Of a DNA stretch of 64,000 nt, positions 1 to 64,000 are shown piece by piece. The notes under the pieces are model-generated. The model worked only from the letters and a program-made list of their open reading frames with translations. It ran no database searches and was not told where the DNA came from. Source of the DNA: an uncultured Cryomorphaceae bacterium. Its GTDB lineage: Bacteria; Bacteroidota; Bacteroidia; Flavobacteriales; Schleiferiaceae. Location of the stretch: positions 1 to 64,000 of the forward strand of contig CAJWFD010000003.1 of the NCBI GenBank assembly GCA_913031435.1, read 5' to 3'. Every line of letters begins with the position of its first letter. The first letter of the stretch is position 1. The translations under genes and the position numbers were made by a program.

Positions 1-554
1 CCATCTATTTGCTTTTCGTTGACGTCAATCGCAGAAATTAGGTTGTCAATTTTTTTTGCAGAGGCATACATCGCTGCCTCCCATACCTGACCTTCTTGTA
101 ACTCTCCGTCACCATGCAAGGTAAAAACCAAGGAAGAATCGTTGTTTAACTTTTTAGCTTCAGCCGCACCAATAGCAACACTCATTCCTTGTCCTAAGGA
201 CCCTGATGCAATTCTAATTCCCTCTAAACCCTCGTGGGTTGTTGGATGTCCTTGAAGCCTTGTGTTGAGCTTTCTAAATGTAGCTAATTCACTTACTGGG
301 AAATAGCCAGATCTCGCAAGAACAGAATAGAATACTGGCGAAATATGACCGTTTGATAAGAAGAATAAGTCTTCCCCAATACCGTTCATGGAAAATGCTT
401 GAGAATTATGATTCAAATGCTTGAAATACAGAGCAACTAAATATTCAGCGCAGCCTAATGAGCCTCCAGGGTGTCCAGAGTTTACGGCGTGAACCATTCT
501 AACTATATCTCTGCGAACTTGCGATACGACCGCTTGTAGGTTTTGTGATGACAT
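1..554 (-). CDS. Transketolase, N-terminal subunit (partial, 3' end outside window)
   Basis: The reverse strand encodes about 184 residues beginning MSSQNLQAVVSQVRRD. It carries the SGHPGGSLG segment near residue 30 and the thiamine-diphosphate/metal motif HGDGELQEG near residue 142, both typical of the first half of transketolase. Members of this family use thiamine diphosphate to move two-carbon ketol units between sugar phosphates in the non-oxidative pentose phosphate pathway. Many Bacteroidota split the enzyme into N- and C-terminal genes; the partner would lie to the left, outside the window. The ATG at 554 lies about 25 nt downstream of a good TAnnTTTG promoter. Whether this is a split or full-length gene cannot be decided here. 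Confidence 0.93.
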   Translation of the reverse strand, partial: MSSQNLQAVVSQVRRDIVRMVHAVNSGHPGGSLGCAEYLVALYFKHLNHNSQAFSMNGIGEDLFFLSNGHISPVFYSVLARSGYFPVSELATFRKLNTRLQGHPTTHEGLEGIRIASGSLGQGMSVAIGAAEAKKLNNDSSLVFTLHGDGELQEGQVWEAAMYASAKKIDNLISAIDVNEKQID

Positions 555-583
555 GAGAGGAAATTAGGATTTCTTATTTGACT

Positions 584-615
584 CAAAATTACGTTAAAAC
601 TTGCTGGAGGATCAA
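584..615 (-). promoter_or_regulatory. Putative promoter of the transketolase gene
   Basis: Read on the minus strand, TTG (615-613) is followed after 21 bp by TAATTTTG (591-584), a full match to the Bacteroidota consensus TTG-N17-23-TAnnTTTG. Predicted transcription would begin near 579, giving a leader of about 25 nt before the ATG at 554. Position and match are seen; activity is inferred. Confidence 0.6.
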
Positions 616-642
616 TTTTAAGTTCCTTGTTATATACACACG

Positions 643-670
643 TTGCTAACAAAGAATACAATTATCTTTG
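643..670 (+). promoter_or_regulatory. Putative promoter of ychF
   Basis: TTG (643-645), a 17-bp spacer and TATCTTTG (663-670) match the Bacteroidota -33/-7 consensus exactly. The predicted start near 674-675 leaves a leader of about 15 nt before the ATG at 690. It is back to back with the transketolase promoter in the 135-bp divergent spacer. Confidence 0.65.
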
Positions 671-689
671 CCGCCTTAAAGCTTAGATT

Positions 690-1781
690 ATGAAGTGTGG
701 AATTGTCGGTTTACCAAACGTTGGAAAGAGTACATTATTCAATTGTTTATCCAGTGCAAAGGCCCAAGCGGCTAACTATCCGTTTTGTACAATAGAGCCT
801 AATGTAGGTCAGGTAACCGTTCCTGACGCTAGGTTGGAGCGATTGTCGGAATTGGTGAATCCTCAAAAGATACAGCCTGCAAATGTTGAGATTGTAGATA
901 TCGCAGGGTTGGTACGTGGCGCATCTAAAGGTGAGGGCTTAGGTAATCAATTCCTGGCAACTATACGCGAGACCAATGCGATCATTCATGTTTTAAGATG
1001 CTTTGAGAATGAAAATGTAACACATGTTGATGGAAGTATTGATCCTATTCGAGATAAAGAGACTATTGACATCGAGCTTCAGTTCAAAGATTTAGATACC
1101 ATCGAAAAGCGCTTGGATAAGGCGAAGAAAATGGCGAAAAGCGGAGAGAAAGAAGCGAAGCTTAATGTGGTTACACTGGAGCGTTTGATTTCTTTTGTAA
1201 TGGAAGGACGAAATGCTCGCGCGTTCGAACGAAGTGAAAGAGAATCTGATTTAGTTACAGAAATGCAACTTCTTACTGATAAGCCAGTATTGTATTTGTG
1301 TAATGTGGATGAATCTTCTGCCAAGCAGGGTAATTCCTTTGTAGACCGAGTAAGACTTATGGCGTCTAAAGAAGGTGCTGGATGTTTGCATATTGCTGCA
1401 AGTACGGAGTCTGATATCGCTGAACTAGAATCGTACGATGAAAAGCAGATGTTTCTTGATGAATTGGGGCTTGCTGATGCCGGTGTAAATCGAGTGATTA
1501 GGGCTGCCTATGAGCTCCTAAAACTTCAGACCTATTTCACTGCAGGAGAAAAAGAGGTCAGGGCTTGGACCATTAAAAAAGAATCTACTGCTCCACAAGC
1601 TGCTGGTGTTATTCATACCGATTTTGAGAAAGGATTTATTCGTGCTGAGGTGATTTCATTCCAAGACTTTGATGCTTTAGGTAGCGAGGCTGCCGTCAAG
1701 GAAGCTGGTAAAATGCGTGTTGAGGGAAAGGAGTATATCGTCCAAGATGGTGACGTTATGCACTTTAGATTCAATGTGTAA
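690..1781 (+). CDS. ychF: Redox-regulated ATPase YchF (Obg-like)
   Basis: The 363-residue protein has the usual YchF length and order. A P-loop GLPNVGKST (7-15) is followed by a G3/switch region DIAGLVRGASKGEGLGN starting at residue 70. The altered base-recognition motif NVDE (205-208), in place of NKxD, is what makes YchF proteins prefer ATP over GTP. A charged helical hairpin spans roughly 130-175 and a TGS domain fills the last 85 residues. The family binds ribosomes and modulates stress and translation responses. It is the first gene of a rightward run; parE follows after 82 bp with no visible terminator. Confidence 0.97.
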   Translation: MKCGIVGLPNVGKSTLFNCLSSAKAQAANYPFCTIEPNVGQVTVPDARLERLSELVNPQKIQPANVEIVDIAGLVRGASKGEGLGNQFLATIRETNAIIHVLRCFENENVTHVDGSIDPIRDKETIDIELQFKDLDTIEKRLDKAKKMAKSGEKEAKLNVVTLERLISFVMEGRNARAFERSERESDLVTEMQLLTDKPVLYLCNVDESSAKQGNSFVDRVRLMASKEGAGCLHIAASTESDIAELESYDEKQMFLDELGLADAGVNRVIRAAYELLKLQTYFTAGEKEVRAWTIKKESTAPQAAGVIHTDFEKGFIRAEVISFQDFDALGSEAAVKEAGKMRVEGKEYIVQDGDVMHFRFNV

Positions 1782-1863
1782 AACCTGTGTATAGTTTCAT
1801 CTGAATTGTCCTTGAAAAAGTAGTGCTAAGTGCTAAATTGGGATTCTCCTGAATCTGAGTTTT

Positions 1864-3735
1864 ATGTCACAAGAAACCAACTACACAGAGGATAATATTC
1901 GCTCCTTAGAATGGGACGAACACATCCGTTTACGTCCCGGTATGTATATCGGGAAACTGGGCGATGGAAAAAGTCCAGATGACGGTATTTACATCCTTCT
2001 TAAAGAAGTACTTGACAACTCTATTGACGAATACGTCATGGGAGCAGGTAAGGCCATTGAGGTAAAGATAGCTGACGGTCAGGTAATTGTCCGAGATTAT
2101 GGTCGCGGAATCCCATTAGGTAAGGTGGTTGATGTAGTTTCTAAAATTAATACAGGTGCTAAATATGACAGTAAGGCATTTAAGAAATCTGTAGGTCTTA
2201 ATGGCGTTGGTGCCAAAGCAGTCAATGCACTTTCACAAGAGTTTATAGTTCAAGCATTCCGCGACGGTAAAACCAAACGAGCAAAATTTGTTCGAGGTAA
2301 GCTGACAGAGGACGACGCAATCACGGAGTCTTCTCAACGCAAGGGAACTAAGATATCGTTCCGTCCGGATACAGAAATCTTCTTGAATTACAAATTCATG
2401 GTGGAATATGTAGAGAAGATGCTTTGGAACTATGCCTATTTAAATCCGGGTCTGACCTTGTATTTAAATGGTGAGAAGTTCTATTCAGAGAATGGTCTTA
2501 AAGATCTACTTCAAGATAATTTGGATGGAAACACGCTCCATGATATAGCGCATTTAAAAAGTGATGACATTGAAGTTGCATTCACTCATAGTGAGCGCAT
2601 GCAAGGAGAGCAATACTATAGTTTTGTTAATGGGCAGCATACTACGCAGGGAGGTACACATCAAAATGCTTTGAGAGAAGCCTTCGTTACAGTAATAAGA
2701 GATTTTTACGGTAAGAACTTTGACGCCTCAGATGTAAGAAGTTGCATCATTGCAGCCATTTCTATTAAAGTAGAAGAGCCTATTTTTGAATCTCAAACTA
2801 AGACTAAACTGGGATCGTTAGAAATGGCTCCGGGTGAAATTCATGTAAGGACTTTTGTAATTAATTTTTTGAAAGAAAAATTAGATAATTTTTTACATCG
2901 CAACACAGCAGTAGCTGATGCTATTCTGAAAAAAATTCAACGTGCTGAGCGTGAGCGAAAGGATCTCCAAGGGATTAGAAAACTCGCTCGCGAAAGAGCG
3001 AAAAAATCAAATTTACACAACAAGAAATTGCGAGATTGTAGAGCCCACTTAAGTGATACAAAGGCGTCGGCCAAAGGCGACAGAAGGCTGGAGACTACGC
3101 TGTTTATAACAGAGGGCGATAGTGCTTCTGGATCTATTACGAAGAGTCGAGACGTAAATACACAAGCGGTGTTTTCCTTAAAAGGAAAACCATTGAATTC
3201 TTTCGGTTTAACCAAGAAAGTCGTTTATGAGAATGAAGAGTTTAACCTACTCCAAGCGGCGTTAAATATTGAGGATGGGTTAGATGAATTACGTTACAAC
3301 AACGTGGTAATAGCTACGGATGCGGATGTTGATGGAATGCACATTCGATTATTATTGATTACGTTCTTTTTACAGTTTTTCCCTGAATTGGTTAAAGAAG
3401 GCCATCTATACATACTGCAGACGCCTTTGTTTAGAGTTCGAAACAAAAAAGAAACGAGATACTGCTATACGTCTGATGAAAAAAATGAAGCCATAAGGGT
3501 ATTGGGACCAAAACCTGAAATCACCAGATTTAAGGGATTAGGTGAAATATCACCAGATGAATTTAAGCACTTCATCGGCAAGGACATACGATTGGAACCT
3601 GTGATGATACATCGGGACTACAGATCGGAAGACTTATTGACTTTTTATATGGGTAAAAACACCCCTGCACGACAGGAATTCATCATTGAAAATCTACGTG
3701 TAGAAAAGAATCTTGAAGAAGAACTTTTTAACTAA
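1864..3735 (+). CDS. parE: DNA topoisomerase IV subunit B
   Basis: A 623-residue type IIA topoisomerase ATPase subunit. The GHKL ATPase is at the N-terminus ([12 protein letters not shown] with Glu48 and Asn52; [12 protein letters not shown] as the ATP lid). The transducer follows. The TOPRIM domain carries EGDSASGS near residue 417 and the metal-binding DADVDGMH near 485. It pairs with ParC to decatenate daughter chromosomes. The short length and tight pairing with a ParC-type A subunit favour topoisomerase IV over gyrase. Its stop overlaps the parC start by one base (TAATG), implying translational coupling. Confidence 0.93.
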
Positions 3736-6425
3736 TGAGTGAAGAATTGACCCCCATAGAAAGCGGATTAGATCCCGAAATGCAACCTCAGGAGATCCAA
3801 GAGGAGGGAACTCGTATCACCCGAGTATCAGGAATGTACGAAGATTATTTCCTGGATTACGCTTCTTATGTAATTCTTGAGCGTGCGGTGCCAGCCTTGA
3901 ACGATGGATTAAAGCCGGTTCAAAGAAGGTTGTTGCATTCTATGCGAGAAATGGATGATGGTCGTTTTCATAAAGTAGCAAACATCATAGGTCAGACGAT
4001 GAGGTTTCACCCTCATGGTGACGCGTCTATTGGGGATGCATTGGTTCAAATGGGGCAAAAAGAGCTTCTGATTGATTGTCAAGGGAACTGGGGTAATATT
4101 TTAACAGGTGATAGTGCTGCTGCACCACGTTACATAGAGGCCAGACTTACGAAGTTTGCTTTGCATGTTGCTTATAGTCCAAAGGTCACAAACTGGCAAT
4201 TAAGTTATGATGGCCGTGCGAACGAGCCAATACATTTACCAATGAAATTCCCTATGCTTCTCGCTATGGGTGTTGAAGGAATTGCCGTGGGATTAAGTAC
4301 TAAAATTCTTCCCCACAACTTTATAGAATTGGTTGATGCATCTGTTAAAGTATTAGAAGGCAAGCCGTTTAAGTTATATCCTGATTTTCCTACAGGAGGT
4401 CATGCTGATTTTTCCAATTATAACGAAGGTATTAGAGGTTCTCGCGTACGCGTAAGAGCGAAGATTTCTCAGCTAGACAAAAATACCTTAGTTATCACGC
4501 AAGTACCATTTAGCACTACGACGCAGAGTCTCATCGACTCTATACTTAAGGCGAACGAAAAGGGAAAAATTAAAGTAAAGAAGATTGAAGACAACACTGC
4601 TGAGCACGTCGAAATACTCATACACTTGCCAGCAGGAATAAGTCCTGACAAGACCATAGATGCCTTGTTTGCCTTTACAAACTGTGAGGTAAGTATTGCG
4701 CCACTTTCTTGTAGCATACATGAGGATACTCCATGGTTTATTGGAGTAACTGAAGTACTGAGAAGAAGTACAGAATCCACCAAGGACATTCTTCAGGCAG
4801 AGCTGGAAATAAAACTCAATGAACTCAACGAGCAATGGCATTTCGCTTCATTAGAGCAGATTTTTATTGAACAGAAAATCTATCGTGATATTGAAGATGC
4901 GGAGACCTGGGATCAGGTAATTGAATTCATAGGTAAAGGATTAGAGCCGTTTATTGGACATTTAATGCGTGCCGTGACTCAAGAGGATATCGCTAGGTTA
5001 ACAGAAATAAAAATCAAACGTATTTCTAAGTTTGATTCAGACAAAGCGAATGATAAAATTCTTGATTTAGAGGGTAAAATTGAAGCCGTAAAGAATGATT
5101 TGAACAATCTAGTCGATTTCGCTATTGCCTATTTCAAGGATTTAAAAGAACGTTTTGGTAAGGGAAGAGAACGTAAAACTGATATTGCAACTTTCGATAA
5201 TGTAGAGGCCTCTAAAGTGGTCATTAGAAATCAAAAACTATTCGTTAATAAAGCGGAAGGATTCGTTGGTATCGGAATCAAAAAAGAAGAATATGTCTGT
5301 GATTGTTCCGATATAGATGACATTATTGTGTTTCGTGAAGATGGAAAGTATAGTGTTAGTAAGGTCAAGGACAAGGCCTTTTTCGGGAAGGGAATTATAC
5401 ACGTTGCGGTATGGAAAAAAGGAGACGACAGAACCGTATATAATGCGATTTACTCAGACGGAGCGTCTAAGGTGAGTTATGTAAAGCGATTCAGTGTGCA
5501 GAGCATCACTAGGGATCGTGAATATGAGCTTACGATAGGTAGCCCTTCATCGAAATTACTATACTTTACAGCCAACCCAAATGGTGAGGCTGAAAAAGTA
5601 TTGGTTTCATTGCGACAGCTCGCGAAGCTTAAAAAACTTAAGATTGACCTTGATTTTTCTGAAATAGCCGTTAAAGGCAGAGCCTCAAAGGGAAATATCG
5701 TAACTAAGTTTCCGATCAAACGAATTGAGCTAAAAGAAAAAGGAGAGAGCACTCTTGAAGCACGTAAAATTTGGTTCGATTCCGCTGTCCAGCGCCTAAA
5801 CGGCGATGACAGAGGTCGATTATTAGGCAGTTTTAGAGGAGAAGACAGATTGTTGGTGGCATCCAAGAATGGTACATTGAGGGTGGTCATTCCTGAATTG
5901 GCGCTTCACTTTGACGCTGACATGATGTACTTAGAAAAACTAATGCCTCAAAAACCAATAAGTGCAGTCTATTTTGATGGTGAGAAGTCAAGATATTTTG
6001 CCAAAAGGTTTGATTGGGAGGGCGGCGATAAAGAGGAGAACATTGTTACCGCGCATCCCAAAAGTGAGCTTGTCTTTCTTTCAAATGATTTATACCCTAG
6101 AGTTGAGATGGTCTTTAGAAAACAAGGAGGCGAACTGAAAGAGCCAGAGATGGTTGAGCTTACCGAGTTTATTTCTGTCAAAGGAATTAAGGCCAAGGGG
6201 AATCAATTAACTACGGATTCGCTAAATAAAGTCATGGGATTAGGCGCATTGCCTGAGCCCGAGCTGATCGAAGAAATTACAGCAGATATCGAAGAGACTC
6301 CAGTAGAAATTACTCCCGTAGAAAGTGTTTCAAAACAAGACATCTCCACTGCTCCCAGTGTAGTCCCGGATAGCGAAGCTTACGACGCGGACGGAAAAGC
6401 ACCACAAATAACTCTAGACTTTTGA
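3735..6425 (+). CDS. parC: DNA topoisomerase IV subunit A
   Basis: An 896-residue breakage-reunion subunit. Near the N-terminus are the DNA-gate sequences VQRRLLHSM and RFHPHGDASIGDA. The active-site tyrosine is Tyr133 in AAAPRYIEARLT; it makes the covalent 5'-phosphotyrosyl link to DNA. A central coiled coil (about 430-470) leads to a beta-pinwheel-like C-terminal half. I see no GyrA box (QRRGGKG), which argues for topoisomerase IV rather than gyrase. The last roughly 75 residues are Glu/Pro/Val-rich and probably disordered. Start is fixed by the one-base overlap with parE. Confidence 0.92.
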   Translation: MSEELTPIESGLDPEMQPQEIQEEGTRITRVSGMYEDYFLDYASYVILERAVPALNDGLKPVQRRLLHSMREMDDGRFHKVANIIGQTMRFHPHGDASIGDALVQMGQKELLIDCQGNWGNILTGDSAAAPRYIEARLTKFALHVAYSPKVTNWQLSYDGRANEPIHLPMKFPMLLAMGVEGIAVGLSTKILPHNFIELVDASVKVLEGKPFKLYPDFPTGGHADFSNYNEGIRGSRVRVRAKISQLDKNTLVITQVPFSTTTQSLIDSILKANEKGKIKVKKIEDNTAEHVEILIHLPAGISPDKTIDALFAFTNCEVSIAPLSCSIHEDTPWFIGVTEVLRRSTESTKDILQAELEIKLNELNEQWHFASLEQIFIEQKIYRDIEDAETWDQVIEFIGKGLEPFIGHLMRAVTQEDIARLTEIKIKRISKFDSDKANDKILDLEGKIEAVKNDLNNLVDFAIAYFKDLKERFGKGRERKTDIATFDNVEASKVVIRNQKLFVNKAEGFVGIGIKKEEYVCDCSDIDDIIVFREDGKYSVSKVKDKAFFGKGIIHVAVWKKGDDRTVYNAIYSDGASKVSYVKRFSVQSITRDREYELTIGSPSSKLLYFTANPNGEAEKVLVSLRQLAKLKKLKIDLDFSEIAVKGRASKGNIVTKFPIKRIELKEKGESTLEARKIWFDSAVQRLNGDDRGRLLGSFRGEDRLLVASKNGTLRVVIPELALHFDADMMYLEKLMPQKPISAVYFDGEKSRYFAKRFDWEGGDKEENIVTAHPKSELVFLSNDLYPRVEMVFRKQGGELKEPEMVELTEFISVKGIKAKGNQLTTDSLNKVMGLGALPEPELIEEITADIEETPVEITPVESVSKQDISTAPSVVPDSEAYDADGKAPQITLDF

Positions 6426-6496
6426 TGGCCCCATTTTTGTAATGTCAATAACATGTAATAGATTAAAGGTCAGGTCATTAATAACTATAATTTATA

Positions 6497-8098
6497 ATGA
6501 AAATCAGATATAGCCACCTTGTCGTTTTATGTTTTATATCTGTTCTATCATTTGGGCAAAACATGAATATTGGTCTTTTAGGACAAGCTTCCTACACGAA
6601 CGACAATAATGACATATGGGGATACACTGATTCTGCGACGTCCAAGGAGTATGCATTGGTGGGAACAACGGCAGGAGTAAGTATTGTTGATATTTCATCC
6701 GTAACGCCTCAAAAAAAGCAATTCATTCAAGGTCCCTATAGTATTTGGAGAGACTTAAAAACTTGGAGTCATTACACCTATGTGACCCATGACAATACTT
6801 TTGCTTGGAACACGCTTCCAGATCATGGTCTATTGATTATTGACATGGACAGTGTAAACCAGGTCAATCCTCGTTACAAAACTATGAATCCAATTATTCC
6901 CCTGGTAGGAGGTGGGTTCGACACCTTAAAGACAGCACATAACCTCTACATCGATGAAAATGGCTTCTGTTATCTTTTCGGGGCTAACATAGGCAGTGGT
7001 GGTGCGCTGATATTTGATCTCAATGACGATCCATGGAATCCAACCTACGTAGGCATATTCGATAATTACTATCTGCATGATGGCATGGTAAGAGGAGATA
7101 CACTTTGGGGTTCTGCAGTGTATGCAGGTTTCTTTACGGTGGTTGATGTGGCTGTAAAAGACTCTACGGTCTTATTAGCTACGAAAGCAACACCTAATGC
7201 TTTTACCCATAATACGTGGATCAGCGACAACAACAAGGTGCTGTTCACTACAGATGAGGTGGGAGCAGCTTATTTGACGGCATATGACGTTAGTGATTTA
7301 TCAAATATTTCAGAATTAGACAGAATACAATCCTCTATAGGTTTTTCTGTTATTCCACACAACGCGCATGTTTATGGACAATGGGTGGTGACATCCTATT
7401 ACACTTCTGGCGTCCAAATAGTAGATGCTAAATACCCTGAGTTACTAGTAGAAGTTGGTTGTTATGACACATCTCCCTCATTTTCTGGTAATGGTTATAA
7501 CGGAAATTGGGGGGCATTTCCTTATTTCGCCTCTGAGAAAATTATATGTTCCGATATAGAGGAAGGGCTTTATGTCTTGGAGCCAGAGTATATAGAGGCC
7601 TCAAGAGTTCATGTGGTTGTTTACGACAGCCTAACGGGTGCTCCTTTGAGTAATGCACTTGTTTCTTTCGCTCAGTTATCGCAAATCTCTATTACGAGCA
7701 TTGATGGATTGTTAAATGTTGGGACACTACTTAGTGTGCAAGACTCGGTGAACGTTACACTGACTGGTTACGTTTCTGTTGACATGACGCACCAGTGGAA
7801 TCAGGGCGATTTTGATACACTGCGTGTTCCCATGATTAATGTTAATAATATTGGGGAAGAGCAATGGGATTTAAGAGCGATAAAGATCAGTCCTAATCCT
7901 TCCTCGGGTCATTTTAACTTAAATGGTATCGCTTTGGGTTCCTTTGAACTAGTGGATCAATTAGGAAGAATAGTAGAGATGGGCGTCATTGAAGACGGTG
8001 CTGTTGACCTCAATAGGGTTCATCCAAATGGACCATACCTACTCAAGGTGTTTACTACAGAAGGAAGAACGCAATTCCCCGTATTCTTATTGCCTTAG
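6497..8098 (+). CDS. T9SS-exported choice-of-anchor B (LVIVD repeat) protein
   Basis: A 533-residue protein. It has a signal peptide (MKIRYSHLVVLCFISVLSFG, cleavage after SFGQ), a beta-propeller-like region with LVIVD-type repeats (GVSIVDISSV, GLLIIDMDSV, GVQIVDAKYP), and an Ig/carboxypeptidase-regulatory-like segment near 375-450. A type A T9SS sorting domain (IKISPNPSSGHF onward) makes up the last roughly 75 residues. Such proteins are moved over the outer membrane by the type IX system and anchored or released; substrate and role are unknown. It follows parC by 71 bp. Its stop overlaps the stop of the convergent LOG gene. Confidence 0.88.
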   Translation: MKIRYSHLVVLCFISVLSFGQNMNIGLLGQASYTNDNNDIWGYTDSATSKEYALVGTTAGVSIVDISSVTPQKKQFIQGPYSIWRDLKTWSHYTYVTHDNTFAWNTLPDHGLLIIDMDSVNQVNPRYKTMNPIIPLVGGGFDTLKTAHNLYIDENGFCYLFGANIGSGGALIFDLNDDPWNPTYVGIFDNYYLHDGMVRGDTLWGSAVYAGFFTVVDVAVKDSTVLLATKATPNAFTHNTWISDNNKVLFTTDEVGAAYLTAYDVSDLSNISELDRIQSSIGFSVIPHNAHVYGQWVVTSYYTSGVQIVDAKYPELLVEVGCYDTSPSFSGNGYNGNWGAFPYFASEKIICSDIEEGLYVLEPEYIEASRVHVVVYDSLTGAPLSNALVSFAQLSQISITSIDGLLNVGTLLSVQDSVNVTLTGYVSVDMTHQWNQGDFDTLRVPMINVNNIGEEQWDLRAIKISPNPSSGHFNLNGIALGSFELVDQLGRIVEMGVIEDGAVDLNRVHPNGPYLLKVFTTEGRTQFPVFLLP

Positions 8099-8781
8099 AA
8101 GTTGGTGGTATACCCTTTTTCGCCGTAAAAATCTTCAATGATCGTTATGACATCTTCGGTATTATCCGCCAAATGAATCAGGTCAGTGTCGTTTGGCCCA
8201 ATCTTACCAGTGGACTTCAAGGTGTTTTCAATCCAATCTATTAAGCCAGCCCAGAAGTCTTTACCAAACAAAATGATGGGAAACCTATCGATTTTCTTAG
8301 TCTGAACTAAGGTTATCGCTTCGAAAAGCTCATCTAAAGTTCCAAACCCACCTGGCATTACAACAAAGGCTTGGCTATATTTTACAAACATCACTTTACG
8401 GGCGAAAAAGTAGTCAAAGTTTAGGGTCTTGTCCGCATCGATATAGGGGTTACAACTCTGTTCAAATGGTAAATCAATATTTAAACCAACACTCGGACCG
8501 CCTCCCTTTTGAGCGCCCTTGTTTGCGGCTTCCATGATTCCTGGCCCTCCACCAGTAATCACGCCGTATCCTTTACTGGTGAGCCCTTTTGCTATATCCT
8601 CTGCAGCCTGAAGATATCTTGTTTCAGTATGTGCTGTTCTTGCTGATCCGAAAATGCTGACACAAGGTCCAATTCTACTCAAGGATTCATAACCATGAAC
8701 AAATTCGGACATTATTTTAAATAGTGCCCAACTGTCTTCGGATTTGATTTGCGACCAGGTTTTTCTTGAATGTATTTTCAT
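8095..8781 (-). CDS. LOG family (TIGR00730) Rossmann-fold protein
   Basis: A 228-residue protein with the two LOG-family signatures: GGGPGIMEAANKGA (about 78-90) and PGGFGTLDE (143-151). Characterised LOG enzymes are cytokinin riboside 5'-monophosphate phosphoribohydrolases that release nucleobase from nucleoside monophosphates. They were long misannotated as lysine decarboxylases. The bacterial role is mostly unclear, possibly nucleotide salvage. The gene lies 2 bp after uvrA in the same direction, so it is the last gene of the uvrA operon. It converges on the T9SS gene with overlapping stop codons. Confidence 0.9.
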   Translation of the reverse strand: MKIHSRKTWSQIKSEDSWALFKIMSEFVHGYESLSRIGPCVSIFGSARTAHTETRYLQAAEDIAKGLTSKGYGVITGGGPGIMEAANKGAQKGGGPSVGLNIDLPFEQSCNPYIDADKTLNFDYFFARKVMFVKYSQAFVVMPGGFGTLDELFEAITLVQTKKIDRFPIILFGKDFWAGLIDWIENTLKSTGKIGPNDTDLIHLADNTEDVITIIEDFYGEKGYTTNF

Positions 8782-8783
8782 AG

Positions 8784-11600
8784 CTATAGGTTTAACTCTA
8801 ATTTAAGGAATTGCGCGGTGATACTAGCCTCCACGGTAATGATTTCTTCAGGTGTCCCCTCAGCTACTATATCACCACCACCCGTGCCACCTTCAGGTCC
8901 TAGATCAATCACGTGATCAGCTTGTTTGATAACATCCATGTTGTGTTCGATAATGAGCACGGTGTTTCCTTGTTCCACCAGTTGTTGAATCACTTCCATT
9001 AGGACTCTAACATCTTCGAAATGAAGCCCTGTAGTGGGTTCATCTAGGATGTACATGGTGTTTCCCGTATCTTTTTTACTCAGTTCAGTCGCCAGCTTGA
9101 CGCGTTGGGCTTCACCGCCACTAAGAGTGGTAGATGGTTGACCTAATCGAATATAGCCAAGGCCTACATTAGCCATGGTCTGAAGTTTTGCATTGATCTT
9201 AGGAACCAATTCGAAAAAAGGTAAAGCATCTTCAATACTCATGTTCAGTACGTCGCTGATACTCTTTCCTTTGTAACGTATCTCTAAGGTTTCTCTATTG
9301 AATCGCTTACCTTGACAGGTTTCGCAATGCACGTAAACGTCAGGAAGGAAGTTCATTTCAATCACCCGTAAACCGCCGCCTTCGCATGTTTCACAACGTC
9401 CACCCTTAACATTAAAAGAATATCGTCCAGGTTTATACCCTCGTATTTTACTCTCTGATAGGCCTGCGAACAATTGACGAATTTCGGACCATACACCTGT
9501 ATAAGTAGCAGGATTTGATCTAGGTGTTCTCCCTATAGGACTTTGGTCAATATCTATAATCTTATCTATCCGTTCAGTTCCCTCTATTTTAGTGTACGGT
9601 TGAGGTTTGCCAACCGCACGGAAGATGAGGTGATTCAAAATGGGGTAGAGTGTGCCGTTAATGAGTGTGGACTTACCGCTCCCGCTTACTCCTGTAATAC
9701 AGGTAAGTATGCCAAGTGGAATACGTACATCAACGTTGTTTAAGTTATTGCCGGTGGCTCCATATAAATTAATATATCCGCTTGGCGAACGTCGCGTGGC
9801 AGGAGTAGGGACGTTTCTCTTCCCATTTAAGTAATCCGCAGTTATAGTATCTGCCTTTAGAATATCTTCAATGGCACCCTGTGCGACAACATACCCACCG
9901 TGAATCCCTGCTCTTGGACCGATGTCTAAGATGTGGTCTGCAGTTTCGATCATCTCTTTATCATGCTCCACTACGATCACACTATTGCCGATGTCACGGA
10001 GTTGCTTTAAGGAGTGTATGAGTCGTGCATTATCGCGTTGATGTAAACCTATGGACGGTTCATCTAAAATATAAAGTACATTGACCAACTGTGATCCAAT
10101 TTGTGTTGCTAAGCGTATTCGCTGTGCTTCACCACCACTCAAGCTGCGCGCACTGCGGTTGATGTTTAAATATCCCAAGCCTACGTCAAGAAGAAAGGCG
10201 GTACGTGCCTTGAGTTCTTTTGAAATCTCACAGGCAATTTTCCACTCTTTTTCGTTTAAATGATTGGGTAAACTATCAATCCAATTGTTGAAGTCTAACA
10301 AGCTCATCGTGCTGACATCAGAAATACTCTGCCCAACTATTTTAAAGTGCAAACTTTCTTTTCTCAGTCGAGCGCCACCACATGTACCACAGTTAACATT
10401 TTCCATAAAGTCGTCTGCCCATCGCTGAATCGTACGGCTCTTAGCATCCTTGCTCTGGTTGGCTATAAAGTGTATGACTCCTTCAAAATTAACCTTGTAC
10501 TCCTTGGTTACCCCAATTGCCTTATGCTCAATAGTCATTACCTCATTAGTTCCGTTCAATATGATGTCCAGAGCTTCCTTTGGGATATCTGCCACCGAGG
10601 TATCAAGGCTAAATCCATATTTCATTGCGATGATTTCCAACTGATTGAAAATCCAATTTTTTTTGTACTCACCGACAGGGGCTAAACCTCCTTTGCGTAT
10701 GGTCTTTTGAAGGTCTGGCATGACCTTGTCTAAATTTACCTCTTTGGTGGTACCTAGTCCATCACAATGAGGACAGGCACCCTTAGGACTGTTAAAAGAA
10801 AAGGTATTAGGTTCAGGTTCTTGGTAGGCAATACCCGTAGTTGGACACATCAATTGTCTCGAGAAATAGGCAAGTTCACCACTGTCTAAGTCAATTATAG
10901 CGATGGTCCCTTTACCATGACTCATCGCGGTTTCCACACTTTGTGCAATACGTGCTTCAGCCGTGGCAGCGACACGAATACGGTCTATGACAATCTCAAC
11001 GTCATGCGTTTTATATCGATCTAATCTATATCCACCGCTAATCTCGACGATTTCACCGTCAACTCTAGCGCGAACAAAACCCATTCTTATGATTTGTTCA
11101 AATAGTTCACGATAATGTCCTTTTCGTGATCGAACGACAGGGGCTAACACGGCAATTCGCTTACCCGTGAACCGTTCATTAATTAAGGAGATAATTTTAG
11201 AATCGGTATAACTTACCATCGCTTCACCAGTTTCGTAGCTGTATGCTCTCGAGGCTCTAGCGAAAAGAAGTCGAAGAAAATCACTGAGTTCAGTAACGGT
11301 TCCTACTGTAGATCTTGGATTCCGAGAAGTCGTCTTTTGCTCTATAGAAATAACAGGTGAAAGCCCTTCAATTTTATCGACTTCTGGACGTTCCATAGTA
11401 CCAATAAATTGTCGCGCGTAGGCACTAAATGTTTCCATATACCGTCTCTGCCCTTCAGCATAAATAGTATTGAAAGCAAGAGAGCTCTTTCCTGAACCGC
11501 TTAAACCGGTGATGACCACTAACGAATTCCGGGGAATGTTAACGTCAATGTTTCTTAAGTTGTGTGCTTTTGCACCGTATACTTCTATGAATTCGTTCAT
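8784..11600 (-). CDS. uvrA: Excinuclease ABC subunit A
   Basis: The 938-residue UvrA recognises DNA lesions with UvrB in nucleotide excision repair. Two ABC ATPase modules are visible: Walker A GLSGSGKSS near the N-terminus and GVSGSGKST past the middle, each with a signature LSGGEAQR. Zinc modules CPHCDGLG and CETCEGGG...CETCQGKRF are also present. I start it at the ATG at 11600 (MNEFIEVYGAKAHNLRN), which matches the usual UvrA N-terminus; the open frame runs 23 codons further upstream without family support. This start overlaps the transglycosylase stop as ATGA, so the two are probably translationally coupled. Confidence 0.97.
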   Translation of the reverse strand: MNEFIEVYGAKAHNLRNIDVNIPRNSLVVITGLSGSGKSSLAFNTIYAEGQRRYMETFSAYARQFIGTMERPEVDKIEGLSPVISIEQKTTSRNPRSTVGTVTELSDFLRLLFARASRAYSYETGEAMVSYTDSKIISLINERFTGKRIAVLAPVVRSRKGHYRELFEQIIRMGFVRARVDGEIVEISGGYRLDRYKTHDVEIVIDRIRVAATAEARIAQSVETAMSHGKGTIAIIDLDSGELAYFSRQLMCPTTGIAYQEPEPNTFSFNSPKGACPHCDGLGTTKEVNLDKVMPDLQKTIRKGGLAPVGEYKKNWIFNQLEIIAMKYGFSLDTSVADIPKEALDIILNGTNEVMTIEHKAIGVTKEYKVNFEGVIHFIANQSKDAKSRTIQRWADDFMENVNCGTCGGARLRKESLHFKIVGQSISDVSTMSLLDFNNWIDSLPNHLNEKEWKIACEISKELKARTAFLLDVGLGYLNINRSARSLSGGEAQRIRLATQIGSQLVNVLYILDEPSIGLHQRDNARLIHSLKQLRDIGNSVIVVEHDKEMIETADHILDIGPRAGIHGGYVVAQGAIEDILKADTITADYLNGKRNVPTPATRRSPSGYINLYGATGNNLNNVDVRIPLGILTCITGVSGSGKSTLINGTLYPILNHLIFRAVGKPQPYTKIEGTERIDKIIDIDQSPIGRTPRSNPATYTGVWSEIRQLFAGLSESKIRGYKPGRYSFNVKGGRCETCEGGGLRVIEMNFLPDVYVHCETCQGKRFNRETLEIRYKGKSISDVLNMSIEDALPFFELVPKINAKLQTMANVGLGYIRLGQPSTTLSGGEAQRVKLATELSKKDTGNTMYILDEPTTGLHFEDVRVLMEVIQQLVEQGNTVLIIEHNMDVIKQADHVIDLGPEGGTGGGDIVAEGTPEEIITVEASITAQFLKLELNL

Positions 11601-12499
11601 GACTCTTTTGCAACCAAAATTTGGTACGTATTGTTTGAGATGTTGCTCAATTTCGAAGCACGAAGCCATGGATTATATAATCGCAGTGCTTTATAAGTAG
11701 TGTGGTGTTCTATCGACCAATCAACCCAACTTGGAACGGATGAATTAACAGTAATGGTATCAAAAACGGGTAGTGAATAGCCTGCGCTTTTATGGTATAC
11801 ATAGCCATAATCTTCCAAGTGCTCATGGATATGTTTTAATGCTGCCAAGCGGTATACATATCTACCGGTCTCACTATTTAACCTAAGGTCGTAGTAAGAA
11901 TTCACACGTTGTTCAGAAAGTCTTTTAGCCGTTCCAGTCATTCCCATGTTGTAGGAGGCTGCAGCCAGTGTCCAGTTATTAAACCTATTATGGGCTTCAT
12001 TAAGATATTCACAAGCTACTGCGGTTGCTTTAACCATATGGTAGCGTTCATCTATTTCGCTGGTAACCTCTAAACCATGGTCTAAAGCAGTTCCCTTCAT
12101 GATTTGCCACGGTCCGGCTGCACCTGCTGGGCTCACTATATTTTGTAGTCCACTTTCAATAAGTACAAGATATTTGAAGTCTTCAGGGATTCCATTTTCT
12201 TCAAGTATTGGTGTAATGACGGGGAACCACTTGTCACTTCTTTTTAGCATGAGTAAATTATTGCTTTGCCAGTAGGTGTTTACGAGAATTTCGCGGTCGA
12301 GGCTTTCTTGCACATCTAGTTTATCCAAAGGCATCAATTCACCTGCGACGTTGAGTGTTTTAGGTAGTGGAAAAGGTTTTATGGTACTGGGCTTTACTTC
12401 CGTTGGATGTGGTTGGTCTGTTTCAGCGGAGGTGAAAATGACTAGTGAAGTCACTAAACTAGCTAAGAGTAGGAAGGAGGTAATGTATTTAAGGCGCAT
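11597..12499 (-). CDS. Lytic transglycosylase (SLT domain, MltD-like)
   Basis: About 300 residues from the ATG at 12499 (MRLKYITSFLLLASLVTSLV), which supplies a signal peptide or membrane anchor; an 18-codon upstream extension is unlikely. The goose-lysozyme-like SLT fold is shown by LVLIESGLQN with catalytic Glu115, followed by SPAGAAGPWQIM and AAASYNMGMTG. These enzymes cleave peptidoglycan glycan strands in the periplasm, forming 1,6-anhydromuropeptides. No LysM domain is visible. The 5' end overlaps rfbC by 11 bp and the 3' end overlaps uvrA by 4 bp. Confidence 0.9.
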   Translation of the reverse strand: MRLKYITSFLLLASLVTSLVIFTSAETDQPHPTEVKPSTIKPFPLPKTLNVAGELMPLDKLDVQESLDREILVNTYWQSNNLLMLKRSDKWFPVITPILEENGIPEDFKYLVLIESGLQNIVSPAGAAGPWQIMKGTALDHGLEVTSEIDERYHMVKATAVACEYLNEAHNRFNNWTLAAASYNMGMTGTAKRLSEQRVNSYYDLRLNSETGRYVYRLAALKHIHEHLEDYGYVYHKSAGYSLPVFDTITVNSSVPSWVDWSIEHHTTYKALRLYNPWLRASKLSNISNNTYQILVAKES

Positions 12500-13043
12500 A
12501 TATAAAAGGGGAATCAAACTCTGCAAAGTTAGGTCCCTTTTGGTCCTTTTCACTCAATTTCGGTGAGATAACTTTCCAATCTATATTGAGTGTTTCATCT
12601 GACCAAAGGATGCTTCCTTCGTACTCAGGACTATAAGTGTCTGTGCATTTGTAGAGAAAAACGGTGCCGTCTTCAAGTGTAGCAAACCCATGAGCGAAAC
12701 CAGGGGGGATCCACAGCATTTTTTTGTTTTCACCGCTGAGTTCCACGGCATGGTGCTGTCCATAGGTTGGAGATCCCTTTCTTATGTCCACAGCGACATC
12801 CAGAACTTTTCCTCGTTGTACTCTGACGAGTTTTCCTTGAGCCTTTGGAGGTACTTGAAAATGTAATCCACGAACTACACCGGCATTTGAATAACTTTCG
12901 TTGTCCTGAACAAAATCAGCTTGAATACCAGCGGCTTTGAATAACTCAGCACTGTAACTTTCAAAAAAGTACCCCCTGTCGTCACCAAAAACACGAGGTT
13001 CTATTTCAAATAAGTCAAGTAAGGGCGTAGGTAGTATTTTCAT
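12489..13043 (-). CDS. rfbC: dTDP-4-dehydrorhamnose 3,5-epimerase
   Basis: The 184-residue cupin has the full RmlC pattern: FFESY near 27, RGLHFQVPP with the catalytic base His61, the KLVRVQRGKVLDVAVDIR core strand, WIPPGFAHGF, and FLYKCTDTY holding the tyrosines (131/137) near the active site. It epimerises C3 and C5 of dTDP-4-keto-6-deoxyglucose on the way to dTDP-L-rhamnose for surface polysaccharide. Unusually, rmlA, rmlB and rmlD are not adjacent; the neighbours are a transglycosylase and an alpha/beta hydrolase. Confidence 0.94.
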   Translation of the reverse strand: MKILPTPLLDLFEIEPRVFGDDRGYFFESYSAELFKAAGIQADFVQDNESYSNAGVVRGLHFQVPPKAQGKLVRVQRGKVLDVAVDIRKGSPTYGQHHAVELSGENKKMLWIPPGFAHGFATLEDGTVFLYKCTDTYSPEYEGSILWSDETLNIDWKVISPKLSEKDQKGPNFAEFDSPFIYAP

Positions 13044-13066
13044 ATAGCCAAAAATAGCAGGATATA

Positions 13067-13729
13067 CTATACCAGCGCAGGATCTACGTATTCTTTAAGT
13101 AAGTAAGATATTTCTTGCCCATGGGTTTGGAAACTGAGGTGTGCTGCATCCTTGAGCGTCCATGTTCTCTTTTCCTCATACGTGGAATGAAGGAATACAG
13201 GATCAACTTCACCTTGAATAACGTCAATAGGACAGAGAGGAGTAGGGTGGTTCCAGCTTAATATTTCTTTTAGTACCCAACGGTAGTATCGGTCATCAAA
13301 TTGCTCCATCATCTCTATGGTCAAGTCAAGCTGGCTGGTAGGTTTACTATGGAGTCTAGCTAGAAAAAATATAAACTTTATGACACTGTTCTTAGGAGCC
13401 CAGCGAAGAATACCGGTTAATGATAAAAGTCGGAAGAATGGCCTAACGGTGCTTTTATGATGTAGTGAGTTAAGTAATACAACTCGTTGTACTTTGTTCC
13501 TGCTTGCCCAGTCTTGTGCAACTATGCCTCCGAAGCTGTAGCCAAAAATCAGATCATTATCTGCAATGTCGTGTCCATTTAGCAGCCTATCTGCATAAGA
13601 AGATATCGTTTCCCCATCTTTTGGATCCAACCATTCGAGAAAAGTGGCGGACCAGGGAAATTTTAACGAACGAAATATTCTAGAATCGGCGCCCATTCCG
13701 GGAAGTACCCATACTCGAGGTTTATGCAT
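13067..13729 (-). CDS. Alpha/beta hydrolase
   Basis: A 220-residue predicted hydrolase starting at the ATG at 13729 (MHKPRVWVLPGMGADSRIF); the open frame continues six codons further to a TTG. The strand-1 oxyanion loop PGMGADSRIF, the nucleophile elbow GYSFGG, and a late acid/histidine pair (GEVDPVF; DAAHLSFQTH) fit a Ser-Asp-His catalytic triad. Substrate cannot be inferred. It overlaps the inositol monophosphatase gene by 8 bp and sits 23 bp before rfbC, so it belongs to the same leftward operon. Confidence 0.8.
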   Translation of the reverse strand: MHKPRVWVLPGMGADSRIFRSLKFPWSATFLEWLDPKDGETISSYADRLLNGHDIADNDLIFGYSFGGIVAQDWASRNKVQRVVLLNSLHHKSTVRPFFRLLSLTGILRWAPKNSVIKFIFFLARLHSKPTSQLDLTIEMMEQFDDRYYRWVLKEILSWNHPTPLCPIDVIQGEVDPVFLHSTYEEKRTWTLKDAAHLSFQTHGQEISYLLKEYVDPALV

Positions 13730-14525
13730 GTCCAATGTATTTTTCAACTACTTCCAAAACACGTCCATGTATGTTTTTGTTCGCTGCGATGATGCTGTTC
13801 GCTGGGATTGCAACATTTACTCCTTCGAAATCAGTGACATATCCTCCCGCTTCGCGCACTAAAACCACACCGGCTGCGACATCCCAAGGACTCAATCCAT
13901 ACTCAAAATAGCCGTCAAATCTTCCACAGGCCGTATAGGCAAGGTCTACAGCGGCTGTTCCAATTCTTCTTACGCCTCTTGTATGCTGATAAAAATGTGC
14001 CAATGTATTTTGAAATCCAGCCAATTTCGAAAAATTATAGTAGGGAAAGCCCGTGGCTAATAGTGTGTCTTCCAGCGCTTCCGTTTGGGTAGCTGCAATA
14101 GGTCTGCCGTTAAGAAAGGCGCCGCCATTTTCAAAAGCAGAAAAGCATTCGTCCATTCCGACTTCATAGACAACCCCTACAACAGGCCATTTATTTTTCA
14201 ATAATGCGATGGAAACACTATAAATGGGAAGGCCATGGATAAAGTTGGTAGTACCGTCTAATGGGTCAATAACCCAGGTATACTCGGAATCAAGATCTTG
14301 TTCAATGGTTTTTTCTTCGGTAAGGAAGCCCGCTTCTGGCAATAGCTCACTAAGACCAGTTACCAGCAGTTTTTCAGCAGTTCGGTCAACATCACTTACT
14401 AATGCATTTAAACTCTTTGCGGTTACTTCATCTTTGTTAAAAGTCGCTTGTGCAATTCGTAAATAGTTGCCTGCTTCTTTGGAAATAGCAGCAACCTTTG
14501 AAGTGATATCATTTAAGTTGATCAT
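13722..14525 (-). CDS. Inositol monophosphatase family protein (SuhB-like)
   Basis: The 267-residue protein has the Mg-dependent phosphatase motifs in order: EEKT (metal ligand), WVIDPLDGTTNFIHGLP, and LSPWDVAAGVVLVREAGG. Family members dephosphorylate inositol-1-phosphate or related sugar/nucleotide phosphates (for example 3'-phosphoadenosine 5'-phosphate), and SuhB itself also acts in rRNA transcription, so the substrate is open. The ATG at 14525 gives a normal N-terminus. An 87-bp gap separates it from mtaB upstream; it overlaps the downstream hydrolase by 8 bp. Confidence 0.9.
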   Translation of the reverse strand: MINLNDITSKVAAISKEAGNYLRIAQATFNKDEVTAKSLNALVSDVDRTAEKLLVTGLSELLPEAGFLTEEKTIEQDLDSEYTWVIDPLDGTTNFIHGLPIYSVSIALLKNKWPVVGVVYEVGMDECFSAFENGGAFLNGRPIAATQTEALEDTLLATGFPYYNFSKLAGFQNTLAHFYQHTRGVRRIGTAAVDLAYTACGRFDGYFEYGLSPWDVAAGVVLVREAGGYVTDFEGVNVAIPANSIIAANKNIHGRVLEVVEKYIGHA

Positions 14526-14612
14526 AATAATTTGATCTCAGGTAGTTTAGAGGTTACTGCGGATTAGATTTTAGAACACATTAAGTTAAGAAATCACAAT
14601 CTTTGAAGCAGC

Positions 14613-15968
14613 TCAAAGATTTAAAAAGTCCGTTGTGTTTTTCACATGGTCTGGCAACTCTAAGGTTACCAAACCATCTTGATCAATTTCACTAAGCTTT
14701 GCGGAAATGGTTTTATTCGCCCATTGAGGATTCCAGAAGGTTTTCACGCGTATATAGTTATCAGTGTAACCCAGCATGTAGCCCTCACGATTATCATTTT
14801 CAAAGAGAATTGTTCGGTATTGACCAATTTGACTTTGATAAAATGAGCGCTTCTTTTTTTCGCTTAAAATTCGCAACATTTTATTTCGACGCTTGCGTTC
14901 AGTTATAGGTACGACATCCTCCATACTCGCCGCAGCTGTATTTGGACGTTCGCTATAGGTAAACACGTGTAAATAGCTAATCGGAAGGTCATTGAGTAGG
15001 TTGTAAGTATCTAAAAAGTACGCTTCAGTTTCGCCTGGAAAACCTACAATAATATCAACTCCAATACATGAATCGGCATCTACAGACTTTATGGCATGCA
15101 CCCTTTTAATATATAAATCGGTCATGTACCGTCGCTTCATTTTTTTCAATACAGCGTCTGAACCACTTTGCAATGGAATATGAAAGTGAGGAACGAATTT
15201 TTTAGAAACGGCAGTGAAAGAAATGATTTCGTCTTTAAGTAAATTGGGCTCAATACTGGATATGCGCATACGCGCAACATCAACATTAACATCCAATGCT
15301 TGGACTAACTCTAAGAAGGAGTGTTCATGTCGCTTGTTCCCAAATTCCCCTTTACCATAATCTCCTACATTCACTCCTGTGAGGACTATTTCTGAGATTC
15401 CTTTTGCTGCAATTTCTTGCGCATTTTTAACCACATTATTTAATGTATCTGACCTAGAAATACCTCTGGCCAACGGAATAGTACAATACGTACATTTATA
15501 ATCGCACCCATCTTGAACCTTTAAGAAGGCCCGTGTTCTGTCACCAGCGCTGTAGGAGCTTACAAATTTTTGAGCTTCTGAAATCTCACAACTGTGCATG
15601 AGCGCTGGCCCAGTAGTTTTCTCTAAAGCACCTAAAAATTGAGTCACGTTAAACTTCTCAGTGGCTCCCAGTACGAGATCTACACCAGGCATTTGCATGA
15701 TTTGATCCGGTTTTAATTGGGCATAACATCCCACAATTATGATAAACCCATCGGGGTTTGCCCTAAGTGCACGCCCAACAATATTGCGACATTCACGATC
15801 TGCATTTTCTGTAACCGAGCACGTGTTGATGACATATACATCCGCGTGATCTGAAAACTCAGTACGTACAAAACCCTTTGTGATAAAATCGTTTGCTACG
15901 GTAGACGTCTCAGCAAAATTCAGCTTACATCCTAGCGTATGAAAGGCAACAGATTTATTGGAGGTCAT
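14613..15968 (-). CDS. mtaB: tRNA t6A37 methylthiotransferase MtaB
   Basis: A 451-residue radical-SAM methylthiotransferase. The N-terminal domain holds three cluster cysteines (HTLGCKLN, NTCSVTEN, VGCYAQLKP). The radical-SAM centre CDYKCTYC lies near residue 152, and a TRAM-like RNA-binding region ends the protein. The e-MtaB type converts N6-threonylcarbamoyladenosine at position 37 of tRNA to its 2-methylthio form. The HTLGCKLNxxET N-terminus favours MtaB over MiaB or RimO. It overlaps murB by 4 bp (ATGA). Confidence 0.93.
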   Translation of the reverse strand: MTSNKSVAFHTLGCKLNFAETSTVANDFITKGFVRTEFSDHADVYVINTCSVTENADRECRNIVGRALRANPDGFIIIVGCYAQLKPDQIMQMPGVDLVLGATEKFNVTQFLGALEKTTGPALMHSCEISEAQKFVSSYSAGDRTRAFLKVQDGCDYKCTYCTIPLARGISRSDTLNNVVKNAQEIAAKGISEIVLTGVNVGDYGKGEFGNKRHEHSFLELVQALDVNVDVARMRISSIEPNLLKDEIISFTAVSKKFVPHFHIPLQSGSDAVLKKMKRRYMTDLYIKRVHAIKSVDADSCIGVDIIVGFPGETEAYFLDTYNLLNDLPISYLHVFTYSERPNTAAASMEDVVPITERKRRNKMLRILSEKKKRSFYQSQIGQYRTILFENDNREGYMLGYTDNYIRVKTFWNPQWANKTISAKLSEIDQDGLVTLELPDHVKNTTDFLNL

Positions 15969-16972
15969 AATAAGTTGACTTCTGCTTCAAGTAAAACCTC
16001 AAACTTCTCTTGAATATCAGTAATGATCTTTTGAGAAAGAGTTAATAGTTGTGTTCCAGTGGCTTTGCCATAGTTCACAAGAACCAGTGCTTGCTTTTTA
16101 TGTACGCCTGCATCACCTTCTCTGTGTCCTTTCCAGCCAGCCTTTTCTATGAGCCAACCAGCTGCTATTTTCTTTCCGTCCGCTGCGTCATAACAAGGTA
16201 GATCAGGGTACTGACCCACAAGTTTTTCTGCAAGTTCAGCGGGTACAATTGGATTTTTGAAGAACGAGCCACTGTTGCCTAGCTTAGCGGGATCTGGGAG
16301 TTTACTTTCACGGATTGAGATGATGGCATTACTTATTTCTTTAGGTGTAGGCTCTAAAATCTCAGCTTGGGTTAACTCATTTTGAATAGCTCCATAACTA
16401 ACTTTAAGGTTATGGTTACGCTTTGTTAGTTTCAATGTAACCCAAGTAATGATTGCCTTATTTTTCCAAACTCCTTTAAAGATGCTATCTCTATATCCAA
16501 ACTTTATATCGTCCAAAGCGAGGTTAAAGTGAGTTTTATCCTTCAAATTAATACCCTCACAACTGACAAAGACATCCTTTAACTCTACGCCATAAGCTCC
16601 AATGTTTTGAACTGGAGCAGTACCACAATTACCGGGTATCAGGCTTAAATTTTCTAACCCAGCCCAACCACGTGAGAGCGTCCAAAGCACAGCTTCATGC
16701 CAGTTTTCCCCTGCACCTAATTTTACATGCACAACATCGTCGTCCTCGTAGACTACTTTGCGTCCGTGAATGTCTATTTTTAATACATCTCCTTCAATGT
16801 TCTTTGTGAGCAGTATGTTTGAACCACCACCAAGAACTAATTTAGGTGCGTCATAATGCTTGATGTAGTCGAGTACCTCATCAGTACTTTGTGCCCAGAT
16901 CAAACGCTCCGCTTTCTGGTCGATACCAAATGTATTGAGCTTCTTTAGACTTTGATTAATCTGAACGATCAC
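15965..16972 (-). CDS. murB: UDP-N-acetylenolpyruvoylglucosamine reductase
   Basis: The 335-residue flavoprotein reduces UDP-GlcNAc-enolpyruvate to UDP-MurNAc in peptidoglycan precursor synthesis. It shows NTFGI, VLGGGSNILL, NLSLIPGNCGTAPVQNIGAYG (FAD site) and GNSGSFFKNP with the catalytic serine. The start codon is GTG at 16972: an in-frame stop lies three codons upstream and no ATG lies nearby, and the resulting N-terminus is the usual one for MurB. It sits 13 bp after the aminotransferase and overlaps mtaB (ATGA). Confidence 0.96.
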   Translation of the reverse strand: MIVQINQSLKKLNTFGIDQKAERLIWAQSTDEVLDYIKHYDAPKLVLGGGSNILLTKNIEGDVLKIDIHGRKVVYEDDDVVHVKLGAGENWHEAVLWTLSRGWAGLENLSLIPGNCGTAPVQNIGAYGVELKDVFVSCEGINLKDKTHFNLALDDIKFGYRDSIFKGVWKNKAIITWVTLKLTKRNHNLKVSYGAIQNELTQAEILEPTPKEISNAIISIRESKLPDPAKLGNSGSFFKNPIVPAELAEKLVGQYPDLPCYDAADGKKIAAGWLIEKAGWKGHREGDAGVHKKQALVLVNYGKATGTQLLTLSQKIITDIQEKFEVLLEAEVNLL

Positions 16973-16985
16973 TAGCGTTTAGTTT

Positions 16986-18185
16986 TTATCCGGTTGTATG
17001 AGGGTATTCTATTAAGGCTTGACGAAGTATCTCTACACAGTCTTTTAGTGCCGTTGTATTTAGTACATAGGCTAATCTTGCTTGAGTAGCTCCTAATTCA
17101 GGCTTTGCATAAAAACCTGCTGCTGGAGCCATCATCACGGTTTTGTTGTTGTGACTAAAATCGCTGAGCAGCCACTGACAAAAATGTTCTGTACTTTTTA
17201 CAGGAAATGAGGCCACAGCATAAAATGCTCCTTTAGGTTTGGGACAAAATACACCGTCAATACCGTTTAAACCATCGACAAGTGCATTTCGTCTTGCCAC
17301 ATACTCATCGTTTATTTCATCAAAGTAGGACTGAGGTGTCGCTAATACCGCTTCACTAGCAATTTGTGCATAGGTAGGGGGGGATAGTCGAGCCTGTGCA
17401 AATTTCATCGCTGCTGCCATAAATTCTTTATTCTTACTTACCAAGCAGCCAATTCGTGCTCCACACATGCTGTATCGTTTTGAGAAGCTGTCGACTATAA
17501 TAGCGTGCTGCTCCAGTCCTTCTATGCTAAGAATGCTATGGTGTAGGTGGCCATCATAGGTAAATTCGCGATAAACCTCATCAGCAATTAGAAAAAGATC
17601 ATACTTGATGACGATGTCTCTGAGTTGCTCAAGTTCCTGCTTGCTATACAGGTATCCAGTAGGATTTCCAGGATTACAAATAAGTATTCCCTTTGTTTTT
17701 TTTGTGATTGCAGCTTCAAATGCAGCTACAGGCGGGAGGGCAAATCCATTTTCAATATGTGCTTCAACTGGTACAACATTTACGCTGTTAGCGATAGCGA
17801 ATCCATTGTAATTGGCGTAAAAAGGCTCAGGAATAATAATTTCGTCGCCCACATCCATTGCAGATCCGAAAGTGAAAAGTAGCGCTTCAGACCCTCCGGA
17901 AGTGACTATAACCTCCTCGATAGAAATGGGTAGTTCTTTATCGGTGTAATAACGCACTAAACCTTCCCTGAGCGACTTAAATCCAGCGCTATGGCTGTAT
18001 GCTAGAATAGGGATATTAGCCTCTTTTATGGCGCGCTGTGCGCTTATTGGGGTTTCAATATCTGGTTGCCCTATGTTTAGATAATAGACACTTGTGCCAT
18101 TTTTCTCTGCCTGCTCTGCGAACGGTATTAATTTCCGAATCGGGCTGGAAGGCATGCGTTGGCCTTTGGAGGATATTCGTGGCAT
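16986..18185 (-). CDS. Pyridoxal phosphate-dependent class I/II aminotransferase
   Basis: The 399-residue fold-type I enzyme resembles aspartate/aromatic aminotransferases. It has the N-terminal substrate loop YYLNIGQPD, the ring-stacking region, NPGNPTGYLYS, IADEVYREF, and SFSKRYSMCGARIG, whose lysine (near residue 236) forms the Schiff base with PLP. Donor and acceptor cannot be told from sequence; aspartate, alanine or methionine aminotransferase roles are all possible. It is the first gene after the DUF1573 terminator. I found no TAnnTTTG box in the 76 bp before it. Confidence 0.88.
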   Translation of the reverse strand: MPRISSKGQRMPSSPIRKLIPFAEQAEKNGTSVYYLNIGQPDIETPISAQRAIKEANIPILAYSHSAGFKSLREGLVRYYTDKELPISIEEVIVTSGGSEALLFTFGSAMDVGDEIIIPEPFYANYNGFAIANSVNVVPVEAHIENGFALPPVAAFEAAITKKTKGILICNPGNPTGYLYSKQELEQLRDIVIKYDLFLIADEVYREFTYDGHLHHSILSIEGLEQHAIIVDSFSKRYSMCGARIGCLVSKNKEFMAAAMKFAQARLSPPTYAQIASEAVLATPQSYFDEINDEYVARRNALVDGLNGIDGVFCPKPKGAFYAVASFPVKSTEHFCQWLLSDFSHNNKTVMMAPAAGFYAKPELGATQARLAYVLNTTALKDCVEILRQALIEYPHTTG

Positions 18186-18205
18186 ATACTGCTTGGTTAA
18201 AATAG

Positions 18206-18233
18206 AAAAGCCCCATAAAAATACGGGGCTTTT
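18206..18233. terminator. Hairpin terminator between DUF1573 gene and aminotransferase gene
   Basis: AAAAGCCCC (18206-18214) pairs perfectly with GGGGCTTTT (18225-18233) around a 10-nt loop. U-rich runs follow on both strands. On the minus strand it would end the DUF1573 transcript 29 bp after its stop codon. Confidence 0.75.
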
Positions 18234-18261
18234 TCTTAATGATGCTTAGTTTTCTGTACAG

Positions 18262-18699
18262 TTATTTAGCAATTACACTACCACCTTGTTTGGTGGGTGT
18301 ACTTTTCTGAACCTCAGGGTTCATTACCTGGCCTTTTATCGTTAAAACAACGGTTTTGCTCGCCGCATTTGACTGAACAGTTACTGTTTTATGAAAGTTA
18401 CCCAGGCGATTGGTGTCATATTTCACAATAATTTCTCCTTCAGTACCAGGAGCGATTGGCTCACGAGTCCATTTTGGAGTCGTACATCCACAAGAGGCAC
18501 GCACCGAGTTTAAGACTAGTGGCTCATTTCCTTCGTTTTTAAATTTAAAAACACGCGAACCATTGCCACCTTTTTCAATTTTACCGTAGTTAATGACTTT
18601 TTGCTCAAAATTAATTTGAGCGCCGTCAGCCGGCTGTTCTTGCGCTTGCGCTGCAAATCCAAATAATGCTACTACTAGGGTGAGGAATACTTTTTTCAT
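18262..18699 (-). CDS. DUF1573 domain periplasmic protein
   Basis: A 145-residue protein with a signal peptide (MKKVFLTLVVALFGFAAQA). One DUF1573/ASPM-SPD-2-Hydin-like immunoglobulin domain contains FKFKNEGNEPLVLNSV and RASCGCTTPKW. The CGC pair after a strand is a hallmark of the family. The lone C-terminal tail after the domain is short and basic. Function is unknown; Hydin-like Ig domains usually make protein contacts. It has its own promoter and terminator, so it appears monocistronic. Confidence 0.88.
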   Translation of the reverse strand: MKKVFLTLVVALFGFAAQAQEQPADGAQINFEQKVINYGKIEKGGNGSRVFKFKNEGNEPLVLNSVRASCGCTTPKWTREPIAPGTEGEIIVKYDTNRLGNFHKTVTVQSNAASKTVVLTIKGQVMNPEVQKSTPTKQGGSVIAK

Positions 18700-18722
18700 C
18701 GTTATTGTAATTTTTCTAAAAT

Positions 18723-18753
18723 CAAATGTAATCCGAAGTTGGTCTTATTCAAA
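18723..18753 (-). promoter_or_regulatory. Putative promoter of the DUF1573 gene
   Basis: On the minus strand TTTG (18753-18750), 19 bp, then TACATTTG (18730-18723) is a full match to the Bacteroidota consensus. The predicted leader before the ATG at 18699 is about 19 nt. Confidence 0.65.
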
Positions 18754-18784
18754 GGAAAATAACAATCTCTTGGACAATGCGTTC

Positions 18785-18812
18785 TTTGGATGCGTCATGG
18801 CTTGTATTTTTG
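18785..18812 (+). promoter_or_regulatory. Putative promoter of valS
   Basis: TTTG (18785-18788), 16 bp, then TATTTTTG (18805-18812). The -7 box matches fully; the spacer is slightly short. The predicted leader is about 19 nt before the ATG at 18836. This also argues against the longer reading frame that opens upstream of this promoter. Confidence 0.55.
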
Positions 18813-18835
18813 TAAAATATTATAAGAGTACAATC

Positions 18836-21424
18836 ATGCGCGAAATAGGGAAATATACTCCAGGTGAGATAGAATCAAAGTGGTATCAAAGATGGCTTGA
18901 TGCGAAGCATTTTCATGCTGAGGTTAATGAAAAAGAGCCCTATACAATTGTGATCCCGCCGCCTAATGTTACCGGCGTTCTGCACATGGGTCATATGCTG
19001 AATAACACCATTCAGGACGTACTTATTCGCCGTGCTCGCATGTTAGGTCTTAACGCTTGTTGGGTACCGGGTACTGATCACGCATCTATTGCCACTGAAG
19101 CAAAAGTAGTACGTCGACTTAGAGAACAGGGTATAAAAAAATCGGATTTATCTCGGGATGAATTTCTGAAACACGCTTGGGATTGGACGGATGAATATGG
19201 GGGTAAAATTCTTAAGCAGTTGCGTCGGATAGGTGCATCTTGTGATTGGGACCGCACCGCTTTTACGTTAGATGAAGACCGATCTAAACAGGTAACAGAC
19301 GTCTTTATTGATCTTCATCAAAAGGGAATGATTTACCGCGGTTTGCGCATGGTGAATTGGGACCCGGTTGCCCTTACTGCCGTTTCTGATGAAGAAGTCA
19401 TACACAAAGAAGAAAACAGCAGAATGTATTATATGTCCTACCAAATAGAAGGTAGTGATGACTTATTGCAGGTAGCAACGACAAGACCTGAGACTATTTT
19501 CGGTGACTCAGCGGTCTGTGTTAACCCAGATGATGATAGGTACAAGCATTTGCACGGTAAACGTGTTTTGGTACCGTTAGTTGGTCGGAGCATTCCAATT
19601 ATTACAGATGATTACGTTGATATAGAGTTTGGGACTGGAGCTCTAAAAGTAACGCCTGCCCATGATCAAAATGACAACATGCTCGGCGAAAAGCATGGAC
19701 TGGAGGTGATAGATATTTTTGACCAGCATGCTTCTTTAAATGATCACGGTGGTGCGTTTAGCGGACTTGACCGGTTTGAGGCAAGAAAAAAAGTAGCTAA
19801 GGCCCTTGAAGACCAGGGATTACTCATAGAAACAAAGGATTTAAGAAATAAGGTAGGTCGTAGTGAACGTACGGACGCGGTTATTGAACCTAGATTGTCC
19901 ATGCAGTGGTTTTTGAAAATGGCTGATTTAGCCAAGCCGGCTATTGATGGTGTGAAGAAAAAAGACATTACTCTTCATCCCCCACATGCTGAGAAAACGT
20001 ATTTACACTGGATGGAAAACATCAAGGATTGGTGTGTTTCTCGTCAGTTGTGGTGGGGACATAGGATCCCGGCATGGTATGATGACAAGGGTAATGTGAC
20101 GGTTTGTAGGACGAAAGAAGAAGCAATAGGCGCATTAGGTACCACTGAAGTTCTACAGGACGAGGATGTTATGGATACCTGGTTCAGTTCATGGTTATGG
20201 CCTTACAGTGTCTTCTCCAGTAACCAAGAGGAAGAAGACTATTTCTACCCTACTAATACGCTTGTTACTGGTCAGGATATTATTTTCTTTTGGGTGGCTC
20301 GTATGGTCATGGCGGGTTATGAATTTAAAGGAAAGCGTCCATTTAAAGATGTGTATTTCACTGGGATGGTCCGTGATAAAAAGCGTCGTAAGATGTCTAA
20401 GTCGTTAGGCAACAGTCCTGACCCACTGAATCTTATAGATAAGTATGGGGCAGATGGAGTACGTGTGGGAATGTTGATGACTGCTCCTGCAGGAAATGAT
20501 CTGCTTTTTGACGAAGACCTCTGTACTCAGGGTTCTTTTTTTGCGAACAAGGTGTGGAATGCTTATCGGTTGGTAGGAATGTGGGAAGCCGGAACACAAG
20601 ACCTATCGAAATCGGAAGAGCTGTCCATCAAATGGATGAAAAACAGGATTGCAGAATCCTTAGTCCAGCTTAACAATAGTTTTGATAAGTTCAGGTTATC
20701 AGAGGCATTAATGACCACTTATAAGCTGGTGTGGGACGATTTCTGTTCTTGGTATTTAGAAATGCTGAAGCCCGCCTACGGTGATAAAATTTCACGAGTA
20801 GCGTTAAACGAGACCAAGGGAATCTTTAATACACTTCTTGAAATTATGCATCCGTTCATGCCTTTTATTACAGAAGAGTTATGGCAAAGTTTAGCGGAAA
20901 GGGCAGAAGGCGAGACCATTAATTTTGCTCCATGGCCCGTTAAAGAGGTGCAAGATGTAGAAATCCTTAAAGACTTTACCCTTTTTGCAGAGGTAGTGAC
21001 AGGAATTAGAACGGTTCGCAATGAAAATGGCATTGCTCCTAAAGAAGTACTGCAAATTGAAATTGCCCATGGATCTGCTCATTCTAGCGTTTTTGATGTT
21101 TTAATCATGAAAATCGCTAATGTGGGTTCAATTACCCCAGTAAATGAAGTTCAAAAATCTGCTTTTAGCTTTGTTGCCGGTGGTGTGAATTACACTATTC
21201 CAGCAGAAGCGTTTGTAGATGTTGAGGAGGAAATATTAAAACTTGAACAGGAGCTTGAATACACCAGAGGTTTTTTAAAATCGGTAGATAAAAAATTGAG
21301 TAATGAGAGATTCGTCGCAGGTGCTCCTGAAGCTGTGGTCGCCTCTGAGCTCAAAAAGAAAGCTGATGCTCAGGGAAAAATCCAAATCATCACCGATCGA
21401 TTGATTGCATTAAAAGAATCATAA
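18836..21424 (+). CDS. valS: Valyl-tRNA synthetase
   Basis: An 862-residue class Ia synthetase that charges tRNA-Val. It has the HIGH-type motif (PPNVTGVLHMGHML), an editing (CP1) domain with TTRPETIFGDSAV and the acidic GTGALKVTPAHD, the KMSKS loop (RRKMSKSLGNSPDP), an anticodon-binding helical domain, and the C-terminal ValRS coiled-coil arm (last roughly 65 residues). I chose ATG 18836 (MREIGKYTPGEIES). The frame opens 52 codons earlier but that part has no family similarity and contains the promoter. It is a single gene between opposed neighbours. Confidence 0.96.
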   Translation: MREIGKYTPGEIESKWYQRWLDAKHFHAEVNEKEPYTIVIPPPNVTGVLHMGHMLNNTIQDVLIRRARMLGLNACWVPGTDHASIATEAKVVRRLREQGIKKSDLSRDEFLKHAWDWTDEYGGKILKQLRRIGASCDWDRTAFTLDEDRSKQVTDVFIDLHQKGMIYRGLRMVNWDPVALTAVSDEEVIHKEENSRMYYMSYQIEGSDDLLQVATTRPETIFGDSAVCVNPDDDRYKHLHGKRVLVPLVGRSIPIITDDYVDIEFGTGALKVTPAHDQNDNMLGEKHGLEVIDIFDQHASLNDHGGAFSGLDRFEARKKVAKALEDQGLLIETKDLRNKVGRSERTDAVIEPRLSMQWFLKMADLAKPAIDGVKKKDITLHPPHAEKTYLHWMENIKDWCVSRQLWWGHRIPAWYDDKGNVTVCRTKEEAIGALGTTEVLQDEDVMDTWFSSWLWPYSVFSSNQEEEDYFYPTNTLVTGQDIIFFWVARMVMAGYEFKGKRPFKDVYFTGMVRDKKRRKMSKSLGNSPDPLNLIDKYGADGVRVGMLMTAPAGNDLLFDEDLCTQGSFFANKVWNAYRLVGMWEAGTQDLSKSEELSIKWMKNRIAESLVQLNNSFDKFRLSEALMTTYKLVWDDFCSWYLEMLKPAYGDKISRVALNETKGIFNTLLEIMHPFMPFITEELWQSLAERAEGETINFAPWPVKEVQDVEILKDFTLFAEVVTGIRTVRNENGIAPKEVLQIEIAHGSAHSSVFDVLIMKIANVGSITPVNEVQKSAFSFVAGGVNYTIPAEAFVDVEEEILKLEQELEYTRGFLKSVDKKLSNERFVAGAPEAVVASELKKKADAQGKIQIITDRLIALKES

Positions 21425-21439
21425 ACTCGCACTTTTCCT

Positions 21440-21481
21440 AAACCCTATCTCTCACCGTCTTTACGTTGGGAGATAGGGTTT
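21440..21481. terminator. Convergent terminator between valS and the O-antigen ligase-like gene
   Basis: AAACCCTATCTC (21440-21451) and GAGATAGGGTTT (21470-21481) form a perfect 12-bp stem with an 18-nt loop. The A/T flanks of the stem supply U-rich ends in both directions. It lies 16 bp after the valS stop and its right arm touches the stop codon of the opposing gene, so it probably serves both. Confidence 0.7.
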
Positions 21482-23313
21482 TAACGGTGTCGCTCCCATA
21501 CTTGCCACATCCTTCCAACTGGTACTTTTTGTAATTCCGAATGTAATTTCCTTGAAGCTGGTCGAGGATTTGATTCTTTAGCAAATGCAGCTAATGTCTT
21601 ATTAGCCTCAGGACCCAATCCTGGTAGATTCTGTGGAGTGTATTTTTGGTCTAATTTTTTTAAGGCATCTAGCGCGGCATAAATCTTTCCACGGGTTCGT
21701 TCAACTTCCATGAGCCTTAGCGCTGCACTCGTATTTCTTGGACTCATCTCTAGTACTTGCGCATATAAGATAGAAGCTCCTGCTACATCTCCTTGCATTC
21801 GTTTTATTTGCGCCAATTGATTCAAGCTGAGCATGTGGTTAGGATGTATGTCAATGGCACTTTCAAATGCTTTAGTTGCATTTACAAGTGCTTTTTTACT
21901 GGGTTTTGGACCACCGGATGTGAGAAGAGCTAGTCCTTGAAAATACCCCATAGGATTGTTATAAATATCCATCTCGAAAAAAGCCCCTTCTGCCTTATCG
22001 CTGAAAAGTTGCATTTGTCTTGTATTTCGGGACATATAACCATCCAAGGCCTTTTTAGCATTTTTTTCTCCGGTTATTCTAGCGCTGCCCACCGTAATGG
22101 TAAACAGAAAAGCGAATCCAGCCAATCCCATGACTATAGCTTTTGGAAGTCTGAAAAGTGGTTTTTGTTTAGCTGCGGCATATCCCAATGCGATTCCCAG
22201 TGGCAAAAGCATGGAGGCCCTTTCTAGGGGGAATTCAGCAAAGCCGTACACAGCAAAGGCCACTAATGTGAGTGCCATGAATATGTTTCCTTCTTTTCGA
22301 ATGCTAGTGATAAAGCCTGCAACGACCAATACAAGGAAAAATCCAACACCAATACCTGTTTCACTCAATAACCATAATACATCGTTGTGAGGTCGAAGAA
22401 TGGTTGTCGTACCGTTCATGACACTTTCATTCGTCCCTTTTAGTCCTGTTCCTGGATAAAAAACCTTCCACTGGCCTGCGCCAACTCCAGTTATTGGATT
22501 GTCTAAGTACATTTCGCTGGCTGCATTCCAGTAGTGCATCCGTGTTTGTATCGTACTGCTGTTAAATATTTTTTCGCTTCCACCAGCGAGTACAGCTGAT
22601 ATGACGCCTATTAATAAGATGCCTATTGCAAAAAAGCTTTTTTTACTCGCGATTTTTTGCTCGAGTAACTTGAAATAGATGGAGGCTACTATACCCATGG
22701 TGATCCCCGCAAACCATACCCCTCTGGTTCGCAACAGTAAAATGCTTAGTATACCGAAAGCAATAACTATTCTTTGCATCCAAACCCTTAATGGTTTGTC
22801 TGACTTAGCCATCATACTGAATGGAAGAAGCATTAGAAGGCTGGCAGCAGCATAGTTTTTGTGCGTAAATAATGGACCTGTCGCCAGATAGATATTATCT
22901 TGTTTGTAGGCATCTAGAAGCGCTGGAAATAAGCTTAACGCTGCTATGCCAAGTGCTAGTTGACTCCCAATAGAAAGGGCAAGAACAGCTTCTTTTTCTC
23001 GACTTTTAAATAGTCCTCGACTAATAACAATGAGTCCAAATAGCAAAGAAATTCTTGCGACATGCGCAAGCAGTTCGCTTTGGGCAGGTACACTATAAAT
23101 CTTAGTTAAGGGCCACAGAAGAAGTCCCAGACAGAGTGCTCCAATTCCTGTTATCATACCATCGAATGACTTGAAGCTCATGATAATGGTACCAACGCCT
23201 GCGATAGCAATCACAGTCATTCTTTGCCAAAGACCTAGGTCCATGGTTTCAGAATTAACGGACAAGATGGCTATAATAGGAAGATAGAATAAAGGAGACT
23301 TCAGTGCCTGCAT
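21481..23313 (-). CDS. O-antigen ligase-like membrane protein with TPR tail
   Basis: A 610-residue protein with about ten hydrophobic segments in its first 400 residues. A Wzy/WaaL-type core is shown by TRGVWFAGITMG and a large periplasmic loop with NPITGVGAGQWKVFYPGTG and RPHNDVLWLLSETG. TPR-like helices follow (about 470-590; FESAIDIHPNHMLSLNQLAQ). The O-antigen ligase family (Wzy_C) joins or polymerises lipid-linked glycans on the periplasmic side of the inner membrane. Ligase, polymerase or protein O-oligosaccharyltransferase roles cannot be separated. It stands alone, with no polysaccharide genes beside it. Confidence 0.82.
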   Translation of the reverse strand: MQALKSPLFYLPIIAILSVNSETMDLGLWQRMTVIAIAGVGTIIMSFKSFDGMITGIGALCLGLLLWPLTKIYSVPAQSELLAHVARISLLFGLIVISRGLFKSREKEAVLALSIGSQLALGIAALSLFPALLDAYKQDNIYLATGPLFTHKNYAAASLLMLLPFSMMAKSDKPLRVWMQRIVIAFGILSILLLRTRGVWFAGITMGIVASIYFKLLEQKIASKKSFFAIGILLIGVISAVLAGGSEKIFNSSTIQTRMHYWNAASEMYLDNPITGVGAGQWKVFYPGTGLKGTNESVMNGTTTILRPHNDVLWLLSETGIGVGFFLVLVVAGFITSIRKEGNIFMALTLVAFAVYGFAEFPLERASMLLPLGIALGYAAAKQKPLFRLPKAIVMGLAGFAFLFTITVGSARITGEKNAKKALDGYMSRNTRQMQLFSDKAEGAFFEMDIYNNPMGYFQGLALLTSGGPKPSKKALVNATKAFESAIDIHPNHMLSLNQLAQIKRMQGDVAGASILYAQVLEMSPRNTSAALRLMEVERTRGKIYAALDALKKLDQKYTPQNLPGLGPEANKTLAAFAKESNPRPASRKLHSELQKVPVGRMWQVWERHR

Positions 23314-23329
23314 AATTTTTGCTTTGGTT

Positions 23330-23337
23330 CAAAGGTA
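23330..23337 (-). promoter_or_regulatory. Putative -7 box for the O-antigen ligase-like gene
   Basis: The minus strand reads TACCTTTG here, a full TAnnTTTG match about 17 bp before the ATG at 23313. No clear TTG lies at the expected -33 distance. Confidence 0.4.
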
Positions 23338-23366
23338 GCAAAAGGAATCATTGAGCTATTCTATAC

Positions 23367-23374
23367 TATCTTTG
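23367..23374 (+). promoter_or_regulatory. Putative -7 box for icmF
   Basis: TATCTTTG matches TAnnTTTG and gives a predicted leader of about 20 nt before the ATG at 23399. The nearest upstream TTG (23351-23353) is only 13 bp away, so the -33 element is doubtful. Confidence 0.45.
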
Positions 23375-23398
23375 AGGAACCTAATACATCACACAAAA

Positions 23399-26300
23399 AT
23401 GGAAAACCCTAGCCCATACGTGCCTAAAAACAAGGTACGCATCGTAACCGCGGCATCATTATTTGACGGACATGACGCTGCTATAAACATCATGCGTAGA
23501 ATCATTCAAAGCACAGGTTGTGAGGTGATTCATCTGGGTCATGACCGATCGGTAGAAGAGGTTGTGAATACGGCTATTCAAGAAGATGCTAATGCCATTG
23601 CAATGACCAGCTATCAGGGTGGTCATCTAGAGTATTTCAAATACATGCATGACCTCTTACATGAAAAAGGAGCGGGACATATCCGTATTTTTGGTGGTGG
23701 CGGTGGGACTATTCTCCCAGAAGAGATTCAAGAATTACATACCTACGGTATTACCAAGATATACCATCCTGATGATGGAAGAAGAATGGGGTTACAGGGC
23801 ATGATTAATGACCTCATAGCTCAGAGTGATTATCTTGTTGGAGCAGAGTTGCCTAGTTCAATAGACGAATTAAAAACGGCAGAGAATGCAACCATTGCAC
23901 GTTGGATTTCTGCTGCTGAGAATTGTGGTGAGAAGCATAGCACAGCACTTACGGACCTCGCTGCTCAGGCAGATCAAATAAAAACACCTATTCTTGGGAT
24001 TACAGGTACCGGAGGATCCGGTAAAAGCTCAATGGTGGATGAGCTTGTTCGTCGATTTACGATGGATTTTTCCGATAAGCGATTGGCGGTGGTCTCGGTG
24101 GACCCTTCAAAGCGTAAGACCGGTGGTGCTCTTTTAGGAGATCGTATAAGAATGAACTCCATCAGACATGGCAATGTTTTTATGCGTTCATTAGCCACGC
24201 GCCAAAGTAATTTGGCATTAAGCGCCCACGTTCAAAAGGCATTAGATATTTTAAAGATTTCAGGATTTGATTTGATTATTCTGGAAACGTCAGGGATAGG
24301 GCAATCAGATACAGAGATTTTAGATCATAGTGATGCATCCTTATATGTGATGACTCCAGAATATGGTGCGGCAACACAGCTCGAGAAAATTGATATGCTG
24401 GACTTTGCAGATCTAATCGCATTGAATAAGTTCGATAAACGCGGTGCATTGGATGCTTTGCGTGACGTTAAAAAGCAATACCAACGCAACCATAATCTAT
24501 GGGATATTAATAAGGATTTAATGCCGGTGTTTGGTACCATAGCGAGTCAGTTTAATGACCCTGGTACTAACCGTCTATACCAGGCCATTATTGAGAAACT
24601 TAATGAAAAAACTACCGCAGAGTTAAACAGTAATTTTGAGGTGACGGGAGAGATGAGCGAAAAGGTATTCATTATCCCTCCGAACAGAACACGCTATTTA
24701 AGCGAGATTTCTGAAAGTCATCGTATTGATAAGGTTCGTATTGCGCAACAGGTAGAGGTTGCTGATAAACTTTACGCTTTACACAGGAGTATGGAGACTT
24801 TGGAAGATGAAGAATTGGTTGCTCAGCTACAGTTGTCGTTCGATCGAATTAAAATGGATTTCAACCCCCATAATTGGGAAAAAATTCAGCAATGGGAAGC
24901 TACTAAAAAACGCTATAAAGATCCTGTGTATTCCTTTAAAGTTCGCGGAAGGGAGATTCAGATTGAGACACATTCAGAGAGCTTGTCACATAGTCAAATC
25001 CCAAAAGTCGCACTCCCTAGATATAAAAGTTGGGGCGAAGTTCTTCGATGGTTGCTTACCGAGAATGTTCCTGGCGAATTCCCCTATACTGCAGGGATCT
25101 ATCCTTTTAAACGAGAAGGTGAAGATCCGTCTAGAATGTTTGCAGGGGAAGGTGGCCCCGAACGAACAAACAAGCGTTTTCACTACGTTTCCTTAGGGCT
25201 TCCAGCGAAACGTCTCTCAACGGCATTTGACTCCGTTACGCTGTACGGCAATGATCCTGATCGCAGACCTGATATTTATGGGAAAATCGGTAATGCGGGG
25301 GTGAGTATTTGCTGTTTAGATGATGCTAAAAAGCTGTATTCAGGTTTCAGATTAACCTCGCCGCTAACGTCTGTATCTATGACCATTAACGGTCCTGCAC
25401 CTATGTTGCTCGCTTACTTCATGAATGTGGCAATTGACCAGGAATGTGAATTATACATTAAAGAGCATAAATTACAGTCTAAGGTAGAATCAATTCTAAA
25501 ATTATCGTTTGATGACAAGGGGCTACAACGTCCATGTTATCAGGAAAAATTACCAGAGGGTAATGATGGATTAGGTCTTATGCTTTTGGGTATTACTGGG
25601 GATCAAGTGTTGGATCATCAGGCGTACGAAGAGATAAAGACTCGAACGTTAAAATCTGTTCGCGGAACTGTTCAGGCTGATATTTTAAAAGAAGATCAAG
25701 CACAGAATACCTGTATTTTCTCTACAGAATTTGCACTTAGATTGATGGGAGATGTTCAGTCGTATTTCATAGACCAGCAAATTCGTAATTTTTACAGTGT
25801 CTCGATCTCAGGTTACCATATTGCTGAGGCAGGAGCTAATCCTATTACGCAGTTGGCCTTTACCTTGGCGAATGGTTTTACGTATGTGGAGTATTACTTG
25901 AGTAGAGGTATGGATATCAATAAATTCGCACCTAACCTGAGCTTCTTCTTTAGTAATGGAATAGATCCTGAATATGCCGTTATTGGTCGTGTCGCTCGGA
26001 GAATATGGGCACATGCGATGAAGAATAAATATGGAGCAGATGCACGTTCTCAGATGTTGAAATACCATATTCAAACCTCAGGCAGAAGTTTACACGCCCA
26101 AGAGATTGATTTTAATGACATTCGCACCTCGTTGCAAGCTTTGTATGCGATTTATGACAATTGTAACTCACTTCATACGAATGCTTATGACGAGGCAATC
26201 ACAACGCCAACAGAGGAAAGTGTCCGACGTGCGATGGCTATTCAGTTGATCATCAACAAGGAATTAGGATTGACCAAAAATGAAAACCCCATTCAAGGGT

Positions 26301-26761
26301 CGTTTATTATTGAGGAGTTAACGGAATTAGTCGAAGAAGCCGTTTTATTAGAATTTGATAGAATTACAGAAAGAGGCGGAGTATTGGGTGCTATGGAAAC
26401 CATGTACCAGAGAGGAAAAATACAAGAGGAAAGCTTATATTATGAAACACTTAAGCATACCGGAGAATTTCCGATTATTGGTGTAAACACATTTTTAAGT
26501 AAAAATGGTTCGCCTACGGTCACTCCAGACGAGGTGATACGTGCTACTGTAGTGGAAAAAGAGTATCAAATAACGATGCTCGAAGCTTTGCAAAACAGTA
26601 ATTCTGATCGCTCAGAAGGTATGTTAATTGCATTGAAAGAGGCCGCGGTGAAAAACGACAATATTTTTGAACTAATGATGGAGGCCTCGAAGTATTGTTC
26701 CCTTGGACAAATTACAGATGCCTTATTCTCAGTGGGTGGTCAATATAGAAGAAACATGTAA
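23399..26761 (+). CDS. icmF: Fused isobutyryl-CoA mutase/GTPase IcmF
   Basis: A 1120-residue three-part protein. The N-terminal B12-binding domain has DGHDAAIN, with the cobalt-coordinating His, and a GGGGG turn. A MeaB-like GTPase chaperone follows (P-loop GTGGSGKSS near 200-210; base recognition NKFD). A methylmalonyl-CoA-mutase-like TIM barrel covers about 530-1120. That order on one chain defines IcmF, which interconverts isobutyryl-CoA and butyryl-CoA using adenosylcobalamin while the GTPase handles cofactor loading. Methylmalonyl-CoA mutase proper has no built-in GTPase. The ATG at 23399 is preferred over an upstream TTG. It overlaps xth by one base (TAATG). Confidence 0.93.
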
Positions 26762-27522
26762 TGAAAATACTATCCTTTAACGTTAATGGAGTTCGTGCTT
26801 GCGCAGGAAAAACACTTCTTCAAGATCTTAACAGCTTAGACTGCGATGTAGTCTGTCTTCAAGAGACAAAAGCTACGCCTGACCAAGTTGCGGAGGCACT
26901 TTCGGGACTAACTGGTTATCACTTGTATGCCTATAGTGCTGATAAGAAGGGATATAGCGGTACAGCTATCCTGTCTAAAGAGCTCCCTTTGTCCGTGAAA
27001 ATGGGACTAGGCATCGTGGAACACGATAATGAGGGAAGGGTGATAACCGCCGAATTTCAAGATTACTTTGTTGTTACCGCTTACGTTCCTAATTCGAGCA
27101 GTGGTTTAAAGCGCCTTGAGTACAGAACTAAGGATTGGGATGTAGCGTTTTTAGCGTATTTAAAGGATTTAGAACGCTCAAAGCCTGTAGTGGTGTGTGG
27201 AGACTTAAATGTTGCCCATCAGCCGATTGATCTTAAAAACCCAAAGCCAAACTATAATAAAACTCCAGGCTATACTCAGCTTGAAATAGATGGCCTCACA
27301 ACAATGCTAAATAGCGGTTTAGTAGATACATATCGCCACCTAAATCCAACTACAGTTAAGTACAGTTGGTGGAGTTATAGAGGAGGTTCAAGAGAAAGGA
27401 ATGTAGGTTGGAGGCTTGATTATTTCCTAGTAAGCGAGTCACTTATGGTAAAGGTCAAGAATAGTGAAATATTAAATAATATCCTGGGTAGTGACCATTG
27501 TCCGGTACTATTAAGCATGTGA
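26761..27522 (+). CDS. xth: Exodeoxyribonuclease III
   Basis: A 253-residue EEP-fold nuclease with the exonuclease III motif set: LSFNVNGVRA, CLQETKA (metal-binding Glu), CGDLNVAH, the YRGGSRERNVGWRLDYFL region, and GSDHCPV at the C-terminus (catalytic Asp-His). It cleaves abasic sites and removes 3' blocking groups in base excision repair. It is the second gene of the icmF pair through the TAATG overlap, a pairing with no obvious metabolic link. Confidence 0.95.
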   Translation: MKILSFNVNGVRACAGKTLLQDLNSLDCDVVCLQETKATPDQVAEALSGLTGYHLYAYSADKKGYSGTAILSKELPLSVKMGLGIVEHDNEGRVITAEFQDYFVVTAYVPNSSSGLKRLEYRTKDWDVAFLAYLKDLERSKPVVVCGDLNVAHQPIDLKNPKPNYNKTPGYTQLEIDGLTTMLNSGLVDTYRHLNPTTVKYSWWSYRGGSRERNVGWRLDYFLVSESLMVKVKNSEILNNILGSDHCPVLLSM

Positions 27523-27523
27523 T

Positions 27524-27709
27524 TTAGTCGTCCACGGGCTTAAAATCCAGCAGTAGGCCGCCGGCTTGTTTCAACTCTCTGTTGATTACATTGAATCTTT
27601 CGACGTGTTTTCCTGCAGGTGATAATGAGATAACTTCAACTTGCAGTGCTGCTGCGGTGAGGTGGTTATTCACATCATGCATAAGTTTCTGATACTGTTT
27701 TAAGTCCAT
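27524..27709 (-). CDS. Lone histidine-kinase H-box (DHp-like) small protein, 61 aa
   Basis: The 61-residue product consists of two predicted helices. The first holds LMHDVNNHLTAA, which fits the H-box H-D/E-x-N-N-x-L-T of histidine kinases (phosphoacceptor would be His11). The second (VERFNVINRELKQAGGLL) fits the partner helix of a dimerisation/phosphotransfer domain. No ATP-binding domain, sensor or receiver follows. It lies 17 bp downstream of the M1 peptidase gene on the same strand and one base from the convergent xth stop. It could be a phosphotransfer relay, a decoy dimeriser, or a remnant of a kinase. Identification rests on motif reading only. Confidence 0.6.
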   Translation of the reverse strand: MDLKQYQKLMHDVNNHLTAAALQVEVISLSPAGKHVERFNVINRELKQAGGLLLDFKPVDD

Positions 27710-27726
27710 GCCATTAGTTATTTTTA

Positions 27727-30126
27727 TTAGCGTAAGATGCTAATAGACCTAGATAGGTCGTTGATTCGTATGGTGTATACTCCGTTGGGAATGGTTTTGA
27801 TTGATAATTCTACGGAACCCTTGTTGACAGTTAAAATTCTCGATAGCGCCAGTACCCCATTCGTTTCAAATATTTGTACACTAGCGACATTTAATCCAGA
27901 TTGAAAACCATCTATTTTTAAGAGGTCCTGACTTGGGTTGGGATATATTCTAATTGGATTCTCCGATGCGTCCTCCATGCTAAGACCGTATTTGGCTTTA
28001 CCAATTCGATAAAAACCACTGAGTAACTGTGGGGTGAAAGACAAATTACCAACTCCAAAGTTCCCCACGGTTTGGTTCGTCACATTACTTAATGCAATAC
28101 CTGCACTAGGAAGCTCACCAGTTTTAAAATGACACAGTGTGAGTGAATCTCCCGAAATACTTGAGAGATCGTAATCAAGACCGCCTTGGGTTTGATTTTT
28201 ATTGTATTTGATCGTTACTTCAAAGGGTAGGGTCGTGGTGGTTGCCAGCGGTGGGTCATGGCTTCCTTCATACCCTATAAAGTATACGTGGTTAGACCCG
28301 ATTTCACCAGAGCCACTATACATGCCTTCAGTGCGATGGTGCCAGACATAGAACCTTCCGTTGAGGTTGTTTGGATTGCCCGTCGGAGTGATTTTCACCC
28401 CCGTATTTGTTAAGGTTTTAGTGCCTGATAATTCCGACCATTCAAAAGAATCATAGACAGAGGTTCCTAAAGACTCTGCACTGTCATTAATACTCAGCCA
28501 ATCTGCACCGCCTTGGAGATCTTGTATTCCCTGATAATTAGGGGAAAAATCACCAGAATACCCTAAAAAAACTTTACCCTGGTAGCCTGAATTATAGCTG
28601 TGTTTATAAAGCCATATTGGTGTTGATTTTCCCTGTGCAGATGCTCCATTGGGAATATTGCTCTGAATACGATGTAGTCTAATTGGTTGCTGTCCTGCAG
28701 TAAATGAGGTTTTTTTATGCGGTATAATGCCGTGGTATCCTGGCGTATAAATCCAATCCAACCAAAATTCGGTTAGGCTTGTTCCGGTAGCATTCTCTAA
28801 CGTTTGCTTGAAACTATCGACATCATAGTTTCCATACGTCTTTAGCGCAATGAGTTGTTTGATGCCATGTGAGAATAGCGAATCTCCAAGATATTCTCTT
28901 AAGTTATGCGCTACCATAGCGCCTTTTTGATACGTGTGCATGCCGTAAGTTTGATCCTGATTGACGCCACTTAACGAAAGATGACCTCCATCGCTTAAAG
29001 CAGCCTGTTTTAGTACGACTCCTTGATTTTTTTGTACGGTGCTGACATATTTCGATCGGCCATAGATCTTTTCCTCATAAAAGTGTGACCCAAACTCAGC
29101 GAATCCTTCGTTAATCCACATGTCTTGTGCCGTTGAGGTGGTGATTGCATTACCGAACCACATATGGGCAAGCTCATGTGCTATGATGTCTTCTCCGTTC
29201 AGATTTATATTGGCTAATGATCGTGGTAAATGAATCATTCCGGCATGCTCCATGGCGCCTGTAATGGTAAGCGCGTAACCTACTTTTTCGAAGGGGTACG
29301 GGCCGAACTCATGAACAAATGCATCGTATATATCATTTAAATGAACAAATCCGGCAGTCATATTGGCCGTGTCTTGCGTTCTGCCATAAATCTCAAATGG
29401 TATACCTCCATGGCTCCAACTCTGTTTTTGATAGTCAGAAACTGCGATACTTACTAGGTAAGAGGGTAAGGGTGCTTGGCCTTTCCAATGCCACACTAAA
29501 TCTCCTGTAATCAGGGTATCTACGGTGCTTAGAATACCGTTACTTACACCAACATTACTACTTGAGGTGGTAATGTTCATTTCTTCTAGAACGCATTTTT
29601 CAACAAAATTATCAAAGCAAGGGAAAACACTTCGTCCGTAAACATGAGGATTCGCAGCGAAACCAACACCTAAATTATAGTCATAGGCGCCGTCATGATG
29701 CATGCCGCCCCATCCACTGGCATCTTTAGTGGTTGCCCCGTGATAGTAGATGGTCCAATTCAATGAATCTCCTGCCAGCGCAGTATCTGAAACAATGAGA
29801 TGCTCACCAGACTGGTGGAACACTAAGGGGTCATTTATGGAGATCACACTATCCACGGTAAATCCAAGGAGATCGAAGCGTAGTTGTGTGAAATTTATGA
29901 TTACATCTATTTGATATTCAGCCTTCCCTATAAGCTGAGCGTTATCAAAACCCCTTGCATCGACATCAAGTTTTAACGATGTAAGATTGGCTGTATCTGA
30001 CCTTGAATTATAGTTGATTGGTGTGGTTGATTGGTAAACAGGCGCAAACTTGTTGTTTTGACAATTGAACTGTCCATTCACCGCAAGGTTAGTCAGCATT
30101 AGTAAAGCAAGTGCAACTTGTTTCAT
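27727..30126 (-). CDS. M1 family metallopeptidase with T9SS sorting domain
   Basis: A 799-residue secreted peptidase starting at ATG 30126, whose signal peptide is MKQVALALLMLTNLAVNG; an open 19-codon extension is discarded. The M1 catalytic core has the substrate-amine motif written GAMEH instead of the common GxMEN, the zinc site HELAHMWFG, and the third ligand in NEGFAEF, 18 residues on. A beta-rich region follows, and a T9SS type A domain (IRIYPNPSQDLLKIDGF) ends the protein. It should cleave N-terminal residues from peptides outside the cell or at the surface. It starts 4 bp after rlmB. Confidence 0.9.
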   Translation of the reverse strand: MKQVALALLMLTNLAVNGQFNCQNNKFAPVYQSTTPINYNSRSDTANLTSLKLDVDARGFDNAQLIGKAEYQIDVIINFTQLRFDLLGFTVDSVISINDPLVFHQSGEHLIVSDTALAGDSLNWTIYYHGATTKDASGWGGMHHDGAYDYNLGVGFAANPHVYGRSVFPCFDNFVEKCVLEEMNITTSSSNVGVSNGILSTVDTLITGDLVWHWKGQAPLPSYLVSIAVSDYQKQSWSHGGIPFEIYGRTQDTANMTAGFVHLNDIYDAFVHEFGPYPFEKVGYALTITGAMEHAGMIHLPRSLANINLNGEDIIAHELAHMWFGNAITTSTAQDMWINEGFAEFGSHFYEEKIYGRSKYVSTVQKNQGVVLKQAALSDGGHLSLSGVNQDQTYGMHTYQKGAMVAHNLREYLGDSLFSHGIKQLIALKTYGNYDVDSFKQTLENATGTSLTEFWLDWIYTPGYHGIIPHKKTSFTAGQQPIRLHRIQSNIPNGASAQGKSTPIWLYKHSYNSGYQGKVFLGYSGDFSPNYQGIQDLQGGADWLSINDSAESLGTSVYDSFEWSELSGTKTLTNTGVKITPTGNPNNLNGRFYVWHHRTEGMYSGSGEIGSNHVYFIGYEGSHDPPLATTTTLPFEVTIKYNKNQTQGGLDYDLSSISGDSLTLCHFKTGELPSAGIALSNVTNQTVGNFGVGNLSFTPQLLSGFYRIGKAKYGLSMEDASENPIRIYPNPSQDLLKIDGFQSGLNVASVQIFETNGVLALSRILTVNKGSVELSIKTIPNGVYTIRINDLSRSISILR

Positions 30127-30130
30127 CTTT

Positions 30131-30868
30131 CTAAGCTTTTCTTTGGCGTACCGCCTCATAAAGTAGCACACCTGTAGCGACACTAACGTTCAGTGAATTG
30201 ATCTGCCCGGACATAGGAATTAAGGCTTGGGCATCAGAAAGTTGAATTAAACTCTTGTGCACACCTGTTTCTTCGTTTCCCATGATTAACATACAGCCCT
30301 CTTTAAATGGAGCGGCATACATGTCTGTTTCTGTTTTCTCTGTAGCTGCAACTACTTTTAATCCCAAGCTTTGTGCTACAAACAAAGCATCTTTCATATG
30401 AGCGACTTTACACACTGGCACTTCAAGAAGCGCACCCGTTGAGGTTCTAATCGCATCAGCACTGACCGGCGCACTGTCGTTCTTCGGAATCACAATAGCG
30501 TCAACCCCGCAGCAATCAGCTGTCCGCGCGATGGCTCCAAAATTTCTTACATCGGTAATTCTGTCAAGTGCTAGAATTAATGGCACCCTCCCTTGTTCTT
30601 GAGCAGCAACTATGATTTCCTCTAAATCAAAAAAGTCAATAGGGCTTAGGTAAGCAACAGCACCTTGATGATTTCCTCTGGTAACTCTGTCAAGTTTCTC
30701 TACCGGAACATATTTAGGTTCAATACCAGCATCTCTGAGTGTACCTTCAAGTTGAGCGTACAAAGATCCACTAAGTCCCTTTTGAAGGAATACTTTTTCA
30801 ATGGTTTGGTTGTCTTGAACTGCCTGAAGAATAGGACGTAGTCCGTATATAAGTTGATCGTTTGTCAT
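30131..30868 (-). CDS. rlmB: 23S rRNA (guanosine-2'-O)-methyltransferase RlmB
   Basis: A 245-residue SPOUT-class enzyme. The small N-terminal substrate-binding domain (IYGLRPILQAV) is followed by the trefoil-knot methyltransferase domain: ALDRITDVRNFGAIARTA, IRTSTGALLEVPV, LIMGNEETGV and IPMSGQINSLNVSVATGV. The family methylates the ribose of G2251 in 23S rRNA; the TrmH group is related, so the exact nucleotide is inferred. Only 2 bp separate it from rmuC. Confidence 0.9.
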   Translation of the reverse strand: MTNDQLIYGLRPILQAVQDNQTIEKVFLQKGLSGSLYAQLEGTLRDAGIEPKYVPVEKLDRVTRGNHQGAVAYLSPIDFFDLEEIIVAAQEQGRVPLILALDRITDVRNFGAIARTADCCGVDAIVIPKNDSAPVSADAIRTSTGALLEVPVCKVAHMKDALFVAQSLGLKVVAATEKTETDMYAAPFKEGCMLIMGNEETGVHKSLIQLSDAQALIPMSGQINSLNVSVATGVLLYEAVRQRKA

Positions 30869-30870
30869 GT

Positions 30871-32262
30871 TTACTGTTCTGAGGATTTGTCCTCAATTTT
30901 TTTATCTGAATATTCACCTAGATCTGCACGATCTACTAATCTATTGTCCAATTCTTTTTTAGTCTTACTTCCCAGCTTTTTCAGTCGTTCTACCTGCGAA
31001 ATGAGGTTACCTCTGCCTTCTACCATTTTATTCATAGTGTCTTGGTAGGTGTTTTGCGCTGTTTTGAATTGCTGGCCTAGTCGTGTGAGGTCTTCACTAA
31101 GCCCAACAAATTTGTCATAGAGCTTTCCTCCAGCCTCGGCAATTTCAATTACGTTTTTGGTCTGTTTCTCTTGACGCCAAGCCATAGCGATCGTCTTTAA
31201 GGTCGCTAGTAAGGTAGAAGTAGAAACTAATATTATTTTTCGCGAAAAAGCATATTCATATAAACCACCGTCAAATTTTGTAGCCTCCATAAATGCAGCT
31301 TCGATAGGAATAAATAACAGGACAAATTCTGGCGTATCTCCTCCATAAAGCTGAGGGTAATCTTTTTCACCCAGCCCTTTAATATGGTTCTGAATACTAA
31401 CGACAAGGGCCTTCATGCTGGTTTGAGCCAATTCATTATTCTCGGCATTCACGTGATTATCCCATGAAACAAGACTTACCTTAGAGTCGATGATGATTTT
31501 TTTGTTTTCAGGCAGCTGAATGATCACATCAGGCTGAAGCCTTTTGCCATCTGCTGTAGTTTCACTGTTTTGAACGAAGTATTCTTTGTCTTTGCCTAGA
31601 CCACTCATTTCTAGTGCCCGTTCTAGCACAAACTCTCCCCAGTTACCTTGTTTCTTGGTATCGCCGCGCAAAGCCTTCGCTAAGCCACTTGCTTCTGCAG
31701 ATAGTTGGGCATTCATATTCTGCAGGGTTTGAATATTAGCCATCAAGGCTCCGGAATTTTTAAGCTCCTCTTTGTGGCTCTCCTTTACGGTACTTTCAAA
31801 GTCGGTTAGCTTTTGTTTAAATGGAGCAAGAAGTTTGTCTATAGCTTCCGAATTCGTTGCTTTAAACTGCGTTGATTTCTCTTCAAGAACTTGACTAGCC
31901 AGTACCTTAAATTCATTAGTCATTTGCTCTTTTGCCGCAGCAGCCTCTTTTTTTTGAGTGTCAAACGTATTTTTTTGGTCTTGTAATCTTTCTTGACTCG
32001 CGGTTAATTCAGCGCTTAGTGCGCTATGATTTTTCGCACTCTGTATTTGAATGTTCTTGAGTTCTTCTTCCGATCTACGAAGTGCATCTTCGGTTTTCTC
32101 GAGTTTTAATTTCGCGTCTTCTAATTGACTTTGAATCCAGCCTGGTAGTTCATTGGAGTTAAAGGATACAGGCTCGCTTTTTGAAGTCCTGTTTTGACGC
32201 AGCAGGAAATAAGCGACTAGCGCGATGTTTAGAACCAAAAAATAGATCCATGGATCACTCAT
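30871..32262 (-). CDS. rmuC: DNA recombination protein RmuC
   Basis: A 463-residue protein with an N-terminal membrane anchor (IYFLVLNIALVAYFLL, 6-21), a long charged coiled coil (about 45-180), and the RmuC domain with GNWGEFVLERALE and IIDSKVSLVSWD, a PD-(D/E)xK-like nuclease fold. The C-terminal tail is again coiled-coil. RmuC limits inversions at short inverted repeats in Escherichia coli; its biochemical activity is poorly defined. It lies in the ung-rmuC-rlmB-peptidase run. Confidence 0.92.
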   Translation of the reverse strand: MSDPWIYFLVLNIALVAYFLLRQNRTSKSEPVSFNSNELPGWIQSQLEDAKLKLEKTEDALRRSEEELKNIQIQSAKNHSALSAELTASQERLQDQKNTFDTQKKEAAAAKEQMTNEFKVLASQVLEEKSTQFKATNSEAIDKLLAPFKQKLTDFESTVKESHKEELKNSGALMANIQTLQNMNAQLSAEASGLAKALRGDTKKQGNWGEFVLERALEMSGLGKDKEYFVQNSETTADGKRLQPDVIIQLPENKKIIIDSKVSLVSWDNHVNAENNELAQTSMKALVVSIQNHIKGLGEKDYPQLYGGDTPEFVLLFIPIEAAFMEATKFDGGLYEYAFSRKIILVSTSTLLATLKTIAMAWRQEKQTKNVIEIAEAGGKLYDKFVGLSEDLTRLGQQFKTAQNTYQDTMNKMVEGRGNLISQVERLKKLGSKTKKELDNRLVDRADLGEYSDKKIEDKSSEQ

Positions 32263-32282
32263 GTAAGTAGTTGTTTATCAGT

Positions 32283-33002
32283 TTAGAACAGGGTTTTTTG
32301 TCCGTTAGACTGCAGTGCCCAATGTACGACTTCTAGGCCTCTTTTTTCGCGTTCTTCGTTAAATCTTGAGAAAGGCTTCGACCCATAAAACCCTCTGTAT
32401 ACACTTAACGGCGAGGGGTGCGGCGCTTTTATGAGTATAGGATGGCTGCTACCAAGTTCCAAAATCACTTTTTCAGCTAATCTAAGTGCAGGTATACCCA
32501 AACAAATAAAGCCAGCATTAGGCTGGTGTTTTAGAACAAATTTTATTGAATTTAATGTGAATTGCTCCCATCCCTTTTTCGCATGCGAACCTGGCCTTGA
32601 TTCCTCTACGGTTAATACCGTATTGAGTAAAAGCACGCCGTTTTTCGCCCAATGGGTCAGTTCACCATTCTTGGGCTTATGTTGGTTTAAATCGTCACAA
32701 TATTCCTTGAATATATTCTTTAATGAAGGTGGAGGTTTACTCTTTGAGGATACGCTAAAGGAAAGTCCGTTTGCCTGACCAGCACCGTGATAGGGATCTT
32801 GGCCTAACAGAATGCATTTCACATCTGTTGGTCTACAATGTGCAAAGGCGCTAAAGATCAAATCCTGTTTCGGATAGATTTTTTTCGTGGCGTACTCGGT
32901 CGTTAAAAAGCCCTCTAGATCTGTCAGATAAGGCTTAGTTTGTTCTACTTTGAAAAACTCATTCCAAGATTTAGGTACTATTGTGGAAAGGAATGTGCTC
33001 AT
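32283..33002 (-). CDS. ung: Uracil-DNA glycosylase
   Basis: The 239-residue family 1 enzyme removes uracil from DNA. It carries the water-activating loop LLGQDPYHG, the uracil-binding region, and the DNA-intercalating loop HPSPLSVYRGF near the C-terminus. I start at ATG 33002 (MSTFLSTIVPKSW); a TTG 15 codons upstream opens the frame but adds no family sequence. It is the first gene of the leftward operon. No consensus -7 box was found in the 71-bp spacer. Confidence 0.96.
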   Translation of the reverse strand: MSTFLSTIVPKSWNEFFKVEQTKPYLTDLEGFLTTEYATKKIYPKQDLIFSAFAHCRPTDVKCILLGQDPYHGAGQANGLSFSVSSKSKPPPSLKNIFKEYCDDLNQHKPKNGELTHWAKNGVLLLNTVLTVEESRPGSHAKKGWEQFTLNSIKFVLKHQPNAGFICLGIPALRLAEKVILELGSSHPILIKAPHPSPLSVYRGFYGSKPFSRFNEEREKRGLEVVHWALQSNGQKTLF

Positions 33003-33073
33003 TGAGTAAGAAGTTTGGTCTACGAACGTTATTTTTACAATTCGCAATTTAAGTAAAACGCAAGTTTTAAACT

Positions 33074-33193
33074 ATGAAAAAGGTATTATCCATTGCCGTT
33101 GTGATCGTTGCAACCCTCGCAATCACTTCTTGTGGCACTGCCGAAAAATGTCCATCTTATTCTCATGTTGAGCTTCCTACGCAACAAGGATAA
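33074..33193 (+). CDS. 39-residue lipoprotein
   Basis: The short frame encodes MKKVLSIAVVIVATLAITSC then 19 residues (GTAEKCPSYSHVELPTQQG). A positively charged N-terminus, a hydrophobic stretch and the lipobox ITSC with Cys20 predict an SPII-processed lipoprotein of 20 mature residues. A second cysteine in KCPSY lies just after. Its last 29 bp overlap ytxJ in another frame, so the two are probably cotranscribed. The role is unknown; similar short lipoproteins with a Cys-x-x-Tyr segment recur in Flavobacteriia to my recollection. Confidence 0.65.
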   Translation: MKKVLSIAVVIVATLAITSCGTAEKCPSYSHVELPTQQG

Positions 33194-33554
33194 GAACCAG
33201 GAGTCCAAAGTTGGACTTCCTTTTTTATACCCGCAATCCTTCGAGGAATTGGCGGGTATTCTTCGTTATAAAGGGACTACTTTTATATACAAGCATAGCA
33301 CGAGGTGCAGTGTAAGTCTATTCGCGATGAAACGACTCCTAATGACTGAGGTGGAAGAACGGGAACAGTGGGTGTACATAGATGTTGTTGCTCAAAGACC
33401 TCTTTCTTTGGCCTTAGCTGAGGATTTAAAGGTTGAACATCAAAGTCCACAGTTGATCGTAATTAAAGAAGGAAAAGTTCACGCACACGCATCCCACCAG
33501 GGCGTAAATGAAGATACAATTGATATTTGGCGCAAAAGCTTAGCTGAAGCGTGA
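33165..33554 (+). CDS. ytxJ: Bacillithiol-system redox-active protein YtxJ
   Basis: The 129-residue thioredoxin-fold protein has the YtxJ signature: a single-cysteine active site in FIYKHSTRCSVSLFAMKRL, followed by the cis-proline strand HQSPQLIVIKEGKVHAHASH. YtxJ-type bacilliredoxins remove bacillithiol from S-bacillithiolated proteins. The ATG at 33165 gives MLSFLRNKD; a TTG 19 codons earlier opens the frame but reads through the lipoprotein gene. It overlaps that lipoprotein by 29 bp and is 30 bp before lipA. A bacillithiol transferase-like gene lies in the same direction at 37653. Confidence 0.87.
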   Translation: MLSFLRNKDKNQESKVGLPFLYPQSFEELAGILRYKGTTFIYKHSTRCSVSLFAMKRLLMTEVEEREQWVYIDVVAQRPLSLALAEDLKVEHQSPQLIVIKEGKVHAHASHQGVNEDTIDIWRKSLAEA

Positions 33555-33584
33555 ACAAGAAACTGTTTTTAAGGTTTTAAACAT

Positions 33585-34472
33585 ATGGTAGATCAACCCG
33601 ACATAAAAACTAAACAAGTAGCAATACAGCGCGTTAAAAAACCGAAGTGGTTGCGTGTGAAACTGCCAACGGGTGAGAATTATAAAAATGTTCGTGGTTT
33701 AGTTGATAAATATAAGCTTCACACTATTTGTGAATCAGGCCATTGTCCGAACATGGGCGAATGCTGGGGTGCCGGTACAGCGACATTCATGATATTAGGC
33801 AATATATGTACGCGGTCTTGTGGTTTCTGTAATGTCGCTACTGGCCGTCCTCTCTCTGTAGATTGGGAAGAACCAGAGAAGGTTGCCAGGAGTGTTAAGC
33901 TTATGAAAATCAAACACGCTGTTTTAACCTCTGTTGATAGAGATGATTTAGCAGATGGCGGTTCCATAATATGGAAGGAAACTGTTGATGCTATAAGAAG
34001 AATATCTCCGAATACGACCATGGAGACTTTGATTCCTGATTTCAAAGGTGAGTTACATAATGTAGACAGAATTATAGAAGCGAACCCGGAAATAGTTAGT
34101 CACAACATTGAAACGGTTCGTAGATTAACAAGAAAAGTAAGAATTCAAGCTCAATTTGACCGATCATTATCGGTGCTCAAGTATTTAAAAGAAAAAGGCA
34201 TCCAAAGGACCAAAAGTGGTATCATGTTGGGCTTGGGTGAAACAGAAGACGAGGTTTTAGATGCAATGAAGGACCTACGTAAGGCAGATGTTGATGTAGT
34301 GACTATAGGACAATATCTCCAGCCAACACCTAGGCACCTCCCTGTAGTTGAGTTTGTTACGCCAGAAGTATTTGAAAGATTAAAAGAAATTGGATTAAAA
34401 ATGGGCTTCAAACATGTGGAAAGTGGACCCTTAGTTCGCAGTTCATATCATGCAGAAAAGCACTTGCTATAA
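33585..34472 (+). CDS. lipA: Lipoyl synthase
   Basis: A 295-residue radical-SAM enzyme. The auxiliary cluster motif [13 protein letters not shown] supplies the sulfur that is consumed; the radical-SAM cluster motif [10 protein letters not shown] follows; the C-terminal VRSSYHAEK holds the serine ligand of the auxiliary cluster. It inserts two sulfurs into protein-bound octanoate to make lipoyl groups for 2-oxoacid dehydrogenases and the glycine cleavage system. No lipB is adjacent. Confidence 0.97.
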
Positions 34473-34525
34473 TGGGGTTTAGACCTTATTTTTATAAAAT
34501 AAGAAACAGAGTTACTTTACTACAC

Positions 34526-37500
34526 ATGAAAAAAGGAATACAATTCGCCATTTTAGGCACTCTTTTTATTGCCGCCGTATTATTCGTGATTCCGTCACAG
34601 GAGTCCGTATACCAGCCAAGGATTCAAAACGAGCAAGGTGCTGCCGGCGCTGCTGCTTACTTGCATGGTTTGCGTGCGAACCAAGTTACTGGTGAAGTTA
34701 ATCAGGAGGATATATTAAGTGCTATTGAGGGCTTGAAGAATGCACCTGAAAGTTCACTAGGTCTTTCCTGGGCTGAGCGTGGACCAGACAATAGAGGTGG
34801 TAGAACGCGTGGCTTCGCTATAAACCCAAGCACTCCCTCAGAAATGTATGCTGGTTCTGTTAGTGGAGGATTATATTTTAGCAACACATCAGGTCTGAGC
34901 TGGACAGAAGTGAATCCTGAGCAAGAAAATCTTGCCGTCATGTCAGTAGCTTACTCTGCTAATGGAGATGTTTACTATTGTACAGGTGAAGGTCTTTATA
35001 ACTATTGGACGACCGGTTACGGGGCGTCAACATCATCGGGATTTCCAGGCGCAGGTGTCTTTAAAAAAGGTGCTAGTGAAACAGAATTCAGTCAATTGGC
35101 GGCCACGGCAGGTTTTTCATCAATTGGTGTGATTGTTACTGATCCATCGGACAATGATATACTCTACATGGCTACAAGTGCAGGTATTCGTCGATCAAAG
35201 AATGCTGGAACTACTTGGGATAATCCTATCTCGGGTATTGGTTCCAATGGAACTTGTTGGGATGTTAATATTGATGCAGGTGGTAACATCTGGGCAACTC
35301 TTGGTGGTAGAATTGTTAAATCTACTGATGGATTTGATTCTTGGGAAGAGATTAGTAAATCTAGCGCCAACTCAACAAGTCTACCGCGTAGTGGTGGACG
35401 TGTGATGTTCGCTTCTGCTAGAAATGATGCAGACTATGTTTATGCTGTATTTATTACTTCGAATGGCGCATTAGGTGGCGTTTATCGCACTACTGATGGT
35501 GGGGATACCTGGTCAAAAATAGGTCAAAAATCTACTTATTTTGATCCTTTTTGTCGTACTGGCGGTTCATGTCAGGGGACTTATGATTTAGCCGTTGGAG
35601 TCGACGCTGCAAATAAAAATAGAATTATCGTAGGCGGTATTTTCGTTTGGGAATGGGAACTAGGACAAGGCTGGAATCAAGTAAATGGATTTGGCCCATT
35701 TAATATACATTCTGATAATCATGATGTAGTTTGGCATCCAACGGACAGCATGAAGGTATATATCGTTAATGACGGGGGTATCTATTTTTCAAATAACGCG
35801 GGTAGTACTTGGCAGACACTCAACAAAAATTATGTAACTACCCAATTCTACAATATAGGCATCTCCTCAGATCGTCATGTAATAGGAGGTACACAGGATA
35901 ATGGGAGTTTCGTTATGGATGGCTCCGGAAACACACCAAATACTGGTCGTAGTTTAGGCGGTGTAGATGGTTTTTCAGGTGATGGTGGTTTCTCTACGAT
36001 CTCTTGGCTAGTACCTAAAATTTATTTCACAGAATATCAAGAAGGAAGAATAGGAAGAAGCGAAAATAAGGGTCAAACATTTAGTTCATTCTGGGATACG
36101 CGTTCTGCTACTGGAATTGGTTCATGGATGACTCCTTTTTACTTGCATGAAAATAGCAATGATGCATTGAGTTCAGATTCAGTACAGTTTAAAGTAATTC
36201 AAGCAATACGATCTTTAGGATTCGCGAATGCAGGACAGGATACTTTTACGTCAAACATCAAGCCTATTCAAGAGAGTGCGTTAATGAATGCTTCTACTTT
36301 TAGGGTAACAAGTGGAACTTTACTGATTACCTCTGATGCTAATGGAAACCTAAGTGGAGATGGTGTAGGATCTTTTGATGCTACAACTGGTGACTTTACG
36401 GTGGTGTTCAATAATTCACCAGCAGTAGAAATTATCGCTAAAGTCGATGTAAGTTATGCTACTGGTTCAGAATTGGTTTTAGGTTCTAATACGAACGGCC
36501 TGCCTTTCAAGTATACTATCTCAGGTGCTTTAGGTATGGGTGATAGTGTCATCGTTCAAGATCCTGTAAGCAGTATGTTTATTGTAGGTTTTAGCGGCTC
36601 AGTTTGGATGACTCGTGGTGCATTAGACTTCAGTATTACTCCGGATTGGTATAAACTAGCAAATGTCAATGGTACAGTTCAAGCTGTCGAGGTAAGTGCA
36701 GATGGAAATTATGCATGGATAGGGACGGAGAGTGGTAGAATTTACCGTATTTCTGGACTTTCAAATGCACGCTCGTACACGTCTTCTGATCTAGATAGTG
36801 GTCAGGTAGATGTTCAGGTAGACTTGATTCAAAGTGTCGCAGGACGAAGGGTAACGAGCATCTCTGTTGATCCTAATAACAATGACCGTGTCTTATTTAC
36901 TTTGGGTAATTACGGAAATCAGAATTTTGTTTACTACAGTACGAATGCTACTTCGTCTAATGCAAACTTTATTGTTAAAGATGGAAACCTGGGTAACTTC
37001 CCCGTCTACTCTTCTACGTTTGATAAAGGGGAAAGTGCAAACGTGATTATAGGAACGGAATTTGGTATTTTCTCTACTGATAATATCAATGTAACGAGTC
37101 CTTCATGGAGTACTGATAATTCAGGTCTTGCGAGAGTGCCAGTATTTACGCTGAAACAATACAGAACAAACAAGAGCAGTACCAACGATATAGAGGTAAA
37201 AGAAGGTGATATATTCGCGGGTACTTTCGGTCGTGGTACCTTCCAAACAACTAGTCTAATGACTTCGCGTCCAATCAGTGTTCCAGAGAATAGTGGGTTA
37301 GATCTTACGGTTGAGGGAATGAAACTTTTCCCTAATCCAGCAGTAGATTATACAACGTTGGAATTGGAGTTGTCAGAAGGAAGTTATACTGCTGAGGTGG
37401 TAGACTTGAATGGCCGTACGGTTCGGACTAGTATAATAAATGCGAGCACTTCTGGTCGTCAAGAATTCAAATTGAATGTTACAGGCCTAAGCAATGGTCT

Positions 37501-37561
37501 ATACATTATTGGGATTCAAGGCAAATCAGATTCATATTCAAGATTAATGATCGCTCATTAA
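34526..37561 (+). CDS. T9SS-exported VPS10/sortilin-like beta-propeller protein
   Basis: A 1011-residue secreted protein starting at ATG 34526 (MKKGIQFAILGTLFIAAVLF, signal or anchor). An upstream ATG overlapping the lipA stop would add 18 residues ahead of the signal and is less likely. BNR/sortilin-type propeller repeats are frequent (SGLSWTEVNP, AGTTWDNPIS, GGDTWSKIG, AGSTWQTLN). The last roughly 75 residues are a T9SS type A sorting domain (MKLFPNPAVDYTTLELEL). Flavobacterial relatives are often called glycosyl hydrolases on the basis of Asp-box repeats; enzyme activity is unproven. A strong terminator follows. Confidence 0.88.
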   Translation: MKKGIQFAILGTLFIAAVLFVIPSQESVYQPRIQNEQGAAGAAAYLHGLRANQVTGEVNQEDILSAIEGLKNAPESSLGLSWAERGPDNRGGRTRGFAINPSTPSEMYAGSVSGGLYFSNTSGLSWTEVNPEQENLAVMSVAYSANGDVYYCTGEGLYNYWTTGYGASTSSGFPGAGVFKKGASETEFSQLAATAGFSSIGVIVTDPSDNDILYMATSAGIRRSKNAGTTWDNPISGIGSNGTCWDVNIDAGGNIWATLGGRIVKSTDGFDSWEEISKSSANSTSLPRSGGRVMFASARNDADYVYAVFITSNGALGGVYRTTDGGDTWSKIGQKSTYFDPFCRTGGSCQGTYDLAVGVDAANKNRIIVGGIFVWEWELGQGWNQVNGFGPFNIHSDNHDVVWHPTDSMKVYIVNDGGIYFSNNAGSTWQTLNKNYVTTQFYNIGISSDRHVIGGTQDNGSFVMDGSGNTPNTGRSLGGVDGFSGDGGFSTISWLVPKIYFTEYQEGRIGRSENKGQTFSSFWDTRSATGIGSWMTPFYLHENSNDALSSDSVQFKVIQAIRSLGFANAGQDTFTSNIKPIQESALMNASTFRVTSGTLLITSDANGNLSGDGVGSFDATTGDFTVVFNNSPAVEIIAKVDVSYATGSELVLGSNTNGLPFKYTISGALGMGDSVIVQDPVSSMFIVGFSGSVWMTRGALDFSITPDWYKLANVNGTVQAVEVSADGNYAWIGTESGRIYRISGLSNARSYTSSDLDSGQVDVQVDLIQSVAGRRVTSISVDPNNNDRVLFTLGNYGNQNFVYYSTNATSSNANFIVKDGNLGNFPVYSSTFDKGESANVIIGTEFGIFSTDNINVTSPSWSTDNSGLARVPVFTLKQYRTNKSSTNDIEVKEGDIFAGTFGRGTFQTTSLMTSRPISVPENSGLDLTVEGMKLFPNPAVDYTTLELELSEGSYTAEVVDLNGRTVRTSIINASTSGRQEFKLNVTGLSNGLYIIGIQGKSDSYSRLMIAH

Positions 37562-37576
37562 TTAAACATAACAAGC

Positions 37577-37608
37577 AAAAAAGGCTCCGCAATAGCGGAG
37601 CCTTTTTT
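37577..37608 (+). terminator. Rho-independent terminator after the VPS10-like gene
   Basis: AAAAAAGGCTCCGC (37577-37590) and GCGGAGCCTTTTTT (37595-37608) form a perfect stem with an AATA tetraloop and a U6 run, 16 bp after the stop codon. The A-tract on the left means it could also act on the other strand. Confidence 0.92.
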
Positions 37609-37652
37609 GTTTGATACCATCTGAGGTTATAACTACGAAGTATATTTATCAC

Positions 37653-38192
37653 ATGGATATTGAATTCTTAAAATACCCTATAGGCAAGCCGTCTATTGAC
37701 TCGGCTGCAGGGGAGGAGCGTATAGAAAGTAGTATTGCGGTGTTGGGTCGAATGCCAAACCAACTTATGGCTTTTGCCAAAGATATGTCAGTGGAGCAAT
37801 GGGATGAGCCATATAGAGATGGAGGATGGACTCCTAGGCAGTTGGTACACCATATGGCAGATTCCCATATGAATGGATTTAACAGACAGCGATTGGCGGT
37901 TACAGCGATTGCTACCCCCGAGGTCCCTGGCTATTCACAAGATACTTATGCGTTGTTACCTGATTACACCACCGATCCTTTCCTTAGCGTGATATTGCTC
38001 GCAAGTCTCCATGAAAGATGGGTGAGTTTTTTAAATGGAATAACGCCTGCAGGATGGGAGAAAAGTTATTTCCATATGGAGGAAAAGCGTGAATATACCA
38101 TGAAGGAAAGCGTACAGATGTATGCGTGGCATGGGCAGCATCACTTGGCACACATTAGGTTAGTTATGGACAGAGCAGGAATATCTACATAG
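37653..38192 (+). CDS. YfiT/DinB-family bacillithiol transferase-like protein
   Basis: The 179-residue four-helix DinB-like protein carries the three-histidine metal site typical of the family: LVHHMADSHMN near the N-terminal half and AWHGQHHLAHI near the C-terminus. In Bacillus, YfiT (BstA) is a metal-dependent bacillithiol S-transferase used in electrophile detoxification. The start is the ATG at 37653 (MDIEFLKYPIGKPSID); a TTG 14 codons upstream is ignored. It follows a strong terminator, so it needs its own promoter, but no full TAnnTTTG match was found. Confidence 0.85.
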   Translation: MDIEFLKYPIGKPSIDSAAGEERIESSIAVLGRMPNQLMAFAKDMSVEQWDEPYRDGGWTPRQLVHHMADSHMNGFNRQRLAVTAIATPEVPGYSQDTYALLPDYTTDPFLSVILLASLHERWVSFLNGITPAGWEKSYFHMEEKREYTMKESVQMYAWHGQHHLAHIRLVMDRAGIST

Positions 38193-38212
38193 GAACCTGT
38201 TCTGTTTAAGTA

Positions 38213-39340
38213 TCACAGTTTTAATTCTTTTAGTGAAGTCACCCTTTGCGTAATTATCCCATCAATTACTTTGAAATAAACCGGAAGCTCACGTAGACCT
38301 AAAGATTGGATGATGATACTTCTAGACCCTCCGAGATCACTCAAATGTGTTCCTTTTAGTTCATCTACCACAATTGCTTCGTACCACTCACCTAGCGGAC
38401 TGCGCTGTTGAGGAAGACCGTCTAGAGAAAGGAACATCCAGTTGTTGATATCATTTGATTTAGCGTATCCTTTCAACTCGGTTCTACAAGGTGCGCACCA
38501 TGAGGCCCAGATGGCAATGACTTGATTGTCAAGGCTCATTTTCGGAATATTGGTCAATGCTCCTTGGGGCGTTTCCAAGGTCAATTCAGGAAATGGATGG
38601 CCAGGAATAAATTTCTCAGCTGCCTCTTCGACGATTAAAGTGAATTGATAGGTTTCTTCAAATTCATTGACCCAGAGTCTGAAGGCAGCGACGTCAGCAC
38701 TTCCTGCGTAAGCGGAATCCAACGCGTCAGCCATGTTACTCAATGCATCTCTATCCACCATATAGTCGATCACAGGCTTGTTGCCAATTCTATGGTAGAT
38801 GGCCATTAGATTAGATAGCAGTGCTGGCGCCTTCATGATGCTGTCAACAATACGACCACGATAGACATCCGCATAAGTAAAGAAGGCGCTATCTAATGCC
38901 TTTAGACCATTGAATGTGCTACTGTCAATGTAGGTTTCTTTTATTACGTCTAAACTGTCTATAAACCTTAGAAGGTCAAGCTGCATTTTACGTTGAGTGG
39001 CAAGCCAATTATTTTCTCTGTCTCCGCGTATGTAACCCTGACGGTTAATATGTAAGTGTTTTGTTTGTGGTCCTACAATTGCGTGTACCACCGGCAGCTC
39101 GCCTTCGAGAGGAATGAAGCTTATCATTCTCAAGGTATCGAAAGCAATCTCAAAAACATCATTGCCAGATATACCGAGCGTATCTACTGTATTAAAAGTG
39201 CCGTCGGGTTGACGCATCTGAACGGTATAACTACCCTGCTGAGTTGAGTCAAAGTGAATAAGGGTATTGCCCTGTTTTGTACAAGAATGTAGGAACAGTA
39301 AAACCGTGATAAACCCAAGCGAAAAAATGAGGTTACGCAT
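38213..39340 (-). CDS. TlpA-like thioredoxin-fold lipoprotein
   Basis: A 375-residue protein with signal MRNLIFSLGFITVLLFL and lipobox LHSC, so membrane-anchored on the periplasmic side. The N-terminal half resembles the DUF4369-type region common in Bacteroidota TlpA proteins. The C-terminal thioredoxin domain has the active site IWASWCAPCRTEL near residue 270 and a late cis-Pro (ELPVYFKV). It is probably a thiol-disulfide reductase for secreted proteins. Its first 8 bp overlap the gatB end. It converges on the yfiT-like gene with 20 bp between stops. Confidence 0.85.
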   Translation of the reverse strand: MRNLIFSLGFITVLLFLHSCTKQGNTLIHFDSTQQGSYTVQMRQPDGTFNTVDTLGISGNDVFEIAFDTLRMISFIPLEGELPVVHAIVGPQTKHLHINRQGYIRGDRENNWLATQRKMQLDLLRFIDSLDVIKETYIDSSTFNGLKALDSAFFTYADVYRGRIVDSIMKAPALLSNLMAIYHRIGNKPVIDYMVDRDALSNMADALDSAYAGSADVAAFRLWVNEFEETYQFTLIVEEAAEKFIPGHPFPELTLETPQGALTNIPKMSLDNQVIAIWASWCAPCRTELKGYAKSNDINNWMFLSLDGLPQQRSPLGEWYEAIVVDELKGTHLSDLGGSRSIIIQSLGLRELPVYFKVIDGIITQRVTSLKELKL

Positions 39341-40787
39341 CTAATTTTTCCCTTAATAAGGCACTTGCTTTTTTAGGATCCGCACTTCCCTGACTGTATT
39401 TCATGACTTCACCCATGAACAGTCCAATCAAGCCTTTTTTTCCTTCTTGGTACTCTTTTATTTTATCTGGATAGGCACCTAATGCTTGATCTACCCATTG
39501 GGACAATTGATCCGCATCGCCCTGTTGCAACCATCCATTTCTTTCACAAAGTAATTTTGGGTTCGCGTTGGGCTCAATTAATAGGGCAGGGAAAAGTTTT
39601 TGATTTGCAGTTGTTGTAGAAATTTGACCTTCATCTACAAGGGCAATAACTGTTGCAAGCTGTGCGGGTGATACCGGAAAAAGAGCGATGTCCACACTTT
39701 GTTCGTTCATCCAACTTTTAATTGGACCAATCATCATGTTTGTCGCTGCCTTATAGTTCGTGGTATGCATAATCATCTGCTCAAAAAATAAAGCAAACTC
39801 CTTATTATCGGTTAGGACAAAGGCATCGTATTCACTTAATTTAAGCTCTTGAGTATATTTTTTAAATAGCTCGTAAGGGAGCAGTGGCATTTGCGTTCGG
39901 ACATCATTTACATAGCTCTTAGGAATAACGACAGGCACAAGATCTGGCTCAGGGAAGTAACGATAGTCATGTGCGTCTTCTTTGATTCGTAAGCCAATAG
40001 TTTTATTCTTTGCTGCGTCATAAGTACGTGTCTGCTGTTGTATACTCTCTCCAGACTCGATCATATCTATTTGACGAATTACCTCATAATCGATTGCCTT
40101 CTGAACGTTACGGAAGGAATTCATATTCTTCACTTCTACTTTAGTTCCAAACTTTTCTACTCCCTTTTTTCGGACTGATATATTAAGGTCACAACGAAGA
40201 GATCCTTCCTCCATATTGCCATCGGAGATATCCAGGTAACGCACTAGTTTTCTGATTTCACTTAGATAACTGTAAGCTTCTTCGCCATCTTTAATTTCTG
40301 GTTCTGAGACCATTTCTAGCAATGGAATCCCCGCACGATTTAAGTCAACTAGGGTGTTGAATGGGTCAATATCGTGTATACTTTTCCCTGAATCCTCTTC
40401 CATATGGATTCTGGTCAGGTTGATGTTCTTGTCAGTACCCTTTGCAGTTTTAATACGAATGAAACCACCGGTACAGATGGGAGTAGTATCCTGGGTGATT
40501 TGATAGCCCTTTGGAAGATCTGCATAAAAGTAATTTTTACGCGCAAATTGATTCCGTTCTCTAATGTCACAGTCACAAGCGATCCCCAATTTAACGGCGT
40601 AATTGACTACGTCTTTATTGAACATTGGCAATGTACCTGGGTGACCTAGGCTAATGGGGCTTACTTGCGAATTGGGTGAAGCACCATAAGAGGTAGCATC
40701 GCCACAATAAGCCTTGCTTTTTGTGCTTAACTGAACATGAACTTCAAGACCAATTACGGGTTCGTAAGTGTCGTAAATACTAGGCAT
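39333..40787 (-). CDS. gatB: Asp-tRNA(Asn)/Glu-tRNA(Gln) amidotransferase subunit B
   Basis: The 484-residue GatB holds the kinase/amidotransferase cradle domain (PVIGLEVHVQL at the N-terminus, PGTLPMFN, FARKNYFYADLPKGYQITQ, DYRYFPEPDLVP) and ends with the YqeY-like tRNA-binding tail. It phosphorylates and amidates misacylated Glu-tRNA(Gln) or Asp-tRNA(Asn) with GatA and GatC, which are not in the window. A 23-bp gap separates it from lpxK on the same strand; it overlaps the TlpA-like gene by 8 bp. Confidence 0.96.
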   Translation of the reverse strand: MPSIYDTYEPVIGLEVHVQLSTKSKAYCGDATSYGASPNSQVSPISLGHPGTLPMFNKDVVNYAVKLGIACDCDIRERNQFARKNYFYADLPKGYQITQDTTPICTGGFIRIKTAKGTDKNINLTRIHMEEDSGKSIHDIDPFNTLVDLNRAGIPLLEMVSEPEIKDGEEAYSYLSEIRKLVRYLDISDGNMEEGSLRCDLNISVRKKGVEKFGTKVEVKNMNSFRNVQKAIDYEVIRQIDMIESGESIQQQTRTYDAAKNKTIGLRIKEDAHDYRYFPEPDLVPVVIPKSYVNDVRTQMPLLPYELFKKYTQELKLSEYDAFVLTDNKEFALFFEQMIMHTTNYKAATNMMIGPIKSWMNEQSVDIALFPVSPAQLATVIALVDEGQISTTTANQKLFPALLIEPNANPKLLCERNGWLQQGDADQLSQWVDQALGAYPDKIKEYQEGKKGLIGLFMGEVMKYSQGSADPKKASALLREKLDA

Positions 40788-40810
40788 AGCATGATGGTTA
40801 GTCGGCTAAT

Positions 40811-41839
40811 TTACGCTTTTCGACTTGATTTTTTAAGTCGATTATTAGAGACATACTCAATCCTTTCTACCATTGCTTCAAGCAGGGTAGAATTGTCATA
40901 GCTTGAGACAGGTTCTGTGTCCCAAACACTTAGTGTTATTGGCGAATTTGATTGGGAAATAAGTGCTTCAATTTTAGAGACATCTTTCGTGGTGCAATGC
41001 ACATGATAGTTGTAAGAAGCACTTCTTTTCTCCATGATTTTCAGGTCTTTAGAGCTGTAGTTGTAATGGTCTTTATAACTTAACATATCGACGCTGGATA
41101 GCCCTATTTCATTTTTAAGATGGTCAGAAAATTCATCATTATTAGCCAACCCACTCACCAGGAGTCCGGGAAGACGTGTTCCTCGTATTAATTTGATTTT
41201 TAATTTAAAATGAAATAAATCCGTTTCCATGGAATATCCATTCGGTATGGCGTTTCCAAGTACTACAATCGCATCACATTTCGAATGAGGGACCTGTCTT
41301 AACCTACCTGTGGGCAATAATGTATCCATCCAAAAGGGAGAAGAACTTTTTGTACAAACGACCTTGAAATCAATATGTAACGGGTAATGTTGTAATCCAT
41401 CATCTAAAACCAGTATAGGTTTATTCAGTTTCTGCAAAGCACAATATTGCGCAGCGAGAGTACATGCTTTTATTCGATCTTTTCCAATGACCACTGGAAA
41501 GAATTCCGAATGAAATTTAGCTTCGTCACCTACGGCTTTTGCGGTATGTTCCGTATGTACCAGGGTCGCAACTTTATTCAGCTCGCCTCTATAACCTCTA
41601 CTTACAATAACAGGTGAATAGCCTGCGCTAGACAGCGCCTTAGCAGTCCATTGAACCATGGGTGTTTTTCCAGTTCCGCCTGCTTGGAAATTACCGATGC
41701 AAATTGAAGGCACTAGGGTAGACGTTGTTTTCTTCCCGCGCCACAACTGATCAAGTTGCTGTAAGGCAAAATAAACAGATTGAAATGGCCACGAAAAACG
41801 ACCCAGGTAATTCCTTCTATTTGAATCTATCTGGATCAC
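40811..41839 (-). CDS. lpxK: Tetraacyldisaccharide 4'-kinase
   Basis: About 342 residues. LpxK phosphorylates the 4' position of the lipid A disaccharide at the inner membrane. The P-loop IGNFQAGGTGKTPMV and LVLDDGLQHY fit the family. I start it at GTG 41839, which overlaps the miaA stop as GTGA. The open frame runs 21 codons further to a TTG, but that part reads across the miaA 3' end and lacks family character; no ATG is available nearby. The result has the usual LpxK length and an amphipathic N-terminal helix. Confidence 0.9.
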   Translation of the reverse strand: MIQIDSNRRNYLGRFSWPFQSVYFALQQLDQLWRGKKTTSTLVPSICIGNFQAGGTGKTPMVQWTAKALSSAGYSPVIVSRGYRGELNKVATLVHTEHTAKAVGDEAKFHSEFFPVVIGKDRIKACTLAAQYCALQKLNKPILVLDDGLQHYPLHIDFKVVCTKSSSPFWMDTLLPTGRLRQVPHSKCDAIVVLGNAIPNGYSMETDLFHFKLKIKLIRGTRLPGLLVSGLANNDEFSDHLKNEIGLSSVDMLSYKDHYNYSSKDLKIMEKRSASYNYHVHCTTKDVSKIEALISQSNSPITLSVWDTEPVSSYDNSTLLEAMVERIEYVSNNRLKKSSRKA

Positions 41840-42741
41840 TTCACAAGACCAGCCTCGCGCAAGAGTTCCTCTTGCTTGTTTAGATCGGTTGGTTTTATCC
41901 AATGAGCACCCGTAAAACGTTTAAAATAGGTCATCTGCCTTTTTGCATATCTACGGCCGAATTGCTGGATCAGCTCTGTGGTGCGGTCGATGTCATATTC
42001 ACCTTTGAAATAAGGCCACCATTCTCTATATCCTACGGTTTGAAGCGCGGGTAGTTCCTGATGTTCTGCTAAGCCGCGAGCTTCATCCTCAAGACCTTGG
42101 GTGATCATGCTGTGTACACGTTCGTTAATTCGACCGTATAATTCTTCCCTATCCATTTCTAGTACCCAATTCACGATTTTAAACGGACGTTCTTTAGGTG
42201 TGTGGTGTAACTGTTCACTATATGTTTTTCCAGAAGCATAGATTACTTCAAGGGCACGAATTACTCTACGGGAGTTTCGCGCATCTACTTTAGCTGCATG
42301 TTTTGGATCTTTTTCACGAAGTTCTTTCATCAATTCCCACAAGCCTTCTGTTTCTGCACGTGCCTCTAGTTCGGCTTTGATAATGGCATCTGTAGGTAAC
42401 GGATCTAAACCATGAAGTAACGCGTCAATATACATTCCGGATCCACCGACAGCAATAACGACATCATGCTCTTTATAAAGCTCCTCTAACTTATCTAAGG
42501 CGAATTGTTCAAATTGACCCGCTGTTGTTCCTTCCACTACACTACGATCAGCTAAAAAGTAATGAGGTACGCTTGCGAGTTCTTCTTTAGAGGGAGGGGC
42601 AGAACCTATCGCCAGCTCACTGTAACATTGACGACTGTCCGTGGAGATGATAGGGCAATTGAAATGGGCTGCCCAATGTAGTGCTGTTGCTGTCTTTCCT
42701 ACTGCTGTAGGTCCACAGATGTTCAATAAAGTTTTTGTCAT
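41836..42741 (-). CDS. miaA: tRNA dimethylallyltransferase
   Basis: The 301-residue enzyme adds a dimethylallyl group to N6 of A37 in tRNAs reading UNN codons. P-loop ICGPTAVGKTATA is followed by the STDSRQCY substrate loop, VGGSGMYIDALLHGLD, and late RRYAKRQMTYFKR, all standard MiaA. With mtaB, cca and gatB it adds to the tRNA-maturation content of the window. The stop overlaps the lpxK GTG start by 4 bp. Confidence 0.97.
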   Translation of the reverse strand: MTKTLLNICGPTAVGKTATALHWAAHFNCPIISTDSRQCYSELAIGSAPPSKEELASVPHYFLADRSVVEGTTAGQFEQFALDKLEELYKEHDVVIAVGGSGMYIDALLHGLDPLPTDAIIKAELEARAETEGLWELMKELREKDPKHAAKVDARNSRRVIRALEVIYASGKTYSEQLHHTPKERPFKIVNWVLEMDREELYGRINERVHSMITQGLEDEARGLAEHQELPALQTVGYREWWPYFKGEYDIDRTTELIQQFGRRYAKRQMTYFKRFTGAHWIKPTDLNKQEELLREAGLVK

Positions 42742-42745
42742 TTAG

Positions 42746-43552
42746 TTAAAGTTGAGTACCGCAGTTAGAACAAAATTTATGCTCAGCTGTGAGACTGTGG
42801 TTGCAAGAATTACAAAGTAAAGAATCAGTTTTTGTAACGTTGTTAGTGGTTAAATCTACGGTAACTATGCCTGTAGGTACTGCAATAATGGCATACCCTA
42901 AAATCATAATAACGGAAGCTAATAGTTGGCCAATCACCGTTGAGGGCGCAATATCGCCATAACCAACCGTAGTTAGTGTCACAATTGCCCAATATATACT
43001 CAATGGGATAGAAGTAAATCCATTTTCTGGTCCTTCAATAGCGTACATGAAGGTTCCCATGATTATACATAGCAGCACCACAGTGAAAAGAAATACTCCA
43101 ATCTTCCTACTGGAACGCACGAGACTTTGTAGTAGTAAATTACTTTCAAGTAAGAATCTGCTGAGTTTAAGTACACGAAAAATACGGAGTAACCTCAGTG
43201 AACGAATAATAGTAAATGTTGCGGATCCTGGCAGCAGTACGCTTAAATAGAAGGGCAGTATGGAAAGTAGATCAATCACGCCGTAGAACGATCGTGTGTA
43301 TAATTTCGTTGAAGGGCTAGACCACAACCTTAACAAATATTCAATGGTAAAGATTAACGTTGTAGTAGATTCTATGATCCAAAATATTTTCAAGTACTCG
43401 GAGACTTGAAACCTTGGTATACTTTCGAGCATAATACTAAACACACTGAATCCGATAACCACGAATAATGCGATGTCAAAAGCCTTACCAGCTCTTGTAT
43501 TGGCCTCGAAAATAATGCGGTAAATAGAATTACGCAGCGTAGATTTGATCAT
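42746..43552 (-). CDS. Voltage-gated-type potassium channel with C-terminal zinc ribbon
   Basis: A 268-residue six-helix channel. S1-S4 occupy roughly residues 25-150, with an arginine-bearing S4 (IIRSLRLLRIFRVLKLSRFL). The pore loop has the potassium selectivity filter TLTTVGYGD near residue 195, then S6 (SVIMILGYAIIAVPTGIV). The last 23 residues add CNSCNHSL...FCSNCG, a four-cysteine zinc ribbon not found in classic Kv channels. It probably conducts K+ across the inner membrane; the ribbon may sense metal or redox or support assembly. Its start codon is immediately next to the divergent frame at 43553. Confidence 0.9.
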   Translation of the reverse strand: MIKSTLRNSIYRIIFEANTRAGKAFDIALFVVIGFSVFSIMLESIPRFQVSEYLKIFWIIESTTTLIFTIEYLLRLWSSPSTKLYTRSFYGVIDLLSILPFYLSVLLPGSATFTIIRSLRLLRIFRVLKLSRFLLESNLLLQSLVRSSRKIGVFLFTVVLLCIIMGTFMYAIEGPENGFTSIPLSIYWAIVTLTTVGYGDIAPSTVIGQLLASVIMILGYAIIAVPTGIVTVDLTTNNVTKTDSLLCNSCNHSLTAEHKFCSNCGTQL

Positions 43553-43597
43553 ATGTGGATTAAAGTACGTAAATTTAAAAGGAACACTGTTACTACC

Positions 43598-43885
43598 ATG
43601 ACTGCTTTACCCAAAGACATTTCAAGATTGCAAACTGCGCTTCTCCGCTTTGAAAAAGGAGAGGTGTTGCAATCGTTAGGAGAGGTGTCTCAGCGTGCGG
43701 AAGCTATTCATAAGGCAACCTATTTGGGCAACCTTAAGCATACCAAAGTGTCCATCTTATTCTCTGCTCAGAACGAATTGTTTACGGTGAATACCACTAT
43801 TTGGTTGCACTACAATGGCGAGATATTTCTGAAAGATGATGTGAAATTACCCGTAGAGAGAGTTTTAGCTATCTATTTTTATTAA
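43598..43885 (+). CDS. Hypothetical protein, 95 aa
   Basis: Unrecognised. The frame starts at ATG 43598 (MTALPKDISRL); an ATG at 43553 adds 15 basic residues but would leave no space to the divergent channel gene. No signal peptide or membrane segment is visible. The N-terminal half is predicted helical (about 8-45), the C-terminal half beta-rich with aromatic residues (TTIWLHYNGEIFLKDD). It is flanked by a divergent ion channel and a convergent gene whose stop codon overlaps its own. A box TAAATTTA at 43570-43577 (one mismatch to TAnnTTTG) with TTG 22 bp upstream could be its promoter. Confidence 0.65.
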   Translation: MTALPKDISRLQTALLRFEKGEVLQSLGEVSQRAEAIHKATYLGNLKHTKVSILFSAQNELFTVNTTIWLHYNGEIFLKDDVKLPVERVLAIYFY

Positions 43886-44415
43886 TAGTAATCTTCATCA
43901 CTTTGCGTGTCATCATCACTTTTTTCTGGTAAAGCACCTGAATCTAAATCATCCAAGCCATATAGCGCTGTAAGTTCTGCTTCAGACATTTCTGAAGGAT
44001 CTGCCGTTGCTTGGGTTGTTTCAGTAGGCTTCTTCTCAGGTAACTCTCCCACACTGGATAGAATTACAAAATCTTCAAATCCTTCTTCCTCGTCTTCTTT
44101 GGTCTTTTCGATGTAGAAGATGTTCATGTCTAAAAAATTATAGACATAAAGACCATGAGAGGTGGCTTTAAAGAAATCGCTTACCGTGATGGTTTCCATG
44201 CTTGAACCATTATCATCCATAGCAAACATCGGGAGTTCTTCGCCTTGATCCCATGTGGAGGTGCTGTAGAAAAAACTTCCCATTTCTCCTGATTCAAGTC
44301 CGAAGCAGGTAAATAGCTGTTCGTGAAGTGACCGCATTGTCGCACTTCCCTTAATACGCACTTCTTTTAAAATTGTTTCTTCTGTATCAGCAATGACCCT
44401 TAGAAATACTTCCAT
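43882..44415 (-). CDS. Plasmid pRiA4b ORF-3-like (IS1096 passenger TnpR-type) protein
   Basis: The 177-residue protein resembles the PRiA4_ORF3 fold: an N-terminal ubiquitin-like beta region (VFLRVIADTEETILKEVRIKGSA), a helix with LHEQLFTCFGL, then aromatic strands (GSFFYSTSTWDQGEELPMF; VYNFLDM). The last 55 residues are acidic and low-complexity (SDDDTQSDEDYY), probably disordered. Despite the family name there is no transposase or terminal repeat nearby; this form is chromosomal next to cca. Function unknown. It starts 2 bp after the cca stop. Confidence 0.8.
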   Translation of the reverse strand: MEVFLRVIADTEETILKEVRIKGSATMRSLHEQLFTCFGLESGEMGSFFYSTSTWDQGEELPMFAMDDNGSSMETITVSDFFKATSHGLYVYNFLDMNIFYIEKTKEDEEEGFEDFVILSSVGELPEKKPTETTQATADPSEMSEAELTALYGLDDLDSGALPEKSDDDTQSDEDYY

Positions 44416-44417
44416 AA

Positions 44418-45833
44418 TTATATATTCAGTCCTAGTTTCTTTGCAGCGACATCCATTTTTTGGATGGCAGCGTCTTTTTCATTTGGAATTTCGCCTTCCA
44501 AAATGGCCTCTTTTATCAATTCTTTAAGCTGCCCAATTGCTCTACCAGGACCAATATTGTAACGTTTCATGATTTCCTCACCGCTTACGGGCGGTTGGAA
44601 ATTTCTGAGATGATCGCGCTCTTCGACTTCTTTGAACTTACGTCGTACCACCTTAAAGTTGTTCAAGTATCGACGTTTTTTTCGTTCATTTTTAGTGGTT
44701 AAATCTGCCTCACACAAGAGCATTAAATCTTCTACATCATCACCGGCATCAAACAACAAGCGGCGTACAGCGCTGTCAGTAACATCTTGATCTACCAACG
44801 AGGCAGGCCTAGAACTCATTTGCACCATTTTTATGACATATTTCATGCGAGCATCGGTAGGGAGGTGTAAACGCTTGAAGATTTTGGGGACCATTCTTCC
44901 TCCAAGAAATTCATGACCTCTAAACGTCCAACCATTTGGTTTAATGAATTTTTTAGTCTTAGGTTTTCCTATATCGTGTAGTAAGGCAGCCCAACGCAAC
45001 CACAGATTCGGTGAAGTCTTAGCTAAGTTATCTACCACCTCTAGGGTATGGTAGAAATTGTCTTTATGAAGGTGCCCTTCAATTTCTTCTACACCCTGTA
45101 ACGCTTGTATCTCAGGTAGAATATGTGGTAATATACCCGTAGTGTATAGCAAGCCTAGTCCATAGCTTGGTTTACTAACTTCCATGATTTTATTCAACTC
45201 TTGACTTACGCGTTCCGGCGCAACGATACTCACTCTATTTCCTAGTTTACGTATGCTTATAAGAGAGGCACTGTCGATTTTGAAATTTAGTTGAGCGGCA
45301 AATCGAACAGCTCTCATCATCCTTAGCGGATCATCATCAAAAGTTTTATCGGGGTTTAATGGAGTGCGAAGTAGCTTTTTCGCTAGATCAGCTATGCCGT
45401 CGAAAGGATCTATTAATTCGCCCCAAAGATTGGCATTAAGACTAATAGCCATTGCATTTATTGTGAAGTCCCTTCTATTTTGATCGTCTGCTAATGTTCC
45501 GTCTTCAACGATGGGATTCCGACTGTCTCTCTGATAACTCTCTTTACGGGCACCTACGAATTCAAGATCTACACCCTTGTGGTTCATATGTGCGGTTCCA
45601 AAACTTTTGAATACACTCAGTTTTGGTCGAGGCGATAACTTTTTTTGTACTGCTTTAGCCAATTCAATTCCACTACCTACAGTGACAAAGTCAAGATCCA
45701 TTTTAATAGGACGGTCTAAAAACTTATCCCTTACAAACCCACCAACCACATAACAGGGCATGCCTAACTCATCCGCTGTTTGTCCTACAGTTGAGAAAAC
45801 ATCTCTATCCAAAAAGTCAGCATATGAAGTCAT
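44418..45833 (-). CDS. cca: CCA tRNA nucleotidyltransferase with HD domain
   Basis: The 471-residue class II nucleotidyltransferase carries VVGGFVRDKFLDRP and the metal-binding MDLDFV, the NRRDFTINAMA motif, FDDDPLRMMRAVRFA, and an HD domain (FYHTLEVVDNL; LLHDIGKPKTKK). It builds or repairs the 3' CCA end of tRNAs. ATG 45833 (MTSYADFLDRD) overlaps the preceding stop by one base (TAATG); the open frame extends 35 codons upstream into that neighbour and is rejected. Confidence 0.94.
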   Translation of the reverse strand: MTSYADFLDRDVFSTVGQTADELGMPCYVVGGFVRDKFLDRPIKMDLDFVTVGSGIELAKAVQKKLSPRPKLSVFKSFGTAHMNHKGVDLEFVGARKESYQRDSRNPIVEDGTLADDQNRRDFTINAMAISLNANLWGELIDPFDGIADLAKKLLRTPLNPDKTFDDDPLRMMRAVRFAAQLNFKIDSASLISIRKLGNRVSIVAPERVSQELNKIMEVSKPSYGLGLLYTTGILPHILPEIQALQGVEEIEGHLHKDNFYHTLEVVDNLAKTSPNLWLRWAALLHDIGKPKTKKFIKPNGWTFRGHEFLGGRMVPKIFKRLHLPTDARMKYVIKMVQMSSRPASLVDQDVTDSAVRRLLFDAGDDVEDLMLLCEADLTTKNERKKRRYLNNFKVVRRKFKEVEERDHLRNFQPPVSGEEIMKRYNIGPGRAIGQLKELIKEAILEGEIPNEKDAAIQKMDVAAKKLGLNI

Positions 45834-46183
45834 TAGGAGAGCGTTGAAGGAGATTTCGCAAAGTAAATACCAGTCAATAAGAGGATGATTAGTAGTACAT
45901 ATAAAACAATGTTTATTCTTTTTATTTTCGAAAGCCAAAAATCTTCTTTCTCGTTATCGGTAAGGATAACAGGGTACAGCAATGGGAATAAGAGTATGCT
46001 TTCATTCCACCACTGCTTGTCATTTTTATGGTTAAAATTACGCTTGTAATAGTCCAACCAATGCCCTGGGTTCTTTTTGTTTTTCACCCGGAGGTACTGA
46101 AAATGTAGCGCCCATTTGTAGCTGTATATAGCGATAAGCAGTCCAGCGGTAAGTAAAAACTGTAAGGTGTTTCCAGTGCTCAT
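45833..46183 (-). CDS. Small membrane protein, 116 aa, unknown function
   Basis: No family recognised. Hydrophobic segments lie at about 8-24 (FLLTAGLLIAIYSYKWAL) and 89-109 (INIVLYVLLIILLLTGIYFA), with a weaker one near 64-75 (ILLFPLLYPVIL). The central part is basic and rich in Asn, Lys and Trp. Both ends are tightly packed: it abuts the glycosyltransferase start and shares a base with the cca start, so it is a real operon member. Its place suggests an envelope role, but this is inference. Confidence 0.72.
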   Translation of the reverse strand: MSTGNTLQFLLTAGLLIAIYSYKWALHFQYLRVKNKKNPGHWLDYYKRNFNHKNDKQWWNESILLFPLLYPVILTDNEKEDFWLSKIKRINIVLYVLLIILLLTGIYFAKSPSTLS

Positions 46184-46930
46184 TTAAGCGCGAAGTTTTT
46201 TGATTTCATCATAGCGCCATTTAACAGCGCGGAACATCCAAAGACTATATTCCAAGCCCAATACTCCGTCAAAAATACCGCCTTTTACCACGTAGTGCTT
46301 GAAAAATCTGTAGGAAGGTTTAATAGTAGTGTGCCAAGCTGTTATCTCTCCCGTTTTAGCGTCGTAGTCTATGGCTTGCCGTTTGGCATATTGTTGAAAC
46401 TTATCACGCCAGTGCTCTTTACTCTTGTACGAGTAATGCTCCACAGAGCCCTCAATCAATACTGCTTGATCTAGTATTTTTTCATGAACCATTAGTTCAT
46501 TAAACAGCATTCCAGTGGGCAACAATCGTGTTATTAGATCTCTTTGCAAGCCACTAAATTTCATTTTCTGGCCTTTGAAGTAATGAACTCGTTTGAAGGC
46601 CCTAGGCATTTGATCGGTTTCCGTTACGTTTCGTTTGAAGTGCCTAATGCTTTGGATTAATTGATCAGTCAGTACCTCATCGCAATCAATGACTAATATC
46701 CAGTGGTATTGACATTTTCTCAATCCCCAGTTTCTCTGGTGCCCCCAATTCTCTAAGGACTTATAAAAGACTAATGCATCATATTTTTCTGCAATATCCA
46801 CCGTGCTATCCTTTGATCCAGAGTCAATTAATATGATTTCGTCTGCTATAGCTTGGACACTCGCTAAAGACTGTGCGATGATGTCGGCTTCATTGTAACT
46901 GAGGTATAGGACGGAGAGTTTAGTGGGCAT
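46184..46930 (-). CDS. Glycosyltransferase family 2 (LPS core WaaE-like)
   Basis: A 248-residue GT-A enzyme: LSVLYLSYNEADIIAQSLAS at the N-terminus, IILIDSGSKDST (nucleotide-sugar binding) and VIDCDEVLT (the DxD-type metal site). The C-terminal half, with HYSYKSKEHWRDKFQQYAKR and basic aromatic stretches, is like WaaE/KdtX lipopolysaccharide-core beta-1,4-glucosyltransferases. The sugar donor is not certain. It shares one base with the dapD stop and abuts the small membrane protein gene. Confidence 0.87.
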   Translation of the reverse strand: MPTKLSVLYLSYNEADIIAQSLASVQAIADEIILIDSGSKDSTVDIAEKYDALVFYKSLENWGHQRNWGLRKCQYHWILVIDCDEVLTDQLIQSIRHFKRNVTETDQMPRAFKRVHYFKGQKMKFSGLQRDLITRLLPTGMLFNELMVHEKILDQAVLIEGSVEHYSYKSKEHWRDKFQQYAKRQAIDYDAKTGEITAWHTTIKPSYRFFKHYVVKGGIFDGVLGLEYSLWMFRAVKWRYDEIKKLRA

Positions 46931-47745
46931 CAGACCGCTACATTATGTGTTCTTAAAGCATCATTTAACGAAGTTTTCTTATCGGTACTTTCTTTGCGTT
47001 TACCTATGATTAGGGCACAAGGCACTTGGAAGATACCAGCAGGGAATTGTTTAGGAATAGTCCCTGGAATGACTACGCTTCTCGATGGAATACGTCCTTT
47101 ATATTCTACAGGTTCATCACCGCTCACGTCAATAATTTTGGTCGATGCAGTAAGCACAACATTCGCTCCTAAGACGGCTTCTTTTTCTACATGAACACCT
47201 TCAACTACAATACAACGAGAACCTACAAAACAATTATCTTCAATAACAACAGGAGCTGCTTGCAAGGGTTCTAATACACCGCCAATTCCAACACCGCCAC
47301 TCAGGTGAACATTCTTGCCAATCTGAGCGCATGAGCCTACTGTAGTCCAAGTGTCCACCATAGTACCAGAATCTACGTAAGCTCCAATATTAATATAAGA
47401 TGGCATCATGACTACTCCAGGTGCTATAAAACTCCCATGCCTTGCGACAGCATGAGGAACTACACGAACTCCTTTTTCAGCATAGTTGCGTTTGAGAGGG
47501 ATTTTATCATGAAATTCAAATGGACCCACTTCGATGGTCTCCATTTGCTGTATTGGAAAATAAAGAACTACGGCTTTTTTGATCCATTCGTTCACTTGCC
47601 ATGTACCATCTTTAGGCTCCGCAACCCTTATGGCGCCAACATCTAAAGCATTTACGACTTGGCGTATGGCATGTTGAATCTCTTTTTCTTGAAGTAAATC
47701 GCGGTTGCTCCAAGCTTGTTCTATGGTACGTTGTAATTCTAGCAT
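46930..47745 (-). CDS. dapD: Tetrahydrodipicolinate N-succinyltransferase
   Basis: The 271-residue left-handed beta-helix acyltransferase has an N-terminal helical domain and hexapeptide-repeat core (GAYVDSGTMVDTWTTVGSCA, IGKNVHLSGGVGIGGVLEP). It makes N-succinyl-2-amino-6-ketopimelate in the succinylase branch of lysine/diaminopimelate synthesis, feeding peptidoglycan. It is the first gene of a five-gene leftward run, with a -7 box 20 bp ahead. Confidence 0.96.
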   Translation of the reverse strand: MLELQRTIEQAWSNRDLLQEKEIQHAIRQVVNALDVGAIRVAEPKDGTWQVNEWIKKAVVLYFPIQQMETIEVGPFEFHDKIPLKRNYAEKGVRVVPHAVARHGSFIAPGVVMMPSYINIGAYVDSGTMVDTWTTVGSCAQIGKNVHLSGGVGIGGVLEPLQAAPVVIEDNCFVGSRCIVVEGVHVEKEAVLGANVVLTASTKIIDVSGDEPVEYKGRIPSRSVVIPGTIPKQFPAGIFQVPCALIIGKRKESTDKKTSLNDALRTHNVAV

Positions 47746-47764
47746 GTCTTAATATCTCTATCTA

Positions 47765-47772
47765 CAAACTTA
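47765..47772 (-). promoter_or_regulatory. Putative -7 box for dapD
   Basis: The minus strand reads TAAGTTTG, a full TAnnTTTG match giving a leader of about 15 nt before the ATG at 47745. No TTG is visible at the expected -33 position. Confidence 0.45.
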
Positions 47773-47793
47773 CGGCTTTCGTTAGGCTTAGGC

Positions 47794-47801
47794 TACCTTT
47801 G
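47794..47801 (+). promoter_or_regulatory. Putative -7 box for ruvX, almost at the start codon
   Basis: TACCTTTG matches TAnnTTTG, but its last base is only 4 nt before the ruvX ATG at 47806. Transcription from it would begin at or within a few nt of the start codon. The -33 TTG is not evident. Confidence 0.45.
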
Positions 47802-47805
47802 TAAC

Positions 47806-48216
47806 ATGGCTAAAATTGTTTCACTTGATATCGGAGGAAAAAGAACAGGAATGGCGGAAACTGACGCCATGCAAATGATGGCTTTCCCCTTAAAGACAGT
47901 TCTAACGGAACATTTGTTAGAAGAGTTGACAACCTATATTACATCAGAGCTTCCTGAGGTTATCGTGATTGGTGATCCAGACGGTATCGAGGGCATGTCT
48001 ACGGATAGTAGTGAGTTAGTTTCTGCATGGGTGTCAAAAATCAAAATCAAATGGCCTTTGATTAATGTCGTAAAAGTGGACGAAACCTATTCTTCTCAAT
48101 TGGCTTCAAGGATGCTCTATGAGGGAGGTATGAGAAAGTCAAAAAGAAGAGAAAAGGGAGCTGTGGATAAAGTTGCCGCTTCCATTATTTTGGAACGTTA
48201 TTTAGAACAGCGATAA
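47806..48216 (+). CDS. ruvX: Putative Holliday junction resolvase / pre-16S rRNA nuclease YqgF
   Basis: The 136-residue RNase H-fold protein has SLDIGGKRTGMAETD at the N-terminus (catalytic Asp), VIGDPDGIEG, VKVDETYSS and a late Asp in AVDKVAASIIL, matching the YqgF/RuvX family. Homologues process the 5' end of 16S rRNA and have been linked to Holliday junction cleavage. It starts the rightward run that continues with def. A promoter box for def overlaps its stop codon region. Confidence 0.92.
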   Translation: MAKIVSLDIGGKRTGMAETDAMQMMAFPLKTVLTEHLLEELTTYITSELPEVIVIGDPDGIEGMSTDSSELVSAWVSKIKIKWPLINVVKVDETYSSQLASRMLYEGGMRKSKRREKGAVDKVAASIILERYLEQR

Positions 48217-48217
48217 C

Positions 48218-48225
48218 TATCTTTG
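48218..48225 (+). promoter_or_regulatory. Putative internal -7 box for def
   Basis: TATCTTTG matches TAnnTTTG two bases after the ruvX stop and 19 bp before the def ATG. The only upstream TTG (48190-48192) is 25 bp away, slightly too far. Confidence 0.4.
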
Positions 48226-48243
48226 CCATCATATATTATCCTC

Positions 48244-48816
48244 ATGATTCTACCCATAGTTGCATACGGCGACCCAATATTAACAAAAGTTGCTGAAGAA
48301 ATAGATCAGGACTATCCAGGTCTTAAAGCTTTGATCACAAATATGTACGAGACCATGTACAATGCTCAAGGCGTTGGTTTGGCAGCACCTCAAATCGCGA
48401 GAGGAATACGCCTCTTTATAGTGGATGCCAGTCCTTTTGCAGATGAGGAAGAAGAGGATTTTGAGTTATTAAAGAGCTTTAAGAAGACTTTTATTAATCC
48501 AATTATTATTGAGGAATCTGGAGATGAGTGGGAGATGGAAGAAGGCTGTTTAAGTATTCCTGATGTACGAGAGATGGTTTACCGCCCAGAACAAGTAGTA
48601 ATCGAATACTACACGGAGGATTGGAAGCTCGTTGAAGAAACTTACTCGGGATTAGCTGCTCGTGTTATTCAGCATGAATATGATCACATAGAGGGTGTGC
48701 TTTTTACGGATTATGTTAAGCCCCTTCGTAGAAGACTTATTAAGGGTAGGTTGGGATCTATAGAACGCGGCGATATTAAAGTCGAATATCCAATGAAATT
48801 CCCGAAACGTCGATGA
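48244..48816 (+). CDS. def: Peptide deformylase
   Basis: The 190-residue metalloenzyme removes the formyl group from nascent proteins. All three motifs are present: GVGLAAPQI, EEGCLSIP with the metal-binding Cys, and QHEYDHIEG with the HExxH histidines. ATG 48244 (MILPIVAYGDPILTKVAEEI) is the standard N-terminus; the frame extends 7 codons upstream to a TTG inside the promoter box. It overlaps the next gene as ATGA. Confidence 0.96.
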   Translation: MILPIVAYGDPILTKVAEEIDQDYPGLKALITNMYETMYNAQGVGLAAPQIARGIRLFIVDASPFADEEEEDFELLKSFKKTFINPIIIEESGDEWEMEEGCLSIPDVREMVYRPEQVVIEYYTEDWKLVEETYSGLAARVIQHEYDHIEGVLFTDYVKPLRRRLIKGRLGSIERGDIKVEYPMKFPKRR

Positions 48817-49343
48817 GGTGTATTTTTTTACTGAGTCTTTTTATAATGTCATGTGCAAATGGCGAGTCTAAAGAAGTTGAAGTTGTTTCGATAAAAGCCA
48901 TGGATAGTCTGGGGCCAGATTCCACGTTATATTTTCTAGATAAGATAGATAACGGTACGGCGACGCTGGAAGAACTAGATCGCGCCAGGCCTTACTTTAT
49001 TCAAAGTGATAGTTTGATAAAAACCGAAGCTAAGTATTTGATGCAGGCTGGCTTGGTTCTTATGTCAGGCGACAACGGACCATTATATGGTTTGAACTAC
49101 TTGATTTTTTTAACTAAAAAATTTCCGATGCATAAGTTTGCCCCTGAGGCGTTGATGCAATTGGCCTTATATTTTGACACAACGCTAGGAGATAAGGAGC
49201 GATCAACAGATTTTTTAAAGTCGTTGATTGATCGATACCCGAAACACGAATTGCTGCCTAGTGCAAAATCTTTACTAGAATTAAACCAATCTGGTGAGCA
49301 ACAAGAATTAGAAACTGTAAGAACTTGGTTAAATAATCAATAA
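48813..49343 (+). CDS. Lipoprotein with TPR-like helices, 176 aa
   Basis: Signal MRCIFLLSLFIMSC with the lipobox IMSC predicts lipidation at Cys14. The rest is helical, resembling tetratricopeptide pairs (ALMQLALYFDTTLGDKERSTDFLKSL; IDRYPKHELLPSAKSLLEL), in the manner of outer-membrane assembly lipoproteins. No family assignment is secure. It is coupled to def by an ATGA overlap and to the DUF5606 gene by TAATG. Confidence 0.75.
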   Translation: MRCIFLLSLFIMSCANGESKEVEVVSIKAMDSLGPDSTLYFLDKIDNGTATLEELDRARPYFIQSDSLIKTEAKYLMQAGLVLMSGDNGPLYGLNYLIFLTKKFPMHKFAPEALMQLALYFDTTLGDKERSTDFLKSLIDRYPKHELLPSAKSLLELNQSGEQQELETVRTWLNNQ

Positions 49344-49786
49344 TGGAATTAAGAACTGTATTATCTATCACAGGGAAACCTGGACTATTCAAATTAATTG
49401 CACACCGTAAGAACGGAGTAGTTGTAGAAAGCTTGTTGGATGGAGCTCGCGCTTCTATTCCTGCCAATGCTAATGTGAGCTCATTGGGCGATATAGCCAT
49501 TTACACTTATGAAGAGGAGGTTCCCTTGAAGGATGTGTTTAAGGCAATGTCGAATGTTACAGAGGGTAAGGAAGCATTGTCACACAAGAGCTCTAAATCT
49601 GATTTAGAAGACTTTTTTGGTGAGGTATTGCCCAAATTTGATCAAGAACGTGTGTACGCAAGTGATATTAAAAAGGTAATTCAATGGTTCAACATCATCG
49701 TTAAAAATAATCTTTTATCTATTCTAGATACCGAGGATACTCCTGAAGATGATTCAATAACTCCTCAAGAAGCGGTTGCTAAATAA
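49343..49786 (+). CDS. DUF5606 family protein
   Basis: The 147-residue protein opens MELRTVLSITGKPGLFKLIA and continues with a small beta-barrel-like region (VVESLLDGARASIP, DIAIYTYEEEVPLKDVF), the conserved DUF5606 core of Bacteroidota. The C-terminal half is helical with an Asp/Glu/Pro-rich tail. Cytoplasmic; function unknown. Its conserved company here is def and mazG. The start shares one base with the previous stop. Confidence 0.85.
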   Translation: MELRTVLSITGKPGLFKLIAHRKNGVVVESLLDGARASIPANANVSSLGDIAIYTYEEEVPLKDVFKAMSNVTEGKEALSHKSSKSDLEDFFGEVLPKFDQERVYASDIKKVIQWFNIIVKNNLLSILDTEDTPEDDSITPQEAVAK

Positions 49787-49793
49787 GGCCATC

Positions 49794-50570
49794 ATGAATT
49801 CACGTCAAGATAAACTCGAGGCTTTTGGTAGATTATTGGACATTATGGATACGCTGCGCGCAGAATGTCCATGGGACCAGAAACAAACCTTTGAAAGTTT
49901 GCGACATTTGACGGTAGAGGAAACTTACGAGCTAGCGGATGCTATTGAAGAGGGTAACCTTGAAGAGGTGAAGAAGGAGTTGGGAGATTTGATGCTACAT
50001 CTCGTTTTTTATAGTAAAATGGGTAGCGAAAGTGGTGCTTTTGATGTTGCGGATGTATTGCACAGCGTTAGTGAGAAGCTCATTCATAGACATCCCCATA
50101 TCTACGGTGATGTAGAAGCGTCCACTGAGGAGGAGGTTAAGGCCAACTGGGAAGCTATAAAATTGAAAGAAAAGGGTACATCGAGTGTGCTACAAGGTGT
50201 CCCTAAAGGTTTGCCGTCGCTTGTGAAAGCCATTAGAATTGGAGATAAAGCACGTGGTGCCGGCTTTGATTGGGAAAACCCAGCAGATGTGTGGTTGAAA
50301 ATAAAAGAAGAGATCTCTGAATTTGAGGTAGCTCATATATCTGGTAATCAAGACGATACGGAAGGTGAGTTAGGTGATTTATTGTTTTCAATAGTGAATT
50401 TTGCACGATTGAATGATTTAGATCCGGAATTAGCTCTGGAACGGACCAATAAGAAATTTATTTTCAGATTTACATATTTAGAAAAAAAAGCCAAGGAGAT
50501 TGGTAAGTCGTTGAAAAGCATGACATTAGAAGAGATGGATGTGTTCTGGAATGAAGCAAAGACCCTTTAA
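49794..50570 (+). CDS. mazG: Nucleoside triphosphate pyrophosphohydrolase MazG
   Basis: A 258-residue all-helical protein with two MazG repeats. The first has LTVEETYELADAIEEGN and VKKELGDLMLHLVFYSK, supplying ExxE and ExxD metal ligands. The second has IKEEISEFEVAH and EGELGDLLFSIVNFARL. It hydrolyses NTPs to NMP and pyrophosphate, clearing damaged nucleotides and lowering (p)ppGpp in E. coli. Start is ATG 49794 (MNSRQDKLEAFGRLL), 7 bp after the DUF5606 stop; a TTG six codons upstream lies inside that gene. Confidence 0.94.
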   Translation: MNSRQDKLEAFGRLLDIMDTLRAECPWDQKQTFESLRHLTVEETYELADAIEEGNLEEVKKELGDLMLHLVFYSKMGSESGAFDVADVLHSVSEKLIHRHPHIYGDVEASTEEEVKANWEAIKLKEKGTSSVLQGVPKGLPSLVKAIRIGDKARGAGFDWENPADVWLKIKEEISEFEVAHISGNQDDTEGELGDLLFSIVNFARLNDLDPELALERTNKKFIFRFTYLEKKAKEIGKSLKSMTLEEMDVFWNEAKTL

Positions 50571-50663
50571 GTACTTAAACTCGATAATTAAAGTTAAATC
50601 AAACTTTATCTGAACTAGTGGTGTAGGTTTTGTAAATACGTTGATAACATGTACTTTAGAGAT

Positions 50664-51161
50664 ATGAAAACTTTGTATTTAGTACGTCACTCAAAAAGTT
50701 CTTGGTCTATTAATGGCATTTCGGACAGAGATCGTCCATTGAAAGGCAGAGGTATTAAGGATGCACACCTAGTGAGTGCGCTTATAAACCACCAGATCAA
50801 AGGGAATGCTTCTGTGCAGCTGTATTCTTCCCCCGCAACAAGGGCGCTACATACGGCTCTGATTTTCGCTAACAACTTTAACATAGATGTTTCTAAAGTA
50901 GATATTAAAGAATCTCTTTATGACTGCAACATGCAGGCATTCTTATCGTGCGTAAAGCGTAGTTCTACTTCTGCGGATATTGCATTTTACTTCGCCCATA
51001 ACCCAGCCATCACTGAGTTTGTGAATACAATGACCAATGCTGAAATCAGTAATGTTCCTACAACGGGGATAGTAAGTATACGTTTTGATGTTGATCACTG
51101 GTCAGAAATCCTTCCAGGCGCAGAACTTATCCAATTTGAATATCCAAAAAGACATAAATAG
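50664..51161 (+). CDS. sixA: Phosphohistidine phosphatase SixA family protein
   Basis: A 165-residue histidine phosphatase with the catalytic LVRHSKSSW (RHG-type) at residues 6-14 and a downstream His in FYFAHNPAITEF. The short form without a lid matches SixA, which removes phosphate from phosphohistidine in phosphotransfer proteins. ATG 50664 (MKTLYLVRHSKSSW) is chosen over one five codons earlier. It follows mazG by 93 bp and precedes ppk by 4 bp. Confidence 0.88.
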   Translation: MKTLYLVRHSKSSWSINGISDRDRPLKGRGIKDAHLVSALINHQIKGNASVQLYSSPATRALHTALIFANNFNIDVSKVDIKESLYDCNMQAFLSCVKRSSTSADIAFYFAHNPAITEFVNTMTNAEISNVPTTGIVSIRFDVDHWSEILPGAELIQFEYPKRHK

Positions 51162-51165
51162 ATCC

Positions 51166-53220
51166 ATGCAAGACGAGCCTCAGTTTTACAATAGGGATAT
51201 CAGTTGGTTACAGTTTAACGAGAGAGTTCTCCAAGAAGCTGAAGACGAAAATGTTCCGTTGATTGAGAGAATCCGATTTTTAGGTATTCACTCTAATAAT
51301 ATGGATGAATTTTTCCGGGTACGTTACTCCTTTATAAGAAGGCTGAAGTTATCGGGTGAGGAGCATATGGATGATTACTTTGAGGGATATAGTGCTGGTG
51401 AGCTGTTGCGTAAACTCAGTGAGATTGTGACCAATCAGCAGCGTAGATCCCAAGAGATCTACGATAGTTTAGAAAAGGAGTTGCGGGTCCACGGGATAGA
51501 AATGATCAATGAGACAGAACTTACCGCTAAGCAGTCCGAGTTCGTCAAGCACTTTTACAAGAATGTTGTCGCGCCTGCTTTGACGAACCTGATGGTAAGC
51601 CAAACAAGAAATTTCCCCGAATTAAAAGACAGGAGTATATATCTCGCCCTTCGCCTTATCAAGGGAGAGGACCAGCAGTTCTCGATTATTGAAATTCCTT
51701 ACGGGGTCGGTGGTAGGTTCGTGGTATTACCGAAATATGGCAAACAATATGTCATGTATTTAGATGACGTTTTGCGACACAACTTGGTCAGTATATTTCA
51801 CGCTATTAATTACGATACTATTGAGGCTCATACGGTTAAAATCACTCGAGATGCGGAATTGTCTTTAGATGATGACGTCAGTAAGTCTTTTATGGAGCAG
51901 GTGCAAAAAGGTTTGATGAATAGAAAGGAAGGCGATTTAGTAAGATTTGTATATGATAAAGCAATCTCTGACCAAACATTACAAGCCTTTGTGAATGGAT
52001 TGGAAGTTTCTGCCTTAGATACGCTGATTCCTGGAGGGCGATATCATAATAAAAAAGATTTAATGCAGTTCCCAAATATGGGCGTAGAAGGTTTGGAATA
52101 TAAGAGACTTCCACAGATATCTCATCCGGATTTGGATATTGATCGAAGTATTATCAACGTCCTCAAAAGGAAAGATGTTTTACTGTTCACACCTTATCAT
52201 GAGTTTAGTCACGTTATTCGATTACTAAGAGAGGCCGCTATTGATCCTAATGTGAAAGAGGTTAAGGTAACCTTATACCGTTTAGCTGACGAGAGTAGGA
52301 TTATTTCGGCATTAGTGAATGCTGCTAAAAACGGGAAATCCGTCACGGTCTTTATTGAGCTTCAGGCGAGTTTTGATGAATCTAATAACATTAAATGGAC
52401 CAATAAGCTTAGAAGCGAAGGTATTAAAGTAGTCAGCGGTGTTCCTGGTTTAAAGGTTCATTCCAAATTGACTTTAATTCGTAGGGATGAGGGCGGAGAA
52501 AAGCTAGCTGATTATTGTGTGATAGGAACAGGGAATTACCACGAGGGAACGGCTAAATCATATACGGATTATCATCTACTGACAAGTGATAAACGGATAG
52601 CAAAGGAAGCACGTAAGGTGTTCCAATTCATAGAGTCCCCCTACAAACAATATAAATTTAAGCATCTACTGGTGAGCCCTAATGGAACTCGGGATGGGCT
52701 CTATGGACTTATAGATCGTGAGATAGCAAATGCTCAGGAGGGTAAAGTCGCGAAATTTTGGTTAAAAATCAATAGCGTTAGTGATCATGGAATGATACAG
52801 AAATTATATGAAGCGAGCGATGCTGGAGTTCATGTGCGCATGGTTGTAAGAGGGATAAATTGTATTGACTTTGCTGATCCGAAAGCTAAAAACATTCATG
52901 CTGTGAGTGTTATAGATCGTTTTCTTGAGCACACTCGTGCGTTTTGCTTTCACAACGACGGATCATCAGAATATTTTATTTCTTCGGCAGATTGGATGGG
53001 TAGAAATTTAAATCGTCGGGTTGAGGTAACTGTACCTATTTATGACCCATCCATTCAGCGCCAATTGCGAGACCATTTTGACATCCTCTGGAAGGATAAT
53101 ACAAAGTCTAGGGTATTTAATTCTGACCAATCTAACGAATATCGTAAGATCAATGGACCTAAAACTCGTGCTCAACTGGAAATGCATGAGTATGTTAAGA
53201 AACAATTAATGAAGGGATAG
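51166..53220 (+). CDS. ppk1: Polyphosphate kinase 1
   Basis: A 684-residue enzyme with the four PPK1 domains. The N-terminal helical domain has RDISWLQFNERVL; the middle part has EFFRVRYS; the two PLD-like catalytic domains have VHSKLTLI (autophosphorylated His) and FCFHNDGSSEYF. It reversibly makes polyphosphate from ATP. ATG 51166 (MQDEPQFYNRDISW) is chosen because the longer frame reads back into sixA. ppx follows after 1 bp, giving an anabolic/catabolic pair. Confidence 0.96.
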   Translation: MQDEPQFYNRDISWLQFNERVLQEAEDENVPLIERIRFLGIHSNNMDEFFRVRYSFIRRLKLSGEEHMDDYFEGYSAGELLRKLSEIVTNQQRRSQEIYDSLEKELRVHGIEMINETELTAKQSEFVKHFYKNVVAPALTNLMVSQTRNFPELKDRSIYLALRLIKGEDQQFSIIEIPYGVGGRFVVLPKYGKQYVMYLDDVLRHNLVSIFHAINYDTIEAHTVKITRDAELSLDDDVSKSFMEQVQKGLMNRKEGDLVRFVYDKAISDQTLQAFVNGLEVSALDTLIPGGRYHNKKDLMQFPNMGVEGLEYKRLPQISHPDLDIDRSIINVLKRKDVLLFTPYHEFSHVIRLLREAAIDPNVKEVKVTLYRLADESRIISALVNAAKNGKSVTVFIELQASFDESNNIKWTNKLRSEGIKVVSGVPGLKVHSKLTLIRRDEGGEKLADYCVIGTGNYHEGTAKSYTDYHLLTSDKRIAKEARKVFQFIESPYKQYKFKHLLVSPNGTRDGLYGLIDREIANAQEGKVAKFWLKINSVSDHGMIQKLYEASDAGVHVRMVVRGINCIDFADPKAKNIHAVSVIDRFLEHTRAFCFHNDGSSEYFISSADWMGRNLNRRVEVTVPIYDPSIQRQLRDHFDILWKDNTKSRVFNSDQSNEYRKINGPKTRAQLEMHEYVKKQLMKG

Positions 53221-53221
53221 A

Positions 53222-54142
53222 ATGATTGTAACAAAGCTAGGTGCCATAGATATAGGGTCTAATTCTATAAAATGTTTACTGGTAAACGTTATCTATAAGG
53301 ATGGTTACACGCATTATAAAAAAGTAAGTATAGTACGTTTGCCTATTCGATTAGGTGAAGATGTGTTTACCTATGGCAAGGTTCAAAAAGAATCTAAAAG
53401 ACGCTTTATAGAAGGTATGCTGGCTTTTACTCATATATTAAACGTGCATGGCGTTGAGTCTGCTCGTGCAGTGGCCACTTCTGCTATGAGAGAGGCGAAA
53501 AACGGTGATAATATAGTTCGAAGGGTACTACGGAAAACAGGGATAGCTATTGAAATAATTGATGGAGAAGAAGAGGCGCGTTTAGTGTTTTCCAGTAAGA
53601 TTTATGACGTAATAAAGGCAAAGGAAGATAACTTTGTTTATATCGATGTAGGAGGCGGTTCTACCGAAATTTCAATTATTGAAAACAAAAAAGTATTGGT
53701 TAGTCATAGTTTTAAAATAGGTGGAGTCCGATTGATGAACGATTTGGTAGATCAAGAAGAGTGGCAAGACATGGAGGCATGGCTTAAAATCCACGCAGCA
53801 AGAATAAAAAACAAAGTAGCTATCGGTGCGGGGGGTAATATCAATAAGCTTCATAAGCTTAGTAGAAAACCTGTTGAAGTGCCGTTGACTTCTAATTATT
53901 TGGAAAATCAACTGGAAATAATGTCTAAGTTATCTCTTGACGAACGTGTAACTGAACTTGGGTTAAATTTTGACAGAGCTGATGTTATCATTCATGCATT
54001 ACCCATTTATTTAAAAGCCATGAAATGGGCAGGAACGGGTAAGATGTATGTACCTAAAATAGGGGTGTCTGATGGTCTGATCAGAGATTTATACCACAAA
54101 GAATTTAAGGCAGCAGTTGAAGATGGTTTCTCAATGATGTGA
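53222..54142 (+). CDS. ppx: Exopolyphosphatase / Ppx-GppA family protein
   Basis: The 306-residue actin-like ATPase-fold phosphatase carries AIDIGSNSIKCLLV (phosphate 1 loop), SAMREAKNGD, EEEARLVFSS and YIDVGGGSTEISI (phosphate 2 loop). It is short, lacking the C-terminal HD-like domain of E. coli Ppx, as is usual in this phylum. It releases phosphate from polyphosphate ends or hydrolyses pppGpp; its position after ppk favours polyphosphate. Confidence 0.93.
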   Translation: MIVTKLGAIDIGSNSIKCLLVNVIYKDGYTHYKKVSIVRLPIRLGEDVFTYGKVQKESKRRFIEGMLAFTHILNVHGVESARAVATSAMREAKNGDNIVRRVLRKTGIAIEIIDGEEEARLVFSSKIYDVIKAKEDNFVYIDVGGGSTEISIIENKKVLVSHSFKIGGVRLMNDLVDQEEWQDMEAWLKIHAARIKNKVAIGAGGNINKLHKLSRKPVEVPLTSNYLENQLEIMSKLSLDERVTELGLNFDRADVIIHALPIYLKAMKWAGTGKMYVPKIGVSDGLIRDLYHKEFKAAVEDGFSMM

Positions 54143-54188
54143 TAGACAACAACAATCATAAATGATATGATTAATGGTTCTCTACTCT

Positions 54189-54196
54189 TATTTTTG
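54189..54196 (+). promoter_or_regulatory. Putative -7 box for the thioredoxin gene
   Basis: TATTTTTG matches TAnnTTTG and predicts a leader of about 20 nt before ATG 54220. A -33 TTG is not evident. Confidence 0.4.
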
Positions 54197-54219
54197 AATT
54201 TGACTTAAATAACATAACC

Positions 54220-54537
54220 ATGGCTGTAACAATTGCTACCGATCAAGATTTTGATCAACTTTTAAAGAATAATAATCGTGTCGTTGTGAAGTACTTCGCA
54301 GATTGGTGTGGTGCATGTAAAATGTTTTCTCCCAAGTACAAGAGGGTTTCTAACGAGGATGAAATGGTTAATGTACTTTTCCTAGAGGTTAATGCTGAGC
54401 ACAATGAATTGGCGCGAAAAGCTGGTGGAGTAGACAACCTTCCCTTTTTAGCTTCCTTTAAGAATGGGATGTTGGTTGAAGGTTCGGCTGCGAGTAAAGA
54501 GGAGTATTTAAGAAAACTAATCGACCTTACAAATTGA
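54220..54537 (+). CDS. Thioredoxin family protein
   Basis: The 105-residue single-domain thioredoxin has the active site FADWCGACKMF (Cys-Gly-Ala-Cys) near residues 27-33 and the cis-Pro strand NLPFLASFKNG. No signal peptide is visible, so it is cytoplasmic. The GA dipeptide differs from the classical CGPC, which may shift redox potential. It probably reduces peroxiredoxins or other thiol proteins; a 2-Cys peroxiredoxin gene lies downstream in the opposite direction. A terminator follows. Confidence 0.92.
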   Translation: MAVTIATDQDFDQLLKNNNRVVVKYFADWCGACKMFSPKYKRVSNEDEMVNVLFLEVNAEHNELARKAGGVDNLPFLASFKNGMLVEGSAASKEEYLRKLIDLTN

Positions 54538-54564
54538 TATGAAGTAATATTTGACAGTTTTATG

Positions 54565-54601
54565 AAAATCCCTTTAGCGCATTAGCTCAAGGGATTTTTT
54601 T
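54565..54601 (+). terminator. Terminator after thioredoxin
   Basis: AAAATCCCTT (54565-54574) pairs with AAGGGATTTT (54589-54598), with an inner AGC/GCT stem around GCATTA, followed by a T run to 54601. It starts 28 bp after the stop codon. Confidence 0.85.
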
Positions 54602-54782
54602 GTTTTATCCATTGCCTGGAAAACGAAAGGGGCCCGCCAAGACCCCTTTCTACCTAAACCGCCATGAAAACCTGTTTGCACAGAAGCTTTCATAAAGTGA
54701 TAACCGCATTTTATTAAAGTGGTTCATTGTCCCACACCAAAAAAATAAAATGCTCAACGTTAAATGGAGATTGGCTCAAAAA
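54602..54782. other. Structured non-coding spacer between thioredoxin and peroxiredoxin terminators
   Basis: No plausible gene lies here. Inverted repeats do: GAAAGGGG/CCCCTTTC (54625-54632 with 54643-54650, 10-nt loop), and ATGAAA/TTTCAT (54664-54669 with 54688-54693) enclosing CTGT/ACAG around TTGC (54672-54683). Neither is followed by a U run. They could be part of a small RNA, an extended 3' region, or a dispersed repeat. No tRNA fold was recognised. Confidence 0.45.
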
Positions 54783-54816
54783 AAAGCTGTGCGGTCTTTT
54801 AGGACCGCACAGCTTT
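54783..54816 (-). terminator. Terminator after peroxiredoxin
   Basis: A perfect 14-bp stem, AAAGCTGTGCGGTC (54783-54796) with GACCGCACAGCTTT (54803-54816), encloses a 6-nt loop. Read on the minus strand it ends in an eight-T run. It lies 18 bp after the peroxiredoxin stop codon. Confidence 0.92.
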
Positions 54817-54834
54817 ATATGAGACGTAAAAAAA

Positions 54835-55464
54835 TTATTTTTTACTCATGTATTCAGCTACGCCTTCGTGACTTTCCTTCATGCCCTCTTGGCCTGGAGT
54901 CCAGTTTGCAGGACAAACTTCACCTTTTTCTTCGAAATATTGTAATGCATCAACCATACGCATTGCTTCATCTACCGATCTTCCTAATGGGAAGAAATTG
55001 ACTAGTTGGTGCATGACAGTACCTTCTTTGTCAATCAAGAATAATCCACGGTAGGCAATCATCTCACCAGTGGCTTGAAGGTTACCATCATCATCATAAG
55101 ACCACTCTCCGTTTAAAACATCGTAGTTGTGCGAGATTGTTTTATTGGTATCAGCAACGATAGGATAAGTGACTCCTTGGATGCCCCCTTGGTCTTTATC
55201 CATTTGCAACCAGCCCCAGTGGCTTTGCTCTGTATCTGTAGATACTGCAATAATTTCAACACCTTTAGAATTAAACTCCTCTTTACGCGCCTGAAAAGCA
55301 TGTAATTCTGTAGGACAGACGAAAGTAAAATCTTTCGGATAGAATAATAACACTACGTATTTACCAGCGTAATCAGATAGTGTGAAGTTTTCAACGATTT
55401 CCTCGCCATTGATTACTGCTGATGCAGTAAAGTCAGGGGCTTTTTTTCCAACTAGTACAGCCAT
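54835..55464 (-). CDS. 2-Cys peroxiredoxin (AhpC/Prx1 type)
   Basis: The 209-residue enzyme has the peroxidatic Cys in DFTFVCPTELHAF near residue 50 and the resolving Cys in GEVCPANWTPG near 170, with a C-terminal YMSKK extension. It reduces hydrogen peroxide and organic peroxides using thioredoxin or a similar donor. A perfect TAnnTTTG box was not found upstream; TACTTTTA, one mismatch, lies about 25-35 bp before the start. The strong terminator makes it monocistronic. Confidence 0.94.
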   Translation of the reverse strand: MAVLVGKKAPDFTASAVINGEEIVENFTLSDYAGKYVVLLFYPKDFTFVCPTELHAFQARKEEFNSKGVEIIAVSTDTEQSHWGWLQMDKDQGGIQGVTYPIVADTNKTISHNYDVLNGEWSYDDDGNLQATGEMIAYRGLFLIDKEGTVMHQLVNFFPLGRSVDEAMRMVDALQYFEEKGEVCPANWTPGQEGMKESHEGVAEYMSKK

Positions 55465-55565
55465 TTTATTTTATCTTTTAATTGTGAGGTAAAAGTACAA
55501 TAGACATCGTTTAGCTGGGTAATAAAGTTGTTAGGTTTTATCTATCTATGGTCCGATAAAATTGA

Positions 55566-56264
55566 TCAGAGCACAAACGCACTGAGTGTGATGCCTAAAG
55601 CAACGAACAAAAGTTTGATGGCGTTGAATTGATGATTCGCAGCACTTTCAAACAAGATCGTAGTGCTAACATGTAATAATAAACCCGTGGCAATACCCAG
55701 AATCGGTATTGCGATACTCTTGAGCGCACTAGTCTGCTCGGCAAAAAAAGCGCCTAATGGCGTACTGATAGCGAAGAGCACCAAACAGCTTATTACAGCA
55801 AGGTTTGATAGTTTTGCACTTCTTAGTGCGGAGGCTACAAGCAGCGCAATCGGCATTTTATGGAATGCGAGAGACCATAGAAAACCTTGTTGAAAGTCGG
55901 TATGATGCGCGTGGGAATGATCACTCTCTGCTCCCAGTGGCATACCTTCAATAAAGGAATGAATGAATAGACCGAGCAGTGGGAGTAAAGGCAGTCTGTG
56001 TTCATTTGAGTGAAAGTGGCCATGCTCTAAACCTTTACTCATGAAATCTAAGCAAAGTTGAATTCCAAATCCAAGTAATACCCACCAACCTGCCGTCGTT
56101 CCTGAACTGAAAACCTCAGGCATCATGTGAGTTACAATGGTTCCAAAAAGAAATGCGCCGGAAAATGCCAACAACATTTTAAAGGTGTTGCCATTCGTTT
56201 CTATTGCCCAGGAAGCGGCTCCTCCTAATGCTACGCTGCCTAAAAGTACGATCCAAGTCATCAT
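55566..56264 (-). CDS. ZIP family metal transporter
   Basis: A 232-residue membrane protein of about seven to eight hydrophobic segments. It has HMMPEVF, an intracellular His-rich loop (ESDHSHAHHTD), the helix IV metal site HSFIEGMPLG, and the helix V site AFHKMPIAL, where the usual HKxPE Glu is replaced by Ile. ZIP proteins bring Zn2+, Fe2+ or Mn2+ into the cytoplasm. The start overlaps the methyltransferase stop as ATGA. Confidence 0.88.
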   Translation of the reverse strand: MMTWIVLLGSVALGGAASWAIETNGNTFKMLLAFSGAFLFGTIVTHMMPEVFSSGTTAGWWVLLGFGIQLCLDFMSKGLEHGHFHSNEHRLPLLPLLGLFIHSFIEGMPLGAESDHSHAHHTDFQQGFLWSLAFHKMPIALLVASALRSAKLSNLAVISCLVLFAISTPLGAFFAEQTSALKSIAIPILGIATGLLLHVSTTILFESAANHQFNAIKLLFVALGITLSAFVL

Positions 56265-57001
56265 GATTCAATTGGTTTTTGAGCGATTATGATCATTCTA
56301 TCACTGCTTTGTGGATCGTAATCACTTAAATAATAGTCTCCTTTGATGCCCACAACTTTTAAGCCTGCTTTAACCATTAACTGACTTAGTTCTACGGCTG
56401 AAAAAGCCTTCACACGCTCTTCAAAGTTAAATATTTCACAATCCTTTACGATACGGATGCTTTTTACTATCGTATCCTCCTCTAGGATTCTCGTAATAGA
56501 ATAATGTGCCAATTCTGTTTGGACGCTATTTTCTGGAACCAGATTCAACGCTATTTTAGCACTATTCATATAGTCTAATACCAGTTTACCGCCTGGACGC
56601 AATGAATTTGACATATTTGTGATGGCAGATTGATGCATGTCATCATTTTCGAAATAGCCAAAACTCGTAAAAAGATTGAAAATCCAGTCGCAAGAATCAA
56701 CGGACAATGTCTCCAACATATTTCCTTTCTCAAAACGCAAATCCTTATGCTCAAACCTTCGAGCGTATTGTATACTTTCTTCACTCAGGTCAATTCCGAC
56801 AGTTATTAATCCTTGCTCAGATAGTACTTTTGCGTGTCTTCCTTTTCCACATGCCATGTCGAGTGCAGTCTGGCCAGGTATGACCTTCAAGTTGGAACAC
56901 AGTTCTTCTATAAATCCGCGTGCTTCGTATTGATCCCGATGCTTATACAAATCGTGATAAAATTCCGTATTAAACCAAGTGGCATACCAAGGGTCAATCA
57001 T
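56261..57001 (-). CDS. Class I SAM-dependent methyltransferase
   Basis: The 246-residue Rossmann-fold methyltransferase has motif I ALDMACGKGRHAKVL near residue 52, motif II VGIDLSEESI, and motif IV FNLFTSFGYF. The substrate is unknown; small-molecule methylation is likely. ATG 57001 (MIDPWYATWFNTEFY) is used rather than a TTG three codons upstream. It lies 1 bp after the TauE gene and overlaps the ZIP gene. Confidence 0.87.
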   Translation of the reverse strand: MIDPWYATWFNTEFYHDLYKHRDQYEARGFIEELCSNLKVIPGQTALDMACGKGRHAKVLSEQGLITVGIDLSEESIQYARRFEHKDLRFEKGNMLETLSVDSCDWIFNLFTSFGYFENDDMHQSAITNMSNSLRPGGKLVLDYMNSAKIALNLVPENSVQTELAHYSITRILEEDTIVKSIRIVKDCEIFNFEERVKAFSAVELSQLMVKAGLKVVGIKGDYYLSDYDPQSSDRMIIIAQKPIES

Positions 57002-57002
57002 G

Positions 57003-57782
57003 TTATACAAGCTGTATTAGGTAGGGTTGAAACATTTTGATGATCGCGATTAAAATTACACCAATCAAAACTTTTCGTGTGATTGCGTTTGCTTTGGGAT
57101 GTTGAATGATCTTTTTGGTACCAACCCATGCTCCCATACTCGTCCCTAAAGCGAGTGAAAGTCCATAGGTCCATGCTATGGAACCACTCCAAGCGAAAAT
57201 AATAAAAGCTGGAATAGTCATGATGAAGGCGGTAAACAGTTTCATGATGTTGCCATCTCTCAATGCGTATTTCGCCATCAAAACAGCTAACGATAAAAAG
57301 AAAATTCCAAAACCCATTTGAATAAACCCTCCATAAAGACCTAAACCTAAAAAAGTCAACCAGGTTTTAATGTTTTTTCTATTCTTAGAACCGTCTGTCT
57401 GAATCAGCCATTTTTTTGGATTAAAGAGCATGGTAATCAGTAGGAAAATCATGATGATACCAATACTAATTCGCATCAGGTCTTCTGGTATATCCACGGC
57501 GAGCCATGCACCAGTGGCAGATCCTATGATGATAGGAGGGAGAATAAAATAACTTTCTCTAAATAAGTATTTTACTCTTTTTGATTTTGGAAGGGAAGCC
57601 ATAGCACTCGAGGTATGGAATATGGCTCCGACACGATTCGTAGCATTGGCAGTATTAGGGTCTAGTCCCACCCACATGAGCAGCGGTAAAGTTATGGCGG
57701 AGCCATTTCCTGCGACAGTATTTATTATACCCGCAGCAAAGCCTCCAATGACTAATACAATTAATTGTGGCCATTCAATCAT
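57003..57782 (-). CDS. TauE/SafE family sulfite exporter-type permease
   Basis: A 259-residue permease with about eight membrane helices, two TauE/SafE half-repeats, and the first-repeat GGFAAGIINTVAGNGS and second-repeat GLGLYGGFIQMGFG motifs. The family moves organosulfur or sulfite-type anions; the substrate is unproven. ATG 57782 (MIEWPQLIVLV) begins directly with helix 1; in-frame ATGs at 57803 and 57812 would add 7 or 10 residues and cannot be excluded. Confidence 0.86.
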   Translation of the reverse strand: MIEWPQLIVLVIGGFAAGIINTVAGNGSAITLPLLMWVGLDPNTANATNRVGAIFHTSSAMASLPKSKRVKYLFRESYFILPPIIIGSATGAWLAVDIPEDLMRISIGIIMIFLLITMLFNPKKWLIQTDGSKNRKNIKTWLTFLGLGLYGGFIQMGFGIFFLSLAVLMAKYALRDGNIMKLFTAFIMTIPAFIIFAWSGSIAWTYGLSLALGTSMGAWVGTKKIIQHPKANAITRKVLIGVILIAIIKMFQPYLIQLV

Positions 57783-57784
57783 GG

Positions 57785-57798
57785 CGCTAAAGTTAGCG
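57785..57798. promoter_or_regulatory. Possible operator: perfect dyad in the TauE/THUMP divergent spacer
   Basis: CGCTAA (57785-57790) and TTAGCG (57793-57798) form a perfect 6-bp inverted repeat with a 2-bp AG spacer, right beside the rightward -7 box at 57799. It also holds TAACTTTA on the minus strand, one mismatch to a -7 box for the TauE gene. It could be an operator or chance. Confidence 0.35.
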
Positions 57799-57806
57799 TA
57801 CATTTG
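57799..57806 (+). promoter_or_regulatory. Putative -7 box for the THUMP methyltransferase gene
   Basis: TACATTTG is a full TAnnTTTG match with a predicted 15-nt leader before the GTG start at 57826. No TTG lies at the right -33 distance. Confidence 0.45.
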
Positions 57807-57825
57807 TACCATAAACAGCTAAAGG

Positions 57826-58989
57826 GTGCCAGAAAACAAAGATTACCGCCTAGTAATAAAAACGCTCTTCGGGCTTGAGGATGTCCTCAGCAAAGAGTTA
57901 CTCTCCTTAGGCGGAAGAGAGATTAAAATATTAAATAGAGCAGTTTCTTGTGTGGGGGACCTTGGGTTCGTCTACAAGATCAACATAGGCCTGAGGACCG
58001 GATTGCGTGTTCTATTGCCTTTAGCAGAGTTTAAGATGGACTCTGTGGATGAATACTACGATAAATTAGTAGATATTCCTTGGGAGAAACACTTTGGTTT
58101 AGACAAGACCTTTGCCGTGGATGTGGTTGGAACGAATGAATTGCTCAACCACAGTAGTTTCGCGGGTTTAAAAGCTAAAGACGCCATTGTAGATAGGTTT
58201 AGATCCCAGACAGGCGATCGTCCATCTGTAGGAAGAGTCGGACCAGATGTACCTGTCCACATTCATATTTATTATGACACCATAAGAGTATATTTAGACT
58301 CTTCAGGAGAGTCCCTGCATAAACGTGGTTACAGATTAGCTGCAGCCCATGCTCCAATAAACGAAGTTCTAGCCGCCGGAATTATTCTTCACAGTAAGTG
58401 GAATGGGGGTATGCCAGTATTGGATCCAATGTGTGGTTCAGGAACTTTTCTTGTCGAAGCAGCCTTAATAGCACACAACATGCCGGCAAATGTTTATCGT
58501 GACTCATTTGGCTTTACCAAATGGCTAGACTACGATGCGGAGCTTTACGAGACCATTAAAAATGGGATGTTAAAACGTGCAAAAGAGTACGATGGAAAGA
58601 TCTTTGGCAGAGACCTCGATACGTTTGCTCTTGACGCGGCCGCAGATAATATCGAACGTTCTCTTTTTGATGATGTTATTAGATTGAAGCGAGCGGATTT
58701 CTTCACAACGGAAGCTCCGGCAAGCAAAGGATTGATGTTGGTTAACCCACCCTACAATGTTAGAATTGCAGCAGATACCCATGAGTTTTATAAGCAAATG
58801 GGCGATACGTTAAAACAACATTATGCAGGTTGGGAAGTGTTTTGGATTACGTCCGACCTTGAAGCAATTAAAAGTATTGGTTTGCGTCCATCTAATAAAT
58901 GGAGTTTATATAATGGCGAGCTAGAATGCAAATTGTTAAGGTTTAGTATGTATGAAGGAACTAAAAAAGTTCATAAATTGAATCCTTAA
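57826..58989 (+). CDS. THUMP domain class I RNA methyltransferase (RlmL N-terminal-like)
   Basis: A 387-residue protein with an N-terminal ferredoxin-like/THUMP RNA-binding region (about 1-155; TLFGLEDVLSKELLSLGG) and a methyltransferase domain. Motif I is PMCGSGTFLVEAALIAHNM and motif IV is LVNPPYNVRI, the NPPY box for N-methylation of a base. RlmL makes m2G2445 in 23S rRNA; the target here is inferred. The start codon is GTG at 57826, with an in-frame stop two codons upstream and no nearby ATG. Confidence 0.9.
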   Translation: MPENKDYRLVIKTLFGLEDVLSKELLSLGGREIKILNRAVSCVGDLGFVYKINIGLRTGLRVLLPLAEFKMDSVDEYYDKLVDIPWEKHFGLDKTFAVDVVGTNELLNHSSFAGLKAKDAIVDRFRSQTGDRPSVGRVGPDVPVHIHIYYDTIRVYLDSSGESLHKRGYRLAAAHAPINEVLAAGIILHSKWNGGMPVLDPMCGSGTFLVEAALIAHNMPANVYRDSFGFTKWLDYDAELYETIKNGMLKRAKEYDGKIFGRDLDTFALDAAADNIERSLFDDVIRLKRADFFTTEAPASKGLMLVNPPYNVRIAADTHEFYKQMGDTLKQHYAGWEVFWITSDLEAIKSIGLRPSNKWSLYNGELECKLLRFSMYEGTKKVHKLNP

Positions 58990-58999
58990 AACCTTGATT

Positions 59000-59899
59000 A
59001 TGCGCCCATTTCTAGCTACGGTCCTCTTTCTATTCTGTTCTTCATTGTTTGCTCAAAATTACAGCAGCAACTACCGTAGGGTTAGTCGTGAAGTAGAGAA
59101 AGTAATGTCTATTTCGTCTGATATCATGGATGGTGTCATGACTTATGACAAGAAGAAAAAAGTGAATGCTTTAGTTGCGTTACAGTTTGATATTTGGAGA
59201 AAAAGCAAACGATCCTTTGCGAGACTTGATGAGGATTCTGAAGCACAACTTCTTGCTGTGACAACGGAAAACATTCAGTCTATAGTAGAAATTAATGACG
59301 GACAATTGCAAGCGTGGTTAGAGGACGACATACGATCTGATTACGGACATACTTATGTTGCCGTTTTAGGTCAACTCTACGGTGAGGTTCTTCATGAATT
59401 AGAAGTATATGCAACGCAAAATGAGGTAAATGTTAGGGCTTCAGATATTGTAGAAAGGTTCGAGGCTCAATTGAATCTATTGGCCTATACTACGGAGTTA
59501 AAAAAAGGAGCATCTTCCGTAGATAGCTTGATTGTAGTTTTAAAAAACGAAATTGGCCGTACGGATCTTTCGGTGATGTATAAGACCCAAAAAGAAATAG
59601 TAAAAGCCTTAAGTAAACACTTACGTGGTCGTGGAGAAGAGCTGTTTTACAACGGCCAAACGGATTTACATGAGGCGTATCAGAAATATTACTTTGGACT
59701 ATTGGAATTGGCATCGGCTGATCTTTTAGCGGACCTGACCAAGATGAAATACGACTTGGTAGAGTCTAGCAGTATCGCTGCTTCCACGGAGTCAAGTACA
59801 AGAAGAACATTAAGTTTCTTCGATAATGAAAGGAAATTACTCGCTAAAAGAGAGGCTCGCTTTGTGAATAGAAACCTTCCTAAGGCGCCGAAAAAATAG
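59000..59899 (+). CDS. Secreted protein of unknown function, 299 aa
   Basis: Not recognised. ATG 59000 gives a signal peptide (MRPFLATVLFLFCSSLFAQ) and a mature helical, charged protein of about 280 residues with no obvious catalytic motif; it ends in a basic tail (LPKAPKK). It begins 10 bp after the THUMP methyltransferase gene and its stop abuts the priA start, so it is probably cotranscribed with two cytoplasmic nucleic-acid proteins. Confidence 0.72.
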   Translation: MRPFLATVLFLFCSSLFAQNYSSNYRRVSREVEKVMSISSDIMDGVMTYDKKKKVNALVALQFDIWRKSKRSFARLDEDSEAQLLAVTTENIQSIVEINDGQLQAWLEDDIRSDYGHTYVAVLGQLYGEVLHELEVYATQNEVNVRASDIVERFEAQLNLLAYTTELKKGASSVDSLIVVLKNEIGRTDLSVMYKTQKEIVKALSKHLRGRGEELFYNGQTDLHEAYQKYYFGLLELASADLLADLTKMKYDLVESSSIAASTESSTRRTLSFFDNERKLLAKREARFVNRNLPKAPKK

Positions 59900-62329
59900 A
59901 TGCTTGTTGCTGAAGTCATTCTTCCATTACCATTAGATAAACTATTCCATTATGCTATTCCAGCGGAGTGTGATCAGAAAGTAGCCTCTGGAATGAGGGT
60001 TCTTGTACAATTTGGTAAACGCAAGGAATATTCAGCACTTGTGGTAAGGGTTCTAGAGGCTCCGGCAGATACCTCCTTGAAGTTTATCATCAATGTACTT
60101 GATGAGCAGCCTGTGGTGCTGGAAGAGCAGCTTCTTCAGTGGTCGTGGATGTCAAGTTATTATATGTCTCCTGTCGGGGATGTAATGAATGCAGCGCTTC
60201 CTCCAGGTTTGAAGTTGTCCTCCCAAAGTATTTTAGTTTTAGATCCAGAGGTGTTACCTGATGAGGGACGGATGACGGATCACCTCTATAGATTATATGG
60301 CGCCCTGCAATCTAATGATAAGCTCACATTAGAGCAGGTAGGAGATATTTGCGAAACTAAAAACCCAATGCCACTTGTTCAAAAAGCGTTAGAGCAGGGC
60401 TGGGCATTACTTGAAGAAGAGCTTAAAAAGGTTGCTAAAGCCAAGCGCAGGAAGCTTGTACGTATTCATTCTGATTACATAAATGACCTTGACGCTGCAT
60501 TTGCAAAAACCCATAGATCGGAGCTACAAACAACAGCATTGCTGACTCTAGTGGCAGCTTGTGGTAGTGATAACGTGTTTCAGGATAAAAGAGCCTTACA
60601 AGTAAAACATAATCTTGGAAGTGCATACTTTTTAGCCTTGGCGAAAAAAGGGATTTCCGAGGAAATTGAAGAGATAGACGGAACTACAGCCGCTTCATCC
60701 CCTGATACAGAAATACAATTAAATGCTTCTCAAATCCAAGCTTTGGAGGAGGTGAAAGATGGTTTTGAAGCCTCCAAGCCGGTAGTTTTGCATGGTGTTA
60801 CCGCTTCAGGTAAGACCGAGATTTATATAGAACTCATCAAGGACGCGTTTAAAAATAATAAGCGAGTTTTATATTTATTACCGGAGATAGCCTTGACTAC
60901 TCAGCTTATTTCACGTTTAAGAATTCACTTTACCGTAGCGGTCAGTCATTCTAGGTTTACCCCAGCAGAGCGCCTTGCTGCATGGCGAGAGTCTCTTACC
61001 AGAGACGAGCCGTTGCTAGTCATAGGAGCAAGGTCGGCCTTGTTCATGCCCCTTCCTGATTTAGGTCTGATCATCGTTGATGAGGAGCATGAAAGTAGTT
61101 TTAAGCAATACGAACCTTCACCAAGGTATCATGCTAGGGATACCGCGGTTTGGATGGCAAATCAACATAGGTGCCCAATTTTACTAGGATCAGCAACCCC
61201 AAGTCTTGATAGTATGTATAATGCCCAACAGGGACGTTATCATTTAGTCCAGCTCTTCAAGCGTTTCTACACTGCTCCTTTGCCAGAATTAGAGGTAGTT
61301 GATATGCTAGGAGCTAAACAACGTAAAGAAGTCAAGGGAAATTTCTCCATAGAGCTTATTGATGCCATGCGCGAATCGTTAAGTAAGAAAGAGATTATCA
61401 TTTTGTTTCAAAACCGACGCGGTTTCAGCACCTTCCAGCAATGCCAAACCTGCAGCCACGTAGAAGGATGTACGAGATGTGATGTGTCGTTAACCTATCA
61501 CAAGGCCCCGCAACAATTAAAATGTCATTATTGTGGATACCAAATACCTCCAGTGATGAAATGTAGCTCATGTGGCGGTGAGAGTGTATTACACAAAGGA
61601 TTTGGAACGGAACAAATAGCAGAAGAAGCCGTGGAGTTGTTTCCTAAAGCTTCAGTGAAAAGAATGGACTTAGATACGACCAGGGGGAAGCATGCTTTTG
61701 GTGATTTAATACGTTCTGTAGAAAATGGTGAAGTTGATATTTTGGTTGGGACCCAGATGGTCACAAAAGGTTTAGATTTTGATCGGGTGGGCTTGGTTGG
61801 TATAATGAGCGCCGACAACTTGTTAAGCTATCCCGATTTCCGAGCAAATGAACGGGCGTTCCAGGTTATAGAGCAGGTAAGCGGGAGAACTGGAAGAAGA
61901 ACCGCCAGGGGTAAGGTGGTCGTTCAGGCCATGAAGCCCAAGCACTCCATTATTCAAATGGCCATGAACCATGACTTTAATGGAATGATGGAAAAAGAAT
62001 TGGCGGTAAGAAGAGAATTTGGATATCCGCCGTTTCTTAGATTGATTACCATTACTTTAAAACACAGAGATCAAAACTTATTACAACGTGCTTCAAAAGA
62101 TTTTGCTCGTTCGTTACATAGTAAAATAGGTGATCGTTTTTTAGGCCCTGAATTCGCACCTATTGCTCGGTTAAAAAACCTTTACCAGATGCAAATTATT
62201 GTCAAAGTAGAAAAGGGTACCGTCGGTGTGAAAGTTCGAGAGCGAATCAAGAAATGTCACCAGCAAATATTGCTAAGTCCAGATTATAATAGAGTGAGGG
62301 TACAATTCGATGTGGATCCTAATTCATAG
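59900..62329 (+). CDS. priA: Primosomal protein N' (replication restart helicase PriA)
   Basis: An 809-residue superfamily 2 helicase. The 3'-DNA-binding domain is N-terminal (LPLPLDKLFHYAIP). Walker A is HGVTASGKTEIY and the Walker B/DEAD-type box is IIVDEEHESSFK. The zinc clusters CQTCSHVEGCTRC and CHYCG...CSSCGGE follow, then the second helicase lobe with GTQMVTKGLDFD and QVSGRTGR. It reloads the replisome at collapsed forks. The ATG follows the previous TAG directly. Confidence 0.96.
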   Translation: MLVAEVILPLPLDKLFHYAIPAECDQKVASGMRVLVQFGKRKEYSALVVRVLEAPADTSLKFIINVLDEQPVVLEEQLLQWSWMSSYYMSPVGDVMNAALPPGLKLSSQSILVLDPEVLPDEGRMTDHLYRLYGALQSNDKLTLEQVGDICETKNPMPLVQKALEQGWALLEEELKKVAKAKRRKLVRIHSDYINDLDAAFAKTHRSELQTTALLTLVAACGSDNVFQDKRALQVKHNLGSAYFLALAKKGISEEIEEIDGTTAASSPDTEIQLNASQIQALEEVKDGFEASKPVVLHGVTASGKTEIYIELIKDAFKNNKRVLYLLPEIALTTQLISRLRIHFTVAVSHSRFTPAERLAAWRESLTRDEPLLVIGARSALFMPLPDLGLIIVDEEHESSFKQYEPSPRYHARDTAVWMANQHRCPILLGSATPSLDSMYNAQQGRYHLVQLFKRFYTAPLPELEVVDMLGAKQRKEVKGNFSIELIDAMRESLSKKEIIILFQNRRGFSTFQQCQTCSHVEGCTRCDVSLTYHKAPQQLKCHYCGYQIPPVMKCSSCGGESVLHKGFGTEQIAEEAVELFPKASVKRMDLDTTRGKHAFGDLIRSVENGEVDILVGTQMVTKGLDFDRVGLVGIMSADNLLSYPDFRANERAFQVIEQVSGRTGRRTARGKVVVQAMKPKHSIIQMAMNHDFNGMMEKELAVRREFGYPPFLRLITITLKHRDQNLLQRASKDFARSLHSKIGDRFLGPEFAPIARLKNLYQMQIIVKVEKGTVGVKVRERIKKCHQQILLSPDYNRVRVQFDVDPNS

Positions 62330-62351
62330 CACCTCATGATCCTAACACATT

Positions 62352-63020
62352 TTATATAAAGGGATCGAAGGTACTCGGGGTTTTTGCAATAATGTTAACC
62401 AGCTCTTTTGTGGTTGGATGTTCAAAGGTCAAATTTCTAGAATGAAGGCATATGCTTTTGTCTCTTTCTCCTCTTCGTGCTCCGTATTTCACATCTCCTT
62501 TAACAGGATGTCCTATCGCACTGAATTGTGCTCTGATTTGGTGATGTCTTCCCGTATGCAGGTCAATTTCCACCAGCGAATATCGATCACCTGTGTTTAG
62601 TACTTTGAAAGATAATAGTGCTTCTTTGGCTTCTGGCTCAGGTCTTTTAAAGACAGTGGATTTATTGGTTTTACTATTTTTCTTAAGATAATGTTGTAGA
62701 TCTCTGCCATCTTCAATTTTGCCTTCTACCAGCGCCCAATACTGCTTTTTTGTTTCTCTATTTTTAAAGGCAGCGTTCATGCGTTCTAATCCTTTAGAGG
62801 TGCGCGCAAAAAGCACAATACCTGTAGTAGGTCGGTCAAGACGATGGATCACCCCACAGAATACGTTTCCAGGTTTGTTGTATTTATCTTTGATGTAGGT
62901 TTTGATCAGATCAGGGAGTGGTTTATCACCGGTTTTATCACCTTGAACAAGGTCTCCAGCTCGCTTATTTAGAGCAATTAGGTGATTGTCCTCGTAAAGT
63001 ATGTCTAATAGTTCCCCCAA
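62352..63020 (-). CDS. RluA family pseudouridine synthase
   Basis: The 222-residue RluA-type enzyme has the catalytic-Asp motif IHRLDRPTTGIVLFAR, LVEIDLHTGRHHQIRAQ and CLHSRNLTF. It isomerises uridines in rRNA or tRNA; no S4 domain precedes the catalytic domain, as in RluA/TruC-like short forms. The only reasonable start is TTG at 63020, 2 bp after the panB stop (giving MGELLDILYEDNHLIALNK); no ATG or GTG lies near the domain boundary. It is presumably cotranscribed with panB. Confidence 0.88.
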   Translation of the reverse strand: MGELLDILYEDNHLIALNKRAGDLVQGDKTGDKPLPDLIKTYIKDKYNKPGNVFCGVIHRLDRPTTGIVLFARTSKGLERMNAAFKNRETKKQYWALVEGKIEDGRDLQHYLKKNSKTNKSTVFKRPEPEAKEALLSFKVLNTGDRYSLVEIDLHTGRHHQIRAQFSAIGHPVKGDVKYGARRGERDKSICLHSRNLTFEHPTTKELVNIIAKTPSTFDPFI

Positions 63021-63022
63021 TT

Positions 63023-63847
63023 TTAACTTGGATAGCTTTCGTTGTCATTCGGGAAATCAACTGATTTTACATCTCGCACGTATTGTCCAATGGCCCCTGT
63101 GATCTCCTCATAAAGGTTAAGGTAGCGTCTTAAGAATCTAGGGTGAAACTCATGTGTCATTCCAATGAGATCATGAAAAACCAGAACTTGACCATCAACT
63201 CCAGGACCAGCACCTATTCCAATGACAGGAATGGATAACATGTCTGCTACCTCCTTCGCTAATGGTGCAGGAACTTTCTCTAGAACTATGCCGAAGCAGC
63301 CTGCGGCTTGTAAAGCTAAAGCGTCCTCTTTTAATTTATTAGCTTCTTCTTCTTCCTTCGCTCGAACACTATAGGTGCCAAACTTATAAATGGACTGCGG
63401 AGTAAGTCCAAGATGGCCCATTACGGGTATTCCAGCCGTAAGAATACGCTCTATTCCTTCAATGATCTCTATACCACCTTCAAGTTTTATAGCATGTCCA
63501 CCGCTCTCTTTCATTACACGAATGGCTGAAATAAGGGCCTCTTTTGAATTGCCTTGATAGGTTCCAAATGGCAAGTCGACGACGACTAGGGCACGATCAA
63601 CTGCTTTAATTACGCTAGAGGCGTGGTATATCATTTGATCCAAAGTAATAGGTAGGGTCGTTTCATGACCGGCCATCACATTGGATGCACTGTCTCCAAC
63701 GAGTATGCAATCCACCCCAGCGGCATCCACCATTTTAGCCATGGTAAAGTCATAGGCGGTCAACATCGAGATTTTCTCGCCTTGATCTTTCATCTGCTGA
63801 AGGCTGTGGGTAGTAACCTTTTTAAATTCTTTCATTGCAACGGACAT
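63023..63847 (-). CDS. panB: 3-methyl-2-oxobutanoate hydroxymethyltransferase
   Basis: The 274-residue TIM-barrel enzyme makes ketopantoate, the first step to pantothenate and coenzyme A. Conserved segments: [57 protein letters not shown] and [17 protein letters not shown]. Either ATG 63847 or ATG 63835 (four codons on) could start it. No panC or panD is next to it. Confidence 0.96.
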
Positions 63848-63904
63848 ACTGCACGGTTTTTGTTAAATAACGCTACAAAGAAAAGCAACTCAACCCATAG
63901 GTTG

Positions 63905-63912
63905 TATTTTTG
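63905..63912 (+). promoter_or_regulatory. Putative -7 box for the last lipoprotein gene
   Basis: TATTTTTG matches TAnnTTTG, ending 6 nt before the ATG at 63919, so the leader would be only a few nt. A -33 TTG at the expected distance is not seen. Confidence 0.4.
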
Positions 63913-63918
63913 AGCGAT

Positions 63919-64000
63919 ATGAAAAAAATATTAATTCCCTTTTTTGCTGTTTTCCTGGCAGTATCCTGTGATAACACTCTGGAAATCAACGCAGATTATG
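63919..64000 (+). CDS. Lipoprotein, 5' part only
   Basis: The frame starts MKKILIPFFAVFLAVSC and continues DNTLEINADY to the window edge. The basic N-terminus, hydrophobic stretch and AVSC lipobox predict lipidation at Cys17. Only 27 residues are visible, so no family can be given. Confidence 0.8.
   Translation, partial: MKKILIPFFAVFLAVSCDNTLEINADY

Follow-up and report, generated by a model that had tools for sequence, protein, structure and literature searches.

A free-standing HisKA-like hairpin protein, probably derived from a histidine kinase, encoded between xth and the gene of a secreted M1 peptidase in part of a genus of Schleiferiaceae

The window considered here, the whole stretch of 64,000 nucleotides that was analysed, belongs to an uncultured Cryomorphaceae bacterium whose assembly, 90.6% complete, totals 1.83 Mb over 66 contigs. 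It contains a small gene fitted closely between two larger ones.

26761..27522, plus strand: exonuclease III-like gene xth (Exo_endo_phos in Pfam), convergent with the small gene and adjoining it in all member genomes.
27524..27709, minus strand: ORF of a 61-aa DHp-like protein with an ATG start; predicted helix 1 is residues 3-28 and predicted helix 2 residues 33-54.
27656..27679, minus strand: H-box HDVNNHLT, residues 11-18, with the His11 codon at 27677-27679.
27727..30183, minus strand: M1-family metallopeptidase gene (Peptidase_M1 and Por_Secre_tail in Pfam), upstream of the small gene and adjoining it in all member genomes.

The product of the small ORF is MDLKQYQKLMHDVNNHLTAAALQVEVISLSPAGKHVERFNVINRELKQAGGLLLDFKPVDD (61 aa), and its sequence is as the initial annotation had described it. 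The gene starts 17 bp past the stop codon of the M1 peptidase gene on the same strand, and its own stop codon lies 1 bp from that of the convergent xth. According to Pfam the peptidase C-terminus is a type IX secretion sorting tail, and because Peptidase_M1 and Por_Secre_tail domains are both present in the upstream ORF, the earlier placement of the small gene downstream of a secreted peptidase is a fitting one. Residues H11, D12, N15, L17 and T18 of the small protein all fall within helix 1; Asn15 is at H+4 and His16 at H+5, where 45/45 of the genus kinases that were read carry Pro. A genome-wide profile search of the source genome (G000) gave eight Response_reg matches (E <= 0.01) and five HisKA matches, all of them on other contigs, so that the window is without a response regulator, as had been claimed, and neither a kinase nor a regulator gene is adjacent to the small gene. 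An apparently divergent single-domain regulator, encoded by a frame of 126 aa that matches the receiver domain weakly (44.7 bits; G000:C32:18599-18931, L078), is a candidate partner of the small protein. Scans of Rfam, terminators and promoters around the small gene returned nothing useful. Elsewhere in the window, 33108-33554 on the plus strand encodes a protein strongly matching the monothiol bacilliredoxin BrxC (PF11009, E 2e-24).

A family profile search of the genus, which was sampled as 25 partly incomplete genomes, found seven intact copies in six genomes, the source included (61 aa in the window, 72-75 aa in the six others). All seven occupy one slot, following the secreted M1 peptidase gene and facing the convergent xth, so the intact orthologues and the synteny in relatives for which the initial annotation had proposed to look were both present. 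Two of the copies (L022 and L023) come from one assembled genome, G011, on contigs that share 99.85% identity along 16,171 bp, and this double copy is probably strain redundancy in the bin and not duplication. Alignment of the seven copies revealed 19 invariant columns, including H11, D12, V13, N15, H16, L17, T18, L22 and Q23, with 7/8 columns invariant in the H-box compared with 12/50 elsewhere (p = 0.001); His11, whose invariance had been put forward as a check, is identical in 7/7 copies. Among the cross-genome pairs, the six whose dS was below 1.5 gave dN/dS values from 0.05 to 0.18, a range that leaves out the G011a-G011b pair (one nonsynonymous and no synonymous change), and synonymous change was significantly in excess in each of the four pairs tested (p = 4e-10 to 2e-5). 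The proposed dN/dS check therefore revealed purifying selection in the family, whereas all comparisons with the window's own copy in G000 were saturated and yielded no dN/dS for it. For the window's copy the evidence lies in its intact frame and preserved H-box. It is the most diverged of the copies (36-43% identical to the others), with a C-terminus 11-14 residues shorter, and it keeps 7/8 H-box residues as against the majority residue at only 18/50 other columns (p = 0.009). The divergence, the short C-terminus and the saturation speak for the remains of a decayed kinase or for a spurious ORF, and decay had indeed been suggested at the outset; for the family it is contradicted by purifying selection and by 7/7 intact copies, and in the window's copy the selective retention of the H-box speaks against it. 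With the invariant H-box, the dN/dS values and the synonymous excess, a chance ORF or decay is rejected for the family and is very improbable altogether, and the family is almost certainly a real conserved gene.

The 19 other genomes include 14 in which the small gene is absent and the stop codons of the peptidase and xth genes are 0-24 bp apart, while the remaining five are uninformative (four have no xth match and one has xth at a contig edge). A tree of the xth protein (20 rows) placed the member genomes all on one side of a single branch (96/99; bootstrap not fully settled). When ten outgroup sequences were added, G000 branched first, then G011/G012/G003 and then G009 and G007, with the 13 rows without the small gene branching last (100/99); support for the genus was only 85/79 in this rooted tree, whose long outgroup branches drew a warning from the program, and both trees leave out the fragments from G018 and G002. 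The branching order of the outgroup-rooted tree is most simply explained by a small gene already present in the ancestor of the genus and by a single loss. It is absent in one clade and therefore dispensable, and because the peptidase persists in the 14 genomes in which the small gene is absent, the link between the two is positional only.

Attempts to find the stand-alone form more widely, by searches of 100 relatives and with profiles at the family, order and class levels, did not find it outside the genus. A single-sequence search of the 100 relatives matched eight at E <= 0.1, and the two of these that lie outside the genus were rejected, one match (E 0.014) being inside a 603-aa frame and the other (E 0.033) in a frame with three stops. 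Profile searches matched 9/88 genomes at the family level, 10/395 at the order level and 13/395 at the class level, and the extra-genus matches lay in frames of 480-1255 aa apart from four short or broken ones. Two short matches in G194 covering profile columns 21-53 and 21-46 only, a short match in G503 whose frame is interrupted by a stop, and a 64-aa frame in G772 with HDVLNHL and no further likeness to the family were all taken as chance. A scan of named genomes yielded nothing with the single sequence and six loci with the alignment, all on contigs already known from the genus, and viral contigs contained no match to the small protein. The order peptidase, small gene, xth was not seen at 30 xth loci of other genera (some of them parsed badly), where a 79-aa frame with HDCKNH ~1 kb away (L111) was also taken as chance.

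Pfam HisKA (PF00512) is the sole Pfam family matched by 7/7 copies (best E 2.4e-5), over about columns 9-57 and with the numbering of model and protein in step. Bit scores, which cover six of the seven copies, are all under the Pfam gathering cut-off of 26.9 bits (12.6 for the window's copy and 16.6-21.8 for five others), and in two of these six copies rival families score as well or better: PF20835 has 12.9 bits in the window's copy as against 12.6 for HisKA, and REX1B (21.9) and DUF4315 (19.0) compare with 17.9 for HisKA in the L006 copy. These rivals are surely unrelated. The initial description of a HisKA-like phosphoacceptor hairpin thus holds in that every copy matches HisKA and falls short in that the six scored copies miss the cut-off; similar proteins may be overlooked elsewhere because members score below it. 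The His, acidic H+1 and Asn/Thr at H+4 that mark the HisKA H-box are present as H11, D12 and N15 in 7/7 copies. The two-helix hairpin of HisKA is predicted in the single-chain AlphaFold models of two members, with helices 3-28 and 33-54 in the window's copy (pLDDT 83.6), in line with the fold suggested earlier, and helices 3-30 and 33-71 in one orthologue (pLDDT 86.0). Foldseek found no significant match for the modelled hairpin, and its better rows include DHp chains (the GacS/RetS complex, the EnvZ DHp and other kinases) among many unrelated hairpins, a mixture that is to be expected because the fold is so simple. Matches were only weak in NCBIfam (a sensor-kinase family for 5/7 copies, best E 0.0091) and in PHROGs (two), and among PDB sequences the best was a designed bundle (E 0.074) and the second Sporulation kinase B (E 0.18), aligned His on His. 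It is also clear that nothing else is attached to the hairpin, as had been stated from the start: none of the seven copies, at 61-75 aa, contains the HATPase domain of a histidine kinase, and no room is left after helix 2 for a C-terminal ATPase-like domain of the Spo0B/ChpT type. What is present corresponds to the HisKA-type module without HATPase or receiver of a split kinase, with a sub-threshold HisKA match, and the small protein is probably DHp-derived.

The class names NtrY, NtrX, PhoR and RprX used for the kinases and regulators compared here are presumptive, having been assigned from sequence features. The nine long frames that were inspected (L017, L018, L019, L049, L148, L149, L151, L153 and L155) all show an H-box. 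Within the order, the best long matches of the family profile were the four NtrY-like kinases L017, L018, L019 and L049 (E 5.6e-5 to 0.007), and the four best extra-genus matches of the order search were NtrY-like kinases; the H-box flanks of L148, L153 and L155 differ from the NtrY-like ones. Local hhalign of the family profile against the kinase classes of the genus found the NtrY-like class nearest (E 2.4e-6), followed by the PhoR-like (2.4e-3) and RprX-like (2.5e-3) classes, one orphan kinase (2.9e-3) and a class of 387 aa (2.6e-2), the NtrY alignment spanning columns 7-27 of both profiles, 21 columns only, with His on His. The DHp sets held 11 sequences in each of the four classes plus the orphan kinase (45 in total); the NtrY, RprX and 387-aa sets were chosen by ORF length from an ATPase search, the PhoR set consists of the loci which that search returned, and four of five 'misc' kinases were dropped as having no H-box by the pattern used. 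An hhalign value of 1.4e-10 to NtrY-like kinases of other genera is partly circular, because the family profile itself found those kinases. A caveat is that in the class-wide search L148, with its other H-box flanks, scored 24.0 bits (E 1.5e-4), about as much as L017, the best NtrY-like kinase, at 24.8 bits. Descent from NtrY is not secure because the alignment is so short and L148-type kinases score as well class-wide, and the class-wide kinase matches and the better-scoring unrelated families together weaken the NtrY link.

NtrY-like kinases of Flavobacteriales share H-[ED]-x-K-N-x-L-T with the family, including Asn at H+4, Thr at H+7 and Leu at H+11, but they are whole kinases with open frames of 474-542 aa, an ATPase domain and Pro at H+5. 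If the phospho-His of EnvZ is taken to be residue 243, its T250, L254 and A255 correspond to H+7, +11 and +12. These three positions are reported to switch partner choice between EnvZ and RstB (PMC2991266). They read T, L, Q in the family (7/7) and T, L, T/S in the NtrY-like class (11/11), whereas the PhoR-like (F, G, Y), RprX-like (A, L, A) and 387-aa (S, G, W) classes differ from the family at two or three of them. At H+3, G000 has lost Lys both from the small protein (Asn) and from its NtrY-like kinase (Thr; L082, contig C13), and four other member genomes in which NtrY was read keep it in both. This joint loss, seen in one lineage, is only suggestive of a link between the small protein and NtrY. 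Lys is found at H+3 in the 10 other NtrY-like genus kinases read, and because six of these come from genomes without the small gene, the Lys of NtrY is independent of the small protein. Among the regulator matches listed (without G009), frames of 388-401 aa, judged NtrX-type by sequence in G000 only, occur both with and without the small gene, and no partner stands out.

The reading tentatively preferred here is that of a DHp-only protein of kinase descent which would act in trans, its target being a kinase or regulator whose gene lies elsewhere in the genome. The bare hairpin, most likely descended from an NtrY-type HisKA kinase, would dimerise into a four-helix bundle, and His11 would receive its phosphate through the ATPase domain of one of the resident kinases, with the NtrY-like kinase as the first candidate, or alternatively by back-transfer from a phosphorylated regulator. 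Phosphate would be exchanged with a response regulator, the first candidate being the NtrX-like regulator on contig C2, in the manner of Spo0B, ChpT and split kinases; we infer both the partner and the direction of phosphate flow. A study by Willett and Kirby found that in the four HisKA kinases tested kinase activity, but not phosphatase activity, depended on the acidic H+1 residue, and that the H+4 Asn/Thr was required for phosphatase but not for kinase activity (PMC3510030). The invariance of Asp12 and Asn15 suggests that phosphate chemistry is used, and since both residues are kept, the best reading is a trans phosphotransfer module with possible phosphatase activity. Counting against it are the sub-threshold HisKA scores, the Foldseek result without a significant match, the want of an adjacent regulator gene, the dispensability in one clade and, by analogy with CrdS, the His at H+5 in 7/7 copies. 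Spo0B, likewise, is not known to have Pro at H+5. Replacement of that Pro by Ala in CrdS (P376A) is reported to leave kinase activity at ~30-50% with a large decrease in phosphatase activity, and six phosphatase-defective CrdS mutants, P376A included, had near wild-type phosphotransfer (PMC3510030). Phosphotransfer is favoured in the balance because P376A mutants keep it while the H+5 Pro is His in every copy; that the small protein works by phosphotransfer in trans is credible, if short of probable. The most specific version, a DHp hairpin alone (61-75 aa), split off from an NtrY-type kinase and serving, with His at H+5, as an exchange point in trans between kinase and regulator, is doubtful as a whole.

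Three further explanations bear on the same observations. The hairpin could be a decoy: by pairing into mixed dimers with one of the resident kinases, in the first place the NtrY-like one, it would block or modulate the autophosphorylation of that kinase, and His11 itself would not have to be phosphorylated. In keeping with this, the NtrY-like DHp is nearest to the family among genus kinases, and the H+3 Lys has been lost from both proteins in G000 but kept in both in four other member genomes. RetS, for its part, is reported to inhibit GacS partly through a block of autophosphorylation (PMC5992135). It is not obvious, however, why a pure decoy would require the invariant His11, Asp12 and Asn15, and the H+3 coincidence is one lineage deep, with Lys also present in six NtrY-like kinases from genomes without the small gene, which leaves this explanation unlikely. 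Still less likely is a regulator phosphatase or phosphate sink, in which the unphosphorylated hairpin would dephosphorylate a response regulator in trans through Asn15. Asp12 is invariant although it would be unneeded for phosphatase activity, and the Pro at H+5, the site of the large phosphatase decrease in CrdS P376A, is missing (PMC3510030); on the other side stand the HDxxN of 7/7 copies, the requirement of HisKA phosphatases for Asn/Thr at H+4 (PMC3510030) and the account of RetS, with its degenerate ATPase domain, as a transmitter phosphatase (PMC5992135).

The third explanation puts the hairpin outside two-component signalling altogether, for example with an adaptor or chaperone role towards the peptidase or in its export, and with a convergent likeness to the H-box. 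Compatible with this are profile scores that stay under the threshold and are accompanied by those of other families, structure matches interspersed with numerous unrelated hairpins, and a secreted peptidase as the same-strand neighbour in all members, but conservation peaks in the H-box (7/8 columns against 12/50), HisKA alone among Pfam families matches 7/7 copies, the four best extra-genus matches of the family and order searches are NtrY-like kinases and the peptidase is retained in 14 genomes without the small gene, so that convergence too is rather improbable.

HisKA proteins that lack the ATPase domain have been described before, and the small protein preferred here as a kinase-derived DHp hairpin is therefore a minimal variant, not a new kind. 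The studied split pair CheA3-CheA4 reportedly uses a CheA-type P1 domain and not HisKA. One survey counted 1556/42417 HisKA proteins without HATPase, 711 of these with HE/DxxN/T, and these proteins and split kinases likewise have a phosphotransfer module without the ATPase domain (PMC3591291), whereas the small protein is the hairpin alone and has no adjacent partner gene. A class of 'stand-alone HisKA or Hpt' proteins appears in an Azospirillum genome survey, with one HisKA case in four strains (PMC4618731). A literature search of partial coverage found no DHp-only or HisKA-only family of such size. Sda, a small helical hairpin inhibitor of KinA that is not known to have an H-box, offers a likeness as a tiny helical hairpin in kinase control. 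Spo0B has a degenerate ATPase-like domain. RetS, unable to autophosphorylate and yet able to dephosphorylate GacS, is an example of a HisKA protein that controls another kinase while having no autokinase activity of its own and that has kept HExxT, but it retains a degenerate HATPase and has receiver domains (PMC5992135). ChpT and Spo0B also transfer phosphate from dimeric helical hairpins and do not autophosphorylate (PMC3433190, PMC11210211), and ChpT differs in its C-terminal ATPase-like domain (PMC3433190). A protein of 61-75 aa in a genome with eight detected receivers would provide a test object for split-kinase models (ultrasensitivity, phosphatase activity on the free form), and since ChpT and Spo0B, the best-studied kinase-like phosphotransferases, keep an ATPase-like domain, a conserved hairpin-only family would demonstrate how small a part of a kinase is enough for signalling in cells.
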